A program made the translations under genes and the position numbers. From NCBI RefSeq assembly GCF_013358405.1, contig NZ_CP054836.1:3820001-3884000 (forward strand): a DNA stretch of 64,000 bases, given 5' to 3'. Positions 1 to 64,000 of this stretch are shown in pieces. The first letter of the stretch is position 1; each line of letters begins with the position of its first letter. Below the pieces are notes generated by a model. That model saw only the letters and a program-made list of their open reading frames with translations. It did no database searches and was not told the origin of the DNA. This DNA is from Oricola thermophila (GTDB lineage Bacteria; Pseudomonadota; Alphaproteobacteria; Rhizobiales; Rhizobiaceae).

Positions 1-171
1 ATTCACGTATCGTCAATTGCAACAAGTGACAAGCAGCGAATTTTACGCGGGAAAGGCGCAAGATGCGTGGACTTCCTGCGGCGATGCGGCCTTTTAGGCC
101 CTGCGGTCTGACAAATCCTTTTCCGCACAAGGTCGGAGGGCGTTCAGATGCCCCTAAACGTCCCTCGATCC
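1..171 (+). other. Non-coding stretch, possible small RNA body
   Basis: No convincing protein gene lies here. The + strand can form small hairpins, for example GGCC-TTTTA-GGCC near 91-103, and the stretch runs straight into a strong rho-independent terminator oriented for + strand transcripts. That arrangement suggests the 3' part of a short transcript, either a small RNA or the tail of something starting left of the window. A TTGCAA box at 17-22 could be a -35 element, but no good -10 follows it, so the 5' end is unknown. No RNA family was recognised. Confidence 0.3.
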
Positions 172-208
172 GCCCGTTATCTCCTCGAGATAACGGGCTA
201 CTTTTTTT
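172..208 (+). terminator. Rho-independent terminator (+ strand)
   Basis: A perfect 12-bp inverted repeat (GCCCGTTATCTC and its complement, 3-nt loop, 172-198) is followed by TAC and seven T residues at 202-208. The T tract is on the + strand, so it stops rightward transcription. The hairpin also sits directly after the hpaI stop codon and could cap the 3' end of the leftward hpa mRNA. Confidence 0.8.
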
Positions 209-974
209 CCGCGCCATACTGCTTCGCGAGTTTCCGTGCCGCGCCGGCGAGGAGCACGACGTCTATACCCACGGCGATGAAGGTGACGCCCAGTGCAGCA
301 TAGGTGTCGATGGCTGCGGGATCCGTCGCCAGTATTCCCGACGCCCTGCCGGCAGCGTGGATGCGACCGATTGCAACCGCTATCGCTTCCTGGACCTCCG
401 GCGTGCCGGGCTTGCCGATGTGTCCCATGTCGGCGGCGAGATCCGCCGGTCCGATGAAGACGCCGTCGATCCCCTCGACCGCCAGGATATCGTCCAGGGC
501 GGCCATGCCGGCCCGGTTCTCCACCTGCACCAGCAGACATATCTCGTCGTCGGCGGTGGTGAGATAGTCGGAGATGCCGGAGAATCTCGACGCGCGGGCA
601 AGCGCCGAACCGACGCCGCGCACGCCCCTCGGCGGATACCGCACCGCCTTCACCAGCGCGGCGGCCTGTTCGCCGCTTTCGACCATCGGCACCAGGATGT
701 TCTGCGCGCCGAGATCGAGCACCTGCTTGATCATCCAGGTCTCGCCGATCGGCAGGCGGACGACGGAATGGGACGGTGACGCCTCGAGCGCCTGCAGCTG
801 GGCGAGGATGGAGCGCAGGTCGTTTGGCGCGTGCTCGCCGTCGATCAGCAGCCAGTCGAAACCGGCGGTGCCCATGATCTCCGCCGCATAGGCGTCGGCA
901 AGGCCGAGCCAGCAGCCGACCTGGCGTTCGCCGCGCGACAGGGCGGCCTTGAACTCGTTTACGGGTGCGGGCAT
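198..974 (-). CDS. hpaI: HpaI, 4-hydroxy-2-oxoheptanedioate aldolase
   Basis: Last enzyme of homoprotocatechuate meta-cleavage: a class II aldolase that splits 4-hydroxy-2-oxoheptanedioate into pyruvate and succinate semialdehyde in the cytoplasm. The 258-residue protein matches HpcH/HpaI family length. Expected catalytic residues are visible: His48 (GEHAP), Arg73 (RLPIGE), and the metal ligands Glu152 (VENRAG) and Asp178 (GPADLA). It is the distal gene of the leftward hpa operon, 10 nt after hpaH, and its stop codon abuts a hairpin. Family members also act on other 2-oxo acids and aldehydes, but the operon context supports the HpaI role. No succinate semialdehyde dehydrogenase is in the window. 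Confidence 0.93.
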
Positions 975-984
975 GGCGTGGTCC

Positions 985-1791
985 TCAAGCGAAATTGCAG
1001 GAAACGGTTCCGAAGGCGCCGAAATCGGCGTGGATCTTCGAGCCCGGCGGGCATTCGACCGGGCGGATAAAGGATCCGGACAGGACGACCTGGCCGGGCT
1101 CGATGCGCTGGCCGTAACCGGCCATGCGGCGGGCCAGCCAGACGATGCCGGTTACCGGGTTGTCGAGGACGCCGGCGCCGAGTCCGGTTTCCTCCACCTC
1201 GCCATTGCGCGAAACGATGGCACCGACCCAGCGCAGGTCGAAGGCGTCGACGGGATGCCTTTCATCGCCCAGAACGATGCCGGCATTGGCGGCGTTGTCG
1301 GAAATGGTGTCGCAGATGGCGCGCGCGCGGCCGGTCTCGGGATCGGCGCGCAGGATGCGGGTGTCGAGGATCTCCAGCGACGGCGCGACATGATCCGTCG
1401 CGGCGATCACCTCCTCGCGGGTGACATTCGCCCCGGCGAGCGGGGCCTTCATGACGAAGGCAATCTCGGCCTCGATGCGCGGCTGGATGAAGCGGCCGGC
1501 GGGCACGGTCGCGCCGTTGTCGAAGGCCATGTCGTCGAGCAGCACGCCGCTGTCGGGAATGTCGATGTTCAAGGCGGACTGCATCGCCCTGGAGGTCAGG
1601 CCGATCTTCCAGCCGATCACCTTGCGGCCGGCGTCCAGCTTGCGGCGGACGAGCGCCGCCTGCACGGCATAGGCCTCGTCCATCGTCATGGATGGGTGGC
1701 GAAGAGTCAGGAGGCCGATCTGGCGGCGGTTCTGGTCGGCCCGGAAGAGTTCCTCGGCCGCCTGCTCGATCTCGGATTCGCTGAGCGTCAT
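985..1791 (-). CDS. hpaH: HpaH, 2-oxohept-4-ene-1,7-dioate hydratase
   Basis: Hydrates 2-oxohept-4-ene-1,7-dioate to 4-hydroxy-2-oxoheptanedioate, the substrate of HpaI. The 268-residue protein is full length for the hydratase/decarboxylase family (MhpD/HpaH). The metal-binding glutamates are seen as the ExE pair Glu107/Glu109 (RIEAEIAF) and Glu140 (SLEILD). Its ATG overlaps the upstream hpaG stop as ATGA, so the two are translationally coupled. The assignment to HpaH rather than a related 2-oxopent-4-enoate hydratase rests on the operon. Confidence 0.92.
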
Positions 1792-2651
1792 GTCTCGTCC
1801 GCCACGCCGTTTCTCAAGACGCCGATTCCTTCCGCCTCGATCTCGACCAAGTCGCCGGGTTCGAGGAAGACCGGCGGATCGAGGCGCGCACCGGCTCCGG
1901 TCGGCGTGCCGGTGACGATGATATCACCGGGCAGAAGGGTGGTGAAAGTGGAGATGTAGGCGATCTGGCGGGCGACGGGAAACATCATCCGGCCTGTGCG
2001 GTCATCCTGCCGGACCTCGCCGTTGACGCGGGTGGTCAGGCGCACGTCGATGATCTGGGCGGGATCCCGGAACGGTACCAGCCAGGGGCCCATGGCGCCC
2101 GAGCTGTCGAAATTCTTGCCCTGGGTGACGTTGAACTTGGCGTGTCGCACCCAGTCGCGCAGCGTGCCCTCGTTGCAAAGGGTCAGTGCGGCGATGTGGC
2201 CGAGCGCCTCGTCGTCGGGGATATGGCGGCCGCCCTTGCCGATCACCACTGCGATCTCGCCCTCGTAGTCGAGCTTGTCGGACGCCTTCGGGCGGATCAG
2301 CGGCCGGTCATGGCCGGTGAAGGAGCGCGGGAAGCGGACAAAGAGCGACATGTTCTCCGGCGCGTCCTTGCCGTCCTTGTACTCGGCATTGCGATCGGGG
2401 AAATTGACACCGACGCAGATGATCTTCTCCGGCGCGGGCACCGGGATCTCGTATTGGAAGCTTGCGTCCGGGTGGGTGACCGGGCGGCCCTTCGCGGCCT
2501 CGACAAGCTGTTCCAGCGCGCCGGCCTCGACCACTTCGCGCAGTGTCGGCCATTGCGGGAAGTCCGGCGACAGGGCGATCATGCCGCCATCGGCGACGAC
2601 GCCGTAGAAGGATTCTCCGGCGGCGGAAAACGTGGCGATGCGGTCAGTCAT
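1788..2651 (-). CDS. hpaG: HpaG-type FAH-family decarboxylase/isomerase, single domain
   Basis: A 287-residue fumarylacetoacetate hydrolase-fold protein with the metal-binding pair Glu130/Glu132 (DYEGEIAV). In this operon it should decarboxylate 5-oxopent-3-ene-1,2,5-tricarboxylate and possibly isomerise the product before HpaH acts. E. coli HpaG is a tandem two-domain protein of about 430 residues; here only one FAH domain is present. The start is placed at MTDRIATF because GAGGAG lies just upstream and the longer frame would overlap the preceding gene. It follows hpaD by 10 nt and overlaps hpaH by 4 nt. The family is certain; the exact step is inferred from context. Confidence 0.85.
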   Translation of the reverse strand: MTDRIATFSAAGESFYGVVADGGMIALSPDFPQWPTLREVVEAGALEQLVEAAKGRPVTHPDASFQYEIPVPAPEKIICVGVNFPDRNAEYKDGKDAPENMSLFVRFPRSFTGHDRPLIRPKASDKLDYEGEIAVVIGKGGRHIPDDEALGHIAALTLCNEGTLRDWVRHAKFNVTQGKNFDSSGAMGPWLVPFRDPAQIIDVRLTTRVNGEVRQDDRTGRMMFPVARQIAYISTFTTLLPGDIIVTGTPTGAGARLDPPVFLEPGDLVEIEAEGIGVLRNGVADET

Positions 2652-2661
2652 GCCTAACTCC

Positions 2662-3642
2662 TCAGGGCGCGACAATGGGCTGGGCGGCGAGGCTCGGCTC
2701 GACGATGTCCGTGCCCTCGAACAGGCTTCCTTCCTCGAACCATGAGCGCGGCGCAGGCGCGCCCCACAGGGTCTGGCGCTGGGGGTCCTTGAGGTCCCAC
2801 TTGATCGGCTCCAGGTCCGGATCGACCGTCTGGTAATCGGAGCAGTAGATCTCGATGCGGTGGTTGTCGGGATCGCGGATGTAAAGGAAGAAGGCGTTGG
2901 AGATGCCGTGCCGGCCCGGGCCGCGCTCGATGTTCGAAACCCAGCCGGTCGTTGCCATCAGGTCGAGCAGGTCGATGATGTTGAGCGGGGTGGGAACCCA
3001 GAAGGCGGTGTGGTGCAGGCGCGGGCCGCGGCCGTTGGTGAAGGCGAGGTCGTGGACGCCGCCCTTGCGGTGCGTCCATGCCGCCCAGAGCCGGCCGGTT
3101 TCCTCGTCCTCGGTGTACTCGGTCACGCGAAAACCGATCTCGTTGTAGAAGGCGACGGATTCGTCGACATTCGGCGAGAAGCAGTTGAAGTGGTCGATGC
3201 GCAGCGGTTTCACGCCGCGATAGAGTTCGTATTTCTGGTGGATCGGCGGCAGGCGGTCCATGCGGGCGTAGAATTCCAGCGGGATGCCGTGCGGATCGCG
3301 GGTGCGGAAGGTGCGCGACTGCCAGGGGCGCTCGACCCATTCGACCGGCAGGTCCCTGGATTTGAAGAAGTGTGCCGCCTTGTCGAGATCCTCTTCGCTG
3401 AACACCTTGAAGCCGAGATCGCGGGCAACCGCCGTCTCGCCCTCGCGCAGCACGATGCAGTGGTGGCCGCGCTCCTCCATGGCTCGCAGCCAGATGGTGT
3501 CCGGCGTCTCGTCGGTAACCTGCAGGCCGAGCGTATCGACATAGAAGGCACGGCTCTTCGCCAGATCGGTTACCACGAGCTCCACATGGGACAGGCGGAC
3601 GATATTGAAGGGCGGGTAAAGGACCGGTGCGGGTATCGGCAT
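2662..3642 (-). CDS. hpaD: HpaD type I (vicinal oxygen chelate) homoprotocatechuate 2,3-dioxygenase
   Basis: Extradiol dioxygenase that opens the ring of 3,4-dihydroxyphenylacetate to 5-carboxymethyl-2-hydroxymuconate semialdehyde. The 326-residue protein has two glyoxalase/bleomycin-type modules (roughly 12-135 and 145-270). The 2-His-1-Glu metal site is seen at His151 (RIDHFN), His210 or His211 (LHHTAF) and Glu264 (HRIEIY), close to the spacing of the characterised Mn/Fe homoprotocatechuate dioxygenases of gram-positive bacteria. It lies inside the hpa operon directly next to a second, unrelated dioxygenase predicted for the same substrate. Which one carries the flux cannot be told from sequence. 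Confidence 0.9.
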   Translation of the reverse strand: MPIPAPVLYPPFNIVRLSHVELVVTDLAKSRAFYVDTLGLQVTDETPDTIWLRAMEERGHHCIVLREGETAVARDLGFKVFSEEDLDKAAHFFKSRDLPVEWVERPWQSRTFRTRDPHGIPLEFYARMDRLPPIHQKYELYRGVKPLRIDHFNCFSPNVDESVAFYNEIGFRVTEYTEDEETGRLWAAWTHRKGGVHDLAFTNGRGPRLHHTAFWVPTPLNIIDLLDLMATTGWVSNIERGPGRHGISNAFFLYIRDPDNHRIEIYCSDYQTVDPDLEPIKWDLKDPQRQTLWGAPAPRSWFEEGSLFEGTDIVEPSLAAQPIVAP

Positions 3643-3666
3643 CGCTTGCTCTCGTTCCGGTAGCCG

Positions 3667-4521
3667 TCAGACGACGGGGAATATAACGTTTGTCTGGCCC
3701 GTGCCGGAGCTCGGGAAATATTCGGTCACGACCTCGCCCCTTCCCTTGTAGCCGTCCCAGCCGAGCGCACCGAGCAGCATGACGGTGTCGTGCATGGAGC
3801 CCTCGCCGCAGCAATAGTCGGCATATTCGGGAAGCATCTTCACGAAGGCGGCCCAGTCGCCGCGCTGCCACATGTCGAGCACGTGGAGATCAACCTGGCG
3901 GTTGAACTCGGACGAGATGGTGAAGGTGCCGTTGTTGGCCTCGTATTCGTCGTTCGGCCAGATCCTGTGGGACAGGGAACCGGAGGCAAGCAGAAGGACC
4001 TTCGAGTTGCTTTCCTCCACCGCCTCGCGGATCGCCTCGCCGATCCGGCGCGAGGTTTCGAAGCTGTGCACGGTGCAGTACGCGGCGATGGAGACGACGC
4101 GGAAGTCGGCGACCCGGCTCATGAAATGCATCGGCACGATGGTACCGTATTCCAGTTCCAGCGAGTCGATCTGGTGCGAGAGCGTGTAGACGTCCTTCGC
4201 CATCGCCTTCTCGGCGATCGCATCGCCGAGCGCAGCGTTGCCCTCGAAATCGAACTCGAGATCCTGGATGAATTGCGGGAACTCGTTGGAGGTGTAGAGG
4301 CCCCGGAAGCGGTGGTTGGCATTGATGTGGTAGCCGGCATTGACCAGCCAGTGGGTGTCGCAGACCACAGCCGTGTCGGCGCCGAGCTCCCTTGCGCGCC
4401 GGGCGATCTCGAGATGGCCGTCGATGGCGGGCTGGCGACAGCCGTGCAGGCGTCCGGGCTGCTCCGACATCAGCATGGTCGGAACATGCGTCACCTTGGC
4501 GGCCAGTACGATTTCACCCAT
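3667..4521 (-). CDS. hpaD: HpaD type III (LigB-fold) homoprotocatechuate 2,3-dioxygenase
   Basis: A 284-residue class III extradiol dioxygenase resembling E. coli-type HpaD, a LigB-fold enzyme with no homology to the neighbouring type I enzyme. Candidate Fe(II) ligands are His12 (KVTHVPT) and His57 (CDTHW), with a conserved acidic/His patch around LELEYGTIVPMHF. The start is set at MGEIVLAAKV: the upstream in-frame extension has no family character, while GGGAGGAAG lies just before this ATG. It sits between hpaE (37 nt) and the type I hpaD (24 nt) in one leftward operon. Both enzymes have intact-looking active sites. Confidence 0.9.
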   Translation of the reverse strand: MGEIVLAAKVTHVPTMLMSEQPGRLHGCRQPAIDGHLEIARRARELGADTAVVCDTHWLVNAGYHINANHRFRGLYTSNEFPQFIQDLEFDFEGNAALGDAIAEKAMAKDVYTLSHQIDSLELEYGTIVPMHFMSRVADFRVVSIAAYCTVHSFETSRRIGEAIREAVEESNSKVLLLASGSLSHRIWPNDEYEANNGTFTISSEFNRQVDLHVLDMWQRGDWAAFVKMLPEYADYCCGEGSMHDTVMLLGALGWDGYKGRGEVVTEYFPSSGTGQTNVIFPVV

Positions 4522-4558
4522 GTCTTCCTCCCGTTGTCTGCATGTCATGCGTGTCCGG

Positions 4559-6070
4559 TCACTTGCCGAGCTGCGGAATGCGGTGCCGTCCGGTGGCGAA
4601 CCCGATGTGCTTCTGCTCCATGTAGAATTCGAAGGACCAGTCACCGCCGTCGCGCCCGATGCCGCTGGCCTTGACCCCGCCGAAGGGCGTCGGCAGGTGG
4701 CGGACGTTTTCCGAGTTCACCCAGATCATGCCGGCCTCGAGCTTGTCGGTGAAACGCAGCGCCCGGGTCAGGTCGTTGGTCCAGACATAGCCGGTCAGAC
4801 CGTATTGCACGCCATTGGCGATCTCGAGCGCCTCGTCCTCTTCCCCGAAGGTGATGGCCGTCAGGACCGGGCCGAAGATCTCCTCCTGGGCAATGCGCAT
4901 GTCAGGTCGTGCGCCGGTGAACAGGGTCGGCCTGACGAACCAGCCCTTGCCGTCCACTGCCTCGCCGCCGGCGGCGATCGTCGCGCCCTCCGCGCGTGCC
5001 ACGTCGAAATAGGATGTCACCTTGTCGAAATGGGTCTTGTGGATCAGCGGGCCGATCTCGGTCTCGGGATCAAGCGGGTGGCCGACGCGTATGCGGTTCA
5101 CGCGCTCAACCAGCTTCGCCAGGAATTCTTCCGCAACCGTTTCCTGGACAAGCAGGCGCGAGGAGGAGGTGCAGCGCTCGCCATTGAGCGAGTAGATCAT
5201 GAAGATCGCCGCATCGAGCGCGCGGTCGAGATCGGCATCGTCGAAGACGATAACCGGGTTCTTGCCGCCAAGCTCGAAATGGACCCGCTTGAGGGTGTCT
5301 GCACCCTGTTTCATGATCATCGAGCCGGTCTTCGACTCACCGACGAAGGCAATGGCCCGGATGTCGGGATGCTCGGTAAGGGCCTTGCCCGCATCCTCGC
5401 CGAAGCCGTTGACGAGATTCCAGACACCGGCGGGAAGGCCGGCCTCCTCGGCGATCTCCATCAGTATTCGCGCGGTCACCGGCGAGAACTCGGCAGGCTT
5501 GTGGACGACCGTGCAGCCGGCGGCGAGCGCCGGGGCGATCTTCCAGGTCGACAGCATGAAGGGCGTGTTCCACGGGGTTATGACGCCGACGGGGCCGATC
5601 GGGACGCGGGTGGTCACGTTCATCAGTGTCGGGGACGGCAGGGACTGGCCGTCGCGCGCGGACGGGGCGCGGTCGGCGAAAAAGCGGAAGTTCTCCGCTC
5701 CGCGCAAGGCCGCCTTGGACATGAAACGGTGGGCCTGGCCGGTGTCCCAGCATTCGGCAATGGCGATTTCGTCGGCGCGCTCGATAATCCCGTCGGCGAT
5801 GGCGTGCAGGATCTTCTTGCGGCTGACGGCATCGAAATCGCGCCAGGCCGGGAAGGCCGCCTTTGCCGCCTTCGCCGCCGCGTCGACATCTTCCGCGCCG
5901 CTTTTCGCGACCTTGCAGATGAAGCTCTCGTCGACCGGGGAATGGTTGTCGAAGGTGGCGCCGGAGGCGGCAGGGCGGCTCTCGCCGCCGATGTGATTGA
6001 GAACGCCGTCCGCGCGGAAGCGGGCGATACAGGCGTCGAGCTTTTCGAGGTTCTTTTCGAGAGTAGACAA
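4559..6070 (-). CDS. hpaE: HpaE, 5-carboxymethyl-2-hydroxymuconate semialdehyde dehydrogenase
   Basis: NAD-dependent aldehyde dehydrogenase that oxidises the ring-cleavage semialdehyde to 5-carboxymethyl-2-hydroxymuconate. The 503-residue protein is full length for the ALDH superfamily, with the general-base Glu266 in FELGGKNP and the catalytic Cys300 in NGERCTSS. It starts 2 nt after the hpaF stop and is followed by the two dioxygenase genes. Its specificity is inferred from operon membership. Confidence 0.93.
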   Translation of the reverse strand: MSTLEKNLEKLDACIARFRADGVLNHIGGESRPAASGATFDNHSPVDESFICKVAKSGAEDVDAAAKAAKAAFPAWRDFDAVSRKKILHAIADGIIERADEIAIAECWDTGQAHRFMSKAALRGAENFRFFADRAPSARDGQSLPSPTLMNVTTRVPIGPVGVITPWNTPFMLSTWKIAPALAAGCTVVHKPAEFSPVTARILMEIAEEAGLPAGVWNLVNGFGEDAGKALTEHPDIRAIAFVGESKTGSMIMKQGADTLKRVHFELGGKNPVIVFDDADLDRALDAAIFMIYSLNGERCTSSSRLLVQETVAEEFLAKLVERVNRIRVGHPLDPETEIGPLIHKTHFDKVTSYFDVARAEGATIAAGGEAVDGKGWFVRPTLFTGARPDMRIAQEEIFGPVLTAITFGEEDEALEIANGVQYGLTGYVWTNDLTRALRFTDKLEAGMIWVNSENVRHLPTPFGGVKASGIGRDGGDWSFEFYMEQKHIGFATGRHRIPQLGK

Positions 6071-6072
6071 GG

Positions 6073-6459
6073 TCAGCCGTCCTTCAGATGGTCCCTGATG
6101 GTGTTCAGTTTCGGACTCAGTTCCGGGTCAATGTCGCGCATCTCCATCGACAGGGCCACCGGGCGGGTGGCGATCACCGGATCGAGAAAGGATTTCGCCG
6201 CGGCGAACAGCTTTTCCGTAGCGGCCTTCTTCGCCTCGAAGGTGCGGCCACCGCGCAGGCGTATCGATATGTCGATATAGCCGTGGTGCGGATTGCCGTC
6301 GGCAATCGACACGTGGTCGGCGCGAATCGCGCGGACACGAATGCCAGCCATCGGAAACACGCCCGTCTCGATGCCTGTCCTGCGGAGAAGATCGCATAGC
6401 GCGGGCATGTCGACCGAATTCTCCAGATTCGCCGAATAGTCGATTATGATGTGCGGCAC
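6073..6459 (-). CDS. hpaF: HpaF, 5-carboxymethyl-2-hydroxymuconate delta-isomerase
   Basis: A 128-residue member of the CHMI group of the tautomerase superfamily. It isomerises 5-carboxymethyl-2-hydroxymuconate to the oxo form used by HpaG. The start is a GTG at 6459, which gives Met-Pro-His-Ile-Ile and leaves Pro at the N-terminus after Met removal, the catalytic base in this family; GGGAGG lies 5 nt upstream. The longer ATG frame would run through the divergent promoter and into hpaR. First gene of the leftward operon. Confidence 0.9.
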   Translation of the reverse strand: MPHIIIDYSANLENSVDMPALCDLLRRTGIETGVFPMAGIRVRAIRADHVSIADGNPHHGYIDISIRLRGGRTFEAKKAATEKLFAAAKSFLDPVIATRPVALSMEMRDIDPELSPKLNTIRDHLKDG

Positions 6460-6485
6460 CGGCACCTCCCTTGCCGCTGAACTCG

Positions 6486-6497
6486 TTAACATGTTAA
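6486..6497. promoter_or_regulatory. Perfect palindrome, candidate HpaR operator
   Basis: TTAACATGTTAA is a perfect 12-bp palindrome in the 117-bp gap between divergent hpaF and hpaR, 27 bp from the hpaF start. MarR-type repressors of aromatic catabolism usually bind AT-rich palindromes in such gaps. The role is inferred. Confidence 0.6.
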
Positions 6498-6531
6498 ATT
6501 GTTGCGCGTGGAGAGTCAAGTGCACTCTGGT

Positions 6532-6550
6532 GCAAGGCATATTGCCTTGC
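6532..6550. promoter_or_regulatory. Second inverted repeat upstream of hpaR
   Basis: Two perfect 8-bp arms (GCAAGGCA and TGCCTTGC) are separated by TAT, 26 bp before the hpaR start. It could be a second HpaR site for autoregulation or a hairpin in the hpaR 5' UTR. Its sequence differs from the palindrome at 6486. Confidence 0.4.
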
Positions 6551-6576
6551 GGAACCGCGAGGGGCAAATATCGGGC

Positions 6577-7047
6577 ATGGAGAAAACGGAAAAGACCGCT
6601 GGACGGGAGAGCGCAGCAAAAGTCGGCCTCGCGACTGCCCGATCGCTGCCGATCGCGCTCCTGCGCGCCCGCGAGCGCGTGATGGGACCGATCCGCGCCA
6701 TGCTCGCCGATGCCGGCGTGACCGAGCAGCAGTGGCGCGTGCTCCGCGTGCTCGACGAGAATGGCGCGATGGACCCGACGGAGATCGCGGAGCGGTCCTG
6801 TCTGCTGCTGCCGAGCCTGACGCGGATCCTGCAGGCGCTTTCGGAGAAGGGCTATGTCAACCGTACGCCGCATCCGACAGACGGGCGCCGCCTCCAGATC
6901 ACCATCACGTCCGCAGGTCACGATTTCATCGCCTCCAACATGGCGGAGGCGGAACGCATCACCGCGCGGCTACGCGACCATCTCGGTGCGGACAAGCTGG
7001 ACACGCTGCTCGATCTTCTGAACGAGCTTGACGGCCTGCGCCTGTAA
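6577..7047 (+). CDS. hpaR: HpaR, MarR-family regulator of the hpa operon
   Basis: A 156-residue winged-helix protein with the MarR core: an HTH region around TEIAERSCLLLPSLTRILQ and a wing at HPTDGRRLQI. It is divergent from the hpa operon, as in the known homoprotocatechuate clusters where HpaR represses the pathway until an aromatic ligand is present. The start at MEKTEKT is preferred, with GAGGGG upstream; the in-frame extension to 6499 would run through the inverted repeat at 6532. Convergent with the DUF2783 gene at 7094. Confidence 0.88.
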   Translation: MEKTEKTAGRESAAKVGLATARSLPIALLRARERVMGPIRAMLADAGVTEQQWRVLRVLDENGAMDPTEIAERSCLLLPSLTRILQALSEKGYVNRTPHPTDGRRLQITITSAGHDFIASNMAEAERITARLRDHLGADKLDTLLDLLNELDGLRL

Positions 7048-7093
7048 GGGGCGCGGAAGGCGTTCTCGGAGCACCTCCCCGGCTTGGGACGGG

Positions 7094-7291
7094 TCAGCGG
7101 GACCGGGCGGCCTCCAGCGCCTCGCGCAGCGTCTCGCGATCGCCGATATGGTTGGCCAGGATGAGAATGAGGCGGGCGTTGAAGGCGTCGCTCTCCTCCT
7201 TGTCCAACCCCTCGTGCGCGGCCAGAAGGTCGGCATAGAAATCGTCGGGTGCGGCGATGTTCGGCCTGGTTTCCAGCTTTGCCATTGTCAT
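7094..7291 (-). CDS. DUF2783 small protein
   Basis: A 65-residue acidic, helical protein recognised as DUF2783, a family of unknown function whose genes typically sit beside FAD-dependent aromatic hydroxylases. Its ATG overlaps the stop of the FAD monooxygenase gene as ATGA, so the two are co-translated and probably act together. No catalytic motif, signal peptide or membrane segment is visible. A partner or stabilising subunit role is inferred from coupling only. Confidence 0.75.
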   Translation of the reverse strand: MTMAKLETRPNIAAPDDFYADLLAAHEGLDKEESDAFNARLILILANHIGDRETLREALEAARSR

Positions 7292-8925
7292 GCCCTCCCC
7301 GTTGCGGTGCGGATCGCGGCCTTGACCTCCGCCTCGTCGAAAGACTGCCAGCGGGCCGCGACGTGCTGGTCCGGCCTGATCAGATAGACGGCGGACCGGG
7401 CCTCGCCGAGATAGCGCGCGGCCAGGCCGCCATCGGAATCATCGGCGGATGAAAGCCGCAGCGCCTCCGCCACGACGCCGCCATCCCCGATGCTGTCGGG
7501 AATATCCGCGTCGATGGCGAGCAGATGGAAGCGGTTCCCGAGCAAATCAAGCAGGAAGCCGGAGTCGAGCGGTGCGTCCGGGCAGGGGGCGCCGGGCCGC
7601 GTGCGCGCGGGGCCGCCTTCCAGCCTGTCCGGGCCGTTGAGCGGCGAACCGTCATAGACGCAGGGCACGGACAGGCGTCCGGAATTGACCAGCGGACGCG
7701 CGAACTCGTAGCGCTCGGAAAGGTCCAGCACCGCGTCGCGGAAAATGCGGCTGATCTCCGATTTCGGCGTGATGAAATCGGTCGAGCGCGTGGAATTGAG
7801 GATGTTCTCGTCCGCGCCGTGGATCCGTTCGTGATCATAGGAGTCGAGCAGGCTTTCCGGCGCCAAGCCGTCCATCACCAGCTTCAGCTTCCAGCACAGG
7901 TTGTCGGTGTCCTGCAGGCCGGAATTGGCGCCGCGCGCGCCGAAGGGCGACACCTGGTGCGCGGAATCGCCGGCAAAGATCACATGGCCGTGCCGGAACT
8001 TTTCCATGCGGCGGCACTGGAAGGTGTAGATGGACACCCATTCGAGCTCGAACTTCACGTCTTCGCCAAGCATGGCCTTGAGGCGCGGGATGACGTTCTC
8101 GGGCTTCTTTTCCTCCTCCTTGTCGATATCCCAGCCGAGCTGCAGGTCGATGCGCCAGACATTGTCGGGCTGCCTGTGCAGAAGTGCCGACTGGCCGCGG
8201 TTGAAGGGCGGATCGAACCAGAACCAGCGCTCAGTCGGGAAATCGGCCTCCATGACGACGTCGGCGATCAGGAAATTGTCCTCGAAGACGCGGCCGACAA
8301 AATCGAGCCCCATCATGGAGCGGATCGGCGAGCCGGCGCCATCGCAGGCGATCAGCCAGTCGGCCGAGATGGCGTAGGGGCCATCGGGCGTGTCCACGGT
8401 CAGCGCGACGCCGCCTTCCTTTTCCTCGACGGAGACGACCTTGTTGCGGCCGCGCAGCTCGACGGGCTTTCCCTCCCGCTGCAACTCGCGGATCCGTTCA
8501 ACGAGATACTGTTCAAAATAGTATTGCTGCAGGTTGATGAAGGCCGGGCGGCGGTGTCCCGACTCAGGCAGAAGGTTGAATTCGTAGACCTGGCGGTCGT
8601 CGAAGAACACCTTGCCGATGTTCCACTCAACGCCCTTGTCGACCATCGGCTGGCCGCAGCCGAGCCGGTCCAGAATTTCCAGCGGGCGCTTGGCGTAGCA
8701 GACCGCGCGCGAGCCCCAGGAGACCTTGTCATTGTCGTCGAGCACGACGACCGGCACGTCCATCTGGGCGAGGTCTATGGCGGCGGCAAGGCCGATGGGG
8801 CCGGCGCCGACCACGACGACCGGATGATGTGCCGAGGCGCCCGGTTCCTGGTCCGCCGTGCGCCGATAGGGATAAAGCGGCGTCTCGAATATCTTCTTGC
8901 CGCCGGTTTCGACTGCCTGGTCCAC
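7288..8925 (-). CDS. FAD-dependent aromatic-ring monooxygenase (PheA/TfdB/MhpA class)
   Basis: A 545-residue group A flavoprotein hydroxylase. The FAD/NAD(P)H motifs are visible: GxGxxG at 40-45 (VVGAGPIG), the DG motif near 195 (ACDGAGSP) and the GD motif at 319-320 (FAGDSAHQVSP). The C-terminal thioredoxin-like region ends at VYLIRPDQHVAARW, as in phenol-hydroxylase relatives. A GTG at 8925 is chosen as start because GGGAGGAG precedes it and longer frames enter the MBL-fold gene. Third gene of a leftward operon with an FAH hydrolase and an MBL-fold protein. The substrate is unknown; a phenolic acid is likely, and no hpaBC-type 4-hydroxyphenylacetate hydroxylase is present in the window. Confidence 0.85.
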   Translation of the reverse strand: MDQAVETGGKKIFETPLYPYRRTADQEPGASAHHPVVVVGAGPIGLAAAIDLAQMDVPVVVLDDNDKVSWGSRAVCYAKRPLEILDRLGCGQPMVDKGVEWNIGKVFFDDRQVYEFNLLPESGHRRPAFINLQQYYFEQYLVERIRELQREGKPVELRGRNKVVSVEEKEGGVALTVDTPDGPYAISADWLIACDGAGSPIRSMMGLDFVGRVFEDNFLIADVVMEADFPTERWFWFDPPFNRGQSALLHRQPDNVWRIDLQLGWDIDKEEEKKPENVIPRLKAMLGEDVKFELEWVSIYTFQCRRMEKFRHGHVIFAGDSAHQVSPFGARGANSGLQDTDNLCWKLKLVMDGLAPESLLDSYDHERIHGADENILNSTRSTDFITPKSEISRIFRDAVLDLSERYEFARPLVNSGRLSVPCVYDGSPLNGPDRLEGGPARTRPGAPCPDAPLDSGFLLDLLGNRFHLLAIDADIPDSIGDGGVVAEALRLSSADDSDGGLAARYLGEARSAVYLIRPDQHVAARWQSFDEAEVKAAIRTATGRA

Positions 8926-8960
8926 CTTCGCTCCTCCCGTGGTGCTTCCTCTCGTCGGCC

Positions 8961-9920
8961 TCAGCCCTGCAGGGCCTCCCACATCTCGCGGTCGCGCTGT
9001 GCCGTCCAGACGCGCGGCGTGTCGATGTCCAGCGCCTCGTCATAGGCACGGCTGACATTGAATGGCAGGCAATGCTCGTAGATGGCGTAGTCGGAGAATT
9101 TCGGATCACACTCGGCGCGGCAGGCGTCCCAGGCCTCCTTCAGGGAACCGCCCTTCCTGGCCACGCGCGCCACCGGATCGTAGGTGGAGGTGACGAAGTC
9201 CGTCGTCAGGTCGAGCGCCGCATTGACCATGTCCCTGCCGACAAGCGCGTCGCCGCGGCCGGGCGCGATGGCGTCCACGTCAAAGGCGCGGATCTTCTCG
9301 ATGGTCTTCGGCCAGTCGCCGAAATGACCGTCGCCGCAATAGCAGGCGGAGTGGTATTCGACGATGTCTCCGGTGAACATGACGTTTTCGTCGGGCACGT
9401 GGATGACGATGTCGCCGGCTGTGTGCGCCCGGCCGAGGAACATCAGGTCGACGCGCCGCTTGCCGAGATAGACGCTCATCCTGTCGGTGAAGGTCGTGGT
9501 CGGCCAGGTCAGGGGCGGTACGTCGGCGATGTTCTCATAGCCCTTGAACAGGCGCGGGAAGCGCATGAATTCGGACTCGCGGTCCTCGGCACCGCGTTCG
9601 GCAACCATGGAACGGGCCTTCTCGCTCATGACGATGGTCGGCGCGTTGTAGGCGGACGCGCCGAGAACGCGGACGGCGTGATAATGGGTCAGCGCGAGAT
9701 GGGTAATCGGCTTGTCCGTGACGGAACGTACCTTCTCGATCACCTTGTTCGCCAGTTCCGGCGTGGCCTGCGCCTCGACAATCATGACGGAATCGTCGCC
9801 GATGATGACGCCGGTGTTCGGATCGCCCTCGGCGGTGAACGCCCAGAGATCGCGGCCGATTTCGGTGAAGGATATCTTCTTCTCGGCGAGATCGCCGGCG
9901 GAAGCGAATTGCTTGGCCAT
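8961..9920 (-). CDS. MBL-fold hydrolase-like protein with altered metal site
   Basis: A 319-residue metallo-beta-lactamase-fold protein. The usual HxHxDH motif reads His79-Tyr-His81-Ala-Val83-Arg84, so the Asp and third His that bind the second metal are replaced. Downstream ligands remain: His166 (GRAHTAGD) and Asp185 (FTGDIVEY). It may hold a single metal or have lost hydrolase activity. Its ATG shares one base with the FAH gene stop (TGATG) and the FAD monooxygenase follows by 35 nt. Substrate unknown; an ester or lactone in the same catabolic route is a guess. Confidence 0.8.
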   Translation of the reverse strand: MAKQFASAGDLAEKKISFTEIGRDLWAFTAEGDPNTGVIIGDDSVMIVEAQATPELANKVIEKVRSVTDKPITHLALTHYHAVRVLGASAYNAPTIVMSEKARSMVAERGAEDRESEFMRFPRLFKGYENIADVPPLTWPTTTFTDRMSVYLGKRRVDLMFLGRAHTAGDIVIHVPDENVMFTGDIVEYHSACYCGDGHFGDWPKTIEKIRAFDVDAIAPGRGDALVGRDMVNAALDLTTDFVTSTYDPVARVARKGGSLKEAWDACRAECDPKFSDYAIYEHCLPFNVSRAYDEALDIDTPRVWTAQRDREMWEALQG

Positions 9921-10942
9921 CAGTCGGTTCCTTCGTATTTCTCGACGGTCTGCTCGATGGCGCCGAAGATCGAGTGTCCCTCGGCGTCCTTCATCTCGAT
10001 GCGAACGGTATCGCCGAACCGCATGAATGGCGTTTTCGGCGCACCGTCGCGAATGGTCTCAATCATGCGCACCTCAGCCAGGCAGGAATAGCCCAGCCCG
10101 CCATCGGCGACCGGCTTGCCGGGGTTGCCGTCGGCATCCTTGTTGGACACGGTACCGGAACCGATGATGGCACCGGCGCCGAGCGGCCTCGTTTTCGCGG
10201 CATGGGCGACCAGCGTCGGGAAATCGAACGTCATGTCGATGCCGGCATTGGCGCGGCCGAGCGGCTCGCCGTTGAGATCCACGCAGAGCGGCAGATGCAC
10301 CTTGCCGCCGTCCCATGCGTCACCCAGCTCGTCCGGCGTGACTGCGACCGGCGAGAAGGCCGAGGACGGCTTGGACTGGAAGAAGCCGAACCCCTTGGCG
10401 AGTTCCGCGGGGATCAGGCCGCGCAGGGAGACGTCGTTGACCAGCATGACGAGGCGAATGGCGTCTTTCGCCCTCGCCGGCGAGGCACCCATGGGCACGT
10501 CGTCGACGATGACGGCAACCTCGCCCTCCATGTCGATGCCCCAGGCCTCGTCGGCCATGCGGATCGGCGCGCGCGGGGCGAGAAACGTGTCGGAGCCGCC
10601 CTGATACATCAACGGGTCGGTCCAGAAGGAGGCCGGCAACTCGGCGCCGCGCGCCTTGCGCACCAGCTCGACGTGGTTGACATAGGCGGAGCCGTCCGCC
10701 CACTGGTACGCACGTGGCAGCGGCGATAGCGCGTCATGCTCGTGGAAGCGCTCGGTCGGCACCGCGTCCTTCAGAAGGCCCTCGGAGAGCGCTTCCAGCT
10801 TCGGCGCAACTTCATTCCAGTTGTCGAGAGCAGCCTGCAGGGTCGGTGCGACGGAGGTCGCATCCGTGCAGCGCGTCAGGTCGCGCGATACGACGACCAG
10901 CCTGCCGTCACGTGTACCGTTGTCGAGGGTCGCGAGTTTCAT
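9920..10942 (-). CDS. Fumarylacetoacetate hydrolase-family enzyme
   Basis: A 340-residue FAH-fold protein beginning MKLATL, with the metal-binding pair Glu139/Glu141 (DMEGEVAV) and the LVNDVSLRG segment. Length and N-terminus fit bacterial fumarylacetoacetate hydrolases of homogentisate-type routes rather than the 287-residue hpaG enzyme. It heads the operon FAH - MBL - FAD monooxygenase - DUF2783. No homogentisate dioxygenase or maleylacetoacetate isomerase is in the window, so the pathway cannot be fixed. Confidence 0.82.
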   Translation of the reverse strand: MKLATLDNGTRDGRLVVVSRDLTRCTDATSVAPTLQAALDNWNEVAPKLEALSEGLLKDAVPTERFHEHDALSPLPRAYQWADGSAYVNHVELVRKARGAELPASFWTDPLMYQGGSDTFLAPRAPIRMADEAWGIDMEGEVAVIVDDVPMGASPARAKDAIRLVMLVNDVSLRGLIPAELAKGFGFFQSKPSSAFSPVAVTPDELGDAWDGGKVHLPLCVDLNGEPLGRANAGIDMTFDFPTLVAHAAKTRPLGAGAIIGSGTVSNKDADGNPGKPVADGGLGYSCLAEVRMIETIRDGAPKTPFMRFGDTVRIEMKDAEGHSIFGAIEQTVEKYEGTD

Positions 10943-11129
10943 CGTTCCGTCCTTGTCGTCGTCGGCGGTGCGGTCTGCGTGCGGGGGAGGAGGGTACGAT
11001 CACATGCCGCCGTCGCCCATCCTCCCGTATAAGGGGCGGTCGCATCGCAATCGGTCCGTTCGTAATGGTTGCGATTGTAACTAACAACAAATTTTTTCCG
11101 AAACGGACGACGGATGATGGCGCGGGCGC
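10943..11129. promoter_or_regulatory. Intergenic region upstream of the FAH operon
   Basis: This 187-bp gap separates ureD from the FAH-headed operon. It contains inverted 7-bp arms (ATCGCAA at 11044-11050 and TTGCGAT at 11069-11075) and an AT-rich patch near 11078-11098. It probably holds the operon's promoter and an operator, but no clear -35/-10 pair was identified. Confidence 0.35.
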
Positions 11130-11972
11130 CTACAAGGACCATGTTCTCGGCAGCGGCCGACCGTCGAGAAACAGGGAAAGCAGCGGGAGAAGACGCTTGC
11201 GCAGGGCATGGCTCGTCGGCGCGGCGGCGCGAACGACGATCCTGCCGCCGGCGCCTTCGCCGATTCGGCTGATTCCCGCGGCGGTGCCGTCCAGCAGGTC
11301 GCGGGCCTTCGCCACGGCCAGGTCAAGGCGTTCCGCGTCGTCCCCGGTCGCAACGACCAGCGTCGCCGCGACCCGGTTCCCGCCCAGCACGGCGGCAGCC
11401 GTTACGCAGGGTTCCCCCTCCGGGTCGATACGGAAATCCTCGGCATGGACAAGCGCTCCGGCGCGGCGGATGCGCCAGCGGTCACGGTACAGGCCGGAGG
11501 CAACGGTCTCGCCCATCGCCTCGCGACCGAGAATCAGGGTTTCCAGGCCGACGAAGCGCGCATCATCCGCGAGGTCGACCTCGAGGGCACGGACGAAGCG
11601 GCCGCCGTCGAATAGGATCGTCTCCTGCGGCAGCCAGAACAGCGTGGCGCCGGACTCGACCCGGATTGCCGTGTTCTGCCGGCCGGTATCGCCGGCGCTC
11701 CGATAGATGCGCTCGCAGGCCTGGGTGGAAATGATCGCGTTGGTGCCCGGACCAGACTCGATCGTCCAGGACAGGGTGTCCCCACCGGTGACGCCTCCGG
11801 ACGTGTTGATGAGAACGGCTTCCAGCGCATCGGTATGCGTTCCCGGTACCCGGATCTTCGCATTTCCCGACTGGTGAAGCCGGTCGATACGCGTGCGCCC
11901 GGCCGCGCGCTTAACGGCAAGCGTACCCTTGCCGTGAGAGCGCTGCATGTGCGTGGCGGCGATCCCGGTCAT
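11130..11972 (-). CDS. ureD: UreD-type urease accessory protein, isolated
   Basis: A 280-residue UreD/UreH family protein, recognised by [12 protein letters not shown] near residues 52-63, [11 protein letters not shown], and [13 protein letters not shown]. UreD scaffolds nickel delivery by UreF and UreG to apo-urease. In most bacteria it heads the urease operon, but here the next gene in the same direction is an unrelated FAH hydrolase and no ureABC or ureEFG is in the window. It overlaps trhO by 4 nt upstream. Structural urease genes may lie elsewhere, or the protein may have been recruited to another job. Confidence 0.88.
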
Positions 11973-12889
11973 TCACTGCCGAGGTGCCGCTGGCCGCGCA
12001 TCCGCGCCAGCTCGATCTGGCGCTGTCGCTCGGCGTAGCGGGCGCGGTCCTCCGCGGTACGCTTCTCGTAGCAATGAGGGCAGGAGATGCCCTCGACATA
12101 TTTCGCGGATCGGGTCTCCTCGGGCGTCAGGGGATGCCGGCAGGCGCGGCACAGAACGTAGTTTTCCGGCTTCAGGCCGTGGCCGACGGCTACACGTTCG
12201 TCGAAGACGAAACAGGCGCCTCGCCACTTGCTTTCCTCCTCAGGCACTTCCTCCAGGTATTTCAGGATGCCGCCCTTGAGGTGATAGACCTCTTCGAAGC
12301 CGAGTGTCTTGACGAAGGCAGTCGCCTTCTCACAGCGGATGCCGCCGGTGCAGAACATGGCGATCTTCCTGCCCTTCAGCTCGTTGTCGTGGCGACGCAC
12401 CCAGTCAGGAAACTCGCGGAACGTGCTGGTATGGGGGTCGACCGCGTTCTCGAAGGTGCCAATGGCGTATTCATAGTCGTTTCGGGTGTCGATGACGACT
12501 GTGTCAGGGTCGGCTATGAGGTCGTTCCATTCGCGCGGCTCGACATAGGTGCCGACGATCTGCGTCGGGTCCGTGTCGGGCACGCCCATGGTCACGATTT
12601 CCTTCTTCAAACGCACCTTCATGCGCAGGAATGGGGCCTTCTCCGCCCAGCTTTCCTTGTGTTCCAGGCCCGCGAATTCGGGCTGGGCGTGAAGAAACTC
12701 GAGAAGGCGGTCGATACCCTCTCGCGAACCGGCGACCGTTCCGTTGATGCCCTCGCTTGCCAGCAGCAGCGTGCCTTTCAGCCCGGCTTCGCGGCAAACC
12801 GCCTCAAGCTCCGGCCGGAATTCGCGGAAGCGGTCGAACTTCGCGAAGTGATAGAGCGCGGCAACGATATATGGCGGGTTCCTGTGCAT
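11969..12889 (-). CDS. trhO: TrhO, tRNA uridine-34 hydroxylase (rhodanese family)
   Basis: A 306-residue YceA/TrhO protein that installs 5-hydroxyuridine at tRNA position 34, an oxygen-dependent step toward cmo5U/mo5U. It has an N-terminal ferredoxin-like domain, a rhodanese domain with catalytic Cys180 ([11 protein letters not shown]) and a Cys-rich C-terminal part (CRACRHP, CPHCYEK) that could bind metal. The start at [12 protein letters not shown] is chosen because the upstream extension lacks family character. It overlaps the ureD start by 4 nt. Confidence 0.93.
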
Positions 12890-12974
12890 GACCTTCCGGT
12901 TACTGCCGAACGGATATCGAGGCAAGGGGCGGTCGCCGCGAACGCCAGCGCGAAACCGGCAGTCACGAATGGAT

Positions 12975-12988
12975 TTACCGGCCGGTAA
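12975..12988. promoter_or_regulatory. Perfect 14-bp palindrome between divergent genes
   Basis: TTACCGGCCGGTAA is a perfect palindrome about 86 bp upstream of trhO and 103 bp upstream of the diguanylate cyclase. Looser ACCGG/CCGGT repeats follow at 13000-13019. It looks like a dimeric regulator site, but no cognate regulator is adjacent. Confidence 0.45.
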
Positions 12989-13090
12989 CCATGGCACCTA
13001 ACCGGATGGTAGGCCGGTTCTGCTATTCCCGGTTGCATCCGGACCGTCGCCAAATCAACCGCCGGTCTGTGGGGATCGGGGGATCAATCG

Positions 13091-14239
13091 TTGGACACGA
13101 CGACGCTATTCCTGGCCATCGCATTGATTCTCGTGGTCATGGCGACCGCGTTTCATGTCGCCGGGCGCGGCCGGAGAGACCAGCCGTACTGGGGCACGTG
13201 GACGGTTGCCAATCTCGTGCTGGCGGCAGCGCTGACAGCCTATGTCTTTCTCGACGACCTGCCGCGGTTCTTCATGGCAACCGTGCCGAACGGCCTGCTG
13301 GTGCTGGGATTCGGAATGCGCTGGCTGGCTGCACGCCAGTTCGGCGGGCGCGATACTCGGAACTGGATGGTCTGGGGCCCGTGCGCGCTGTTCGTGGGCC
13401 TGTGCGCCATTCCGGCCGTGGCGGGCTCCTATTCCGCGGTCTACACGATCGTCAACGTGATCCTCTGCGCGACTGCCTTCGCGACAGCGGCCGAGTTCTG
13501 GCGGGACCGCGCCGACCGGCTGCCTTCGCGGATCGGCCTCGTTTTCGCGTACGGAATCATGGGCGCCTCATTCGCGGTCCGCGTGGGGCAGGGATTGTTC
13601 GCGGCAGGCGACATCGTGCGCTACCTGCCCGAGGACACCTTGCTGGAAATTCACCTGGTGGTAGGCGTCCTGCACGCGGTCGGCGCCGGCGCCTTCGCCC
13701 TGTCGCTTGCCTATGAACGGGGTAACCTGGAATTGCGCCATGCCGCCGACCACGACGCGCTGACCGGGCTGTTGAACCGCGGCGCTTTCGAAGCGCGGCT
13801 GCGCCGGCGGCTCGAACATGGTTGCGGCAATTTCGCGCTTGCGGTGTTCGACGTGGACCATTTCAAGGGCATCAATGACACCTATGGTCACGCGGCGGGT
13901 GACGAGGCGCTCAGGACATGCGCGCAGGTGTGCCGTTCGATCGTGCGTGACGGTGACATGGTTGCGCGGATCGGCGGGGAGGAATTCGCGGTCCTGCTGG
14001 ACGGCCTGTCGGCGAACGAGGCGCGGGCAACCGTGGAACGGATCCGCCGGACGATGAAGGCGACCATCATCTCTGCCGGCGAGCGTCGCTTCCGGATATC
14101 GATCAGCGCCGGCATCCATCACGTCGGTGCCGGGAGCCGGGATTTCGACGCGCTGATGCGCGTCGCGGACGAGGGGCTCTATGCCGCCAAGAACGGCGGG
14201 CGCGACAGGATCGAAGAAGCGGCCGCGATGTCGGCCTGA
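13091..14239 (+). CDS. Membrane-bound diguanylate cyclase (GGDEF)
   Basis: A 382-residue protein with six or seven hydrophobic segments in the first 200 residues, then one GGDEF domain (about 215-375). The catalytic motif is GGEEF (ARIGGEEFAVLL). A canonical RxxD inhibitory site, Arg-Asp-Gly-Asp, lies exactly five residues before it, so the enzyme should make c-di-GMP and be feedback inhibited. The start is a TTG at 13091 with a GGGGG-rich ribosome site upstream. It appears monocistronic. Confidence 0.88.
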   Translation: MDTTTLFLAIALILVVMATAFHVAGRGRRDQPYWGTWTVANLVLAAALTAYVFLDDLPRFFMATVPNGLLVLGFGMRWLAARQFGGRDTRNWMVWGPCALFVGLCAIPAVAGSYSAVYTIVNVILCATAFATAAEFWRDRADRLPSRIGLVFAYGIMGASFAVRVGQGLFAAGDIVRYLPEDTLLEIHLVVGVLHAVGAGAFALSLAYERGNLELRHAADHDALTGLLNRGAFEARLRRRLEHGCGNFALAVFDVDHFKGINDTYGHAAGDEALRTCAQVCRSIVRDGDMVARIGGEEFAVLLDGLSANEARATVERIRRTMKATIISAGERRFRISISAGIHHVGAGSRDFDALMRVADEGLYAAKNGGRDRIEEAAAMSA

Positions 14240-14323
14240 TCGCCCGCACGGGGCGGAAAACTTATCCAACGGCGCGAAAGCCGGCGCACAATTGCCGCAG
14301 CGAAACCTTCTGCGGGATTGGCC

Positions 14324-15241
14324 ATGTTCTCGAAAGAAATCATATCGGAAATCGAGGCGGCCGCACGGGATGTCGGAGCGGAGCCGGCGGCCCTGCTGGC
14401 CGTGATCGAAGTGGAATCGGGCGGTCGGGCATTTGCCGAGATCGACGGTCGCAAGGAGCCCCTGATCCGCTTCGAGGGGCACTGGTTCGATCGTCTCCTG
14501 GACGGCAGGAAACGCGCCCGGGCGCGCGCGTTGGGGCTGGCATCGCCAAGGGCGGGTGTGGTGAGGAACCCGGCCTCGCAGGCGGAGCGCTGGCGCCTGC
14601 TCGCGGAAGCCATGAAGGTCGATCGCCCGGCGGCGCTGCAATCGACATCGTGGGGCATGGGCCAGGTGATGGGATTTCACTGGAAAGCGCTGGGGTACGC
14701 CTCGATCGAGGAACTTGTCGCCGAAGCCCGGTCCGGCCCGGCGGGACAGGTACGCCTGATGGTGCGGTTCATGCAGGCGAACGGACTGATCGACGCTTTG
14801 AAAGCGCGGGACTGGGCCGCATTCGCGCGTGCCTATAACGGACCGCGCTACAGGGTGCACCGCTACGACAGCCGGATCGCCGCCGCCTACCGGCGCCACA
14901 GGCGACTGCTGGACAGCGGCAGGCCCGGGCCGGCCGGTCTCGTGCGCGGCGACCGCGGGGAGGCGGTCCGGAAACTGCAGCGGATGCTGACGGCGGCGGG
15001 CTATCCGCTTGCGCAGGACGGGCAGTACGGTCCGGAAACCGAGCGGGCGGTCAGACGGTTCCAGGCCGATCACGGACTCGATCCGAGCGGATCGGCAGGG
15101 ACGAGGACCATGGACGAACTGCGGCGCGCATCGCGAAGCGGGGCATTTTTTCGCAACTTGTCATACCTGTACCGTCTTTTGCGGGCTATGTTGCCGGGTG
15201 CCGCCCGGAAATCCGACACATGGTCTGGACGGCTTCGCTAA
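14324..15241 (+). CDS. N-acetylmuramidase with C-terminal peptidoglycan-binding domain
   Basis: A 305-residue protein with an N-terminal muramidase domain of the DUF3380/PF11860 type (residues about 5-190; catalytic Glu probably in IEVESGG, then TSWGMGQVMG). A PG_binding_1 repeat follows at about 205-265 (VRKLQRML...YGPETERAVRRFQ). No signal peptide is evident, as in phage endolysins, yet no phage genes surround it. A TTG at 14318 is an alternative start, but the ATG at 14324 is better spaced from GGGA. It could be a domesticated endolysin or a cell-wall enzyme released by another route. Confidence 0.85.
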   Translation: MFSKEIISEIEAAARDVGAEPAALLAVIEVESGGRAFAEIDGRKEPLIRFEGHWFDRLLDGRKRARARALGLASPRAGVVRNPASQAERWRLLAEAMKVDRPAALQSTSWGMGQVMGFHWKALGYASIEELVAEARSGPAGQVRLMVRFMQANGLIDALKARDWAAFARAYNGPRYRVHRYDSRIAAAYRRHRRLLDSGRPGPAGLVRGDRGEAVRKLQRMLTAAGYPLAQDGQYGPETERAVRRFQADHGLDPSGSAGTRTMDELRRASRSGAFFRNLSYLYRLLRAMLPGAARKSDTWSGRLR

Positions 15242-15282
15242 ACCGATTTAAGTGCACGGCAGAACGCCACAAGGACTTCGAC

Positions 15283-15918
15283 ATGCCGCAAAATACCGAT
15301 GCATTGCTTCCCATCATGACCGGTCAGCCGGTCATACCAGTCATCGTGCTCGATGACGCGAAGGACGCGGTGCCGCTGGCGAAGGCGCTGGTGGCCGGCG
15401 GACTGCCCGCGATCGAGATCACGCTCAGGACCGATGCCGCACTGGAATCGATCCGTCGCGTGGCGGACGAGGTTCCGGAGGCGCTGGTCGGTGCCGGCAC
15501 CATCCTCAACGGCACGCAGTTCGACCAGGCGGTCGATGCAGGCGCAAAATTCGTGGTCAGTCCCGGCCTGACGCCGGAACTGGTGGACGCCGCAGAGGGA
15601 AGCCCGGTGCCGCTGTTGCCCGGCGCGGTGACGTCGAGCGAGATCATGGCGGCACTGGAGGACGGCTATTCACTGCTGAAGTTCTTCCCGGCCGAACAGG
15701 CGGGCGGGGCGGCCTATCTGAAATCGCTGTCGTCGCCTTTCGGCGGCGTGAGGTTCTGCCCGACCGGCGGGGTCTCGGCGAAAAACGCGGACGAATACCT
15801 GGCGCTACCGAATGTGCTCTGCGTCGGGGGGTCCTGGGTGGCGCCGAAGGATGCTGTCACATCCGGCGACTGGGACCGGATTGCCGCACTCGCCGGGGAA
15901 GCCGCATCGCTGAAATAG
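15283..15918 (+). CDS. eda: Eda, KDPG/KHG aldolase
   Basis: A class I aldolase of the Entner-Doudoroff pathway that cleaves 2-keto-3-deoxy-6-phosphogluconate to pyruvate and glyceraldehyde 3-phosphate. The 211-residue TIM barrel shows the Schiff-base Lys133 (LLKFFPAE) and the catalytic Glu45 (AIEITLRT). The start at MPQNTDALLP gives family length. Monocistronic, with a bidirectional terminator immediately downstream. No edd or zwf is in the window. Confidence 0.93.
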   Translation: MPQNTDALLPIMTGQPVIPVIVLDDAKDAVPLAKALVAGGLPAIEITLRTDAALESIRRVADEVPEALVGAGTILNGTQFDQAVDAGAKFVVSPGLTPELVDAAEGSPVPLLPGAVTSSEIMAALEDGYSLLKFFPAEQAGGAAYLKSLSSPFGGVRFCPTGGVSAKNADEYLALPNVLCVGGSWVAPKDAVTSGDWDRIAALAGEAASLK

Positions 15919-15942
15919 CCGGGGCCCGGCAGGGGAAAGAAA

Positions 15943-15979
15943 AAGCCCGGGGCGGCGAGCCGTCCCGGGCTTCCTTTTG
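15943..15979. terminator. Bidirectional terminator between eda and the TRAP binding protein
   Basis: Perfect 9-bp arms (AAGCCCGGG and CCCGGGCTT, 15943-15972) lie between convergent genes. CCTTTTG follows on the + strand and CTTTTTCTTT on the minus strand, so it can serve both. Confidence 0.75.
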
Positions 15980-15996
15980 CATTGTCTTGCCAGTGC

Positions 15997-18137
<2,141 letters not shown>

Positions 18138-18154
18138 GAAAGCGCTGGCGCGCG

Positions 18155-18565
18155 TCAGAACGCCTCGAAGGACAGCGCCAAATCAGCCGGTTCCACGACA
18201 TTCCAGCCGAAACGGTCGTCGGCGGACAGGCGCATCACGACATTTCCCTTGCGGTCGGTTATGCGCACCCTGCCGGTTGCGGTGTCCTGCCAGATGCGCG
18301 CCTCGGAAAGCGCCGGCGGCATGCCGTCGCACTTTCCGGGCTCAAGCCGGTGGATGTCATAGCCCGCGGCGCGGTGCAGGGCGACTATGCAGGTGCGGTT
18401 GCGGGCGTGGTCGACCACCATGAACCGGTCGGCATCCGCCGGGGGCGCGATCGATGCGGTGGTCATGGTGTCGATTCCCGGATCGGCAATTCCGCTGCCC
18501 ATGGCCATCATTCCGGCGATGCCGAGCACGGCAGCGCCATTGATCCAGTACGCGAAAGATTTCAT
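18155..18565 (-). CDS. Secreted AprI/Inh-like protein (metalloprotease inhibitor domain)
   Basis: A 136-residue protein with a hydrophobic N-terminal segment (MKSFAYWINGAAVLGIAGMM), then a beta-rich domain ending in the pattern ARIWQDTATGRVRITDRKGN...MRLSADDRFGW, like the AprI/Inh fold of protease inhibitors and Brucella Omp19. Two cysteines (RTCIVAL, GKCDGMP) fit the family disulfide. No lipobox is clear. The start at 18565 places the signal at the N-terminus. No target metalloprotease is nearby. The family call is moderate. Confidence 0.5.
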   Translation of the reverse strand: MKSFAYWINGAAVLGIAGMMAMGSGIADPGIDTMTTASIAPPADADRFMVVDHARNRTCIVALHRAAGYDIHRLEPGKCDGMPPALSEARIWQDTATGRVRITDRKGNVVMRLSADDRFGWNVVEPADLALSFEAF

Positions 18566-18629
18566 CGCCGATCCCACCACTTGCACTACAAACAGGCGGG
18601 CACATTGGCCGATCATGGTTAAGCGAGGG

Positions 18630-19616
18630 CTAACGCCCGCTGCGCTTCGCCAGATGACGCGCTTCCGGCACGGCGGTCAGCGTCTCTCCCTTCGAGAACC
18701 ACGACACCAGATTGTCGGCGACGAGATCGCCCATCAATCCGCGCGTATGCACCGATGCCGACCCGACATGCGGCAGGAGGCAGACATTCCGCATGGCGAT
18801 CAGTTCCTCCGGGACATCCGGCTCGTTCTCGAAGACATCGAGGCCCGCGCCGGCAATCGTCCCCTTGCTCAAGGCGGCGACGAGGGCCGCCTCGTCGATC
18901 ACGGTGCCGCGGCCGATATTGACAAGCACACCATTCGGGCCAAGCGCCTCGAGCACCTGGGCATTGACCGTATGTCGCGTCTCCGGCGTGCCCGGAACGA
19001 CGCAAACCAGGGTGTCGACGGCCTCGGCAAGGTCGAGCAGCGTGTCGTGATACGGATAGGCTACATCGGTGGCGCGGCTGCGATTGTGGTAGCGGATCGA
19101 CAGGCCGAAAGCCTCGAGCCGGCGCGCGATCGCCTTTCCGATGCGTCCGAGACCGTAGATTCCCACCGTCCGGTCGCGCAGGGTCAGGGGCGTAAGCCTG
19201 TAGTTGCCCTCGCCTGTCCACCGACCCTGACGCAGCCATTCCTCTGCCGAGTAGAATTCGCGCACGGTGTTCAGCAGCAGCGCCACGGCGGTGTCGGCAA
19301 CCTCCTCGTCGAGCACGCCGGGCGTGTGGGTGACGACGATGCCCCTTTCAATGGCGTGGAGGCTGGATTTCGGATCGTAGCCGACGCCGAAATTGGCGAT
19401 GATTTCCAGGGAGGGAAGCGCGTCGATTACCGGAATCCAGTCCGGGCTCAGACCCGCTGCCAAACCACGGATGCTTTCGCGCAATTCCGCAGGAACAAGC
19501 GCGGGATCCGGCCGCTCGAGCGTCAAGGCGTCAAATTCTCCGGCAATGCGGTCCCTGGCGCGCGGATCGAACGCGGCCGGCATGGCGACGCGCAGGGTTT
19601 TCAGGTCGTTTGCCAT
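18630..19616 (-). CDS. D-2-hydroxyacid dehydrogenase (glyoxylate/hydroxypyruvate reductase type)
   Basis: A 328-residue NAD(P)-dependent dehydrogenase. The Rossmann motif is GIYGLGRIGKAIARRL (about residue 155 on), with catalytic-type Arg in NIGRGTVID, Glu in NEPDVPEEL and His in LLPHVGSAS. Likely substrates are glyoxylate, hydroxypyruvate or 2-keto-D-gluconate. Its ATG is one base past the stop of the LacI gene, so regulator and enzyme form one leftward unit. Confidence 0.88.
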   Translation of the reverse strand: MANDLKTLRVAMPAAFDPRARDRIAGEFDALTLERPDPALVPAELRESIRGLAAGLSPDWIPVIDALPSLEIIANFGVGYDPKSSLHAIERGIVVTHTPGVLDEEVADTAVALLLNTVREFYSAEEWLRQGRWTGEGNYRLTPLTLRDRTVGIYGLGRIGKAIARRLEAFGLSIRYHNRSRATDVAYPYHDTLLDLAEAVDTLVCVVPGTPETRHTVNAQVLEALGPNGVLVNIGRGTVIDEAALVAALSKGTIAGAGLDVFENEPDVPEELIAMRNVCLLPHVGSASVHTRGLMGDLVADNLVSWFSKGETLTAVPEARHLAKRSGR

Positions 19617-19617
19617 G

Positions 19618-20643
19618 TCAGTTCCTTTCCTTCACGGGGGAGGTGGACTGGCGAATATGCAGTTCGGGCCGGATGAGTTCCAGCGTGCCGGACTGGTCCT
19701 TGACGCCATCGATGCGGTCGAGAAGGGCGCGGGCGGCCCGACGCCCGACTTCCGGCTGACCGTTCCAAACCGTTGTCAGCGCAGGCGTGGCAATGGCCGC
19801 TTCCTCGAGATCATCATAGCCGGTGATGGAGATGTCGATGCCCGGCACGAGGCCGGCGCGACGGATGCCATTCATCATGCCGATGGCGACGAGATCGTTC
19901 CAGCACACGGCCGCAGTCGGCTTGTCGGGCAGGGCGAGGAACTCGCTGGCCGCCTCGAAACCCGCCTGCTTCGTACGCGGGCCGGGAATGCGCCATTCCG
20001 GCTTGACCGGCAATTCTGCCTTTTCCATCGCCTGAAGATAGCCCTGGAAGCGATCGCGACCGGTGGAGGTATCGTCGGTGCCACCGATCATCGCGATGCG
20101 CTTGTGGCCGAGCGATATCAGGTGCTTGGTTGCGAGCCCGGTGCCGAAGGCATCGTCGCCGCGAAAGACCGGAAGGCGCGCGCGCGGGATGGAACGGGCT
20201 ATCAGGACCACGGGAAGGCCGTTCCGCAATACCAGGTCGATATCGTCAAGCGGTGTACCGATGGCCGGAGACATGATGACGCCGTCGGCGCCGAGTTGCA
20301 GCAGCGTGTCCAGGAAATCGCGCTGCTTCTCGACGTTGTCGTAGTGATTGGACAACAGGAAGGTGTGGCGGGACCGGTCCAGTTCCGTTTCTATGGCCTT
20401 CAGAATCTCGCCGTAGAACGGGTTCATGATGTCATGGACGACGACGCCGATGATGCCTGACTTCGATGTGCGCAGACTGGCGGCACGCCGGTTGTAGATA
20501 TAGCCCATCTGGCGGGCGTGCGCCTTGATGCGTTCCTTGGTGGCCTCGGCAACAAGGGGGCTGTCACGCAATGCGAGCGAGACCGTCGCCGTCGATACGC
20601 CGAGTGCATCAGCAATGGTTGAAAGCTTGATCTTCTGCGCCAC
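19618..20643 (-). CDS. LacI-family transcriptional regulator
   Basis: A 341-residue repressor with an N-terminal HTH (IKLSTIADALGVSTATVSLALRD), hinge and periplasmic-binding-like ligand domain (GIIGVVVHDIMNPFYGEIL onward). The start is GTG at 20643, preceded by GGGAGAGGGG. It is co-transcribed with the 2-hydroxyacid dehydrogenase and probably represses it in response to a sugar acid. A palindrome upstream fits autoregulation. Confidence 0.9.
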   Translation of the reverse strand: MAQKIKLSTIADALGVSTATVSLALRDSPLVAEATKERIKAHARQMGYIYNRRAASLRTSKSGIIGVVVHDIMNPFYGEILKAIETELDRSRHTFLLSNHYDNVEKQRDFLDTLLQLGADGVIMSPAIGTPLDDIDLVLRNGLPVVLIARSIPRARLPVFRGDDAFGTGLATKHLISLGHKRIAMIGGTDDTSTGRDRFQGYLQAMEKAELPVKPEWRIPGPRTKQAGFEAASEFLALPDKPTAAVCWNDLVAIGMMNGIRRAGLVPGIDISITGYDDLEEAAIATPALTTVWNGQPEVGRRAARALLDRIDGVKDQSGTLELIRPELHIRQSTSPVKERN

Positions 20644-20668
20644 GAACCCCTCTCCCTTTAAAAAATTT

Positions 20669-20676
20669 AGCTAGCT
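20669..20676. promoter_or_regulatory. AGCTAGCT palindrome, candidate LacI operator
   Basis: An 8-bp palindromic core with AT-rich flanks (TTTAAAAAATTT before, TTTAAAATTT after) lies 26 bp upstream of the LacI start. LacI-family sites are palindromes with a central CpG or similar dyad in such positions. Binding is inferred. Confidence 0.45.
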
Positions 20677-20826
20677 TTAAAATTTGCAGGCCGCAAGAGC
20701 AAAATGTTTAGGCGTCTTGGTCGGCGGGGCGGGGCAGGGCAGTCAGTCGGGGAAATGGAGGGAGGCGCGCAGTGGGGCCGGGCCGGGATCGCCCATTCGA
20801 TGCGAGCAATGCCGGCGGCAGCACGC

Positions 20827-21339
20827 CTATTCGACGGCCGGCTTCTTTTTCCTGTTGCCGGACTTCCTTTTCTTCTTCGGCCTTGTCGCGGTTCCGGAAA
20901 GATTGGCGTCGATGCGGGCGAGAATCCGGGCCAACGCCTTGCGCTCCTTCTTCTTTATTCCGTCAAGCGCGCGCGCCTCGGATTCGCGAATGGCGTCTTG
21001 CATATTGTCGAGAAGCGCGCGGCCCTTTTCGGTCAGCCAGACATGGATCAGGCGGGCATCGGATTCCGAGGGGCGGCGTTCGACGATCTCCTGTTCCTGC
21101 AGGCGGGTGACCGACTTGGTGACAGTGGGCGGCTTGACGCCCAACGCGGCCGCGAGTTGGCCAAGCGCCTGGCCGTCCTCCTTCGCGAGGAGTTCCAGAA
21201 TGCTCTCCTGACCCGCATAAAGGCCAATCGACTGCAGGCGACGAGCCATGTGCGTGCGACTGTTGCGCGCCGTGTTCTGGAGGCTGGCCAAGAGGTTGGT
21301 CGCCTCTTCGGCGTCCTTCTCGATATAGTAGCGGTTCAT
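20827..21339 (-). CDS. MarR-family regulator with basic C-terminal tail
   Basis: A 170-residue winged-helix protein: HTH at LGQLAAALGVKPPTVTKSVTRLQ, wing at PSESDARLIHVWL. The last 20 residues are a Lys/Arg-rich tail (PKKKRKSGNRKKK), unusual for the family and possibly a nonspecific DNA-binding extension. Divergent from the 8-oxoguanine deaminase gene, which it may control. Confidence 0.85.
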   Translation of the reverse strand: MNRYYIEKDAEEATNLLASLQNTARNSRTHMARRLQSIGLYAGQESILELLAKEDGQALGQLAAALGVKPPTVTKSVTRLQEQEIVERRPSESDARLIHVWLTEKGRALLDNMQDAIRESEARALDGIKKKERKALARILARIDANLSGTATRPKKKRKSGNRKKKPAVE

Positions 21340-21353
21340 GCAAATCGATTAGC
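21340..21353. promoter_or_regulatory. Near-perfect palindrome at the marR start
   Basis: GCAAATCGATTAGC is a 14-bp palindrome apart from positions 3 and 12, with perfect core AATCGATT. It directly abuts the start codon of the MarR gene. A repressor bound here would block its own transcription or translation initiation region. Confidence 0.45.
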
Positions 21354-21466
21354 CGACGAATATTTCCGGGTCAAGTTCGGGCCGCCGTCCGACGGCGGTC
21401 CATCTTTGCAGTCAGGCCCTCGATCCATTAATGGTGGCGCATGGATGCCGTGGACCGATTGCCGAA

Positions 21467-22816
21467 ATGAACGCTCCCAAACCCCTCTGGCTGAAAGGCC
21501 CGCTCGCAATTCTCTCCGGAGCCGACGCGACCGGCGGCATCGTCGTCGCGGAAGGCCGGATTGCCGAACTCGTGCCCGCGGGCGGAGCCCCGACGATGGA
21601 ATGCGACACATTCGATGCGTCACGCCACGTTGTGCTGCCGGGACTCGTCAATACGCACCATCACTTCTACCAGACGCTCACAAGAGCGCATCCCGCGGCG
21701 ATCAACAAGGAACTCTTCGACTGGCTGACCGCGCTCTATCCGGCCTGGGCGAAGCTCGGGCCTGATGGCCTGAGGCTGGCAACGCGGCTGGCGCTGGTCG
21801 AACTGATGCTTTCGGGCGTCACATGCACGTCCGATCACCACTACGTCTTTCCGGCCGGATTGGAGGACGCGATCGACATACAGGCGGAGGAAGCGACGGC
21901 GCTCGGCATGCGGATGACGCTCAACCGGGGATCGATGAACCTGTCGAGGAAGGATGGCGGACTCCCGCCGGACAGCGTCGTGCAGGACCACGACACGATC
22001 CTCGCCGATTGCGAGCGGGTCATCGCGAAATATCACGACCCCGGCGAAGGTGCGATGCTCCAGGTCGCGCTGGCACCCTGTTCGCCTTTCTCGGTGAGCC
22101 GCGACCTTATGCGGGATACCGCCGCATTGGCGGGGCGATGCGGCTGCGCGCTGCATACGCACCTGGGGGAGACGCAGGACGAGGACGCCTATTGTGTCGC
22201 GCGCTTCGGCTGCCGTCCGGTGGACTATCTCGAGGAGTGCGGCTGGCTCGGCGACAGGACGTGGCTGGCACACGGTATCCATTTCGACGACGGCGAGATT
22301 GCCCGCCTCGGCAATGCCGGTGTCGGCGTCTGTCATTGCCCGACCTCCAATGCCGTGCTCGCTTCCGGCCTTTGTCGCACGCGCGAGATGGAGGCGGCAG
22401 GCGTGAAGGTCGGGCTGGGAGTCGACGGATCGGCATCGAACGATTCCTCGAACCTGATGGAGGGTGTGCGCCATGCATTGATGTTGAACCGCGTCCGGTA
22501 CGATGCCACCGTAACGCACCTCGACGCGTTGCGATGGGCGACGGAGGGCTCGGCAGCCTGTCTCGGCCGCTCGGAGATCGGGAAGATCGCCGTCGGGAAA
22601 CAGGCGGACCTGGCGTTGTTCACGCTCGATGAATTGCGCTTCTCCGGCGCGCACGATCCGCTGGCAGCCCTGGTGCTGTGTGGCGCACATCGCGCCGACC
22701 GTGTGATGATCGCGGGCAAATGGACCGTGGAGGACGGCATGCCTGTTGGCGTCGACATCGAAAAACTACGGCACGAGCATGGTGCGGTGGCGAAACTGTT
22801 CGCGGAGGCGACATGA
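21467..22816 (+). CDS. 8-oxoguanine deaminase (amidohydrolase)
   Basis: A 449-residue amidohydrolase-superfamily enzyme of the 8-oxoguanine deaminase/TrzN-AtzB-like group. It converts 8-oxoguanine to uric acid and ammonia. The metal site is seen as HxH in NTHHHFYQTL, His in HTHLGETQDE, His in WLAHGIHF and Asp in LGVDGSASND. The start at MNAPKPLW gives family length; an upstream in-frame ATG at 21431 is a weaker alternative. It overlaps the creatininase gene as ATGA. No xanthine oxidase or uricase gene is in the window. Confidence 0.82.
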   Translation: MNAPKPLWLKGPLAILSGADATGGIVVAEGRIAELVPAGGAPTMECDTFDASRHVVLPGLVNTHHHFYQTLTRAHPAAINKELFDWLTALYPAWAKLGPDGLRLATRLALVELMLSGVTCTSDHHYVFPAGLEDAIDIQAEEATALGMRMTLNRGSMNLSRKDGGLPPDSVVQDHDTILADCERVIAKYHDPGEGAMLQVALAPCSPFSVSRDLMRDTAALAGRCGCALHTHLGETQDEDAYCVARFGCRPVDYLEECGWLGDRTWLAHGIHFDDGEIARLGNAGVGVCHCPTSNAVLASGLCRTREMEAAGVKVGLGVDGSASNDSSNLMEGVRHALMLNRVRYDATVTHLDALRWATEGSAACLGRSEIGKIAVGKQADLALFTLDELRFSGAHDPLAALVLCGAHRADRVMIAGKWTVEDGMPVGVDIEKLRHEHGAVAKLFAEAT

Positions 22817-23616
22817 CGAAGGGAGAAGACAAGAGACAAGGAAAGATGCGCCAGCGCGTCGAGAATCTGTCGGATCGCGCGCCGGCGGAAGCAGCGAAGT
22901 GGATCGCGGTATTGCCACTGGGGGCGACCGAGCAGCACGGACCGCACCTGCCGTTCGAGACCGACAGCCTGATCGCCGAAGCGGTTGTCGAGCGATTGAT
23001 CGAGCGGCTGCCGGACTCGGCGCCGGTGGTGTTCCTGCCTGTCGAGGAAATCGGCTATTCGCCGGAGCACATGCACGTGGCCGGCACGAAGACCTTGGCT
23101 TGGGACCAGGCGGTCAGGCGGTGGGTGCGGATCGGAGAGCAGGCGCATCGATCCGGCATTCGCAAGTTCGTCATGCTGAACGCGCATGGCGGTAATTCGC
23201 CGTTGATGACCATCGTGGCTACGGAACTGCGCACGCGGTTCAACATGCTGGCGGTGGCGACAAGCTGGACGCGGTTCGGTCTGCCGTCCGGGATCATGAC
23301 CGCCGAGGAGAAGTATCTCGACATTCACGGAGGGCTGATCGAAACATCGGTCATGCTGGCGACCCACCCGGAACGGGTGGACATGGTACAGGCTGCGGAT
23401 TTTCCTTCAAGGCAGGCGGATTATGTCCGCGAGTATACCCATCTCAGGGCCTATGGGCCGCACGCCTTCGGCTGGCAGATGTCCGACCTTTCTGAAATCG
23501 GCGCCGTCGGCAACGCCGCCGGCGCAACGGCGGAAATCGGAGAAAAGATCCTCGACCATGCGGTCGAGGGGCTTTTCGAGCTGTTGAAGGATGTCGAGAA
23601 GCATCCGGGCTTCTGA
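22813..23616 (+). CDS. Creatininase-family amidohydrolase
   Basis: A 267-residue member of the creatininase/MftE/ArfB family. Metal ligands are visible in LGATEQHGPHLPFETD (Glu, His, Asp) and LNAHGGNSPL. These enzymes open cyclic amides or formamides. Translational coupling to the 8-oxoguanine deaminase (4-nt overlap) suggests a purine- or hydantoin-like substrate in the same route. The exact reaction is unknown. Confidence 0.8.
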   Translation: MTKGEDKRQGKMRQRVENLSDRAPAEAAKWIAVLPLGATEQHGPHLPFETDSLIAEAVVERLIERLPDSAPVVFLPVEEIGYSPEHMHVAGTKTLAWDQAVRRWVRIGEQAHRSGIRKFVMLNAHGGNSPLMTIVATELRTRFNMLAVATSWTRFGLPSGIMTAEEKYLDIHGGLIETSVMLATHPERVDMVQAADFPSRQADYVREYTHLRAYGPHAFGWQMSDLSEIGAVGNAAGATAEIGEKILDHAVEGLFELLKDVEKHPGF

Positions 23617-23988
23617 TCAGCCCTGCGGCGCGACCGATACCACGGTGAAGGTGTGCATCTTGCCGTCGTGGCCGGCGATCGAGACATATTCGCCTTCCTT
23701 GAAGGCGTGTTCGCCGAAGCGAAAGCCCGCCTCGTCGTCGTCATCGGCATCGAAATCGAAGTCGAATACCCACTGCCCCTTGCGGTGCCGCTCGATATAG
23801 CCGAGCTCGGTGCGCTCGCCGTCCCAGAACCGCTGGACGGTGCAGGCCTCCGGGTGCTTTTTCCACTCCGCGGCATCGATCTTCATTTCGTCGTCCAGCG
23901 GCAGGACGAGCTGGTATCCCCGGTTCGGATTGCCATTCGGAAAGCCCGGTTCGCGGGCCATTTCGAGACGGACATTGTACAGCGTCAT
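23617..23988 (-). CDS. Conserved hypothetical protein, acidic
   Basis: A 123-residue protein with no recognised domain. It starts MTLYNVRLEMAREPGFPNGN, carries an acidic patch (DFDFDADDDDE, about residues 75-86), and ends in a beta-rich segment (YVSIAGHDGKMHTFTVVSV). GGGAGA precedes the ATG at 23988. It is convergent with the creatininase gene, one base apart. No signal peptide or membrane segment. Function unknown. Confidence 0.7.
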   Translation of the reverse strand: MTLYNVRLEMAREPGFPNGNPNRGYQLVLPLDDEMKIDAAEWKKHPEACTVQRFWDGERTELGYIERHRKGQWVFDFDFDADDDDEAGFRFGEHAFKEGEYVSIAGHDGKMHTFTVVSVAPQG

Positions 23989-24156
23989 GCGGATTCTCCC
24001 GTTTTCCCGGGTTCTCGGGCAGTTTGCCGATGCTCGCATTGATACCGATCAAGACGGCAATTTCCCGGTTTTGGCGCGATACGGCAAACGCCGGTGGCGA
24101 GACCTCAATCTATCGCCTATATGCCGTGCAAACAAAGTATTCCGCGCGAGGCAGAC

Positions 24157-25209
24157 ATGAGCGAACAGTCCATTCCCGTTACCGTGCTGACCGGCTATCT
24201 CGGTTCCGGCAAGACGACGCTGCTCAATCGCATCCTGACAGAGGATCACGGCAAGCGCTACGCGGTGATCGTCAACGAGTTCGGCGAGATCGGAATCGAC
24301 AACGACCTGATCGTCGAGTCGGACGAGGAAATCTACGAGATGAACAATGGCTGCGTGTGCTGCACGGTGCGCGGCGACCTGGTGCGCGTGGTCGAGGGGC
24401 TGATGCGCCGGCCGGGGCGGTTCGATGCGATCCTGGTGGAAACGACGGGGCTGGCCGACCCGGCGCCGGTGGCGCAGACATTCTTCATGGACGATGACGT
24501 GCGCGCCAAGACGCGGCTCGACGCCGTGGTCGCACTGGCCGATGCCAAACACCTGCCGGAGCGGCTGAAGGACAGCCGCGAGGCGGAAGACCAGATTGCT
24601 TTTGCCGACGTGGTTCTGCTCAACAAGGTCGATCTCGTCAGCGAGGAGGAACTCCGCGATCTCGAAAGCACGATCCGGGCGATCAATCCGCATGCGCGCA
24701 TACATCGCACGGAACGCTCGCAGATCGACCTGAAGGAGATCCTGGACCGCGGCGCCTTCGACCTGAGCCGCGCGCTGGAGAACGATCCGCATTTCCTCGA
24801 TCACGATCATCCCGACCATGCATGCGGGCCGGACTGCGACCACGATCACGGGCATGACGGGCATCACCATCATGGAGACGGGCACCATCATCACGATAAT
24901 AGCGGGATTCACGGCACGACCATCCAGTCCGTCTCACTGCGTGCCGGCGAGGTGGATCCGCAGAAGTTCATGCCGTGGATCCAGAAAATCACCCAGCTCG
25001 ACGGGCCGAACATATTGCGCATGAAGGGAATCATCGCGTTCCCGGACGACCCGCAGCGCTACGTGGTGCAGGGCGTGCACATGATCATCGAGGGAGACCA
25101 CGAGCGGGACTGGAAGGAAGGCGAGAAGCGGGAAAGCCGTCTTGTTTTCATCGGTCGCGAACTCGACCGGGAAAAGCTGGAGCGCACGTTCGCGGCGTGC
25201 GCTGCCTGA
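24157..25209 (+). CDS. CobW/COG0523-family GTPase, putative zinc metallochaperone
   Basis: A 350-residue G3E GTPase that likely delivers zinc or another metal to client enzymes. Walker A is GYLGSGKTT (13-21); the metal-binding CxCC motif is at Cys66, Cys68 and Cys69 (GCVCCT); NKVD provides guanine recognition. A His/Asp-rich stretch at about 213-248 with a CGPDC motif should bind several metal ions. The C-terminal CobW_C domain follows. The start at MSEQSIPVTV has GCGAGG upstream. No Zur box was identified. Confidence 0.9.
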   Translation: MSEQSIPVTVLTGYLGSGKTTLLNRILTEDHGKRYAVIVNEFGEIGIDNDLIVESDEEIYEMNNGCVCCTVRGDLVRVVEGLMRRPGRFDAILVETTGLADPAPVAQTFFMDDDVRAKTRLDAVVALADAKHLPERLKDSREAEDQIAFADVVLLNKVDLVSEEELRDLESTIRAINPHARIHRTERSQIDLKEILDRGAFDLSRALENDPHFLDHDHPDHACGPDCDHDHGHDGHHHHGDGHHHHDNSGIHGTTIQSVSLRAGEVDPQKFMPWIQKITQLDGPNILRMKGIIAFPDDPQRYVVQGVHMIIEGDHERDWKEGEKRESRLVFIGRELDREKLERTFAACAA

Positions 25210-25236
25210 TTTTTGGGGTAATCGGACGGAGACGGA

Positions 25237-25605
25237 TCAGGACTCGTCGACAACCTCAGCGCCAGGGCCGTTCTTCTTGAGCGACTCGATGGCGTTCTTC
25301 GAACTGGACTTGGAGGTGTAGGTCTCGGTACGGACCATCGTTTCGCCGTTGGAGGCGACGAAACGAACGAATGTCTGCCCGTCCTTCGAGGCGGCAATCT
25401 CGAAGTGGTAGCCCTTGGCATCCTCGTCCTTCGTCAGGTCGGCGGTCGGGGCATCGGGCGCATTCTTCTTCAGCGAATCGATGCAGTTCTGGGCGCTCGA
25501 CTTGCTCTTGTAGCTTTCAGACCAGAAGATCACCTCGGAATTGTAAACGAACTGTACTCCGAACTGGCCGTTGCTACGGCTGACGATCTTGAATTTGTGC
25601 GCCAA
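25237..25605 (-). CDS. DUF1508 (YegP-like) tandem-repeat protein
   Basis: A 122-residue protein made of two copies of the DUF1508 repeat: GQFGVQFVYNSEVIFWSESYKSKSSAQNCIDSLKKNAP, matched by TFVRFVASNGETMVRTETYTSKSSSKNAIESLKKNGP (given here as their key residues). The family is small, soluble and of unknown function. A TTG at 25605 (start LAHKFKI) is favoured because GGAGAGG lies 5 nt upstream; the ATG at 25620 would overlap that ribosome site. Confidence 0.8.
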   Translation of the reverse strand: MAHKFKIVSRSNGQFGVQFVYNSEVIFWSESYKSKSSAQNCIDSLKKNAPDAPTADLTKDEDAKGYHFEIAASKDGQTFVRFVASNGETMVRTETYTSKSSSKNAIESLKKNGPGAEVVDES

Positions 25606-25760
25606 TGGGCCTCTCCTCAAAATTTGAACCCGCCAAACTTAACCGACTCGTCTCGAAAAGTAAGCCCATTCCTTGCTGCAATACCTGCGCCGTGCCTTGA
25701 CGCAGGCCGCCATTCCGGGGAAGTGCTGCACGACGCAACCGAACCGCGGATTCATGCCTC

Positions 25761-26735
25761 ATGCCAACAGTCGCACCACTCGATCTTGACGGATTCTGCA
25801 TGTTTGCAGGCTTTCTCGGCGATGTGCCGGTTTTCGCGCAGGCCGACGGGACCGTGCATCGGCTGGACCACGGCCACAAGACGGAAACGGTTCATGACGG
25901 GCTGACCTGTGCCGTCCCCGTACCCGACGGGGCGGCACTGGTCACGGGGGGCGAGGACGGACAGGTGCGGCGGTCCGACGCGACGGGTGGCATCGAAGAC
26001 CTCGGCTCGGCCGGCAGGAAATGGATCACCACCGTCGCCGCAGGGCCGCAGAATGCCGTCGCATGGGCGGCGGGCAAGCAGGCGTGGGTCCGGCTTGCCG
26101 ACGGGACGACACGGGAATTTTCCGAAGAGCGTTCCATAGAGGGGCTTGCCTTCGCACCGAAGGGAATGCGGCTGGCAACAGCGCGCTACAATGGCGGAAC
26201 GCTTCACTGGGTTACGACGGCCGGCAAGCCGATCGACCTTGAGTGGAAAGGCGCACACACGGACATTACCTTTTCGCCCGACGGCAAGTATGTCGTCACC
26301 ACCATGCAGGAGAATGCGCTGCACGGGTGGCGGCTCGACGACATGAAGCACATGCGCATGTCCGGCTATCCGGCCAAGGTGAAGAGCTGGTCGTGGTCGG
26401 CGAAGGGCAAGTGGCTGGCGACATCCGGTGCTCCCGCAGCGATCGTCTGGCCCTTCCAGGGCAAGGACGGGCCGATGGGCAAGGCGCCGCTGGAACTCGG
26501 GACGCGGGGCGACCAGATGGTCACCGCCGTTTCATGCCATCCGCAGGAGGACATAGTCGCCATCGGATATACCGACGGCATGGTGCTGGCAGCACGCTTC
26601 GCGGATGGCAAGGAAGTGCTTCTGCGGCGCGGCGGCAATGGACCGGTCACGTCGATGGCCTGGGACAGGGATGGCTATCGCGTCGCGTTCGGTTCCGAGG
26701 TCGGCGACTGCGGCGTGATCGATATCCGGGGATGA
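25761..26735 (+). CDS. WD40-repeat beta-propeller protein
   Basis: A 324-residue cytoplasmic protein with about seven WD40-like blades ending in patterns such as GEDGQVRRSD, NGGTLHWVT, NALHGWRLD and TDGMVLAAR. No signal peptide or catalytic motif. Alphaproteobacterial homologues are often encoded next to CobW-type GTPases; here the CobW gene lies 550 bp upstream with a DUF1508 gene between on the other strand. A scaffold role in metal homeostasis is conjecture. Confidence 0.82.
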   Translation: MPTVAPLDLDGFCMFAGFLGDVPVFAQADGTVHRLDHGHKTETVHDGLTCAVPVPDGAALVTGGEDGQVRRSDATGGIEDLGSAGRKWITTVAAGPQNAVAWAAGKQAWVRLADGTTREFSEERSIEGLAFAPKGMRLATARYNGGTLHWVTTAGKPIDLEWKGAHTDITFSPDGKYVVTTMQENALHGWRLDDMKHMRMSGYPAKVKSWSWSAKGKWLATSGAPAAIVWPFQGKDGPMGKAPLELGTRGDQMVTAVSCHPQEDIVAIGYTDGMVLAARFADGKEVLLRRGGNGPVTSMAWDRDGYRVAFGSEVGDCGVIDIRG

Positions 26736-26787
26736 CACGCGCAGGTATCGGCAGGTAACCATAAGGACACGTCCGTACCGGCGGGAT

Positions 26788-26816
26788 TTGACGGATCACG
26801 CCGGGATCACGATTAT
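26788..26816 (+). promoter_or_regulatory. Promoter of the tRNA-Cys gene
   Basis: TTGACG (26788-26793) and GATTAT (26811-26816) are separated by exactly 17 bp and end 9 bp before the tRNA 5' end. The -10 is embedded in an inverted repeat, GATCAC/GTGATC, at 26805-26822. This indicates the tRNA gene is transcribed. Confidence 0.6.
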
Positions 26817-26825
26817 GTGATCAAT

Positions 26826-26903
26826 GGCCTCGTGGCGGAATGGCTACGCGGGGGATGTGCAAATCTCCTTCATCCCCGGTTCGAATCCGGGGCGAGGCCT
26901 CCA
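26826..26903 (+). tRNA. tRNA-Cys (GCA), structurally unusual
   Basis: Acceptor arms GGCCTCG (26826-26832) and CGAGGCC (26893-26899) pair fully, followed by T and encoded CCA (26901-26903). The anticodon is GCA at 26859-26861. Two departures from a normal tRNA-Cys are visible. The anticodon stem GGGGA/TCTCC encloses an eight-base loop (26856-26863) instead of seven. The T arm has six pairs (CCCCGG/CCGGGG) around TTCGAAT, so acceptor plus T helix is 13 bp. The D arm, with a GCG/CGC stem, looks normal. Whether this is the main tRNA-Cys, a specialised isoacceptor or a decaying copy cannot be told from one locus. Confidence 0.72.
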
Positions 26904-26973
26904 GATCACCTCCGCATTGTGAATCTCCGATGCACGGACTGGATTTCCCGGGGCATTGCGGTGAAATTCGGGT

Positions 26974-27936
26974 ATGGGCATCACCGTTCACTTGCGGGAC
27001 GAGCACGATTTTGCCGGCTGGCGCAACGCTGCGCGGGCACTGGCGCTGAATGGCGTGGATCCCCGGTCAGTCACATGGCTGACTGACAATGGCTCCGATG
27101 CATTGCCTGCGCCGCCTCCGGGCGCGACCTTGTCGGTCCCCAGGGCGTTCGTGGCAATGGCAGAGCATGCGCTATTCCACCCGGCACCGGACCGGTTCGC
27201 ATTTCTCTATTCGGTGCTGAAGCGTCTGGCCGACGGCAAGCTGAAGATCGGGCAGAAGACCGATCCCGACATCAAGCGGCTGGTGCAGATGGTGGCAGAG
27301 GCGGAGATTCCCGGCGGAGCCAATTTCCAGGTTCCGGATCCGCTGGAGGGGCCGCGCGCCGCGGCGAAGCTCTGCACGCATTGCCATCTGCACGGGCCGG
27401 CCAGCCAGACGGTTTTCGGCGACGGGCGGGCAGACGCGAAGCTCGTTTTCGTCGGCGAGCAGCCGGGCGACCAGGAGGACATCCAGGGAAAGCCCTTCGT
27501 GGGACCGGCGGGGCAATTGTTCGACGAAATTCTCGGCGAGGTCGGCATCGACCGGTCGGAAACCTACGTCACCAATTCGGTGAAACACTTCAAGTTCGAG
27601 CCCCGCGGGGCGCGTCGCATCCACCGGAAGCCGGATGCCGGCGAGGTGCAATTGTGCCGCTGGTGGGTGGAAAAGGAAATTGCGCTGATCCGGCCGAAAC
27701 TGGTCGTGGCGCTGGGGGCGACCGCGGCGTTTTCTCTGCTCGACCGCAATGTCGGTATCATGCGCGAGCGTGGTTCGATCCACACGCGGGCGCGCGACAG
27801 CCTTCCGGTGCTGCTGACATATCACCCATCCTTCCTGCTGCGCATCCGCGAAGCGGACGAGGCGGCGCGGCAGCGGGCGAATTTCACTTCCGATCTCCGG
27901 CAGGCGAGAGACTGGCTGGAACGGAATGTCGCCTGA
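26974..27936 (+). CDS. udgX: UdgX-type uracil-DNA glycosylase with truncated DUF4130 N-terminus
   Basis: A 320-residue protein. Residues about 125-315 are a family 4/UdgX uracil-DNA glycosylase: motif A GEQPGDQED (161-169), the UdgX-specific Arg/His loop RRIHRKP with His217, TYHPSFLLR as motif B, and iron-sulfur cysteines starting at CTHCHLHG. UdgX attaches covalently to the abasic sugar through that His. Residues 1-110 match the start of the DUF4130 domain found in longer UdgX proteins, but most of that domain is missing. The start ATG has a weak GGG ribosome site. Confidence 0.87.
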   Translation: MGITVHLRDEHDFAGWRNAARALALNGVDPRSVTWLTDNGSDALPAPPPGATLSVPRAFVAMAEHALFHPAPDRFAFLYSVLKRLADGKLKIGQKTDPDIKRLVQMVAEAEIPGGANFQVPDPLEGPRAAAKLCTHCHLHGPASQTVFGDGRADAKLVFVGEQPGDQEDIQGKPFVGPAGQLFDEILGEVGIDRSETYVTNSVKHFKFEPRGARRIHRKPDAGEVQLCRWWVEKEIALIRPKLVVALGATAAFSLLDRNVGIMRERGSIHTRARDSLPVLLTYHPSFLLRIREADEAARQRANFTSDLRQARDWLERNVA

Positions 27937-28016
27937 CAGCGTCGAGGCTGCCGCAGCGCGCACACGCTTGACCTGGGCCAGAGGAACGACGAAATCCCGG
28001 TTCCCCGGATGTGGTG

Positions 28017-29150
28017 TTATATCACGTAGGAACGCAGCGGCTCGAAGCCGTTGAAGGCGACAGAAGAATAGGTTGTCGTGTAGGCGCCGGTCCCCTCGAT
28101 CAACACCTCGTCGCCGATCGTCAGCGAGACCGGAAGAGGGTAGGGGGCCTTCTCGTAGAGAACGTCTGCCGAATCGCATGTCGGTCCCGCGAGGACGCAG
28201 GGTTCCGTGATGTCGCCGTCGCGGGGTGTCACGATCCGGTAGCGGATCGCCTCGTCCATGGTCTCGGCAAGACCGCCGAACTTGCCGATGTCGAGATAGA
28301 CCCAGCGGACTTCGTCATCGTCCGATTTTTTCGAAACAAGCACGACTTCCGACTTGATGACGCCGGCGTTGCCGACCATGCCGCGGCCCGGCTCGATGAT
28401 GGTCTCCGGGATGCGGTTGCCGAAATGGTCGCGCAGGGCGTCGAATATTGCCCTTCCATAGGTTTCTGCCGACGGCACATCCTTCAGGTAACGGGTTGGA
28501 AAGCCGCCGCCCAAGTTGACCATTCTCAGCGTGATGCCTTTCTCGCCCAGACGGTCGAAAACCGTACGGGCATCAGCCAACGCGTCATCCCAGGCACCGG
28601 TGTCGACCATCTGCGAGCCGACATGGAACGACACGCCGTAGGCGTCGAGGCCGAGTCGGGCTGCCCGGGCAAGAACGTCGACCGCCATTTCCGGTGTGCA
28701 ACCGAATTTGCGCGACAGCGGCCATTCGGCACCTTCGCCCGATGTCAGGACCCGGCAGAACACGCGTGAGCCGGGGGCGGAACGGGCAATCTTCTCGACT
28801 TCCTCGACGCAGTCCACGGCAAAGAGCCGGATGCCCAGCCGGTATGCGCGGGCGATGTCGCGCTCCTTCTTTATCGTGTTGCCGAAGGAGATGCCGTCGG
28901 GCGTGGCGCCTGCTGCGAGAGCCATTTCTATTTCCGGCACCGAGGCGGTGTCGAAGCAGGAACCGAGGGACGCCAGCAGGCGCAGGATCTCCGGCGCCGG
29001 ATTGGCCTTCACGGCATAGAAGATGCGGCTGTCGGGGAGCGCCTTGCGGAATGCGCAATAGTTCTCGCGGACGACGTCCAGATCGACAACGAGGCAGGGG
29101 GAGGGAGGACGTCGGGTGGCGAGAAATTCCTGGATGCGGGCAGTCGTCAT
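28017..29150 (-). CDS. Ornithine (or lysine/ornithine) decarboxylase, PLP fold type III
   Basis: A 377-residue alanine-racemase-fold decarboxylase making putrescine (or cadaverine). The PLP lysine is Lys48 (YAVKAN); PLP-phosphate contacts are in NLGGGFPTRY and EPGRGMVG; the catalytic Cys is in GPTCDSADVL. Length and motifs match eukaryotic-like ODCs of rhizobia rather than the 700-residue E. coli SpeC. A long structured leader with an upstream ORF precedes it. It is convergent with udgX. Confidence 0.92.
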   Translation of the reverse strand: MTTARIQEFLATRRPPSPCLVVDLDVVRENYCAFRKALPDSRIFYAVKANPAPEILRLLASLGSCFDTASVPEIEMALAAGATPDGISFGNTIKKERDIARAYRLGIRLFAVDCVEEVEKIARSAPGSRVFCRVLTSGEGAEWPLSRKFGCTPEMAVDVLARAARLGLDAYGVSFHVGSQMVDTGAWDDALADARTVFDRLGEKGITLRMVNLGGGFPTRYLKDVPSAETYGRAIFDALRDHFGNRIPETIIEPGRGMVGNAGVIKSEVVLVSKKSDDDEVRWVYLDIGKFGGLAETMDEAIRYRIVTPRDGDITEPCVLAGPTCDSADVLYEKAPYPLPVSLTIGDEVLIEGTGAYTTTYSSVAFNGFEPLRSYVI

Positions 29151-29188
29151 GTCAGTATCCAATCGGCGAATCCGTGCAGCCGGGGCTG

Positions 29189-29275
29189 CGTGAAAACCTG
29201 AGGTTCCGGGCAAAACCGGCGTGCATGTGCCGGTCCCTTGCGGAACCACGTGAAATCTCAGGCCGGAAAAACCGG
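29189..29275 (-). repeat. Tandem imperfect 27-31 nt repeat in the decarboxylase leader
   Basis: Two copies, 29249-29275 and 29189-29219, share on the minus strand the order CCGGTTTT, CCGG, CTGAG or CTCAG, TTTCACG, and are 29 nt apart. Each can form a CCGG-based hairpin. They lie between the upstream ORF and the decarboxylase start, so they may form alternative structures. Confidence 0.5.
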
Positions 29276-29342
29276 CCTTGATTGCCATTGATTGGACGGG
29301 AGACCCCTCCGCACGTTTGGCAAGGATGGCTGTGTCTCTCAA

Positions 29343-29402
29343 CTACCCCGGCGTTTGGACCGCCAGACGAGTGATCGATAGACCCGACCGTCGTTGCTTC
29401 AA
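29343..29402 (-). CDS. Candidate 19-residue leader peptide upstream of ornithine decarboxylase
   Basis: A short ORF with a TTG start at 29402, GAGG (29408-29411) five bases upstream, and a TAG stop. The predicted peptide is (M)KQRRSGLSITRLAVQTPG: basic at the N-terminus and ending Pro-Gly-stop. The Shine-Dalgarno directly abuts a hairpin (29411-29435), and a second hairpin covers codons 13-18. It sits about 190 nt before the decarboxylase ATG. Leader peptides that arrest ribosomes in response to ornithine control speF in gammaproteobacteria; this peptide is not similar in sequence, so an analogous role is a hypothesis. Confidence 0.4.
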   Translation of the reverse strand: MKQRRSGLSITRLAVQTPG

Positions 29403-29529
29403 GATGTCCTCGCTGGTCCGGTTGGCCGGGCAGCGACCGGAGGGGTTAGCTCCGGGTACCTTGCCTTTCCCCTCACCAATACGAGAGGACGGCGGACACC
29501 CACAGGCACGTGCGACTTTGGGCGGTGCG

Positions 29530-29558
29530 GATATAGGCGGATATCTGTTGCGGATCAA
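29530..29558 (-). promoter_or_regulatory. Promoter for the ornithine decarboxylase leader
   Basis: On the minus strand TTGATC (29558-29553) and TATATC (29535-29530) are separated by 17 bp, giving a start near 29523. Each hexamer matches the sigma-70 consensus at four positions. Confidence 0.5.
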
Positions 29559-29701
29559 TGAAAAATCCGGCTTGCCGAATCCTTTTTGCGCACCGATCTT
29601 GAACAAGGTTGACGGACGGGTTCGAAAGTCATGAACGATCGACGGGAATCGGCGACGGCATTCAGGCAATCTCGCCGTCACGGGAAGAGAGGATCTGTCC
29701 G

Positions 29702-30607
29702 ATGGACACGCTGACACGCATGCGCGCCTTCATTGCGGTGGTCGAGAACGAGGGGTTTTCATCCGCGGCGCGGAAGATCGGACGTTCCAAGGCTCTGCTG
29801 TCGAAATATGTGCGAGAGCTCGAGGACGAACTCGGGGCGCTGCTGCTAAACCGCACCACTCGCCAGTTCTCGCTGACGGAACTCGGCCATACCTACTACA
29901 AGCGCGCCGTCGAAATCGTGCGCGAAATCGACACGCTGCGGGACATGGTACGCGACAGCCGCGAGGGCGTGCGTGGGCGCATCAAGGTTTCGGCGCCGCG
30001 AAGCTTCGCCGATGCTTCGCTCGATCAGGCCCTGATAGACTTTTGCGCCGCAAATCCGGAGATCGGTCTCGACATCCACCTGGATGACCGCTTCGTGGAT
30101 CTTGTGGAGGAAGGCTTCGATCTCGCCATCCGCGTGACCGTGCTCGAGGATTCCGCCCTGATTGCCCGTCGGTTGGCCCCGTTCCGGCTCAGGCTCGTCG
30201 CGACGCCGGAGACCATCCGCAAATTCGGCTTGCCGGAAAGGCCGGAGGATCTCGCCTCCAGACCCTGCATCATCGACACGAATGCGCGGCGGCGGAACAA
30301 CTGGGTGCTGAAAGGATCCGACGGCGCGGCACAGGTGGTGACGGTCGGCGGGCCGATCGAGGTCAACAGCCCGCTTTCGGCACGCGCTGCCGTTCTCGCG
30401 AATCTCGGCTTCGGACTTGCACCTGATTTCATCGTACGCGAGGACCTGAAGAACGGAGCACTGGTAGAGGTGCTGCCGGATTCCACCCCGGAAGAGGCAG
30501 GCATATATGCAGTCTACCCGCACAGGCGCTATCTGCCGGCCAAGGTGCGCGCATTGGTCGACTTCCTTGTCGAGTGGTTCAGGGACTACGAGAACAGGGC
30601 GCCATAA
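29702..30607 (+). CDS. LysR-family transcriptional regulator
   Basis: A 301-residue regulator. The HTH spans about residues 15-40 (NEGFSSAARKIGRSKALLSKYVRELE), followed by a LysR substrate domain (about 90-295). It belongs to the group that begins MDTLTRMRAF and often controls nearby oxidoreductase genes, but the neighbours here are the decarboxylase leader (divergent) and a metal-efflux pair (same strand, 43 bp on). The target is unknown. GAGAGGA lies upstream of the ATG. Confidence 0.88.
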   Translation: MDTLTRMRAFIAVVENEGFSSAARKIGRSKALLSKYVRELEDELGALLLNRTTRQFSLTELGHTYYKRAVEIVREIDTLRDMVRDSREGVRGRIKVSAPRSFADASLDQALIDFCAANPEIGLDIHLDDRFVDLVEEGFDLAIRVTVLEDSALIARRLAPFRLRLVATPETIRKFGLPERPEDLASRPCIIDTNARRRNNWVLKGSDGAAQVVTVGGPIEVNSPLSARAAVLANLGFGLAPDFIVREDLKNGALVEVLPDSTPEEAGIYAVYPHRRYLPAKVRALVDFLVEWFRDYENRAP

Positions 30608-30650
30608 TGTGGCCGGGTTTTTCCGGTGGAGCGGGCACGAGAGGTACACA

Positions 30651-31313
30651 ATGCAATCCAGCACGAGACGCTTCGCCTGCACAGCCGTTTTGGGGGCGCT
30701 AGTCGCATCTGCCGCCGCAGGCAAGGTTGCCGCCCATCCGCATGTCTTCGCCGAGGCCCGGCTGGAAGTTGCGGTGGCACCGGACGGGCAGGTGGAAGCC
30801 CTGCGTCACGTCTGGCGTTTCGACGAGATGTTTTCCTCCACGGTGATGCTGGAATTCGATGCCGATACCGACAACCGGCTGGAGGAACCGGAGCTGCGGG
30901 AAATCGCCTCGGTGATATCGGAATCGATAGCGGAATTCGGCTATTTCCAGGTGATCACGGCCAATGGGAAGGACATCGGCGTCAAGCCGGTGGACGACAT
31001 GAAGGTGCTGTTCGATGACGGGCAGATGATCATCTTCTTCACGACCGAGCCGGAAGAGCCGATCGCGATTACCGCGTCGCCGACTTTCGGTGTCTATGAT
31101 CCCACATTCTATACGGCGATCGATTTCTACGACGACAGCAACATGGTGCTCGAGGGCGCCCCGAAGAATTGCACCCGTACCATGGTCGTGCCGGATCCCG
31201 ACGAGGCGATCGCCCAAAACCAGGCGACTCTCACCGAGGCATTCTTCTCCGATCCTACCGGCAATGACCTGTCGAAGCTGCTGGCGACCCGCATGGAGGT
31301 GAACTGCCGGTGA
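30651..31313 (+). CDS. DUF1007-family periplasmic protein (ZevA-like)
   Basis: A 220-residue exported protein with a signal peptide ending near AAHPHVFAE. The His-Pro-His just after the cleavage site may bind metal. DUF1007 proteins are encoded with NicO/RcnA-type metal transporters, as here: the next gene begins in an overlapping GTGA. Likely a periplasmic partner in Ni, Co or Zn traffic. Two cysteines (KNCTRT, EVNCR) lie in the C-terminal half. Confidence 0.82.
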   Translation: MQSSTRRFACTAVLGALVASAAAGKVAAHPHVFAEARLEVAVAPDGQVEALRHVWRFDEMFSSTVMLEFDADTDNRLEEPELREIASVISESIAEFGYFQVITANGKDIGVKPVDDMKVLFDDGQMIIFFTTEPEEPIAITASPTFGVYDPTFYTAIDFYDDSNMVLEGAPKNCTRTMVVPDPDEAIAQNQATLTEAFFSDPTGNDLSKLLATRMEVNCR

Positions 31314-32323
31314 TTCGCGTAACAGGGCGCATTGCTGCGGGTGCGACATTGGGCGCACTCCTGGTCGTGACGGCCGCGCACGCTCAATCCTCGCTCGGAA
31401 TCGGTTCCAACGAGGTGTCGTTGCAGCCTTCCGGCGGACCGTTCGCCGGGTTCTTCCTTTGGATCAACGAAATGCAGCGCTCCTTCTACCGGGAGATGAC
31501 GGGTGCGCTGAAGGCGATGCGCGAGGATGGCGCCGCAGTGTGGCTGCTCGTGGGCCTGTCCTTCGCCTACGGCATCTTCCACGCTGCCGGTCCCGGCCAC
31601 GGCAAGGCGGTCATTTCGTCCTACATGATCGCCAACGAAACGCTTTTGCGCCGCGGCGTGATCCTCTCTTTCGTGTCAGCAATGCTGCAAGCCGTGTCGG
31701 CAATCGTGCTTGTCGGCGCGGCCTACCTTGTGCTTCGTGGCACAGCTGTGTCGATGACGGACGCGACCTGGTTCATGGAGACGGCGAGTTACGCCCTGAT
31801 CGCTGCGTTCGGGCTATGGCTTCTGGTGACGAAGCTCCGGTCACCAAAGACGCTGTCGTCGCGATCGGTGGCGCATGCGCACGATCACCACGATCACCAC
31901 GATCATCACGACCACGACCACGAGCATCATCATCACGGCGACGGCGAAGTGTGTTCGACTTGCGGACATGCACATGCGCCGAATCCCGAGATGCTGGCCG
32001 GACCGATGAATTGGCGCTCTGCCTGGGCGGCGGTTGCGGCGGTGGGTCTGAGACCTTGTTCGGGCGCGTTGATCGTGTTGACCTTCGCGTTTCTGAACGG
32101 GCTCTATCTCGGCGGGATCGTCTCTGTTCTGGCCATGGCGCTCGGTACCGCCATAACCGTGTCGGCACTGGCCACGCTTGCAGTCACCGCGAAGAATGTT
32201 GCACTGCGCTATTCCGGATCCGGCGTGATGTCAGCCAGGCTACACCGCGCGGTCGAACTTGGTGGCGCGACACTGGTGATGGTCCTGGGCCTCGTACTGC
32301 TCGGCGGTGCTCTGGCGGCCTGA
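31310..32323 (+). CDS. NicO/RcnA-family nickel/cobalt (or zinc) transporter
   Basis: A 337-residue inner-membrane protein with a GTG start overlapping the DUF1007 stop. After an N-terminal hydrophobic segment it has about six membrane helices with the family signatures GPGHGKAVISSY and RPCSGALIVLTFAF. A cytoplasmic-type His/Asp-rich loop (AHAHDHHDHHDH and following, about residues 185-212) plus CSTCGHAHA would bind metal. Related ZevAB of Haemophilus handles zinc; RcnA exports Ni/Co. The metal here cannot be decided. Confidence 0.87.
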   Translation: MIRVTGRIAAGATLGALLVVTAAHAQSSLGIGSNEVSLQPSGGPFAGFFLWINEMQRSFYREMTGALKAMREDGAAVWLLVGLSFAYGIFHAAGPGHGKAVISSYMIANETLLRRGVILSFVSAMLQAVSAIVLVGAAYLVLRGTAVSMTDATWFMETASYALIAAFGLWLLVTKLRSPKTLSSRSVAHAHDHHDHHDHHDHDHEHHHHGDGEVCSTCGHAHAPNPEMLAGPMNWRSAWAAVAAVGLRPCSGALIVLTFAFLNGLYLGGIVSVLAMALGTAITVSALATLAVTAKNVALRYSGSGVMSARLHRAVELGGATLVMVLGLVLLGGALAA

Positions 32324-32331
32324 TATGCTGC

Positions 32332-32550
32332 TCAATCGTCCTTGCGGCGCATCCGTCCACGCAGCCACAAGCCCAGGAACGGCAAGACAAGAACGATGAA
32401 GACAACCGCCCCGGCCAGCCAACGGTTCTCGCCCCCGATCGCCAGCATGATGTTGGGCAGGAAATAGACAAGAAGGGCGAACCCGATGAAGATTGCACCA
32501 GCGGTAATGAGGGTCTTGCGGTCGTAGCCGCCGTCATTGTTCCCGGACAT
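32332..32550 (-). CDS. Small two-helix membrane protein
   Basis: A 72-residue protein with two hydrophobic segments (LITAGAIFIGFALLVYFL and WLAGAVVFIVLVLPFLGL) and a basic C-terminus (RGRMRRKDD). Its ATG shares one base with the stop of the upstream SDR gene (TGATG), so the two are co-translated. No family recognised. Confidence 0.7.
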   Translation of the reverse strand: MSGNNDGGYDRKTLITAGAIFIGFALLVYFLPNIMLAIGGENRWLAGAVVFIVLVLPFLGLWLRGRMRRKDD

Positions 32551-33305
32551 CAGAGCGTCCATCCTCCATCGATCGGGATTGCCGTTCCCGTAGTGAAAGC
32601 GGCGGCGTCGCTGGCGAGATAGACGGCCAGCGCAGCGACCTCTTCCGGCTTGCCTACACGGCCCATCGGCTGGCGGTCGACAAACATCTGCAATGCCTTG
32701 TCCGTGCTGCCGACGGACTTGCCGAGTTCCTCGACCCGCTGATGCCACGACGGCGATTCTATGGTGCCGGGACAGATCGCGTTGCAGCGGATACGCTGCC
32801 GGATGAAATCCTGGGCCACGGCCTTGGTCAGGCCTATGACCGCAGCCTTGGTCGTGCCGTACACATAGCGGTTCGGTGCGCCCTTCAGCGACGATGCGCC
32901 CGATGACATGTTTATGATCGAGCCCGACGAATCGTTGGCTTCGGCACGCGCGAGCATTCCGGGCAGCAAGGCACGGATCATGCGGTGCATGGACTTTACG
33001 TTGAGATCGAAGGAAAAGTCCCAGTCGCTCTCGGTGCAATCGAGCACGGTTCCGTGGTGCACGAAGCCAGCGACATTGACGAGAATGTCTATTCCGCCGA
33101 TCTCGGCGGCATAGGCGTTGACAGCATCCGTGTCGGTTACGTCGAGTACAGCCTTCGAGGCGTCGAGCCCGTCGAGCTTCTTGATGTCGATGTCGGACGC
33201 ATGCACCTTCGCACCTTCGACTGCAAAGGCCTCGGCGATTGCCCGGCCGATTCCCTGTCCCGCGGCGGTGACGACGGCAATCTTTCCCTCAAGCTGTCCC
33301 GGCAT
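32550..33305 (-). CDS. SDR dehydrogenase, BDH2/DHRS6-like
   Basis: A 251-residue classical short-chain dehydrogenase. Cofactor motif TAAGQGIG, NAG motif NVAGFVHHGT, catalytic Ser in INMSSGASS and YxxxK in YGTTKAAVIG. It strongly resembles animal DHRS6/BDH2 (shared VAGFVHHGTVLDC and TTKAAVIGLTK), a cytosolic 3-hydroxybutyrate or 4-oxoproline reductase; bacterial relatives include 2-keto-3-deoxy-fuconate dehydrogenases. It overlaps the upstream acetyltransferase by 17 nt and the small membrane protein by 1 nt. Confidence 0.87.
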   Translation of the reverse strand: MPGQLEGKIAVVTAAGQGIGRAIAEAFAVEGAKVHASDIDIKKLDGLDASKAVLDVTDTDAVNAYAAEIGGIDILVNVAGFVHHGTVLDCTESDWDFSFDLNVKSMHRMIRALLPGMLARAEANDSSGSIINMSSGASSLKGAPNRYVYGTTKAAVIGLTKAVAQDFIRQRIRCNAICPGTIESPSWHQRVEELGKSVGSTDKALQMFVDRQPMGRVGKPEEVAALAVYLASDAAAFTTGTAIPIDGGWTL

Positions 33306-33981
33306 CGATGTTCTCCCTGATTTCCTCCAGCCGTCTTAGCTGATTTCCGTCCGCGTCAAAATTCCCGGGGGCCAGCCAGGCTTCGAAGGCTTTCTTCGCA
33401 CGCGGCCACTCGCGGTCGAGCAGCGAAAACCAGGCGGTGTCGCGGTTTTCGCCCTTGACCACCGCGGCCTGGCGGAACGTGCCCTCCCAGGTCATGCCGA
33501 ACCGTTCGGCGGCCCGCTTCGACGGGGCGTTGCGGTCATTGCATTTCCACTCGAAGCGCCGGTAGCCGAGGTCATCGAATATGTGACGGGCAAAGAGGTA
33601 GAACGCCTCGGTCGCTGCCGGTTTCCGGGCGATCAGCGAAGACCAGAATATGTGGCCGATTTCGATGACGCCGTTCTTCGTGTCGATGCGCATGAGCGTC
33701 TGGCGGCCGGCGATCCTGTCGGTCGCCTTGTCGATGATCGCATAGTACAGCGGGTCGGTGCTGGCCTCAGCCCTCTCCAGCCAGGGCCGGAAAGCTTCAC
33801 GGCTTTCCGGAGGATATTCCGGCAGCCACCGAAAACGGTCGCCGGCGTCGGGCATTGTCGATGCTTCGTAGAGTCCGTTGCCGTGCATCTTTGCAGATAG
33901 CCGTTCGAGGCGCACGAAGCGTCCTTCCAGCGCGGAAATACCCGGCGCCTGGCAACCTTTCCAACTTGTCAAATCCCGCAT
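33289..33981 (-). CDS. GNAT-family N-acetyltransferase (RimJ/RimL type)
   Basis: A 230-residue acetyltransferase: an N-terminal segment GRFVRLERL, a beta4 region GVIEIGHIFWSS, and an acetyl-CoA-associated C-terminal motif RRFEWKCNDRNAPSKRAAERFGM typical of RimJ/RimL proteins (key residues only). The substrate is probably a protein N-terminus or small amine; unknown. First gene of the three-gene leftward operon with the SDR and the membrane protein. Confidence 0.85.
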   Translation of the reverse strand: MRDLTSWKGCQAPGISALEGRFVRLERLSAKMHGNGLYEASTMPDAGDRFRWLPEYPPESREAFRPWLERAEASTDPLYYAIIDKATDRIAGRQTLMRIDTKNGVIEIGHIFWSSLIARKPAATEAFYLFARHIFDDLGYRRFEWKCNDRNAPSKRAAERFGMTWEGTFRQAAVVKGENRDTAWFSLLDREWPRAKKAFEAWLAPGNFDADGNQLRRLEEIRENIDAGTA

Positions 33982-34077
33982 GCTTTCGCGCTCCTCGCTA
34001 GCTGGCTCTGCATTGCAAAAAGCGCAGACGAATGCCAGACAGAAGTCCGGTTTACCTGCGTATTTGGAGGCGCGCGC

Positions 34078-35256
34078 ATGCCAATCACCGTTGCAGCCTA
34101 TGACCGTATCGGCGAGGAAAACGCTTTTGCCGTCTTGGCGCGGGCGACGCAGCTTGCCGCCGAGGGACGGGACATCATCAATCTCGGGATAGGTCAGCCC
34201 GATTTCAAAACACCGGAACATATCGTCGAAGCGGCAGTGAAGGCGCTTCGCGATGGCCATCATGGCTACACGCCTGCAAACGGAATCCTTCCTGCGCGCG
34301 AGGCAGTCGTGCGGCGCACGCTGACGACCACCGGTATCGAGGTCTCGCCGGACAATGTCATGATCATGCCGGGCGGCAAGCCGACCATGTATGCGGCGAT
34401 CACCATGTTCGGCGAGCCTGGCGCGGAAATCCTCTATCCCGATCCGGGCTTTCCCATCTATCGGTCGATGATCGAGTTTACCGGTGCGACGCCGGTGCCG
34501 GTTCCGATCCGCGAGGAAAACGGCTTTGCCTTCTCTGCGGAAGAAACGTTGTCTCTCATCACGCCGAAGACGCGGCTCATCATCCTCAACTCGCCCGCCA
34601 ACCCCACCGGCGGCGTGACACCAAAGGCCGAGATCGATGCCCTGGTCGCGGGGCTCGCCCGGTATCCCGATGTCGCGATCCTTTCCGATGAAATCTATGA
34701 CGTGATGACCTATGACGGCGAAACACACACGTCCTTGCTGCAGTATCCGGAATTGCGGGACCGACTGATCGTGCTCAACGGCTGGTCAAAGACCTGGGCG
34801 ATGACAGGATGGCGGCTCGGCTGGTCGATATGGCCCGATCTCCTGATAGACAAGGTGCGCAAGCTGGCGGTCAATTGCTGGTCCTGCGTCAACGCGCCAT
34901 CGCAATTTGCCGGCATCGCGGCGATCGACGGACCGCAGGACGCGGTAGCCAGGATGATGGAGGCATTCGATCGTCGCCGCCATATCGTCGTCGAAAGGAT
35001 GAACGCCCTGCCAAACGTTTCCTGTGCGACGCCCAAGGGCGCGTTCTATGCCTACCCGAACATCTCGGCGACCGGTTGGAAAGCCAAGAAGCTGGCATCG
35101 GCGCTTCTGGAAGAGGCCGGCGTAGCGCTGATCGGCGGGCCGGATTTCGGCGTGCTCGGCGAGGGCTACATTCGCCTTTCCTTCGCGAACTCGGCGGAGA
35201 ACATCGAACGCGCTATCGAACGCATCGGGGAATTCCTCGCCCAGCGGGACGCCTGA
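34078..35256 (+). CDS. PLP-dependent aminotransferase, aspartate/aromatic class I
   Basis: A 392-residue fold-type I aminotransferase. Motifs: GIGQPDFKTP near the N-terminus, NPANPTGG-type segment (NSPANPTGGV), Asp-Tyr region LSDEIYDVM, the Schiff-base Lys in LNGWSKTWAMTGWRLGW, and Arg in YIRLSFANS. TTGGAGG lies 9 nt before the ATG. It transfers amino groups between amino acids and 2-oxo acids; the substrate (aspartate, alanine or aromatic) is not set by sequence alone. Followed 97 bp later by a TetR gene. Confidence 0.87.
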   Translation: MPITVAAYDRIGEENAFAVLARATQLAAEGRDIINLGIGQPDFKTPEHIVEAAVKALRDGHHGYTPANGILPAREAVVRRTLTTTGIEVSPDNVMIMPGGKPTMYAAITMFGEPGAEILYPDPGFPIYRSMIEFTGATPVPVPIREENGFAFSAEETLSLITPKTRLIILNSPANPTGGVTPKAEIDALVAGLARYPDVAILSDEIYDVMTYDGETHTSLLQYPELRDRLIVLNGWSKTWAMTGWRLGWSIWPDLLIDKVRKLAVNCWSCVNAPSQFAGIAAIDGPQDAVARMMEAFDRRRHIVVERMNALPNVSCATPKGAFYAYPNISATGWKAKKLASALLEEAGVALIGGPDFGVLGEGYIRLSFANSAENIERAIERIGEFLAQRDA

Positions 35257-35353
35257 GAAGCATTCTTCTTTACACTGTCAGGATTGAGGCTGTTTGAATT
35301 CTGACTGGTGTCAAGATATCCTTCCGCGTGATTCGGAACGGCAGGGGCGATCC

Positions 35354-35980
35354 ATGGCGGCTGCGCGCCGGAAGGGTGACAGGCCTTACCATCACGGCGA
35401 TCTTCGGGCCGCTCTCGTCGCGGCAGCGGAGGCAGAGCTGATCGAGAAGGGCGTGGATGGCTTTTCGCTGCGCTCCGCGGCCAGGCGAGCGGGCGTCAGC
35501 CATGCGGCGCCTGCGCATCATTTCAGGGACACGAAAGCGTTGCTCGACGCGCTGGCAGGCGCCGGATTTGCGCGGCTCGGGGATGCAATGCGGGAAGAAC
35601 AGGCAGGGGCCGGGGCGGAGGCGATGGCGCGGCTGGCCGCGGCCGGCGCGGCCTATGTGCGTTTCGCACTGGCCAATCCGGAGCTGTTCGGCCTGATGTA
35701 CGCCCGGTCGCGGCGTGCGGATGCCGGCGGCGACCTGAAGCGCAATTCGGAGGCGATCTTCTCGCTGCTCGTGAACGCCATCGGCGCGATACGCGGCCGT
35801 GATGCCTTCAGGAGCGATGCCGGATGGCGCGATGCCGTCGCCTGCTGGTCGATGCTGCATGGATATGCGCAACTGGCGATCGCAGGGAAAATGGAATTCG
35901 CGACAGCGCTGGAATTCAAGGAGCAGCGTCCGTTGATTGAAGAGCTGGTTGGCAGGGCGCTGCGCGAACGGCATTCCTGA
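35354..35980 (+). CDS. TetR-family transcriptional regulator
   Basis: A 208-residue regulator. HTH at about residues 30-50 (LRSAARRAGVSHAAPAHHFRDTKALL), with a C-terminal WHG-type ligand domain containing AACWSMLHGYAQLA-like residues (AVACWSMLHGYAQL). The start at MAAARRKGDRPYHHGDLR is typical for this subgroup. Target unknown; a terminator follows at once. Confidence 0.87.
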   Translation: MAAARRKGDRPYHHGDLRAALVAAAEAELIEKGVDGFSLRSAARRAGVSHAAPAHHFRDTKALLDALAGAGFARLGDAMREEQAGAGAEAMARLAAAGAAYVRFALANPELFGLMYARSRRADAGGDLKRNSEAIFSLLVNAIGAIRGRDAFRSDAGWRDAVACWSMLHGYAQLAIAGKMEFATALEFKEQRPLIEELVGRALRERHS

Positions 35981-36007
35981 CGCCGCGTTCCGTATGCCCA
36001 TATGAAA

Positions 36008-36045
36008 AGCGGGCGATCTTTGAAAAAGATCGCCCCGCTTCTTCA
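36008..36045. terminator. Terminator after the TetR gene
   Basis: A long hairpin: AGCGGGCGATCTTT (36008-36021) pairs with AAAGATCGCCCCGCT (36025-36039) with a single bulged base, followed by TCTTC. It ends the rightward tetR transcript. The T tract is short, so efficiency is uncertain. Confidence 0.65.
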
Positions 36046-36288
36046 GACCGCAGAGGGAGGAGCTGACGGTCTTATGTGCCACCACTGTTTCATGTTGAAA
36101 CGAATCAGTTGCCAAAACGTTAACACCGAGGCGAATACAGGCAAAAGAGCTTGTGCGTGTTCCCGTCTATATTTGAGGACTGTGTGTCCTTTCAGTCACA
36201 GTCTCGCAATGCCAGCCGCGGAAACGCATCTACTTGCGGCGCGGCTGACTTAGACTTTCCGGTCTTCGGGTTATTTATCGCCCCCCAA
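36046..36288. promoter_or_regulatory. Intergenic region between the TetR gene and dctM
   Basis: No supported gene. An inverted repeat with perfect 6-bp arms (GTTTCA and TGAAAC, 3-nt spacer) lies at 36087-36101. A short open frame on the + strand has no coding character. The stretch is downstream of both flanking genes, so the repeat may be an RNA structure rather than an operator. Confidence 0.3.
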
Positions 36289-37914
36289 TTAGCGGGTGGT
36301 CATTTCCGGCCCCATCAGGGCATAGGGCAGCGCCGTCGAAAGCACCGGCACATAGGTGACCAACACAAGGAAAACCAGGAGAACGGCAACGAAGGGCGCG
36401 GCCGCCCGCACCACCCGGATCAGGCTCATGCCCGTGATGCCGGACGTGACGAAGAGGTTCAGCCCGATCGGCGGGGTGATCATCCCGATTTCCATGTTTA
36501 CAACCATGATGATGCCGAGATGGATCGGGTCGACGCCGAGCTCCATCGCGATTGGGAACACGACCGGCGCGACGATGAGCAGCAGGCCCGAGGGCTCCAT
36601 GAACTGGCCGCCGAGCAGCAGCAACAGGTTCACGGCAATCAGGAAGGTGAACCAGGTAAAGCCGGCATCGACCATCAAAGTCGTAATGGCCTGGGGAATG
36701 CGCTCGGCCGTCAGCACATGGGCGAACAGAAGCGCGTTCACGATGATGAACATCAGCATGATGATGGTTCTCGAGGAATCCACCATCACCTTGCGTGTAT
36801 CGGCATGGAAGAACGCACCGACGAAATGCCGTCCCATCAATGCCAGGTTACGGCCCCAGACGGGAAGACCGGCATAGAGAAACCGTGGAATGTTGGCCGG
36901 GTTCGATGCCGGATCGCGCCAGACGGAATAGGCAACGAGTACCGCGAGCGAGAACGCCAGCCCGGTCCATGCGCGTCCGGCGGCGGTGACATTCTCCCAG
37001 TCGGCGGTGGCAAAGAAGGACAGCACCATCCAGACGAAGAAGAATGCAAGCGCGTACACGCTGGCCGAGAAGCCGATATGGGCCGGTGTGCCACGGACCT
37101 CGTCCTCGCCAAGCCAGCGGCGGCCGGCCATCGGGCCCATGTCGCGATAGATGAACAGTGCGATGAAGAAGGCATAGACGGCGGCCACGGCAGCAGCCTC
37201 GGTCGGCGTGAAGACACCGCCATAGATGCCGCCGATGATGATAACGATCAGGAACAGGCCCCAGCCCGCTTCCTTGCCGCCATTGAGCAGTTCGCCGAAA
37301 CCCTTCCATTCTTCCGCCGGAAGATCGCGGCGGCGCGCGATGACGTATATGGCGATCATCAGCATGAGGCCGGCCACGATGCCGGGAATCACGCCGGCAA
37401 GGAACATGCGGCCGACCGAAACGTTGGTGGCCGCCGCATAGACGACCATGACGATGGACGGCGGGATCAGAATGCCGAGCGTGCCGGCATTGGCGATGAC
37501 GCCGGCAGCGAATTCCTTGGAATATCCGACCTGGCGCATGCCGGCGATGGCGATCGTTCCGATAGCCACGACCGTCGCAGGCGACGAACCCGACAGCGCG
37601 GCAAACATCATGCAGGCAAGCACCGAGGCCATGGCAAGACCGCCGCGGAAATGGCCGACGGTGGCTATCGAGAACCGGATGATTCGCCGGGCCACGCCGC
37701 CGGTGGACATGAAGGCCGAGGCAAGCACGAAGAAGGGAATGGCCAGCAGGGTGTAGTTCTGCGAGGCGGTGAACAATTGCTGGGCGACCGACGACATCGA
37801 GTCCTCGGAAAAGAAGGCGATGACGATGATCGAGGACAGCCCGAGAGAGACGCCGACCGGGACACCGAGAAACAGGAGGCCGAGAACGAGGGCAAAAAGA
37901 ATACCGGTTTCCAT
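36289..37914 (-). CDS. dctM: DctM, TRAP transporter large permease
   Basis: A 541-residue inner-membrane protein with about 12-14 helices, the sodium-coupled channel subunit of a TRAP C4-dicarboxylate importer. It shows family features (FFVLASAFMSTGGVARRI, ALSGSSPATVVAIG, NAGTLGILIPPSI, ITPPIGLNLFV). It is longer than a typical DctM (about 430); the extra roughly 110 residues form an insertion around 205-340 with added helices. Operon order dctP-dctQ-dctM, 6 nt after dctQ. Confidence 0.92.
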   Translation of the reverse strand: METGILFALVLGLLFLGVPVGVSLGLSSIIVIAFFSEDSMSSVAQQLFTASQNYTLLAIPFFVLASAFMSTGGVARRIIRFSIATVGHFRGGLAMASVLACMMFAALSGSSPATVVAIGTIAIAGMRQVGYSKEFAAGVIANAGTLGILIPPSIVMVVYAAATNVSVGRMFLAGVIPGIVAGLMLMIAIYVIARRRDLPAEEWKGFGELLNGGKEAGWGLFLIVIIIGGIYGGVFTPTEAAAVAAVYAFFIALFIYRDMGPMAGRRWLGEDEVRGTPAHIGFSASVYALAFFFVWMVLSFFATADWENVTAAGRAWTGLAFSLAVLVAYSVWRDPASNPANIPRFLYAGLPVWGRNLALMGRHFVGAFFHADTRKVMVDSSRTIIMLMFIIVNALLFAHVLTAERIPQAITTLMVDAGFTWFTFLIAVNLLLLLGGQFMEPSGLLLIVAPVVFPIAMELGVDPIHLGIIMVVNMEIGMITPPIGLNLFVTSGITGMSLIRVVRAAAPFVAVLLVFLVLVTYVPVLSTALPYALMGPEMTTR

Positions 37915-37920
37915 GGGGAA

Positions 37921-38616
37921 TCAGTCCTTCAGAACGTCGCGGTTCTCGGCAACGAGGTCTTCCGCCTCGTGGCCGGCGATGATCAGCTCGCGGTCGCCGC
38001 GCCAGATCGATACGAGCGCCTGAAGGCTGCGAAAGGCGAGAAGGGCGAGCCCGATGGGCAGCATGAGGTAGGCGACCCAGCGCTGTACGCGCTCCTGCAG
38101 GCCGAATGTCTCCTGCATCCAGCCGGGATAGCGCAGGTCATCAAGGCCGATGCCGGTATTGTACATCAGCGTCCAGTAGCCGAGTGCGCCGGACTGGCGA
38201 TAGTTCACAATCTCCTTGGCGCCGAAGAAATGCAGCCAGCCGGCATGCAGGAGCATCATGGCGTAGAGCAGGCAGCACAGTGCACCGAAGATGGCGGCTG
38301 CGCGGAAAAGCGGCTTGGGCAGGGTCCTGATCAGCGCGTCGACGCCCAGGTGCATGCCGTGTTTCACGCCCCATGACATGCCAAACAGGATCAGCCAGGC
38401 GAAAAGGATCCGGGTCAGTTCCAGGGCGCCGCCCCAGCCGGTGTTGAAGCCGTAGCGGGCGACGACCTGGGTAAAGGAAATGATGGTGATCGCGGCAAGA
38501 AGGACCGATACGACGCCCTCCTCGAGCGAATTGATCGTGTCGGCAAACCGGCGTTCGGCGGCGAACAGCGCCGCGACGAGGACGACCAGCAGTATGGATG
38601 GCCACATTACCGCCAT
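37921..38616 (-). CDS. dctQ: DctQ, TRAP transporter small permease
   Basis: A 231-residue membrane protein with at least four helices (around MWPSILLVVLVAALFAA, GVVSVLLAAITIISF, RILFAWLILFGMSWG, FGALCCLLYAMMLLHAG), longer than the usual 160-200 residue DctQ. The motif WGVKHGMHLGVDAL matches the conserved DctQ core. The ATG at 38616 with GGGGGGA upstream is preferred over a TTG six codons earlier. It pairs with the extended DctM. Confidence 0.88.
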   Translation of the reverse strand: MAVMWPSILLVVLVAALFAAERRFADTINSLEEGVVSVLLAAITIISFTQVVARYGFNTGWGGALELTRILFAWLILFGMSWGVKHGMHLGVDALIRTLPKPLFRAAAIFGALCCLLYAMMLLHAGWLHFFGAKEIVNYRQSGALGYWTLMYNTGIGLDDLRYPGWMQETFGLQERVQRWVAYLMLPIGLALLAFRSLQALVSIWRGDRELIIAGHEAEDLVAENRDVLKD

Positions 38617-38690
38617 GACGAGATTTCCCCCCAATCCGATGTTGCGACCACCGGCGGGGCATTCCCCGCCGGCGGCCTTGTTTCAGGCGA

Positions 38691-39689
38691 TCAGGAACCG
38701 TTGGACGCGACGGCTGCCTCGATCAGGTCCTTGCCAATGTCGGCCTCGAACTTTTCCCAGACGGGCTTCATGACCGACACCCACTCGGCGCGCTGTTCCG
38801 GCGTGAGCGTACGGACTTCGAAACCGGCATCTATGATGTTCTGGCGATTGGCCGCCTCCTTCTCGGCGACCTGCGCATTCGCGGCCATGGTCACCTCGTC
38901 GACGATCGACAGGAACTGGTCGCGCATGTCCGCGTCGAGGCCGTTCAGCCACTCCGTCGAGGTGACGAGAAGATAGGCGAGCAGCTGGTGGTTGGTTTCG
39001 GTGGTGCCGTCCTGCACCTCGAAGAACTTCTGGGTGTAGATGTTGGACCAGGTGTTCTCCTGGCCGTCGACGACGCCGGTCTGCAGGGCGCCGTAGACCT
39101 CCTTGAAGGCGAGCTTCTGCGCCGATGCGCCCATCGCCTCGATCATGGCAACGGCGACGTCCGACGTCTGCACGCGGAACTTGAGGCCGTCGGCGTCGGA
39201 GGGCACGAGCAGCGGCTTGTTGGCAGAGAACTGTTTCAGGCCGGACGACCAGTAGCCGAGGCCGGTATAACCGTTCGGTTCAATGACCTTGAGCAGTTCC
39301 TTGCCCGCATCCGAGGTGGTGAAGGTGGTGACGGCATCAAGGCTCGAGAACAGGAAGGGCAGGTCGAAGAGGCGATACTTCTTGGTGTAGGCCTCGAATT
39401 TCGACAGCGACGGAGCGGCGAGCTGCACGTCGCCGAGAAGGAGCGCTTCCATCACCTTGTCGTCGTCATAGAGGGTCGAGTTCGGGAAGACCTCCATGCA
39501 GGCCTTGCCGTTCATCTCCTCGTTGACACGTTCGGCGAGCATGGTTGCGGCATCACCCTTCGGGTGGCCGCTCGCGGCAACGACGTGGCTGAACTTGATG
39601 ACCATCTCGCCGTCATCGCACTGGGCGAAGGCCTGGGTCGCGGTCAGCGATATTGCGAGCGCCGATACGGCGCCGAGAAGCTTCTTCAT
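38691..39689 (-). CDS. dctP: DctP, C4-dicarboxylate TRAP binding protein
   Basis: A 332-residue periplasmic receptor with a Sec signal peptide (MKKLLGAVSALAISLTATQAFAQ). The ligand-binding Arg is expected in GLKFRVQTSDV, and the DctP signature YGALQTGVVDGQENTWSNI is present. It captures succinate, fumarate or malate for DctQM. A sigma-54 promoter and likely DctD sites lie upstream, and dctBD are encoded beyond them in the same direction. Confidence 0.92.
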   Translation of the reverse strand: MKKLLGAVSALAISLTATQAFAQCDDGEMVIKFSHVVAASGHPKGDAATMLAERVNEEMNGKACMEVFPNSTLYDDDKVMEALLLGDVQLAAPSLSKFEAYTKKYRLFDLPFLFSSLDAVTTFTTSDAGKELLKVIEPNGYTGLGYWSSGLKQFSANKPLLVPSDADGLKFRVQTSDVAVAMIEAMGASAQKLAFKEVYGALQTGVVDGQENTWSNIYTQKFFEVQDGTTETNHQLLAYLLVTSTEWLNGLDADMRDQFLSIVDEVTMAANAQVAEKEAANRQNIIDAGFEVRTLTPEQRAEWVSVMKPVWEKFEADIGKDLIEAAVASNGS

Positions 39690-39818
39690 GAGTTGTTTCC
39701 TCCACGAAGGGGACAATTCCCCGTTTCTCACATCGGTAAGAGGACGGGAGCCGGCGGCCTTGCGCCGCATTTGCCCTCTCACTCCGTAAAAGGCTGAAAG
39801 CCTTTCGCCGATAGGGAG

Positions 39819-39834
39819 AGCATACACCATGCCA
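39819..39834 (-). promoter_or_regulatory. Sigma-54 promoter of dctPQM
   Basis: On the minus strand TGGCATGGTGTATGCT matches the -24/-12 consensus, with GG and GC exactly 10 bp apart. It predicts a start about 120 nt before the dctP ATG. DctD is a sigma-54 activator, so the match is expected. Confidence 0.7.
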
Positions 39835-39887
39835 GTTGCGGAATCTCCCGAAATGAAAGGGTAGTCGGGCGCATCGGCACCCGTGTG

Positions 39888-39934
39888 TGTGTAGAATCCT
39901 ACACATTCGGCAGGAGTCGTGTTTCGAATCCTAC
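39888..39934. promoter_or_regulatory. Upstream activating sites, candidate DctD binding
   Basis: A palindrome with perfect 7-bp arms TGTGTAG and CTACACA (39888-39905, 4-nt spacer) is followed about 30 bp away by a related, less symmetric copy GTGTTTCGAATCCTAC (39919-39934); both contain GAATCCTAC. The pair lies 55-115 bp upstream of the sigma-54 promoter, as enhancer sites for DctD usually do. Confidence 0.6.
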
Positions 39935-40015
39935 CCGTCAGTCGGCGCAGCCATGGCCCTTCCACCGGCAGCGGGAGGAACGATGGCAGCGGTACGGGGC
40001 CAATGGGCGGTGCGC

Positions 40016-41374
40016 CTATTCGTCTGTCCGATTGACCGCGATGCCCAGCTTCTGCATCTTGTCGTAGAGGCCTTTCCGCGAGATTCCGAGCGTCTGGTAG
40101 ACATCCTTCAGGCGTCCTCCGGCACGGCGGATCTCGGCCTCGATAACGGCACGCTCGAAGGCCGCCAGGCGCTCGGAAAGCGGACCCGCGAAGTCCTCGT
40201 CGGCGGTTCGGGAGCCGTTGCCGAAGCCGTTCCAGAGGCCGAGCACCCAGCGGTCGGCGACATTGCGCAGCTCTCGAACATTGCCGGGCCAGTCGTGGCG
40301 GAGAAGTTGGCGCTCCAGTTCCGGCGTGAAGTCGGGAATGTCACGGCGATAGCGCGCGCGGGCCTGGCGGGCAAGATGTTCGAAGAGCAGCGGGATATCC
40401 TCGCGGCGTTCGCGCAGCGGCGGAATCGTCAGCGATACGACATTGAGACGGTAGTACAGATCGGCGCGGAAACGCCCGGCATCGGCCTCTTCCGACAGGT
40501 CGGTTTTCGTGGCGGCAACGAAACGTACATCCAGCGGAATCGACTTGTTCGAGCCGAGTCGTTCAATGGCGCGGTCCTCGATGGCACGCAGAAGTTTTGC
40601 CTGAAGGTCCAGCGGCATGGATTCGATCTCGTCGAGAAAGACGGTTCCCCCGTTGGCATGTTCGAGCTTGCCTACCCGCTGGCTGGAGGCGCCTGTGAAG
40701 GCACCGGCCTCGTGACCGAAAAGTTCCGACTCGAAGAGATCGGGTGGCAGGGCTGCGCAGTTCAGGGCAACGAAGGGAGCGGCTGCTCGGGGCGAGAAGT
40801 CATGGAGCGCGCGCGCCACAACTTCCTTGCCGGAGCCGGTCTCGCCGAGAACCACAACGTCCGCATCCGCGCCGGCAATAAGTTCGATCTCGTTGCGCAG
40901 CCGGGCAATGGCGGGAGAACGACCAACGATCCGCTCCGCGATCCCCGACACGGAATCGAGCTCCGAGCGGAGTACCCGGTTTTCCAGCACAAGCCGGCGT
41001 TTCTCGAGGGCACGACGGCTGACCGCTCCAAGGTCCTGAACACTGAAGGGCTTGGGAATGAAGTCGTATGCGCCCTCGCGCATGGCATCGACGGCAAGCT
41101 GGATGTCGCCATGGCCGGTAACGAGGATGACGGGAATTGCCGGATCGATCTCGAGCACGCGCGCCATGAACTCCATGCCGCCGATACCGGGCATGCGTAT
41201 GTCGCTGACGACAGCGCCGGCGAAGTCCCGCCGTATCGATGGCAGTGCGTCGGCCGGGTTCTTGAAGTCCGCGACGACCAGATCGTCCAGTTCAAGCCCC
41301 TGGCGCAGCGCATGGCGCAAATCATCGTCGTCATCGACAAGCAGGATATCCGGGTCGTTTTCCATTGCGGTCAT
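40016..41374 (-). CDS. dctD: DctD, sigma-54-dependent response regulator
   Basis: A 452-residue NtrC-class activator. Receiver domain with phosphorylated Asp58 (VVSDIRMPG); AAA+ domain with Walker A GETGSGKE, the sigma-54 loop GAFTGA, Walker B FLDEIE; C-terminal Fis-type HTH (LKDVYQTLGISRKGLYDKM). It activates dctPQM from the sites at 39888-39934. Encoded 13 nt after dctB. Confidence 0.93.
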   Translation of the reverse strand: MTAMENDPDILLVDDDDDLRHALRQGLELDDLVVADFKNPADALPSIRRDFAGAVVSDIRMPGIGGMEFMARVLEIDPAIPVILVTGHGDIQLAVDAMREGAYDFIPKPFSVQDLGAVSRRALEKRRLVLENRVLRSELDSVSGIAERIVGRSPAIARLRNEIELIAGADADVVVLGETGSGKEVVARALHDFSPRAAAPFVALNCAALPPDLFESELFGHEAGAFTGASSQRVGKLEHANGGTVFLDEIESMPLDLQAKLLRAIEDRAIERLGSNKSIPLDVRFVAATKTDLSEEADAGRFRADLYYRLNVVSLTIPPLRERREDIPLLFEHLARQARARYRRDIPDFTPELERQLLRHDWPGNVRELRNVADRWVLGLWNGFGNGSRTADEDFAGPLSERLAAFERAVIEAEIRRAGGRLKDVYQTLGISRKGLYDKMQKLGIAVNRTDE

Positions 41375-41387
41375 CGGTGATTTGTCC

Positions 41388-43193
41388 TCATTCCGCGGCC
41401 TCGGCCTCTTCCCGTGTCGCCGGGAGGTCGATCACGAAACAAGCGCCTATTTCGCCGTCGCGATCCTCCAGCCGGACCGATCCCTGCAGATCACGTACGA
41501 TGGATTCCACGATCGACAGGCCGAGCCCCAGTCCGGCACCTGCCGGCTTGGTGGTGAAGAACGGCTCGAACACATTCTCGCGCAGCGCCGGATCGATGCC
41601 CGGCCCATTGTCCGAGACCGCAATGTGCACGCGTCCGCTTGCGTGGTGCGCGGCGATGCACACCCGGCTACCGGCAGGCGCCTCGGGACCGTCACCGCAC
41701 AAGGCGTCGATGGCATTGCCCACCAGGTTGACGAGAACCTGGGACAGGCGAATGCGCCCACTGTGGACGACGAGGCCGGGCTCGATATCGGTTTCGACGG
41801 CCACGCCGGCCTTGCGGGCCTTCTGGCCGACAATAACCAGGGCCTCGCTGACGACGGTCTCGACAGAAACGGGCTCGAGCTCGGTACCGGGCTTCCGCGA
41901 AAAGGCGAGGAGCGTTCTCGACAGCGTGCTCATGCGGTCGACCATCCGCCCGATGCGCGCCAGCACCTCGTGGGCGGCTGCCGTCCTGCCGCGTTCGATC
42001 ATCGTCGCCGCATTGGAGGCATAGGTCTTGATGGCGGCAAGTGGCTGATTGTACTCGTGGCTCAGTGTTGCAGACATCTGCCCGATCACCGCGAGCTTGG
42101 CAGCGTGGACAAGTTCGTTCTGGGTGTCGCGCAGCCGCTTCTCCGTCTCGCGGCGCACCTCTATCTCGCCGCGCAGAACCTCGTTGACGTTCGAGAGTTC
42201 CGCGGTGCGTTCACGCACCAGCCTTTCGAGCCGCAGGGCCTGGGCCTTTTCGCGGCGTATCCGCGCCTGCGCCATCTCCTGGCGGGCAAGGTAAAGGTTG
42301 GCCGTCAACCCTGCCAGCACCACGGCGAGAGCCGCCAGCATGGCGGCATTGCGCCGCGCCCTCGCGAAAGGGGCCGAATCGGCGAGGACATGCATCGTCC
42401 AACCGAGGATCGGGATGTCACGGGAGGCGGCGACATACTCCGAGTTGCCGCTTTCCGGGACGCGGAAGAACCGGCCGGAAACGAAGGAAAGGGGCTCGAC
42501 ACCGGGGGCGGCGTCGGACGCTTTCCATGGCTTGCCGACCCATTCGGCCCGGTTCGACAGGAAGACGAATTCGCGGGCGTCGGTAACGAGGATCGGATTG
42601 CTGGAGAGGGACCAGTTCGCCTCGATCGCGTCAAATGGGACCAGAACAACGACCATTCCGGCATTTGTGCCCGCTTCCCGGCCGGGCACATGCGCGGCGA
42701 AGGCATAGGCGCGCGAACCGTCGGAGAGGCGAAGGGGCGCGCGACCGAGGCGGCGCTGTGCGGTCGCGAGATGCAGGCGGGCAGGCGCGAGCGTCCCGGT
42801 CGTGGCGAAGCCGCGGGCCGAAGCCAGCACGGTGCCGTCAATGGCGGCGATGGCAACATCGCGGGCGCCGGATGCCGCCGCGACGCGCATCAGGAGCCGG
42901 CGAACGGCCTCACCGTCCTCGACCGCAGGCGTCTCGAAAAGCGCTCGAATATCGGCGCGGCGGCTGAGGAGCGGCGGAATGAGGCGGTATTTTTCCATCA
43001 CCCCGGCAAGTGCCTCGATCTGCAGGGAAAGGCTTTCCTCCGCCGCTGCACTCAATTCGCGATAGGCGCGGTCTCCGGCCCATTCCCGTGCGAACCAGAC
43101 CGCGAAGACGAGGCAGAACAAGGTGGCCGCAACCACCGCCCGGGTTGCCAGGCGATAGCGTTTCCTCAACTGCACGCTGCCGATCGTCGTCAT
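41388..43193 (-). CDS. dctB: DctB, C4-dicarboxylate sensor histidine kinase
   Basis: A 601-residue membrane kinase: a first helix at about 17-36, a periplasmic double-PAS (dCache-like) sensor to about residue 285, a second helix (AAMLAALAVVLAGLTANLYLA), a coiled-coil linker, the H-box LSHEYNQPLAAIKT, then N and G boxes (NLVGNAIDAL, DNGPGID, GAGLGLGLSI). Dicarboxylate binding outside controls phosphorylation of DctD. It is the first gene of the dctBD pair. Confidence 0.93.
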   Translation of the reverse strand: MTTIGSVQLRKRYRLATRAVVAATLFCLVFAVWFAREWAGDRAYRELSAAAEESLSLQIEALAGVMEKYRLIPPLLSRRADIRALFETPAVEDGEAVRRLLMRVAAASGARDVAIAAIDGTVLASARGFATTGTLAPARLHLATAQRRLGRAPLRLSDGSRAYAFAAHVPGREAGTNAGMVVVLVPFDAIEANWSLSSNPILVTDAREFVFLSNRAEWVGKPWKASDAAPGVEPLSFVSGRFFRVPESGNSEYVAASRDIPILGWTMHVLADSAPFARARRNAAMLAALAVVLAGLTANLYLARQEMAQARIRREKAQALRLERLVRERTAELSNVNEVLRGEIEVRRETEKRLRDTQNELVHAAKLAVIGQMSATLSHEYNQPLAAIKTYASNAATMIERGRTAAAHEVLARIGRMVDRMSTLSRTLLAFSRKPGTELEPVSVETVVSEALVIVGQKARKAGVAVETDIEPGLVVHSGRIRLSQVLVNLVGNAIDALCGDGPEAPAGSRVCIAAHHASGRVHIAVSDNGPGIDPALRENVFEPFFTTKPAGAGLGLGLSIVESIVRDLQGSVRLEDRDGEIGACFVIDLPATREEAEAAE

Positions 43194-43211
43194 GCGATGA
43201 ATTAGTACCGG

Positions 43212-44315
43212 TCAGGCGTGTTCCTGTACAAGTCGCCGTTCGAACGAGATCGTCTTGACCAGTGCATGGACGGTCATGCCTTCGTGCAGCGCGAGTTCGT
43301 GCACCGTCTGCCGGGTGACGCGGGCACGCAGGAACTGGCCACCGATGCGCCCGCGGATCTCCGCATGGGCGCCGCCCTCCTCGTTGCGGATCGCGTCGAT
43401 CACCATCGGCAACTGGTTGCGCATGCTGATGCCGGCGAGGGGAGCGAGCGAGATCGCCACGTCGCGGGCATGAACGCGAAGCCTGAGCATCGTGCCCGGC
43501 GCAACAGCTTCCTCGCCGGGAGGCGGCGCAAGCAAGTGTAGCTTCCTGCCCTCGACATCGACCTCGACCATGCCCCACCGCTCATCTGTGCCGGTGACGC
43601 GGCCCTTCAGAAGGACGCTGGTATCGTTGCCACCCAGGAGCGGGCCGAGATCGAGCCTGGCGAAGAGGTCTGCCGCCGCGCCATGCGCGGCGACGCGCCC
43701 GTCGTCGAGGATCACAAGCGTATCCGCCAGTCGGGAGACCTCGCCGAGCTCGTGGCTGACATAGAGGATCGGTATGCTGGTCTCGGCGCGAATGCGTTCC
43801 AGATAGGGCATGATCCGGTCGCGGCGGGCGTGATCGAGCGAGGCGAGCGGCTCATCCATCAGCAGGAGTTGCGGCGACGAGAGGAGCGCGCGGGCAATCG
43901 CGACCCGCTTGCGTTCACCGCCGGAGAGCGTGCCCGGCATGCGATCGAGTAGCCGGTCGAGACCGAGCAGATCCGTCACCGAGGCGAACGCCGTGGAGGT
44001 CTCCCCTTTAGCGCCATAGGTCATGTTGCGGCGCACAGACATATGCGGAAACAGCCGGTCGTCCTGGAACACGAAACCGATGCGCCGCGCGCGCGCCGGA
44101 AGGCGTAGTCTTTTGTCGGTATCTTCCAGAAGCCGACCGCCGATGGAAATTCGTGCGCGATCGCAGGCGACCAGCCCGGCGAGCGCGCGCAGCAGGGTCG
44201 ACTTGCCGGCACCCGAGCGGCCGAAAATGGCGGTGATCCCGGGGCCGGCCTCGAATGCGCATTCCAGCGTGAAATTGCCGGCGCGGGCGCGGATGTCGAC
44301 GCTGAGTTCAACCAT
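43212..44315 (-). CDS. modC: ModC, molybdate ABC transporter ATPase
   Basis: A 367-residue ATPase: Walker A GRSGAGKST, signature LSGGERKRVA, Walker B LLLMDEPLASLD, switch His in LYVSHELGEV, then a C-terminal TOBE/MOP domain (about 295-360; HARDVAISL) that binds molybdate and gives feedback inhibition. It overlaps modB by 8 nt. Order on the minus strand is modA-modB-modC. Confidence 0.93.
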   Translation of the reverse strand: MVELSVDIRARAGNFTLECAFEAGPGITAIFGRSGAGKSTLLRALAGLVACDRARISIGGRLLEDTDKRLRLPARARRIGFVFQDDRLFPHMSVRRNMTYGAKGETSTAFASVTDLLGLDRLLDRMPGTLSGGERKRVAIARALLSSPQLLLMDEPLASLDHARRDRIMPYLERIRAETSIPILYVSHELGEVSRLADTLVILDDGRVAAHGAAADLFARLDLGPLLGGNDTSVLLKGRVTGTDERWGMVEVDVEGRKLHLLAPPPGEEAVAPGTMLRLRVHARDVAISLAPLAGISMRNQLPMVIDAIRNEEGGAHAEIRGRIGGQFLRARVTRQTVHELALHEGMTVHALVKTISFERRLVQEHA

Positions 44316-45003
44316 CGCGGCCGTTCCTCGCGCCCGGGAGGCGCGCCGCTACCCATTCCGACAGCACGATGGCGCCGATGGCCAGCACGACCGACACGGC
44401 GATCAGCCGCAGCGCCGGGGTATCGCCCGACGGGCTCTGAAGCAGGGAATAGATTGCGAGAGAGAGCGTCTGTGTCTGGCCGGGTATGTTGGAGACGAAG
44501 GTGATGGTCGCACCGAACTCTCCCAGCGCCTTGGCGAAGCCGAGAATGCCGCCAGCGAGGATGCCGGGCAGGGCAAGTGGCAGCGTTACCGTGGCAAGGA
44601 TGCGAAGCCTCCCGGCGCCAAGCGTTTCCGCGGCTTCCTCCAGCCCGGAATCAATGGATTCGAGGGACAGGCGGATCGGCCGGACCAGCAGCGGAAACGC
44701 CATCACGGCGGCAGCGAGGGCGGCGCCGGTCCAACGGAAGGCGAGATCGAGGCCGAAGGTTTCTCGAAGGAACGTTCCCGCAGCACCACCTGCGCCGAAC
44801 CATACCAGCAACGCGTAGCCGGTGACGACGGGCGGCAGGACGAGCGGCAGCGTCACAAGCGCCTGCAGCAGGCCGTGTCCCGGAAACCGCCGGCGGGCGA
44901 GCAGCCAGGCGACCGCGAAGGCGAGAGGCAGCGCCACCGCGATCGCCGTAGCGGCAACCTTGAGAGACAGGATGACGATTTGCGCTTCCGTGCCCGTCAG
45001 CAT
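44308..45003 (-). CDS. modB: ModB, molybdate ABC permease
   Basis: A 231-residue inner-membrane permease with five or six helices and the ABC interaction loop EAAETLGAGRLRILATVTLPLALPG (EAA motif, key residues). The start at MLTGTEAQ is one base past the modA stop. The family also covers tungstate; context favours molybdate. Confidence 0.92.
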   Translation of the reverse strand: MLTGTEAQIVILSLKVAATAIAVALPLAFAVAWLLARRRFPGHGLLQALVTLPLVLPPVVTGYALLVWFGAGGAAGTFLRETFGLDLAFRWTGAALAAAVMAFPLLVRPIRLSLESIDSGLEEAAETLGAGRLRILATVTLPLALPGILAGGILGFAKALGEFGATITFVSNIPGQTQTLSLAIYSLLQSPSGDTPALRLIAVSVVLAIGAIVLSEWVAARLPGARNGRDG

Positions 45004-45004
45004 T

Positions 45005-45796
45005 TCATCCGTTGCCCGGTTCGTCGCCCGGCAGAAAGCCGAAGCGTGCGAGGATGGCCTGGCCCTCGGAGCCAGAAAGGAGGTCAAGGAAGGCCTGTCC
45101 TGCTGCGCCGCCGTCCGTCAGCAGCACCGCCTCATAGGCGATTTCGGGATGGGATGACGGATTGAAGGCATGGGCTACGGCGAGCGTCGATTCCATCGTC
45201 GCGTCGGTGGCGTAGACGATGGCCGCACCGACATCGCCGCGCGCGGCAAGCGCGAGCGCGACGCGCACGTTTTCCGTGAAGACGGCATTACGGGCGATGT
45301 CATCCCAGAGGCCAAGAGAGGAAAGTGCTGCCTTGGCATAGATGCCGGCCGGGACATGTCCGGGATCGCCCATGGCAAAGCGTGTCGACAACAATGCCGC
45401 GATGCCGGTTTCCGCGGACGTGTCCGGACGGGAGACAATGACAAGGGCGTTGCGGGCAAAGGTTCGCGGACTGCCGGCGAGGCGGGTGGGCGCCTCCTCC
45501 CGGAGCCAGGCAACCCAGTCACGGTTCGCCGACAGGAAGATATCGGCAGGTGCGCCGACGGCTATCTGGCGTGCCAGCGTCGAAGTGCCGGCGGTGGAGA
45601 CAGCGGCGGTGCAGCCGGTCTTGCTCTCATAGGCCGTCGCGATTTCGCCGACCGCGTCGGCCAGCGAAGCCGCAGCGAACACCGTCAGTGGCTCGTCGCC
45701 ACATACGGTTTCCGCTCCGGCCTGCGGCGCCGCCAGCAGCGCCATCGCGAGGACGAGACTTCGAGCAATGGCGGCCATGTTCAAATCGACTTTCAT
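45005..45796 (-). CDS. modA: ModA, molybdate-binding protein
   Basis: A 263-residue periplasmic receptor with a Sec signal (AAIARSLVLAMALLAAPQAGA) and the ModA pattern LTVFAAASLADAVGEIA, followed by STSTLARQI-like and ADIFLSAN segments that hold the oxyanion. The start at MKVDLNMAAIARS is the best fit to a signal peptide, but several Met codons lie close together and no strong ribosome site marks one. No ModE-type palindrome was recognised upstream. Confidence 0.9.
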   Translation of the reverse strand: MKVDLNMAAIARSLVLAMALLAAPQAGAETVCGDEPLTVFAAASLADAVGEIATAYESKTGCTAAVSTAGTSTLARQIAVGAPADIFLSANRDWVAWLREEAPTRLAGSPRTFARNALVIVSRPDTSAETGIAALLSTRFAMGDPGHVPAGIYAKAALSSLGLWDDIARNAVFTENVRVALALAARGDVGAAIVYATDATMESTLAVAHAFNPSSHPEIAYEAVLLTDGGAAGQAFLDLLSGSEGQAILARFGFLPGDEPGNG

Positions 45797-45884
45797 CATG
45801 CAACCGATCGGCATCCCGTACCGATAGCTGGAATCCGGCCAATGGCCAACCATCCGGGCCCGAACGAGACCCGCCCCTGCCGCG

Positions 45885-46592
45885 TCAGGCAGTCGCGCCC
45901 TCGATGGTCGCCTCGACATGGTCGATCAGCGCGTCGGGCAAGCCGAGGCGACCGGCAAGCATGTCGAGATAGCCGCGTTCGGCGCGGCTGTCCGGGCGAA
46001 TGGTCAGGCGGGAGGCGGTGTAGAGCTCGACCTTCTGCGCATCGGTTTTCGCGGCGGCCACGATGGCGTCGAGATCGAGCGGCGCGGCGAGCTCGCGATC
46101 GATGAATTCCGCGGCGTCGTGCTCGAGGCCGGCCATGGCCAGCCTTTCTGCAATTTGTTCGCGCTCTTCGTCATCGATATGCCCGTCGGCACGCGCCCCC
46201 GCGATCATGGCACGGACGAGGGCCAGTGCGAATTCGTCCTCACCCTGGGGTGCGGATGCCGTGTCGAAAGCGGTATCAGCAGGGGGCGGCAGGATTTTCT
46301 GCTCGCCGGATGCTTCGGTGCGGCTTTGCTCGGGCGACTTGCCGTCCTGGTAATTCTGGAATGCCTTGTAGGCAAGGCCGGCAACGGCGGCGAGACCACC
46401 CAGCTTCAGTGCTGACCCGGTGATCGAACGCCCGGTGGATGTGCCGAACAGGATCGCGGCAATGGCACCGGTGGCGATCGGATTGTGCCTTGCAAGCTCT
46501 CCGGCCTGCCGAGCCTTGTCGCGAACGGTGCCGTCGGTCCCCGGCATCCGGGAATCGAGCAGGTCGGTCAGAAGCTTCTTGGGATCGAACAT
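45885..46592 (-). CDS. DUF533 (YebE/TerB-like) protein
   Basis: A 235-residue protein: an N-terminal region with a Gly/Ala-rich hydrophobic segment (ATGAIAAILFG to LGGLAAVAGLAYKAF), a disordered linker, then a TerB-like helical domain from about 115 (FALALVRAMIAGARADGHIDDEEREQI). The acidic loop ADGHIDDEE resembles a metal-binding site. Function unknown; DUF533 proteins are inner-membrane associated. Confidence 0.82.
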   Translation of the reverse strand: MFDPKKLLTDLLDSRMPGTDGTVRDKARQAGELARHNPIATGAIAAILFGTSTGRSITGSALKLGGLAAVAGLAYKAFQNYQDGKSPEQSRTEASGEQKILPPPADTAFDTASAPQGEDEFALALVRAMIAGARADGHIDDEEREQIAERLAMAGLEHDAAEFIDRELAAPLDLDAIVAAAKTDAQKVELYTASRLTIRPDSRAERGYLDMLAGRLGLPDALIDHVEATIEGATA

Positions 46593-46693
46593 CGGGTCCT
46601 CCTGTTTGGCGCTGTGGCGGCGCCTTGCCGCCAACAGGTGGTGTGAACGCCAGCCTATTGCAACAGGAGGATAATCGTACCGACACCGGAGGG

Positions 46694-46714
46694 GCCCGCC
46701 CGTAGGGGGCGGGC
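46694..46714. terminator. Hairpin downstream of the TRAP permease operon
   Basis: Perfect 8-bp GC-rich arms (GCCCGCCC and GGGCGGGC, 5-nt loop) lie 15 bp past the permease stop. No T tract follows, so it may stabilise the 3' end rather than terminate. Confidence 0.4.
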
Positions 46715-46728
46715 GATCGATCCACGGA

Positions 46729-48597
46729 TCACTGGATGACCGGCGGCTGGCCGAGGTCCACCGGCTGTTCTGTCGGAGCCTGTTCGACCGCGGGCGGCGC
46801 ACCGTTCAGGTTGAGGCCACCTGGCAGGCCCGGCAGACCGAGCGAAGGGGCGTCGCCGGAGGATCCGCCGCCCGTCGATGGCGGAGAGCCGTTCAGGTTG
46901 AGACCGCCGGGCAGGCCGAGGCCGCCGGGCTGCGCACCGCCACCCTGGCCAGGCAACCCGGAGGGCGCCTGCGGGGCGCCCATTCCGGGCAGCTGGATCT
47001 GGAATTCCTCGAGATTTACCGGGGCGACCTCATCCTTGTAGTGGGTGACGAGGCGCGGATAGAAGATGACGATCAGGATCGCGATGAACTGGATCGCGAT
47101 ATAGGGCAGTGCCCCTTTGTAAATCTGCCCCGTCCGGATGCCTTCGATCCGCCGGCCCGTCACTTCGTCATTCCAGGCCGTGGATGGCGCGATGGATCGC
47201 AGGTAGAACAACCCGAAGCCAAAGGGCGGCGTCAGGAACGAAGTCTGCAGGTTGATTCCGAGAATGATGCCGAGCCAGATCAGGTCGATGCCCAGCGATT
47301 CCGCCGGCCCTACCAACAGCGGCACGACGATGAACGCGATCTCGAAGAAATCGAGGAAGCAGCCGAGAATGAAGACAATTACCGTGACGACAATCAGGAA
47401 GCCGTGCTCGGCGCCGGGGAGCGCCAGCAGCAGTTCCTCGATCCAGATATGGCCGTTGATGCCGTAGAAGGTCAGGCCGAATACACGTGCGCCGATCAGG
47501 ATGAACATCACGAAGGATGTCAGCTTGGTCGTGGAATCGAGGGCTTCCTTCAGCGTTCCGAAGGTCAGCCGCCGCTTGACGAATGCGAGGATCAGCGCGC
47601 CGGTCGCGCCCATCGCTCCGCCTTCGGTCGGCGTGGCAATCCCGAGGAAGATGGTGCCGAGTACCAGGAAGATCAGCGCCAGCGGCGGTATCAGCACGAT
47701 GATAACCTGTTCGGCGAGCCGCGATATGATGCCAAGCTTGAGGTGACGGTTCGCGAGACTGAACGCCAGCGCGGTTGCGGTGGCGATAGTGGCCGACCAG
47801 ACGAAACGAGTCTCGTAGCGCAAGCCGTCGAACACGAAATAGTAGAGCGCGTAGGCTAGCCCGACCGACAGGATGATCATGGCGAACAGGGATGTGACGC
47901 CGCCGCCGAGCGTCCGGAACTCGGCCGGCAGGGCAGGCGCGCTGTTCGGGCGGATCAGCGTCACGAAAAAGATGTAGGCGCAGTACATCGCGATAATCAT
48001 GAGCGCGGGATACAGGGCGCCAACATACATGTCGCCCACGGAACGGCCGAGCTGGTCGGACATGACGATCAGGACGAGTGACGGCGGAACGATCTGCGCC
48101 AGGGTGCCGGAGGCGGCAATCGTGCCGGTGGCCAGCGAGCGATCATAGCCGTAACGCATCATGATGGGCAGCGAGATCAGGCCCATGGCGATCACCGAGG
48201 CGGCCACCACGCCAGTCGTAGCGCCAAGCAGCGCGCCCACCACGATCGCCGCATATGCAAGGCCGCCACGAACCGGACCGAACAGCTGTCCGATCGTGTC
48301 GAGAAGGTCCTCGGCCATGCGCGATCGTTCGAGTATCAGTCCCATGAAGGTGAAGAACGGAATCGCCAGCAACGTGTCGTTCCGCATCACATCAAAAGTG
48401 CGGTTGGCGTTTGCCTGGATAAGATTGGGAAAGAGGCGGATCTGGTCCGGCGCGAAGGCCGACAGCTCGACACCGATGAAGAAGAAGGCGAGACCGCCGG
48501 CGGCAAGGGTGAAGGCTACCGGGTAGCCCAGCAGCAGAAGCGCCATAACGGATGTGAACATTACCGGCGCGAGGTTATGGGCGATGATCTCTATCAT
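46729..48597 (-). CDS. TRAP transporter large permease (TakM-like) with proline/glycine-rich tail
   Basis: A 622-residue large permease of the alpha-keto acid/mannitol-type TRAP group, with about 14 helices (ALLGATTGVVAAS, ASGTLAQIVPPSL, FLTPPFGFGLFYLRS). The last roughly 95 residues are low-complexity and contain the repeated block LPGGLNLNG twice, after LPGMGAPQAPSG; this tail should be cytoplasmic or periplasmic and disordered. Its ATG overlaps the small subunit stop by 4 nt. No binding protein gene adjoins; the orphan receptor at 15997 is the likely partner. Confidence 0.88.
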   Translation of the reverse strand: MIEIIAHNLAPVMFTSVMALLLLGYPVAFTLAAGGLAFFFIGVELSAFAPDQIRLFPNLIQANANRTFDVMRNDTLLAIPFFTFMGLILERSRMAEDLLDTIGQLFGPVRGGLAYAAIVVGALLGATTGVVAASVIAMGLISLPIMMRYGYDRSLATGTIAASGTLAQIVPPSLVLIVMSDQLGRSVGDMYVGALYPALMIIAMYCAYIFFVTLIRPNSAPALPAEFRTLGGGVTSLFAMIILSVGLAYALYYFVFDGLRYETRFVWSATIATATALAFSLANRHLKLGIISRLAEQVIIVLIPPLALIFLVLGTIFLGIATPTEGGAMGATGALILAFVKRRLTFGTLKEALDSTTKLTSFVMFILIGARVFGLTFYGINGHIWIEELLLALPGAEHGFLIVVTVIVFILGCFLDFFEIAFIVVPLLVGPAESLGIDLIWLGIILGINLQTSFLTPPFGFGLFYLRSIAPSTAWNDEVTGRRIEGIRTGQIYKGALPYIAIQFIAILIVIFYPRLVTHYKDEVAPVNLEEFQIQLPGMGAPQAPSGLPGQGGGAQPGGLGLPGGLNLNGSPPSTGGGSSGDAPSLGLPGLPGGLNLNGAPPAVEQAPTEQPVDLGQPPVIQ

Positions 48598-49226
48598 TTG
48601 TTCGTCCTCGCCTCGAGGTCTGCGGCGGTTTCCAGTTCCTCGACCAGGGGGGGCATTTCATGCTTGGCCGTCGGGTCGTCGATCAGGCCCCTGATCACCG
48701 CAATGCGCTTGATGATCTCCGAAAAGGCTTGTGCTGTCAGCAACGCGAAGCCGAAAAAGACCATAGACTTGGCGGGCCAAAGCATGAGGCCGCCGGCATT
48801 GACGGAGACTTCGGGCGTTCGTGCCTGCTCGAAATACGGCCATGTGTCGCGCAGCTCCAGTCCGGCAGAGTTCAGGACAAGCGCCCAGCCGAGATAGACC
48901 ATGATCAGGCATAGTGGCAGCAGGAAGAAAACATGGCCCAACAAGTCGATCCAGTCGCGGGCACGCTTGGACAGGCCTGATGTGGCGATATCGATGCGCA
49001 CATGTTCGTTGCGTTGCAGGGTGTAGGCTGCGGCAAGCATGAAGACGGTGCCGTAAAGATACCACTGCAATTCAAGCCAGGCGTTCGACGAGGTGTCGAA
49101 TATCTTTCTGATTGTCGCATTGCCGGCACTGACCAGCACGGCAACAAGGATCAGCCAGGACACGGACCGGCCTATGAAGGCGGTCACCGCGTCGATGGCG
49201 CGTGACAATTTTAGCAATGAAGCCAT
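48594..49226 (-). CDS. TRAP transporter small permease (TakQ-like)
   Basis: A 210-residue DctQ-family subunit with four helices and the conserved NEHVRIDIATSGLSKRARDWIDLLG region. GGGGAGTGAG precedes the ATG at 49226. It forms a translationally coupled pair with the large permease. The 249-bp divergent gap to the SDR gene shows no distinct operator. Confidence 0.87.
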   Translation of the reverse strand: MASLLKLSRAIDAVTAFIGRSVSWLILVAVLVSAGNATIRKIFDTSSNAWLELQWYLYGTVFMLAAAYTLQRNEHVRIDIATSGLSKRARDWIDLLGHVFFLLPLCLIMVYLGWALVLNSAGLELRDTWPYFEQARTPEVSVNAGGLMLWPAKSMVFFGFALLTAQAFSEIIKRIAVIRGLIDDPTAKHEMPPLVEELETAADLEARTNK

Positions 49227-49475
49227 CTCACTCCCCAAATGCAGGCCTTTTCGTGTCGGGACCGATCCTTTCCGCACCGCACGCCCGATATTCGCAAACG
49301 CACACGAAACTTCCCGTCGGTCAAGCCAGACCGGGGCGTTTGCTAGCATTAGAGAAAGCGATTCACAATCGAGTGGTTAGTTAAACTTACCAATCGAAAA
49401 GGTTGATGGACGGTCGTCCGAGTTGACGCCGGGACGGTGCCGGGTTTTGTTCGGCGCCGGATTGCGGAGAGCGGC

Positions 49476-50216
49476 ATGGTGGAAGACATATTTTCGGTAG
49501 ACGGGCGGGTTTGCCTGGTGACGGGGGCGTCGTCGGGACTTGGAGCGCATTTCGCCGAATTGTTGGCCGGATGTGGCGCACGGGTCGCGGGCGCCAGCCG
49601 TACCGCGCCTGCTGATGCCAATGGCTTGGTCCGGCATTTCGTCTGCGACATTCGCGATGTCGATTCGGTGGTGGCATCGGTCGACGCAGTCGAGAGGGAA
49701 CTGGGACCGGTCGACGTGCTGGTCAATGCGGCGGGCGTGGCCCGGTTCGAGCGTGCAGAGGCCCTCGACGAGGAGGATTTCACCGAACTCTTCAACGTCA
49801 ATGTAGCAGGAACCGTGCGGGTGACGCGCGAGGTGGTGAAAAGGATGCAGGCGGCGAGACGAGGCGGCTCGATCATTCACGTGACTAGCGTACTGGCAAG
49901 CAAGACGATGAGCGGGCTGTCGGCCTATGGGGGAACGAAGGCCGCTCTCGAGCAAATGACCCGTTCGCAGGCGTCGGAATGGGCCCGCCACGGCATCCGG
50001 GTGAATGCGCTCGCTCCGGGCTGGTTTCCCACGACCATGACACAGGACTACCTAGACCGGGGAATCGACAGCGTTCTCAGAAGCCGTATCCCGATGCGGC
50101 GTCTCGGCAAGCCGGACGATCTCGACGGGGCGCTGCTCCTGTTGGCATCCGATGCGTCGCGCTACATGACGGGGAGCGTTCTGACCGTCGATGGAGGCTT
50201 CACAGCCGGCATTTAA
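49476..50216 (+). CDS. SDR-family oxidoreductase
   Basis: A 246-residue classical short-chain dehydrogenase: TGASSGLG cofactor motif, NAAGVARF, catalytic Ser in HVTSVLASK and YGGTK, C-terminal GSVLTVDGG. Substrate unknown; similar to 3-oxoacyl-ACP reductase-like and gluconate 5-dehydrogenase-like enzymes. It lies 166 bp upstream of the indolepyruvate oxidoreductase on the same strand. Confidence 0.85.
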   Translation: MVEDIFSVDGRVCLVTGASSGLGAHFAELLAGCGARVAGASRTAPADANGLVRHFVCDIRDVDSVVASVDAVERELGPVDVLVNAAGVARFERAEALDEEDFTELFNVNVAGTVRVTREVVKRMQAARRGGSIIHVTSVLASKTMSGLSAYGGTKAALEQMTRSQASEWARHGIRVNALAPGWFPTTMTQDYLDRGIDSVLRSRIPMRRLGKPDDLDGALLLLASDASRYMTGSVLTVDGGFTAGI

Positions 50217-50382
50217 TTCATTTCTCCAAAGCGGCAAAAACGGACCGATTCTTGCGCTGAAAACCGCTGATTTTGCTCAATATTTCCGTTTCGCGACGCA
50301 CAACGGAAAAGATTTGACGCAGCCTCGCAGACGCCCAACACTGGCGGCCGTGGCAGGTGAGGATCCCTGCGAGGAGGAGCAC

Positions 50383-53300
50383 ATGGATCTCAGACCGGTG
50401 AAGCTGGATGACAAGTACGATCTCGGCTGCGAGCGCATATTCGTATCCGGCACCCAGGCGATCGTGCGGATGCTGCTCATGCAGCGCGAGCGCGACCGGC
50501 GCGCGGGACTGAAAACGGCCGGTTTCGTTTCAGGCTATCGCGGCTCTCCCATCGGCGGGCTGGACCAGCAATTGTGGGCGGCCGGCAAGGCGCTCGAGGC
50601 AGCCAACATCAGGTTCCAGCCCGGCCTCAACGAGGAACTCGCCGCGACGGCGTGCTGGGGCACGCAGCAGGCAGAACTCAACGGCGAGGGTGTCCATGAC
50701 GGCGTTTTTGCACTGTGGTACGGCAAGGGACCCGGTGTCGATCGCACGGGTGATGTGTTCCGGCATGGGAATCTCGCCGGTTCGTCCAGGCATGGCGGCG
50801 TTCTCGCGCTCATGGGCGATGATCACACGGCAGAATCCTCGACAAATGCTCACCAGTCGGAATTCGCCTTCGTCGACACTTTGATCCCGATCTTCAACCC
50901 TGCCGGCGTACAGGAGATCATCGACTACGGCCTGCATTCCTATGCGCTAAGCCGCTTCGCGGGCACCTGGGCGGCAATGAAATGCGTCAAGGACAACATC
51001 GAGTCGACCGCCTCGGTCTATGCAGGTATCGATCGGGTCAATCCGGTATTGCCGGAATTCGACATGCCGCCCGGCGGGCTGAACATCCGGCGCATGGACA
51101 TCAACTTCCTCGAGCAGGAAGACAGGCTGCACCGCTTCAAGCGCGAGGCGGCGGTCGCCTACAACCGGGCCAACAAGATTGACCGCGTTGTGTGGAGCGG
51201 CGGACGCAACCCGAAGCTGGGGCTGGTCGCCGCCGGCAAGAATTACCTTGATCTGCGCGAGGCCCTTCAGGATCTCGGAATCGACGAGGCCGCGGCGACG
51301 AAACTGGGCATCCGGCTCTACAAGGTGGGCATGCCTTGGCCGCTCGACCCGGACGACCTGATCCGCTTCGCCGACGGGTTGCACACCATTTTCGTGGTGG
51401 AGGAGAAGCGCGGGCTGATCGAGGTGCAGATCAAGGAGGAGTTGTACGGCTTCACCAACCGGCCGCTTGTCATCGGCAAGCGCGACGAGAAGAACCGGAC
51501 GCTGTTCCCTATCATGGGCGCTCTCGATCCCAACGACATCGCCATCGCCGTCGGAGAACGGGTGCTTTCCGTGTGTGGCGAAAACGAGGAGGTCGCTGCC
51601 AGAATCGCTCATATTCGCAAGGTGCAGAAGGCATTCTCAGGGACGACAGATGTCGCGACCCGCATGCCGACTTTCTGCTCGGGCTGTCCGCACAACACGT
51701 CGACGCGGGTTCCCGAGGGTGCGCGCGCATCCGCCGGAATCGGCTGTCATTTCATGGCCATATGGATGGAGCGCGATACGGAAGGTTTCACGCAGATGGG
51801 CGGAGAGGGGGCCAACTGGGTCGGCGAGGCGCCGTTCTCCAAACGCGGCCACATCTTCCAGAATCTTGGCGACGGCACCTACAATCACTCGGGCTCCCTC
51901 GCGATCCGTTTCGCGCTGTCAGCCGGCGTGAACATCACCTACAAGATCCTCTACAACGACGCGGTGGCCATGACCGGCGGCCAGCATGTCGAGGGCGACC
52001 TGACCGTCGACGAGATCGCGCGGCAGGTGCGCGCCGAGGGGGTTGAGCGCATCGCCGTGGTCAGCGACGAGCCGGACAAATATGCCGGGCATGCCAATTT
52101 TCCGGGCGGCGTGACCATCCATCACCGCGACGATCTCGATGATGTCCAGCGCGAACTTCAGGCGGTGCCGGGCGTCTCGGTTCTGATCTATGACCAGACA
52201 TGCGCCGCGGAGAAACGTCGCCGCCGCAAACGCGGCACCTTCCCCGATCCCGACAAGCGGGTGCTCATCAACGAGCTCGTCTGCGAGGGTTGCGGCGATT
52301 GCAGCGTGCAGTCGAACTGTGTGGCGGTCCAGCCCCTCGAGACCGAGTTTGGTCGCAAGCGGCGCATCGACCAGTCCGCCTGCAACAAGGACTTCTCCTG
52401 CGTGAAAGGTTTCTGCCCCTCCTTCGTCACCGTACACGGGGCGAAACTGAGGAAACCGGAACCGGTTCAGGGGAAATCCGATCCGCTGGAAGGCGTGCCG
52501 GAAGCGCCGCGTTTCGCGCTCGACGAAAGCCGCGAGGAATGGGCTGCCGTGATCGACGGTATCGGCGGCACCGGCGTGGTGACCATCGGCGCGGTCCTTG
52601 GCATGGCCGCCCACCTGGAAGGCAAGGGGGTCGGGATCATCGACATGGCCGGCCTGGCGCAGAAGGGCGGAGCAGTGTTCACCCACATGCGCATCGGCCG
52701 TACGCCCGAGGCCGTATCCTCGATCCGGGTGTCACCGGGCAAGGCAGATCTCGTTCTTGGTGGCGACATCGTCGTGTCGGGCAACCGCAAGGTGCTCGGA
52801 ACGATCCGCAAGGGGGATACGCTGGTCGTGGTCAACAAGGCCGAGATCATGCCGGGCGATTTCGCACGGCACCCGGACCTCAGGCTGCCGACCGACAAGC
52901 TCGTCGGTGCCCTGCGCAAGGCGGCGGGGCCGAAGGGGCTGCACCTCGTGGATGCGACGGCGGCCGCCGAAGCGATTTTCGCCAACTCGATCGCAGGCAA
53001 CATGTTCATGCTGGGGTTCGCTGCGCAGAAGGGCGGATTGCCGGTCTCGACGGAAGCGATAGAGGAAGCGATACGGCTCAATGGACAGGCCGTCCGGATG
53101 AACATCGATGCGTTCCGGTGGGGGCGCCGTGCCGCTCATGACCCTGCTGCAATCGAGAAGCTCCTCGAAACCAAGCGCGGTCCGCGGGACAGGGAGATTT
53201 CGCGGACGCTGGACGAGGTCATCGAAAGGCGCGCGGAGTTCCTGGCCGGCTATCACGATGTCACCTACGCGCAGCGTTACCGCGACCGCGTCGCGTCGGT

Positions 53301-53841
53301 TGCCGCCCGCGAGCGCGAGATTGCGGGCAAACCGGGAGCTCTCACCGAGACGGCGGCACGGCAACTGTTCAAGCTGATGGCTGTCAAGGACGAGTTCGAA
53401 GTGGCGCGGCTTTACACGCTTCCGGATTTCCGCCGGCAGTTGGAAAGCGAGTTCTCCGACTGGCGCAAGATCGAGTTTCATCTCGCGCCGCCGGTGCTGG
53501 GAAAGACGGACAGCGGCGGGCGGCCGAAGAAGAGCGTCTTCGGGCCCTGGATGATGAAGGCATTCGTCGTTCTCGCAAGTCTCAGGCGCCTGCGGTTCTC
53601 GCCGATAAACATTTTCGCGCGGCATCCCGACCGGCGGCTGGAATGGGAGACCTTGGCGCAGTACGAGCGTGACCTCGATCTCATCGCCGAGATGGTACAG
53701 GAAGACGACCTGGCGGCGGCGACGGCGTTTGCCGCATGGCCCGAAGCGATCGCAGGTTATGGACATATACGGGTGAAAAGCATCGAGGATGCCATGGCAC
53801 GCCGTGCAGGGCACAACAGGGCGTTCGCCGCCAAGATCTGA
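50383..53841 (+). CDS. Indolepyruvate ferredoxin oxidoreductase, fused alpha/beta type
   Basis: A 1152-residue enzyme that oxidatively decarboxylates aryl pyruvates from aromatic amino acid transamination to acyl-CoA, reducing ferredoxin. N-terminal pyrimidine-binding domain; TPP domain (GIGCHFMAIWMERD, GDGTYNHSG); a 4Fe-4S segment CEGCGDCSVQSNC with further cysteines to CVKGFCPS; a gamma domain (GIGGTGVVTIGAV); and a C-terminal extension from about 950. The start at MDLRPVKLDDKYDL has GAGGAGG just upstream. Hydroxyphenylpyruvate oxidised here would give a hydroxyphenylacetyl derivative, a possible link to the hpa cluster. Confidence 0.9.
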   Translation: MDLRPVKLDDKYDLGCERIFVSGTQAIVRMLLMQRERDRRAGLKTAGFVSGYRGSPIGGLDQQLWAAGKALEAANIRFQPGLNEELAATACWGTQQAELNGEGVHDGVFALWYGKGPGVDRTGDVFRHGNLAGSSRHGGVLALMGDDHTAESSTNAHQSEFAFVDTLIPIFNPAGVQEIIDYGLHSYALSRFAGTWAAMKCVKDNIESTASVYAGIDRVNPVLPEFDMPPGGLNIRRMDINFLEQEDRLHRFKREAAVAYNRANKIDRVVWSGGRNPKLGLVAAGKNYLDLREALQDLGIDEAAATKLGIRLYKVGMPWPLDPDDLIRFADGLHTIFVVEEKRGLIEVQIKEELYGFTNRPLVIGKRDEKNRTLFPIMGALDPNDIAIAVGERVLSVCGENEEVAARIAHIRKVQKAFSGTTDVATRMPTFCSGCPHNTSTRVPEGARASAGIGCHFMAIWMERDTEGFTQMGGEGANWVGEAPFSKRGHIFQNLGDGTYNHSGSLAIRFALSAGVNITYKILYNDAVAMTGGQHVEGDLTVDEIARQVRAEGVERIAVVSDEPDKYAGHANFPGGVTIHHRDDLDDVQRELQAVPGVSVLIYDQTCAAEKRRRRKRGTFPDPDKRVLINELVCEGCGDCSVQSNCVAVQPLETEFGRKRRIDQSACNKDFSCVKGFCPSFVTVHGAKLRKPEPVQGKSDPLEGVPEAPRFALDESREEWAAVIDGIGGTGVVTIGAVLGMAAHLEGKGVGIIDMAGLAQKGGAVFTHMRIGRTPEAVSSIRVSPGKADLVLGGDIVVSGNRKVLGTIRKGDTLVVVNKAEIMPGDFARHPDLRLPTDKLVGALRKAAGPKGLHLVDATAAAEAIFANSIAGNMFMLGFAAQKGGLPVSTEAIEEAIRLNGQAVRMNIDAFRWGRRAAHDPAAIEKLLETKRGPRDREISRTLDEVIERRAEFLAGYHDVTYAQRYRDRVASVAAREREIAGKPGALTETAARQLFKLMAVKDEFEVARLYTLPDFRRQLESEFSDWRKIEFHLAPPVLGKTDSGGRPKKSVFGPWMMKAFVVLASLRRLRFSPINIFARHPDRRLEWETLAQYERDLDLIAEMVQEDDLAAATAFAAWPEAIAGYGHIRVKSIEDAMARRAGHNRAFAAKI

Positions 53842-54205
53842 CGGGATCAGAAGGCGGAATGGCATGACCTTCGGCGATTGCCGAGCCGCCATCGGGGCGG
53901 AACCGGATGGTCATCCGGAGCCGGGAGCAAGCATGGAGATGCGTGCCGAGGACCGAGCGGCGGGCCTCCCTTCCAGTCGCATGCTGCGAGTTTTATCCCG
54001 GTCTTTCACGATTTATTGGCATTTTGTCGCCATTTAGCGCGCCGGTTTCGCCGTGCCGAGCGGGACAGCCGGCACGGGGCAGCCCGCGGGAGCCGCAAAT
54101 GTGTCCCAATATAGTTCGATGCGCGCAATTTCGGGACGGCACGAAACGCTTCATTAAGCGCGAACTGGTAGGTTTCCGTGACGTCGCCGGGTGTCGAGAG
54201 GTCCG
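53842..54205. other. 364-bp gap without a supported gene
   Basis: Nothing codes convincingly. A few GC-rich dyads occur around 54040-54090, and an AT-rich patch at 54000-54035 may belong to the promoter of the GGDEF-EAL gene. No RNA family or terminator was recognised. Confidence 0.4.
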
Positions 54206-56542
54206 TTGAAGCAGAACATATCAAAAGCAATGACTGCCGAGGTGTACACGTCATTTGTGGACACCTTCTTCTCGGATTCTCGGTCTCTCGTCGTCGGTGC
54301 CGGAATGCAGGCGATTGTCGTCGGCGCGGCCTGGCTCGACACCGATCATCCCATCTATCTGGTCCTGATCGTGGCCATGTTGGTCACGGCTTTTGTCCGG
54401 CTGCTGCAGGTGCGCGCCTATCACAAAGACAGGGGCAGTCTTCCGGACCTCGACCACGAGGACAAGGTTCGATGGGCCACGCAATGGGAAAACCGGTATA
54501 TCTGGCTGGGATGTGCGGCGACATCGCTGATCGGAATTTATGCTTTCGTGGCGATGCATGTCGCTTACAGCGAGTACACGGTGATATCGGCGTTCACCCT
54601 TGTCTTTGCCACATTGCCGACCGTTGTCGGCCGTCTCTACGGTTCACCGCGCCTCGTATTCTTCATCATGGTCTCGTTGCTGTTGCCGACTTCGCTCGGC
54701 GCGGCACTCTACGGGGACTTTGCGCATGTCCTCGCCGCCTTGATGTGCATTCCTTACCTTATGCTGGTCCAGCGACTGGTCCGCAGCATTCGCTCTTCCG
54801 TTCTCGACGCCATCTCTGGCCGCTGGACGAACCAGGAAATCGCTGAGCGCTTCGATATCGCGCTCAACAACATGTCGCACGGACTGATCATGTTCGATGG
54901 CGACCTGCGCATACTGGTCGCCAACCGAACAGCAAAAACACTGTTCAACGTGCCTTCGCATATCGACCTAGAAGGCCGTAATTTCGAAGCGATTCTTCGA
55001 TATGGACGGCAGAGAAAGGCCTTGTCCGCGCGTCAGGTGGATAAGCTGAAGCGACAGCTCGTGCCGATGATCCTGAAGGGCGGAAGCGTCAAGCATTTCG
55101 TCCTGAATGATGGACGCCATGTCGAGTTCAAGTCCAACCCGCGGGCCTTTTCGGGCGCTGTCTTGACCTTCGAAGACGTGACCGAACGGATCAATGCCGA
55201 AAAGCAGATGATCAACATGGCGCGTTACGACGCTTTGACGGGTTTGCCCAATCGCGGCTACTTCGCCACACTGATTGCCGAGCGCCTGAGGCAGACGACA
55301 GGCGATAGCGATTGCGTCCTCATCATGCTCGACATCGACGATTTCAAGCACGTCAACGACACGCTGGGCCATTCGCAAGGCGATGCCCTGTTGTGTGCCG
55401 TTGCCAACAGGTTGAAGGATTTCCGCACCGGCGATGTCATGATCTCCCGCCAGGGTGGCGACGAATTCATGATCTTTGTCCCGACGATGGCCGACGGCGA
55501 AACGCCCGGCCAGATTGCGGAGAGCCTGCGCGCAATTCTCGCCGGCGTCTATGAACTCGGTGGTGAACAGGTGCATGTCACGGTGTCCATCGGAGCTGCC
55601 ACGTCCGAACGCAGCAAGTTCGAACTGAACACGATGATGATGCGGTCGGACCTGGCCCTCTATCGCTCGAAGGCGCTTGGCAAGGGCGTCTGGTCGGTCT
55701 TCGAGGAATCCATGGACGCCGAGTACAAGCGGCGGCAGCTTGTGAAGAACGAACTGGCCAAGGCGCTCGATCACGACATGCTGACGGTCCGCTACCAGCC
55801 CATCGTCGATGCCAAGACCGGACGGATTGTCGCCTGTGAGGCACTGTCGCGCTGGAACCATCCGGAACTCGGCGACATCTCACCGGCAGAGTACATTCCG
55901 CTTGCGGAGGAGATGGGCATGATCGGCAAGGTGAGTCGGTCCGTGCTGGCCCGTGCTCTCAGCGATTGCGCCACTTGGCCGGAGAGCGTCAACATTTCCG
56001 TGAATCTGTCCGCCATAGATTTTCGCCGTTCGCGTCTGCTCGATGAAATCGACAGTGCCGTCAGCGCTTCGGGCGTTGCGCCGGAACGACTGGAAATCGA
56101 AGTGACCGAAACCGCCGTGATCTCCAACGAACAGGAGATGTTCGCGGTTCTGCAGGCGATCCGCGACCGCGGCATCAAGATATCTCTTGACGATTTCGGT
56201 ACCGGTTACTCGTCGCTCGGCTATCTGCACAAGCTTCCGCTGGACAAGGTCAAGATAGACCGTTCCTTCGTCGAGGGCATAGAGAGCGGTCAGACGCCGA
56301 TCGCGCTGCTGCGGGGTGTCGCCAACTTGTGCAAGACATTGGGACTGCAGGTGACGATCGAAGGCGTGTCGTCCGACGACCAGCTCAATCTCGTCCTGGC
56401 GACCGAGGGCGTGAGCCGTATCCAGGGATTCGTGCTCGGCCCGGCACTGCCCTCGTCCTCGGTTCTGGAACTCGCCCAGCATACGCTCTTGCCGAATTCG
56501 CTGAACCGTGAAACCGAGCAACGGGCCGTTCCCGCGATGTGA
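54206..56542 (+). CDS. GGDEF-EAL c-di-GMP turnover protein with membrane sensor and PAS domain
   Basis: A 778-residue protein: five or six helices (to about 200), a PAS-like domain (about 215-335, GLIMFDGDLRILVANRTAK), a GGDEF domain with intact motif (SRQGGDEFMIF) and an EAL domain (CEALSRW, DDFGTGYSSLGYL, KIDRSFVEG). Both active sites look complete, so it may be bifunctional. The RxxD before GGDEF is one residue out of register with the usual inhibitory site. The start is uncertain: TTG at 54206 after GAGAGG is preferred; GTG at 54191 and ATG at 54230 are alternatives. Confidence 0.9.
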   Translation: MKQNISKAMTAEVYTSFVDTFFSDSRSLVVGAGMQAIVVGAAWLDTDHPIYLVLIVAMLVTAFVRLLQVRAYHKDRGSLPDLDHEDKVRWATQWENRYIWLGCAATSLIGIYAFVAMHVAYSEYTVISAFTLVFATLPTVVGRLYGSPRLVFFIMVSLLLPTSLGAALYGDFAHVLAALMCIPYLMLVQRLVRSIRSSVLDAISGRWTNQEIAERFDIALNNMSHGLIMFDGDLRILVANRTAKTLFNVPSHIDLEGRNFEAILRYGRQRKALSARQVDKLKRQLVPMILKGGSVKHFVLNDGRHVEFKSNPRAFSGAVLTFEDVTERINAEKQMINMARYDALTGLPNRGYFATLIAERLRQTTGDSDCVLIMLDIDDFKHVNDTLGHSQGDALLCAVANRLKDFRTGDVMISRQGGDEFMIFVPTMADGETPGQIAESLRAILAGVYELGGEQVHVTVSIGAATSERSKFELNTMMMRSDLALYRSKALGKGVWSVFEESMDAEYKRRQLVKNELAKALDHDMLTVRYQPIVDAKTGRIVACEALSRWNHPELGDISPAEYIPLAEEMGMIGKVSRSVLARALSDCATWPESVNISVNLSAIDFRRSRLLDEIDSAVSASGVAPERLEIEVTETAVISNEQEMFAVLQAIRDRGIKISLDDFGTGYSSLGYLHKLPLDKVKIDRSFVEGIESGQTPIALLRGVANLCKTLGLQVTIEGVSSDDQLNLVLATEGVSRIQGFVLGPALPSSSVLELAQHTLLPNSLNRETEQRAVPAM

Positions 56543-56671
56543 CACATGCTTCGGATCCGCGCTTGCCTTGCGCGGGGAAGCCTCGAACCAAACTTCCCGT
56601 ATCACCCCTTGCAACAGTCGGCCGGCATGACCGCGCAGGCGAAATTTTGCCATGATTCGAATTTGTTAACC

Positions 56672-56687
56672 TTAACGAATCGTAAAC
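56672..56687 (+). promoter_or_regulatory. Candidate CtrA-type box
   Basis: TTAA-N7-TAAAC fits the CtrA consensus TTAA-N7-TTAAC with one mismatch, and a further TTAACCTTAAC overlap lies just before it. It is about 70-85 bp upstream of the N-acyl amino acid synthase-like gene. Confidence 0.35.
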
Positions 56688-56756
56688 GGGTTCGATGGTA
56701 TTTACATATGATTAATGTCGTCTACTGTGCGGCCCAGATGGGGACTTGTATCGAGT

Positions 56757-57494
56757 ATGACGGCCAGAAACGTTGTGAACGCGCAGGCTGGCGCAAGCCT
56801 GCAGGAGCGCATCTTCGAGGTGATGGATCGCATCGAATACCGGAGGATCGTCTCTCCGGAAGACTTCGAGGACATCAGTCAGCTGCGAAGCCTGGCGTTC
56901 GATGCACATGCCATCTACAGCCGCAAACTCAATGGCAATGCGACCGATGACAGCGACTTCTGGCCGGGCGTGCAGGTCTTCGGCATGTACTACGATCGCG
57001 AACTTGTTTCCACGATACGCATCGCCCATGTGACGCCCAAGAACCGGGATTGCCAGGCAGTGCGGCTCTTTCCTGAGGTACTCGATCCGCTTCTTGACCA
57101 GGGACAGACCTTCATCGATCCGAGCCGGTTCGCCGTGAATGACGAGATTTCCCGAGATGTCCCGGGGTTGGCGCTCTTGACGCTGAGGCTCGCCTTCATG
57201 GCGACGAAGTATTTTGGCGTTGACGCCTGTCTGGGCCTGGTCACCGAGGATCATGTTCCGTTTTATCGCCGGGTGTTTCGGTCCACGGTCATCGCGGGGC
57301 CGAAGAAGTGCGAAGGATTCGCGGTGCCACTGGTTCTGTTCGCAAGTCCGTTGCGGGAAGAGGAAATCTGCGCACGGTACCCCTTGTTTCGTTCTACGGC
57401 GAAGGAGAGGGAAATGCTTTTCGACACCCCTGCTTCGGGCATGCCTCCGCTTACAATTCTCCCGACCGCGAAATATGTCGCGCATGCGGCCTGA
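56757..57494 (+). CDS. N-acyl amino acid synthase FeeM-like / AHL synthase-like acyltransferase
   Basis: A 245-residue GNAT-fold protein of the FeeM/LuxI-like group: YRRIVSPEDFEDISQLRSLAF at the start, YYDRELVSTIRI in the core, IDPSRFAVNDEI, and a C-terminal HVPFYRRVFRS segment (key residues). FeeM-type enzymes join a long acyl chain from acyl-ACP to an amino acid. No LuxR partner or ACP gene adjoins. The start is not certain; ATG at 56715 is the alternative, and neither has a strong ribosome site. Confidence 0.7.
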   Translation: MTARNVVNAQAGASLQERIFEVMDRIEYRRIVSPEDFEDISQLRSLAFDAHAIYSRKLNGNATDDSDFWPGVQVFGMYYDRELVSTIRIAHVTPKNRDCQAVRLFPEVLDPLLDQGQTFIDPSRFAVNDEISRDVPGLALLTLRLAFMATKYFGVDACLGLVTEDHVPFYRRVFRSTVIAGPKKCEGFAVPLVLFASPLREEEICARYPLFRSTAKEREMLFDTPASGMPPLTILPTAKYVAHAA

Positions 57495-57584
57495 CGAAGC
57501 ATTCGATGTCGGGGGCATTGAAGTCGCGGCCGGATTTCGCTAATCGCAGCTGACTGAATGTTATTGCGCAGCGGAGCAACAGAA

Positions 57585-57809
57585 ATGGCCGAAAACCAAC
57601 CGACAGGTCCTGCAGAAACCGGAGCAGAGATGGACTACGGCGAGCACGAGCGGACGTTTTCGATGTTTCTGGCCCTGACCAAGTGGCTCGTGATCCTTAG
57701 CGTGTCCCTTCTCGTGGCGATGGCGTTCGGCTTTTTCGCCGGCGGCGGCCTTTTCGGCGGCATCGTTCTTTTCATCGTGCTGAACGCACTCGCCTATTTC
57801 CTGACCTGA
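57585..57809 (+). CDS. aa3-type cytochrome c oxidase small subunit IV
   Basis: A 74-residue protein with an N-terminal soluble part holding EMDYGEHERTFSMFL and two close hydrophobic stretches (LVILSVSLLVAMAFGFF and GGIVLFIVLNALAYFL), the pattern of the alphaproteobacterial CoxIV_bac subunit. It accompanies the aa3 oxidase though its gene often lies apart from ctaCDE, as here. Start chosen at MAENQPTG. Confidence 0.8.
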   Translation: MAENQPTGPAETGAEMDYGEHERTFSMFLALTKWLVILSVSLLVAMAFGFFAGGGLFGGIVLFIVLNALAYFLT

Positions 57810-57936
57810 CAAGCGGACCGGGTTCACCCGGTTCAACGCCGGCGGTTGATCGCGTCGCCCCCGGGTGGCGCGTCCGCGCGTCTTGGCCAAGACGTGGTCG
57901 GTTCCAGCGACAGCTGGCGCAAGGAGAGGTGGCGAA

Positions 57937-58782
57937 ATGAGTGCTACGCGCGTCAGCGCCGCATTGAACGTACCGGCAATCATGGCACGCAAGGGCGGCG
58001 ATCCGCTTGTGTGCCTGACGGCCTATACCACGCCGATTGCCAGGCTGGCCGATCGTCACTGTGACATCATTCTCGTGGGCGACAGCGTCGGGATGGTGCT
58101 GCACGGTCTCGATTCAACGCTTGGTGTCACGCTCGAAATGATGATCCTGCACGGGCAGGCAGTGCGGCGCGGCGTCGACAAGGCGCTCATGGTTGTTGAT
58201 ATGCCGTTTGGCTCCTACGAGGAAAGCCCCGAGCAGGCCTTCCGCAACGCGGCCCGCCTGATGGCAGAGACCGGCTGCGAGGCCGTCAAGCTCGAGGGCG
58301 GTGCGTCAATGATCGAAACAATATCCTTCCTGACATCGCGCGGTGTTCCCGTTATGGGGCATATTGGTCTCACGCCGCAGGCGGTTAACATGTTCGGCGG
58401 CTACAGGGTGCAGGGACGCGGCACAGCAGGTGAAACAATTCGTCGTGATGCTCAAGCCGTAGCCGATGCCGGGGCATTTTCCGTCGTCATTGAAAAGGTG
58501 CCGGAAAGTCTGGCGCGTTCGGTGACGGAAGACGTGGCCGTTCCCACCATTGGAATAGGGGCTTCGCCCGCATGTGACGGCCAGATCCTCGTCGTCGACG
58601 ACATGCTCGGGATGTTCAGCGACTTTCGGCCGAAATTCGTCAAGCGCTATGGCAATCTTGCGACAGAGGCGGAAGAGGCGATTGCGTCATATGCCAGGGA
58701 TGTGCGGTCGAGGAGCTTCCCCGATGAGAGTCATGTATTCGGCGACGATGAGCCGCTGGGGGACAGGAAAGCCGGCCGATGA
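57937..58782 (+). CDS. panB: PanB, 3-methyl-2-oxobutanoate hydroxymethyltransferase
   Basis: First committed step of pantothenate synthesis: transfers a hydroxymethyl group from methylene-tetrahydrofolate to 2-oxoisovalerate. The 281-residue TIM barrel shows the metal- and substrate-binding [27 protein letters not shown] and GHIGLTPQ blocks. GGAGAGGTGGCGAA precedes the ATG. It overlaps panC as ATGA. Confidence 0.95.
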
Positions 58783-59630
58783 GTATCGCGATCGAACGTA
58801 CCGTTGCGGGCTTGCGCGGGTATGTTGCGGATTGGCGCAGCAAGGGGCAGCGGATCGGCGTGGTGCCAACGATGGGAGCATTGCACGAGGGGCACCTGAG
58901 CCTTGTTCGTGCCGCGCTGGAGCGAATGGATCGCGTGATCGTTACGGTGTTCGTGAACCCGAAGCAGTTCGATAACGCGGACGATCTGGCCACCTATCCA
59001 CGTACCGAGAGGGAAGACGCTGAAAAGCTGGAAACCGTTGGTGCGCATCTCTTGTATTGTCCGGATGCTGGCGAAATGTATCCGGCCGGTTTCTCGACCA
59101 CTGTTTCGGTTTCCGGCATCTCGGAGGGGTTGTGCGGGGCCCACCGGCCCGGCCATTTCGATGGTGTGGCCACCGTGGTGGCGAAGCTGCTCCTGCAGAC
59201 CGGAGCCGATGCCGCCTTCTTCGGCGAGAAGGACTTTCAGCAGTTGCAGGTGGTCCGCCGCATGGTTGCCGACATGGACATACCGGTCAAGATTGTCGGT
59301 TGTCCGACGGTGCGGGAAGCGGACGGGCTGGCGCTGTCTTCCAGAAATGTCCGGCTGAGCGCGGAAGATCGTGCTATCGCACCGGCGCTGGCAAGGGGCC
59401 TGGTCGAAGCCGCGAAAAGGATCGAGATGGGCGACGATGTTGCGGATTCGCTCGCATGGGCGCGTCGCGCGATCGAGGCAGCCGGCTTTCGCGAAGTGGA
59501 GTATCTGGAACTGCGCGGCGAAGACGATCTGGCGCCGATGACCTCGCTCAACCGTCCTGCCCGCTTGCTGGCAGCCGCCTGGCTTGGCAATACACGGCTT
59601 ATCGACAACGTGCCGATCGGCGGTCGCTGA
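58779..59630 (+). CDS. panC: PanC, pantothenate synthetase
   Basis: Condenses pantoate and beta-alanine with ATP. The 283-residue protein carries the adenylate-forming motif [14 protein letters not shown], a conserved [17 protein letters not shown] and the KMSKS-like [10 protein letters not shown]. Translationally coupled to panB; panD and panE are not in the window. Confidence 0.95.
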
Positions 59631-59633
59631 AGG

Positions 59634-60518
59634 TCAGACCTTGCCTCCGACGCGGGCCAGCCCGCTGCGCGCGGGCTCATATGCCGGGTCGAGCTGCAAT
59701 GCACGCTGATAGGACTTCCTTGCTTTCGCGACATCGCCCTTCTTTTCGTAGACCAGCGCCTGGTTCGCCCAGCTTTCGGCGACACGGTCGTTCAATTGAA
59801 GTGCGTAGTTGAAATCGTCAAATGCATTGTCCAACTGACCAAGCGCGACATATGAAAGACCGCGGCCGTTGTAGGGCTCGGGCGCATTTGGCTGAAGCGA
59901 AATGGCGGTAGAGAAGTCGTCTATCGCAAAGTCGTGCTGTCCCCGGCTCTGGTAAACGAGACCTCGGCGGTGATAGGCGCGCGGATCGGTCGTATCGAGC
60001 TGGATCGCCTTCTGGAAATCGTTGAACGCTTCCGTGACGCGACCGGAACGGCGATAGAGTTCGCCGCGGCCGATATAGGCGGTGTCGTAGCGCGGATTGA
60101 TCCGCAGCGCGGCGTTGTAGTCTTCCGCAGCGCGGCCGAGATCGCCCAGTGCCCGCCAGATAAGCGCACGATTTGCATAAGCCTCGAAGAAGCGCGGATT
60201 TAGCGCGATCGCCTGGTCGAAGTCTCGCAGGGCTTCCTGGTATCGACCGGCCCGTCCGAAGGCGGAACCGCGCACATTGTATGCGCTCGGATCATTTGGA
60301 TTGGCGCGAATCACCTCGGTCAGGGAGGCGATGTTCTCCTCGCTGCCCTGCTCGGCTTCGATCGTGGTGGCGAGGCTATTGTTTATGGTGCTGGACTGAC
60401 AGCCCGCAAGGGCTGCTGCAACTAGGACAAGGCCGGCAAGAGATCCGCGCAGTTTCACGGAATGGCGTGTCGCGTCCGAGACCCAACTGCCCCGCTTCTT
60501 GCCGTCAATGATGTCCAT
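59634..60518 (-). CDS. TPR-repeat lipoprotein
   Basis: A 294-residue protein with a basic N-terminus, a hydrophobic signal and lipobox LAGC (about residue 40), then six or more TPR units, each with the pattern A-Y/W-x-x-RG or NRA and ALxLxP (for example ALRDFDQAIALNPRFFEAYANRA, key residues). NlpI-like outer-membrane adaptor role is possible. Convergent with panC, 3 bp apart. Confidence 0.83.
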   Translation of the reverse strand: MDIIDGKKRGSWVSDATRHSVKLRGSLAGLVLVAAALAGCQSSTINNSLATTIEAEQGSEENIASLTEVIRANPNDPSAYNVRGSAFGRAGRYQEALRDFDQAIALNPRFFEAYANRALIWRALGDLGRAAEDYNAALRINPRYDTAYIGRGELYRRSGRVTEAFNDFQKAIQLDTTDPRAYHRRGLVYQSRGQHDFAIDDFSTAISLQPNAPEPYNGRGLSYVALGQLDNAFDDFNYALQLNDRVAESWANQALVYEKKGDVAKARKSYQRALQLDPAYEPARSGLARVGGKV

Positions 60519-60552
60519 AAAGTTCGTTTCCCCTCGCCGGCACTGTCACGAA

Positions 60553-60590
60553 CAAAAAAGCGGCGCGCTTTTCTGAAAAGCAACGCCACT
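60553..60590 (-). terminator. rpsU terminator
   Basis: On the minus strand GTGGCG-TT-GCTTTT pairs with AAAAGC-G-CGCCGC, with a small internal loop, followed by TTTTTTG (60559-60553). It lies just after the rpsU stop. Confidence 0.75.
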
Positions 60591-60620
60591 TATCAATTCA
60601 AAAGTAGACGAAATCGCGGC

Positions 60621-60842
60621 TTAACGACCGCGGCCTCCGAGAAGGCCCTCGCGCTGGGCACGTTTCCGGGCCAACTTGCGTGTGCGGCGAACCGCTTCAG
60701 CCTTTTCGCGGGCGCGCTTCTCCGACGGCTTTTCATAGTGTCCGCGCATCTTCATTTCGCGGAAAATGCCTTCGCGCTGCATCTTTTTCTTCAAAGCGCG
60801 AAGCGCCTGGTCAACATTGTTGTCGCGTACGAGAACCTGCAC
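60621..60842 (-). CDS. rpsU: Ribosomal protein bS21
   Basis: A 73-residue, strongly basic small-subunit protein ([27 protein letters not shown]), with the longer C-terminal tail usual in alphaproteobacteria ([19 protein letters not shown]). The start is the GTG at 60842, giving [13 protein letters not shown] lies upstream. A terminator follows within 70 bp. Confidence 0.93.
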
Positions 60843-61074
60843 GTGTATCCCAACTTTCCAATTGTGTTGATCGATCGCCGGAACACGAAAATCCGGCCCC
60901 GCGACGAGTTCGCCGCAGAATTCGGGCTGCGCATACCAGAAAAGGTCGACTTTGTCCACTATCCGGGTTGCCGGATTCCGTCAATTCGGGGTGCAAGATG
61001 TATTCTCACGTATTTGTGAAAACAAGACGCCAAAATTCCTCGCGCAAGGCAGTAAATGCGATATATTACGTAAC
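60843..61074. promoter_or_regulatory. Divergent region between rpsU and the candidate small RNA
   Basis: This stretch should hold the rpsU promoter (minus strand) and, at its right end, TATATT (61062-61067) as a likely -10 for the rightward small RNA. The matching -35 is poor. No protein gene is supported. Confidence 0.35.
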
Positions 61075-61222
61075 GTAACCCGTCTCCGGAGGACCGAGCC
61101 GTTTGCCCGGGGAGGCGCGTCGCTTTCACTGATCTCCGAGTCAAGGATTTCGGTGGCCTAATTCCTCCGGATCAGGCTACCGAGAAGGCACGGGATTCGC
61201 CCCATCCCCGTGCCTTCTTTTT
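61075..61222 (+). ncRNA. Candidate structured small RNA or leader upstream of soxB
   Basis: About 148 nt bounded by a possible -10 (61062) and a strong terminator (61185-61222). TCCGGAGGA (61085-61093) pairs perfectly with TCCTCCGGA (61163-61171), closing a long-range helix around a 69-nt internal part that has a smaller CCGA/TCGG hairpin. The size and rod-like form resemble 6S-type RNAs, but no family was recognised; a 5' attenuator for the sox operon is the alternative. Confidence 0.4.
61185..61222 (+). terminator. Rho-independent terminator
   Basis: Perfect 10-bp arms AAGGCACGGG and CCCGTGCCTT (61185-61216), then CTTTTT. It faces rightward, 155 bp before soxB. Confidence 0.8.
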
Positions 61223-61376
61223 GTTCCGCGCTGACAGCCGGATCCCTTGCCGTGCGCGCCATGTGGCGTCGCAAAAAGGGCAGGGTGTCGTATTCGCAGC
61301 AGTTAATGCTACCTTCAGACAGCGTGCAGGGGGTGCCTGCATGGCCGAATCACGACGACCTAACGGGGTTACCTCG

Positions 61377-62630
61377 ATGCGGAAGTATTCCGGGTTCGCA
61401 GTGCTGCGCGAAGCGATGCGCGGCCACAAGGGGTGGGACAAGCAGTGGGGATCGCCGGAACCGCGCAAGGAATACGATGTCATCATAATCGGTGCGGGCG
61501 GGCATGGCCTGGCGACGGCATACTATCTCGCCAAGGAACACGGGATCACCAATGTCGCAGTGCTGGAGAAGGGATGGCTCGGCGGCGGCAATACCGGTCG
61601 AAACACGACGATCATCCGCTCCAACTACCTGTATGACGAGTCCGCTGCGCTCTACGACCACGCCGTGAAGCTGTGGGAGAACCTTTCCCAGGACCTCAAC
61701 TACAATGTCATGTATTCGCCCCGTGGCGTCATGATGCTGGCGCACAATGTGCACGACGTGCAGGTGTTCAAGCGGCACATTCACGCCAACCGTCTGAACG
61801 GCGTGGACAATGAGTGGCTGACGCCGGAAGAGGCGAAGGAATACTGCCCGCCTCTCAATATCTCGAAGACCGCGCGCTATCCCGTCATGGGCGCGGCGCT
61901 GCAGAGGCGCGGCGGCACGGCGCGGCATGACGCGGTCGCCTGGGGCTATGCACGCGCGGCGTCCGATCGCGGGGTCCACATCATCCAGAACTGCGAGGTG
62001 ACCGGAATCCGGCGCAGCGCGAAGGGCGAGGTTGCCGGCGTCGAGACTTCGCGCGGGTTCATCGGCGCAAAGAAAATCGGCGTCGTCGCTGCCGGCAATA
62101 CCTCGGTGATCATGCAGATGGCCGGCGTACGCATGCCGCTGGAAAGCTTCCCGCTGCAGGCGCTGGTGTCGGAGCCGGTGAAGCCCTGCTTTCCCTGCGT
62201 GGTGATGTCAAACACGGTGCATGCCTACATCTCCCAGTCGGACAAGGGAGAACTGGTCATCGGTGCCGGCACCGACCAGTATACCTCCTATTCGCAGACC
62301 GGCGGGCTGCACATAATCAATCACACGCTCGACGCGATCTGCGAGATGTTCCCGATGTTCACGCGCATGCGCATGCTGCGTTCCTGGGGCGGGATCGTCG
62401 ACGTGACGCCGGACCGATCGCCCATAATCGCGAAGGCGCCCGTGCCTGGACTCTTCGTAAATTGCGGCTGGGGTACCGGTGGCTTCAAGGCGACGCCGGG
62501 TTCGGGACACGTCTTTGCCCATACGATTGCGCGGGACGAACCGCATCCGATCAATGCGGGCTACACGATCGAACGCTTCACCACCGGTCGGTTGATCGAC
62601 GAGGCGGCAGCCGCCGCCGTTGCGCACTGA
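61377..62630 (+). CDS. soxB: SoxB, sarcosine oxidase beta subunit
   Basis: A 417-residue flavoprotein subunit of heterotetrameric sarcosine oxidase, which demethylates sarcosine to glycine using oxygen and tetrahydrofolate. FAD-binding motif IIIGAGGHGLATAYYL, then NTGRNTTIIRSNYL where the flavin is held, and a C-terminal CGWGTGGFKATPGSG. The start at MRKYSGFAVLREAMRGHKGW matches the family; ATG at 61341 is an alternative. Head of soxB-D-A. Confidence 0.94.
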   Translation: MRKYSGFAVLREAMRGHKGWDKQWGSPEPRKEYDVIIIGAGGHGLATAYYLAKEHGITNVAVLEKGWLGGGNTGRNTTIIRSNYLYDESAALYDHAVKLWENLSQDLNYNVMYSPRGVMMLAHNVHDVQVFKRHIHANRLNGVDNEWLTPEEAKEYCPPLNISKTARYPVMGAALQRRGGTARHDAVAWGYARAASDRGVHIIQNCEVTGIRRSAKGEVAGVETSRGFIGAKKIGVVAAGNTSVIMQMAGVRMPLESFPLQALVSEPVKPCFPCVVMSNTVHAYISQSDKGELVIGAGTDQYTSYSQTGGLHIINHTLDAICEMFPMFTRMRMLRSWGGIVDVTPDRSPIIAKAPVPGLFVNCGWGTGGFKATPGSGHVFAHTIARDEPHPINAGYTIERFTTGRLIDEAAAAAVAH

Positions 62631-62640
62631 GGTTTTCGAC

Positions 62641-62973
62641 ATGCTTCTCGTTCATTGTCCCTATTGTGACGAAGATCGGCCCGAAATCGAGTTTCGTCAC
62701 GCTGGCGAGGCACATATCGAGCGCCCGAGGAACATAGCGGAGATATCCGATGAGGAATTCGCGCAGTATTTCTTCTACCGCGACAACCCCAAGGGCATCA
62801 CATTCGAGCGCTGGCGGCATGCTCATGGTTGCGCACGCTTCTTCAACGCGGTGCGCGACACGGTCTCCGACAAGTTCCTCATGACCTACAAGGCCGGAGA
62901 ACCAAAGCCTGATATCGCGGCATTGATCGGCGACAGCGCTGCAGCGGAAAAGACGGGACGGGGAACGAAATGA
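62641..62973 (+). CDS. soxD: SoxD, sarcosine oxidase delta subunit
   Basis: A 110-residue zinc-binding subunit: CPYCDEDRPEIEF at the start, and HAHGCARFFNAVRDT with further ligands. Ten bp after soxB; its stop overlaps the soxA ATG (ATGA). The C-terminal tail (SAAAEKTGRGTK) is variable. Confidence 0.93.
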   Translation: MLLVHCPYCDEDRPEIEFRHAGEAHIERPRNIAEISDEEFAQYFFYRDNPKGITFERWRHAHGCARFFNAVRDTVSDKFLMTYKAGEPKPDIAALIGDSAAAEKTGRGTK

Positions 62974-64000
62974 CGACCGCCGGAGTAAATCGCATTACCG
63001 GCAAGGGCCGGCTGACGCCCGCGAACAAAGTGCGCTTCATCTTTGACGGCAAGAGCTATTCGGGCCTTGAGGGCGACACGCTCGCCGCGGCACTTATCGC
63101 CAACGACGTGCACCTGGTGGGACGTTCCTTCAAGTATCACCGGCCGCGCGGCATCCTTTCGGCCGGACCCGAGGAGCCGTCGGCACTCGTTGGAGTGCGC
63201 CGGGATGCGGCCCGGCACACCCCCAATGTGCGGGCGACTGTGCAGGAAATTCATGACGGGCTTGAAGCGGTCAGCCAGAACCGGTGGCCGTCCCTGACCG
63301 TCGATATCGGGGCGGTCAACGATATCGCGTCGCCGCTTTTCTCGGCTGGCTTCTACTACAAGACCTTCATGTGGCCGAAAGCTGCGTGGAAACATATCTA
63401 CGAGCCTTTCATCCGCCAGGCGGCGGGTCTCGGAAAGGCGCCGGCGGAGGCCGATCCCGATCACTATGCATCGCGCTTCGCACATTGCGACGTGCTGGTG
63501 ATCGGCGGTGGCGCGGCCGGACTGTCGGCGGCGCTGGCCGCAGCGGAGTCGGGCGCCCGCGTCATCGTCTGCGATGAGCGGGCGGCGTTCGGAGGCGCGT
63601 TGCATTTCGAGGAGGAGTCCCGAATCGACGGCATGCCAGGCTATGAGTGGGCGCAGCAGACAGCGGCGCGGCTTTCGGCCATGGACAATGTGCGCGTGCT
63701 GCCGCGCACGACGGCGTTCGGCTACTATGCGCAGAATTTCGTCGGGCTGGTAGAGCGGGTCACGGACCATCTCGCCGCGCCCAATCCGGACCTGCCGCGC
63801 GAGCGGCTCTGGCAGGTGCGCGCGAAACGGGTGATCATCGCCGCCGGCGCCATCGAGCGGCACATGCTCTTTCCGAACAACGACCGGCCGGGCATCATGC
63901 TGGCCTCGGCCGCGCGCACCTATCTCAATCATCATGGCGTCGCCATCGGTCGCAAGGTCGGTGTCTACACGGCGAATGACAGCGCCTATGCGGCCGCAAT
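62970..64000 (+). CDS. soxA: SoxA, sarcosine oxidase alpha subunit (partial, cut by window end)
   Basis: The first 343 residues of a roughly 1000-residue subunit. An N-terminal ferredoxin-like domain (VRFIFDGKSYSGLEGDTLAAALIAN, key residues; HRPRGILSAGPEEP) is followed by the NAD-binding Rossmann motif VIGGGAAGLSAALAA and IIAAGAIERHMLFP. The folate-binding C-terminal half and soxG lie outside. Coupled to soxD by a 4-nt overlap. Confidence 0.93.
   Translation, partial: MTTAGVNRITGKGRLTPANKVRFIFDGKSYSGLEGDTLAAALIANDVHLVGRSFKYHRPRGILSAGPEEPSALVGVRRDAARHTPNVRATVQEIHDGLEAVSQNRWPSLTVDIGAVNDIASPLFSAGFYYKTFMWPKAAWKHIYEPFIRQAAGLGKAPAEADPDHYASRFAHCDVLVIGGGAAGLSAALAAAESGARVIVCDERAAFGGALHFEEESRIDGMPGYEWAQQTAARLSAMDNVRVLPRTTAFGYYAQNFVGLVERVTDHLAAPNPDLPRERLWQVRAKRVIIAAGAIERHMLFPNNDRPGIMLASAARTYLNHHGVAIGRKVGVYTANDSAYAAA

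Follow-up and report, generated by a model that had tools for sequence, protein, structure and literature searches.

The leader of the ornithine decarboxylase gene (odc) of Oricola thermophila, analysed here within a window of 64,000 nucleotides (the whole stretch of DNA under study), is best read as a transcription attenuator with two states, from which termination yields the 148-nt "sRNA" ar45, a reading to which we assign a probability of roughly 0.7. The first half of the leader, overlooked in the preliminary description, belongs to the Rfam family RF02347 (ar45), with the whole model aligned at 128.2 bits against a curated cut-off of 40. After a gap of 9 nt, and likewise on the minus strand, follows a match to the speF leader family RF00518 (44.3 bits, cut-off 37), ahead of a COG0019-type decarboxylase. 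The speF RNA that had been suspected in this region is thereby confirmed: the region is the alphaproteobacterial speF leader, and it probably has a regulatory role. We consider it very likely that ar45 and the speF leader are one element with two mutually exclusive folds, referred to below as state T and state R (Table 1).

Table 1 Features of the odc leader and its surroundings (positions in the window, in order of transcription).
Feature	Position	Strand	Basis
-35-like hexamer TTGATC	29553..29558	-	Sequence
-10-like hexamer TATATC, 17-bp spacer from the -35-like hexamer	29530..29535	-	Sequence
Rfam RF02347 ar45 ("Alphaproteobacterial sRNA"), full length; read as state T, terminated part of the leader	29378..29523	-	128.2 bits, E 2.1e-29, model 1-148 of 148
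T1 5' strand GCCC (state T)	29520..29523	-	Comparison; ACCC/GGGU, CCGU/ACGG, GACGC/GCGUC in relatives
5' strand UCGCACG; first three bases with CGA in state T, or whole with D in state R (helix X)	29509..29515	-	Comparison
UGC of helix T3 (state T), partner of GCA in the core	29506..29508	-	Comparison
Helix I 5' strand, closing the variable insert; common to both states	29495..29499	-	5/5 pairs changed on both sides
Helix I 3' strand as counted; starts at the last G of the uORF GAGG	29404..29408	-	5/5 pairs changed on both sides
19-codon TTG ORF of the preliminary description; open in sequence, not conserved	29343..29402	-	Sequence and 217-leader comparison
Core AAGCAACGACG; 3' strand of T2/T3 (state T), 5' strand of helix Z (state R)	29389..29399	-	Comparison
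T1 3' strand GGGU (state T); GGGC in most relatives	29382..29385	-	Sequence
U-tract site, decayed in the window to CUAUCGA	29375..29381	-	At least 4 U of 7 in 210/217 leaders
Rfam RF00518 speF leader; read as downstream half of the same switch	29220..29368	-	44.3 bits, cut-off 37, E 1.4e-8
Hairpin P, UCCA loop	29348..29366	-	5/5 pairs changed on both sides
Segment C (GCCAUCCUUGC), partner of the core in state R (helix Z)	29320..29330	-	Covariation
Segment D (CGUGCGG), partner of UCGCACG in state R (helix X)	29309..29315	-	Comparison
Ornithine/lysine decarboxylase gene, 377 aa, ATG start	28017..29150	-	ORF list, similarity

The comparison was based on 217 anchored leaders (206 distinct), obtained from 127 ar45 matches in 127 of the 297 genomes of the order (113 above the Rfam cut-off and 14 below), 80 loci found via the decarboxylase, 15 speF matches in 15 of the 385 genomes of the class, and the window, minus six that were dropped. 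The weak model matches L240, L243 and L245-L247 were left out. Pairs were counted in an alignment (A1) of 76 leaders sharing less than 90% identity in the conserved blocks; its pair counts (T, X, I, Z and P) include locus L194, which is misanchored there and rightly anchored in the locus counts and folds. All 127 ar45 matches of the order-wide search, the window included, have odc downstream on the same strand and none was found elsewhere, while all 15 class-wide speF matches are followed by the gene in the same manner. The synteny of ar45 with odc argues for a leader rather than a separate small RNA. ar45 could nevertheless have a promoter and a terminator to itself and act in trans as an independent sRNA, next to which the speF leader would be a separate element. 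The passages devoted to it class ar45 as trans-encoded (type 1) in S. meliloti (PMC2873474), the Bartonella authors report its independent expression and suggest action in trans (PMC7717549), and the speF element has been described as possibly independently transcribed (PMC2573895). Against this stand the invariable position of ar45 just before odc and the fact that both of its strands pair, by comparison, with segments of speF, and we regard such independence as very unlikely; a side role of ar45 in trans is possible.

State T is the fold of the Rfam ar45 model, which is 148 nt long and has a U-tract at its end. It pairs GCCC with GGGC (T1), UCG with CGA (T2) and UGC with GCA (T3), and occupies the same strands as helices X and Z of state R. 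T1 reads GCCC/GGGC in 66 of the 76 leaders when identified by motif, and its letters change with pairing kept to ACCC/GGGU in L112-L114, L089 and L100, to CCGU/ACGG in L238 (with a fifth pair, C-G, read by eye) and to GACGC/GCGUC in L241, the last two loci coming from other families of the class and having been picked up by a model built for the joint element. Counted by fixed columns across the 76 leaders, T1 is 88.5% paired with 2 cells changed on both sides, a figure that is too low because MAFFT shifted the rows with longer spacers; a best-of-six-offsets rule, which is biased upwards, gives four of four pairs in 69 of 76. In a swap test with six types of 3' strand, a leader's own strands form runs of 4-5 bp in four types, of 3 bp in one and of 0 in L216, and swapped strands give 4 bp in 1 of 30 cases. 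T2 and T3 hardly vary by the fixed-column count, T2 is lost in L206-L210, T1 has at most 3 bp in L213 and L216, and the T stem is broken by internal loops. The comparative support for T1 can be described as thin, and the case for T2 and T3 as one of invariance and predicted folding. L241 (1500-1590, plus strand), which is only distantly related, has a T1 that differs in sequence yet is complementary, and a U5, ahead of a decarboxylase that is 32% identical; clear C or D segments were not seen by eye and T1 was not seen in its single-sequence fold, and it may represent a T-only form.

Behind T1, 210 of the 217 leaders have 4 or more U among 7 nt (background 3.4%), and 120 have 5 or more (background 0.8%). 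The leaders lacking this tract are the window, L111-L114, L135 and L142. In the Oricola-like clade of the window, the U-tract is lost while both folds are kept (T1 being GCCC/GGGU in the window), so that the switch may be weak or post-transcriptional there; it probably acts in one of these two ways in this clade. For most relatives, termination by state T is likely. At one further locus, L239, a recognisable core and an ODC gene are present with no clear U-tract.

State R consists of helices X, I, Z and P. Over the 76 leaders its 26 pairs are formed in 95.6% of 1922 cells, with 185 cells changed on both sides (sequences being counted, not independent events) and a covariation score of 0.308, which none of 500 shuffles reached and which slid partners approached to no more than 0.062. 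RNAalifold, used without a given structure, returned six of the seven X pairs (UCGCAC with the downstream GUGCGG) and eight of the nine Z pairs (the core with ACC..UUGC), as well as helices I and P. Helix Z alone has 58 cells changed on both sides and a score of 0.263, against at most 0.058 when slid, and at two of its pairs both bases depart from the commonest pair, in 29 rows for each of the two; pairs and pair types, two of the five measures applied to it, are no different from shuffles. Helix X is 94.7% paired and has 2 cells changed on both sides against 6 in one slid version, its score of 0.069 being above that of every slid version (at most 0.019). The comparative support is strong for Z, I and P and thin for X. 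The insert between the paired strands is about 10 nt long in L073 and L213 and reaches about 245 nt in L194, and it is therefore the core that is kept rather than the insert.

Three other pairings were considered. Helix Y (GCCU with AGGC) was weak and left out of the counts, and helix Q (GUCUCU with AGAGGC), with 89.5% of cells paired and little covariation, was also judged weak. The local hairpin GGCA/UGCC, which is part of the Rfam speF model and competes with Z for segment C, is paired in 92.8% of cells, none of them changed on both sides. The notion that strands with two partners each are invariant for that reason accounts for some of the columns only, and we do not claim it. In ten loci of one genus (L105, L106, L108 and L206-L212) the claimed start of the 19-codon ORF is GTG and the 5' strand is altered, in some cases with matching changes in D; they are the best natural variants for studying helix X.

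The predicted minimum-energy fold, which disregards pseudoknots and kinetics, depends on the length of the RNA. When the RNA ends just past the U-tract, T1 is predicted in 67 of the 76 leaders, and when it is extended past D, T1 is found in none, X in 73, Z in 73 and both X and Z in 70. Of the 76 leaders, 65 show the complete flip (T1, then X without T1), compared with 26 of 380 control RNAs in which the first 24 nt had been shuffled; T1 pairs are still formed in 152 of these controls, and Z, which does not use the shuffled bases, in 307. When six leaders are lengthened stepwise, Z replaces T2/T3 once about +62 to +68 is reached, and X forms at about +74, counted from T1. T1 is intermittent before X, several lengths between the U-tract and C have T2/T3 without T1, and one length of the window's leader (+116) returns to T. 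Forcing T2/T3 on the longer RNA has a median cost of 13.5 kcal/mol (8.4-20.4, n=76), the value for the window being 13.4. One feature expected of an attenuator, a pair of exclusive folds with evolutionary support, is present in the leader, the support being strong for Z, I and P and thin for X and T1.

Attenuators and riboswitches combine two exclusive folds, one of them closing at a U-tract, and lie in cis to a biosynthetic gene. The odc leader is alike in its two folds and its position, and in most relatives, though not in the window, also in the U-tract. The two folds, their exclusivity, the link to odc in cis and the U-tract emerge here from sequence comparison and folding, and the sequence of events would be as follows. 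As the polymerase leaves the promoter, the 5' end of the RNA (GCCC...UCGCACGUGC) would pair with GCAACGACG..GGGC to give state T. In most relatives this state would close at the U-tract, where a share of the polymerases would stop and release the ~148-nt ar45/smrC45; the published 148-nt RNA is consistent with such termination in vivo. Polymerases that escape would go on to make C and D, whereupon the core would change partners and form helix Z with C, and the 5' strand would form helix X with D. The full-length odc mRNA would then be in the much more stable state R, with T no longer favoured. How well T closes would presumably be set by a signal, the level of polyamines being the natural guess, and the benefit of state R may lie in the removal of T and possibly in shaping the ribosome site. 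X and Z were also considered, and rejected, as a classical antiterminator. Since C and D are located downstream of the U-tract, and are transcribed after it, state R cannot pre-empt the terminator in that way; unlike in textbook attenuators, the competing partners are made late and capture both strands of the terminator.

The downstream position of these partners would also suit a switch that acts on translation or mRNA decay, with folds that are real and a U-tract at which the polymerase pauses or Hfq binds. Such a switch would fit the window and its clade, which keep both folds in the absence of a U-tract, as well as the S. meliloti ar45 stated to co-purify with Hfq in a passage of PMC7717549; another block of conserved sequence ahead of the gene, CGUCUCCACCGCG-like, could lie opposite the ribosome site. 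The U-tract that follows T1 in 210 of 217 leaders and the 148-nt RNA described in PMC2873474 speak against it, and we consider it unlikely. The block in question lies between segment D and the gene and has the consensus CGtcTCCAccGcg (L195, L196, L073, L058 and others); CTCCA[TCA] occurs in this interval in 52 of the 76 leaders. Its UCUCC could base-pair with ribosome sites of the GGGAGA type. The block was not seen by eye at 29308-29151 of the window, the ribosome site of which is weak.

The preferred attenuator reading raises the question of what is sensed. That the leader senses a small molecule directly is doubtful. Slightly more doubtful still is an orphan riboswitch of polyamine synthesis, in which state T would be the sensing form, and an untried metabolite, or a polyamine that binds T only, would tighten the terminator during transcription. 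Homospermidine, a rhizobial polyamine, is an example of such a metabolite. Six metabolites were tried on the full A. tumefaciens leader by Corbino et al. in 2005, all with negative results (PMC1273637). By analogy with the 76 leaders folded here, the -400 to +3 RNA used in that work would prefer state R and hide the site in T, which suggests why the ligand test was negative. Were the riboswitch to exist, ar45 and speF would make up one class, and the refolding would commit the mRNA after escape.

The speF model of Corbino et al. (a conserved 5' end, a stem with a large insert and a long bulged stem-loop) resembles state R, and their speF section contains neither a terminator nor a second fold, the passages on termination concerning other elements or background (PMC1273637). 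The Rfam speF model as aligned differs from state R in covering the downstream half only, without X or Z; the window shares with this family a score above the cut-off and the same type of decarboxylase downstream. A 2013 survey gives the effector of speF as unknown in its entry on the element (PMC3766115). As for ar45 (smrC45/SmelC706, Bbar45), the window is a full-length match and the structure of the family is state T; the family is catalogued as an sRNA, trans-encoded in the S. meliloti listings, whereas here it would be that part of the odc leader which is terminated or folded as T. SmelC706/smrC45 is given as 148 nt long, trans-encoded and overlapping RF00518 in the relevant entries of PMC2873474 and PMC7143759. 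In the sections on these RNAs in Bartonella bacilliformis, ar45 is treated as an RNA of its own, a speF probe detects more than 700 nt and the function is called open (PMC7717549). The listing for Mesorhizobium huakuii, with an RF00518 RNA spanning 325 nt and Smr45C reported as not found (PMC5596092), is at odds with a 148-nt product in that strain. A literature search that covered few subscription papers returned none that, judged by title and consulted passages, joins ar45 and speF as two folds. If the attenuator reading is true, two Rfam families of unknown function merge into one regulatory RNA, a widespread "trans sRNA" becomes the by-product of a leader, and the search for the control of the step with which polyamine synthesis begins in rhizobia and their relatives is reopened. 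The design of the leader also yields mutational predictions that are precise and cheap to test.

The preliminary description had instead centred on a coupled 19-codon upstream ORF, expected to act by ribosome arrest. The TTG ORF exists, with the translation LKQRRSGLSITRLAVQTPG followed by a stop, and so does the GAGG (29411-29408) five bases upstream of it. Its start, frame and stop are another matter. The 217 leaders have at the position of the start TTG in 137, TTA in 42, GTG in 10, another triplet in 28 and ATG in none; a start codon is thus present in 147 and absent in 70. Among the 147, the 19-codon length is found in 6, and the frame runs to at least 40 codons or stays open in 108. The identical peptide is encoded in three of the 217 leaders (the window, L111 and L114), and in the close relatives L112 and L113 the frame is shifted. 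What is conserved at the ORF is the RNA core AAGCAACGACG. The proposed Shine-Dalgarno sequence, said to abut a hairpin, is present and is itself base-paired in the Rfam ar45 structure, its last G being the first base of the five counted pairs of helix I, each of which changes on both sides. A coupled leader peptide with ribosome arrest is therefore not supported. It fails by the condition for refutation that the preliminary description itself had set, in that start, frame and stop are not conserved and the conservation of the letters is accounted for by base pairing.

The Salmonella speF leader is likewise a long leader of an ODC gene with alternative folds; according to the account of orf34 in PMC6386406, it requires a translated upstream ORF, a leader peptide with consecutive Arg codons, and Rho, whereas no conserved upstream ORF of the orf34 type was found among the 217 leaders. 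A sensing peptide that stalls ribosomes could draw on the TTG, the GAGG at five bases and the two Arg codons of the ORF, and on the Salmonella parallel. With 70 leaders lacking the start codon, no common frame or stop, the same peptide in three leaders and letters explained by RNA pairing, its likelihood is close to negligible. Other start triplets, at alignment columns 16, 22, 368 and 378 (present in 68-75 of 75 rows, L194 excluded), lead to no common stop within the aligned stretch: the stops from columns 16 and 22 are scattered over the 75 rows, and the ORFs from columns 368 and 378 run beyond the aligned stretch in 66 and 65 of them, respectively. The UUG at column 368 is part of UUGCC in segment C (29319-29323 in the window) and is found in all 206 distinct leaders, preceded by an SD-like GAGG, GGAG or AGGA in 197 of them, the window not included. 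As a leader peptide it was rejected, its ORF having lengths from 2 to more than 100 codons in the 206 leaders and none in common; a ribosome initiating there would disturb X and Z.

The promoter and the structured leader of the preliminary description were borne out. The two promoter-like hexamers (29558-29553 and 29535-29530) were confirmed in the sequence with their 17-bp spacer, and transcription is inferred to start near 29523-29525 from the position of the -10-like hexamer. Upstream of the element, the loose pattern TTGNNN-N16-19-YANNN[TC] is found in 154 of the 215 leaders with enough flank, the spacer being 19 in 88 and 17 in 61. The structured leader of about 370 nt on the minus strand, which ends at the decarboxylase ATG (29150), was also confirmed, with a predicted fold of -165.5 kcal/mol (z -3.37; one of 100 shuffles as stable). 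The element is present in one copy in the O. thermophila genome. The closest solved relative of the decarboxylase by sequence is the lysine/ornithine decarboxylase 5gjm (214.7 bits); none of the NCBIfam models scored above its own cut-off on the protein, and the name ODC therefore rests on similarity and on the literature on the leader. A gene assigned by eye, from its ORF translation, to the LysR-type regulators (29702-30607, plus strand) is read divergently, with about 145 bp between it and the -35 hexamer of odc, and could add control of odc at the protein level. One of the related loci, L177, is from a record titled Bacillus subtilis SK6B4; its odc is 82% identical to that of the window and its leader resembles those of Pseudochrobactrum (L155, L166), and the record is probably a mislabelled or mixed assembly.
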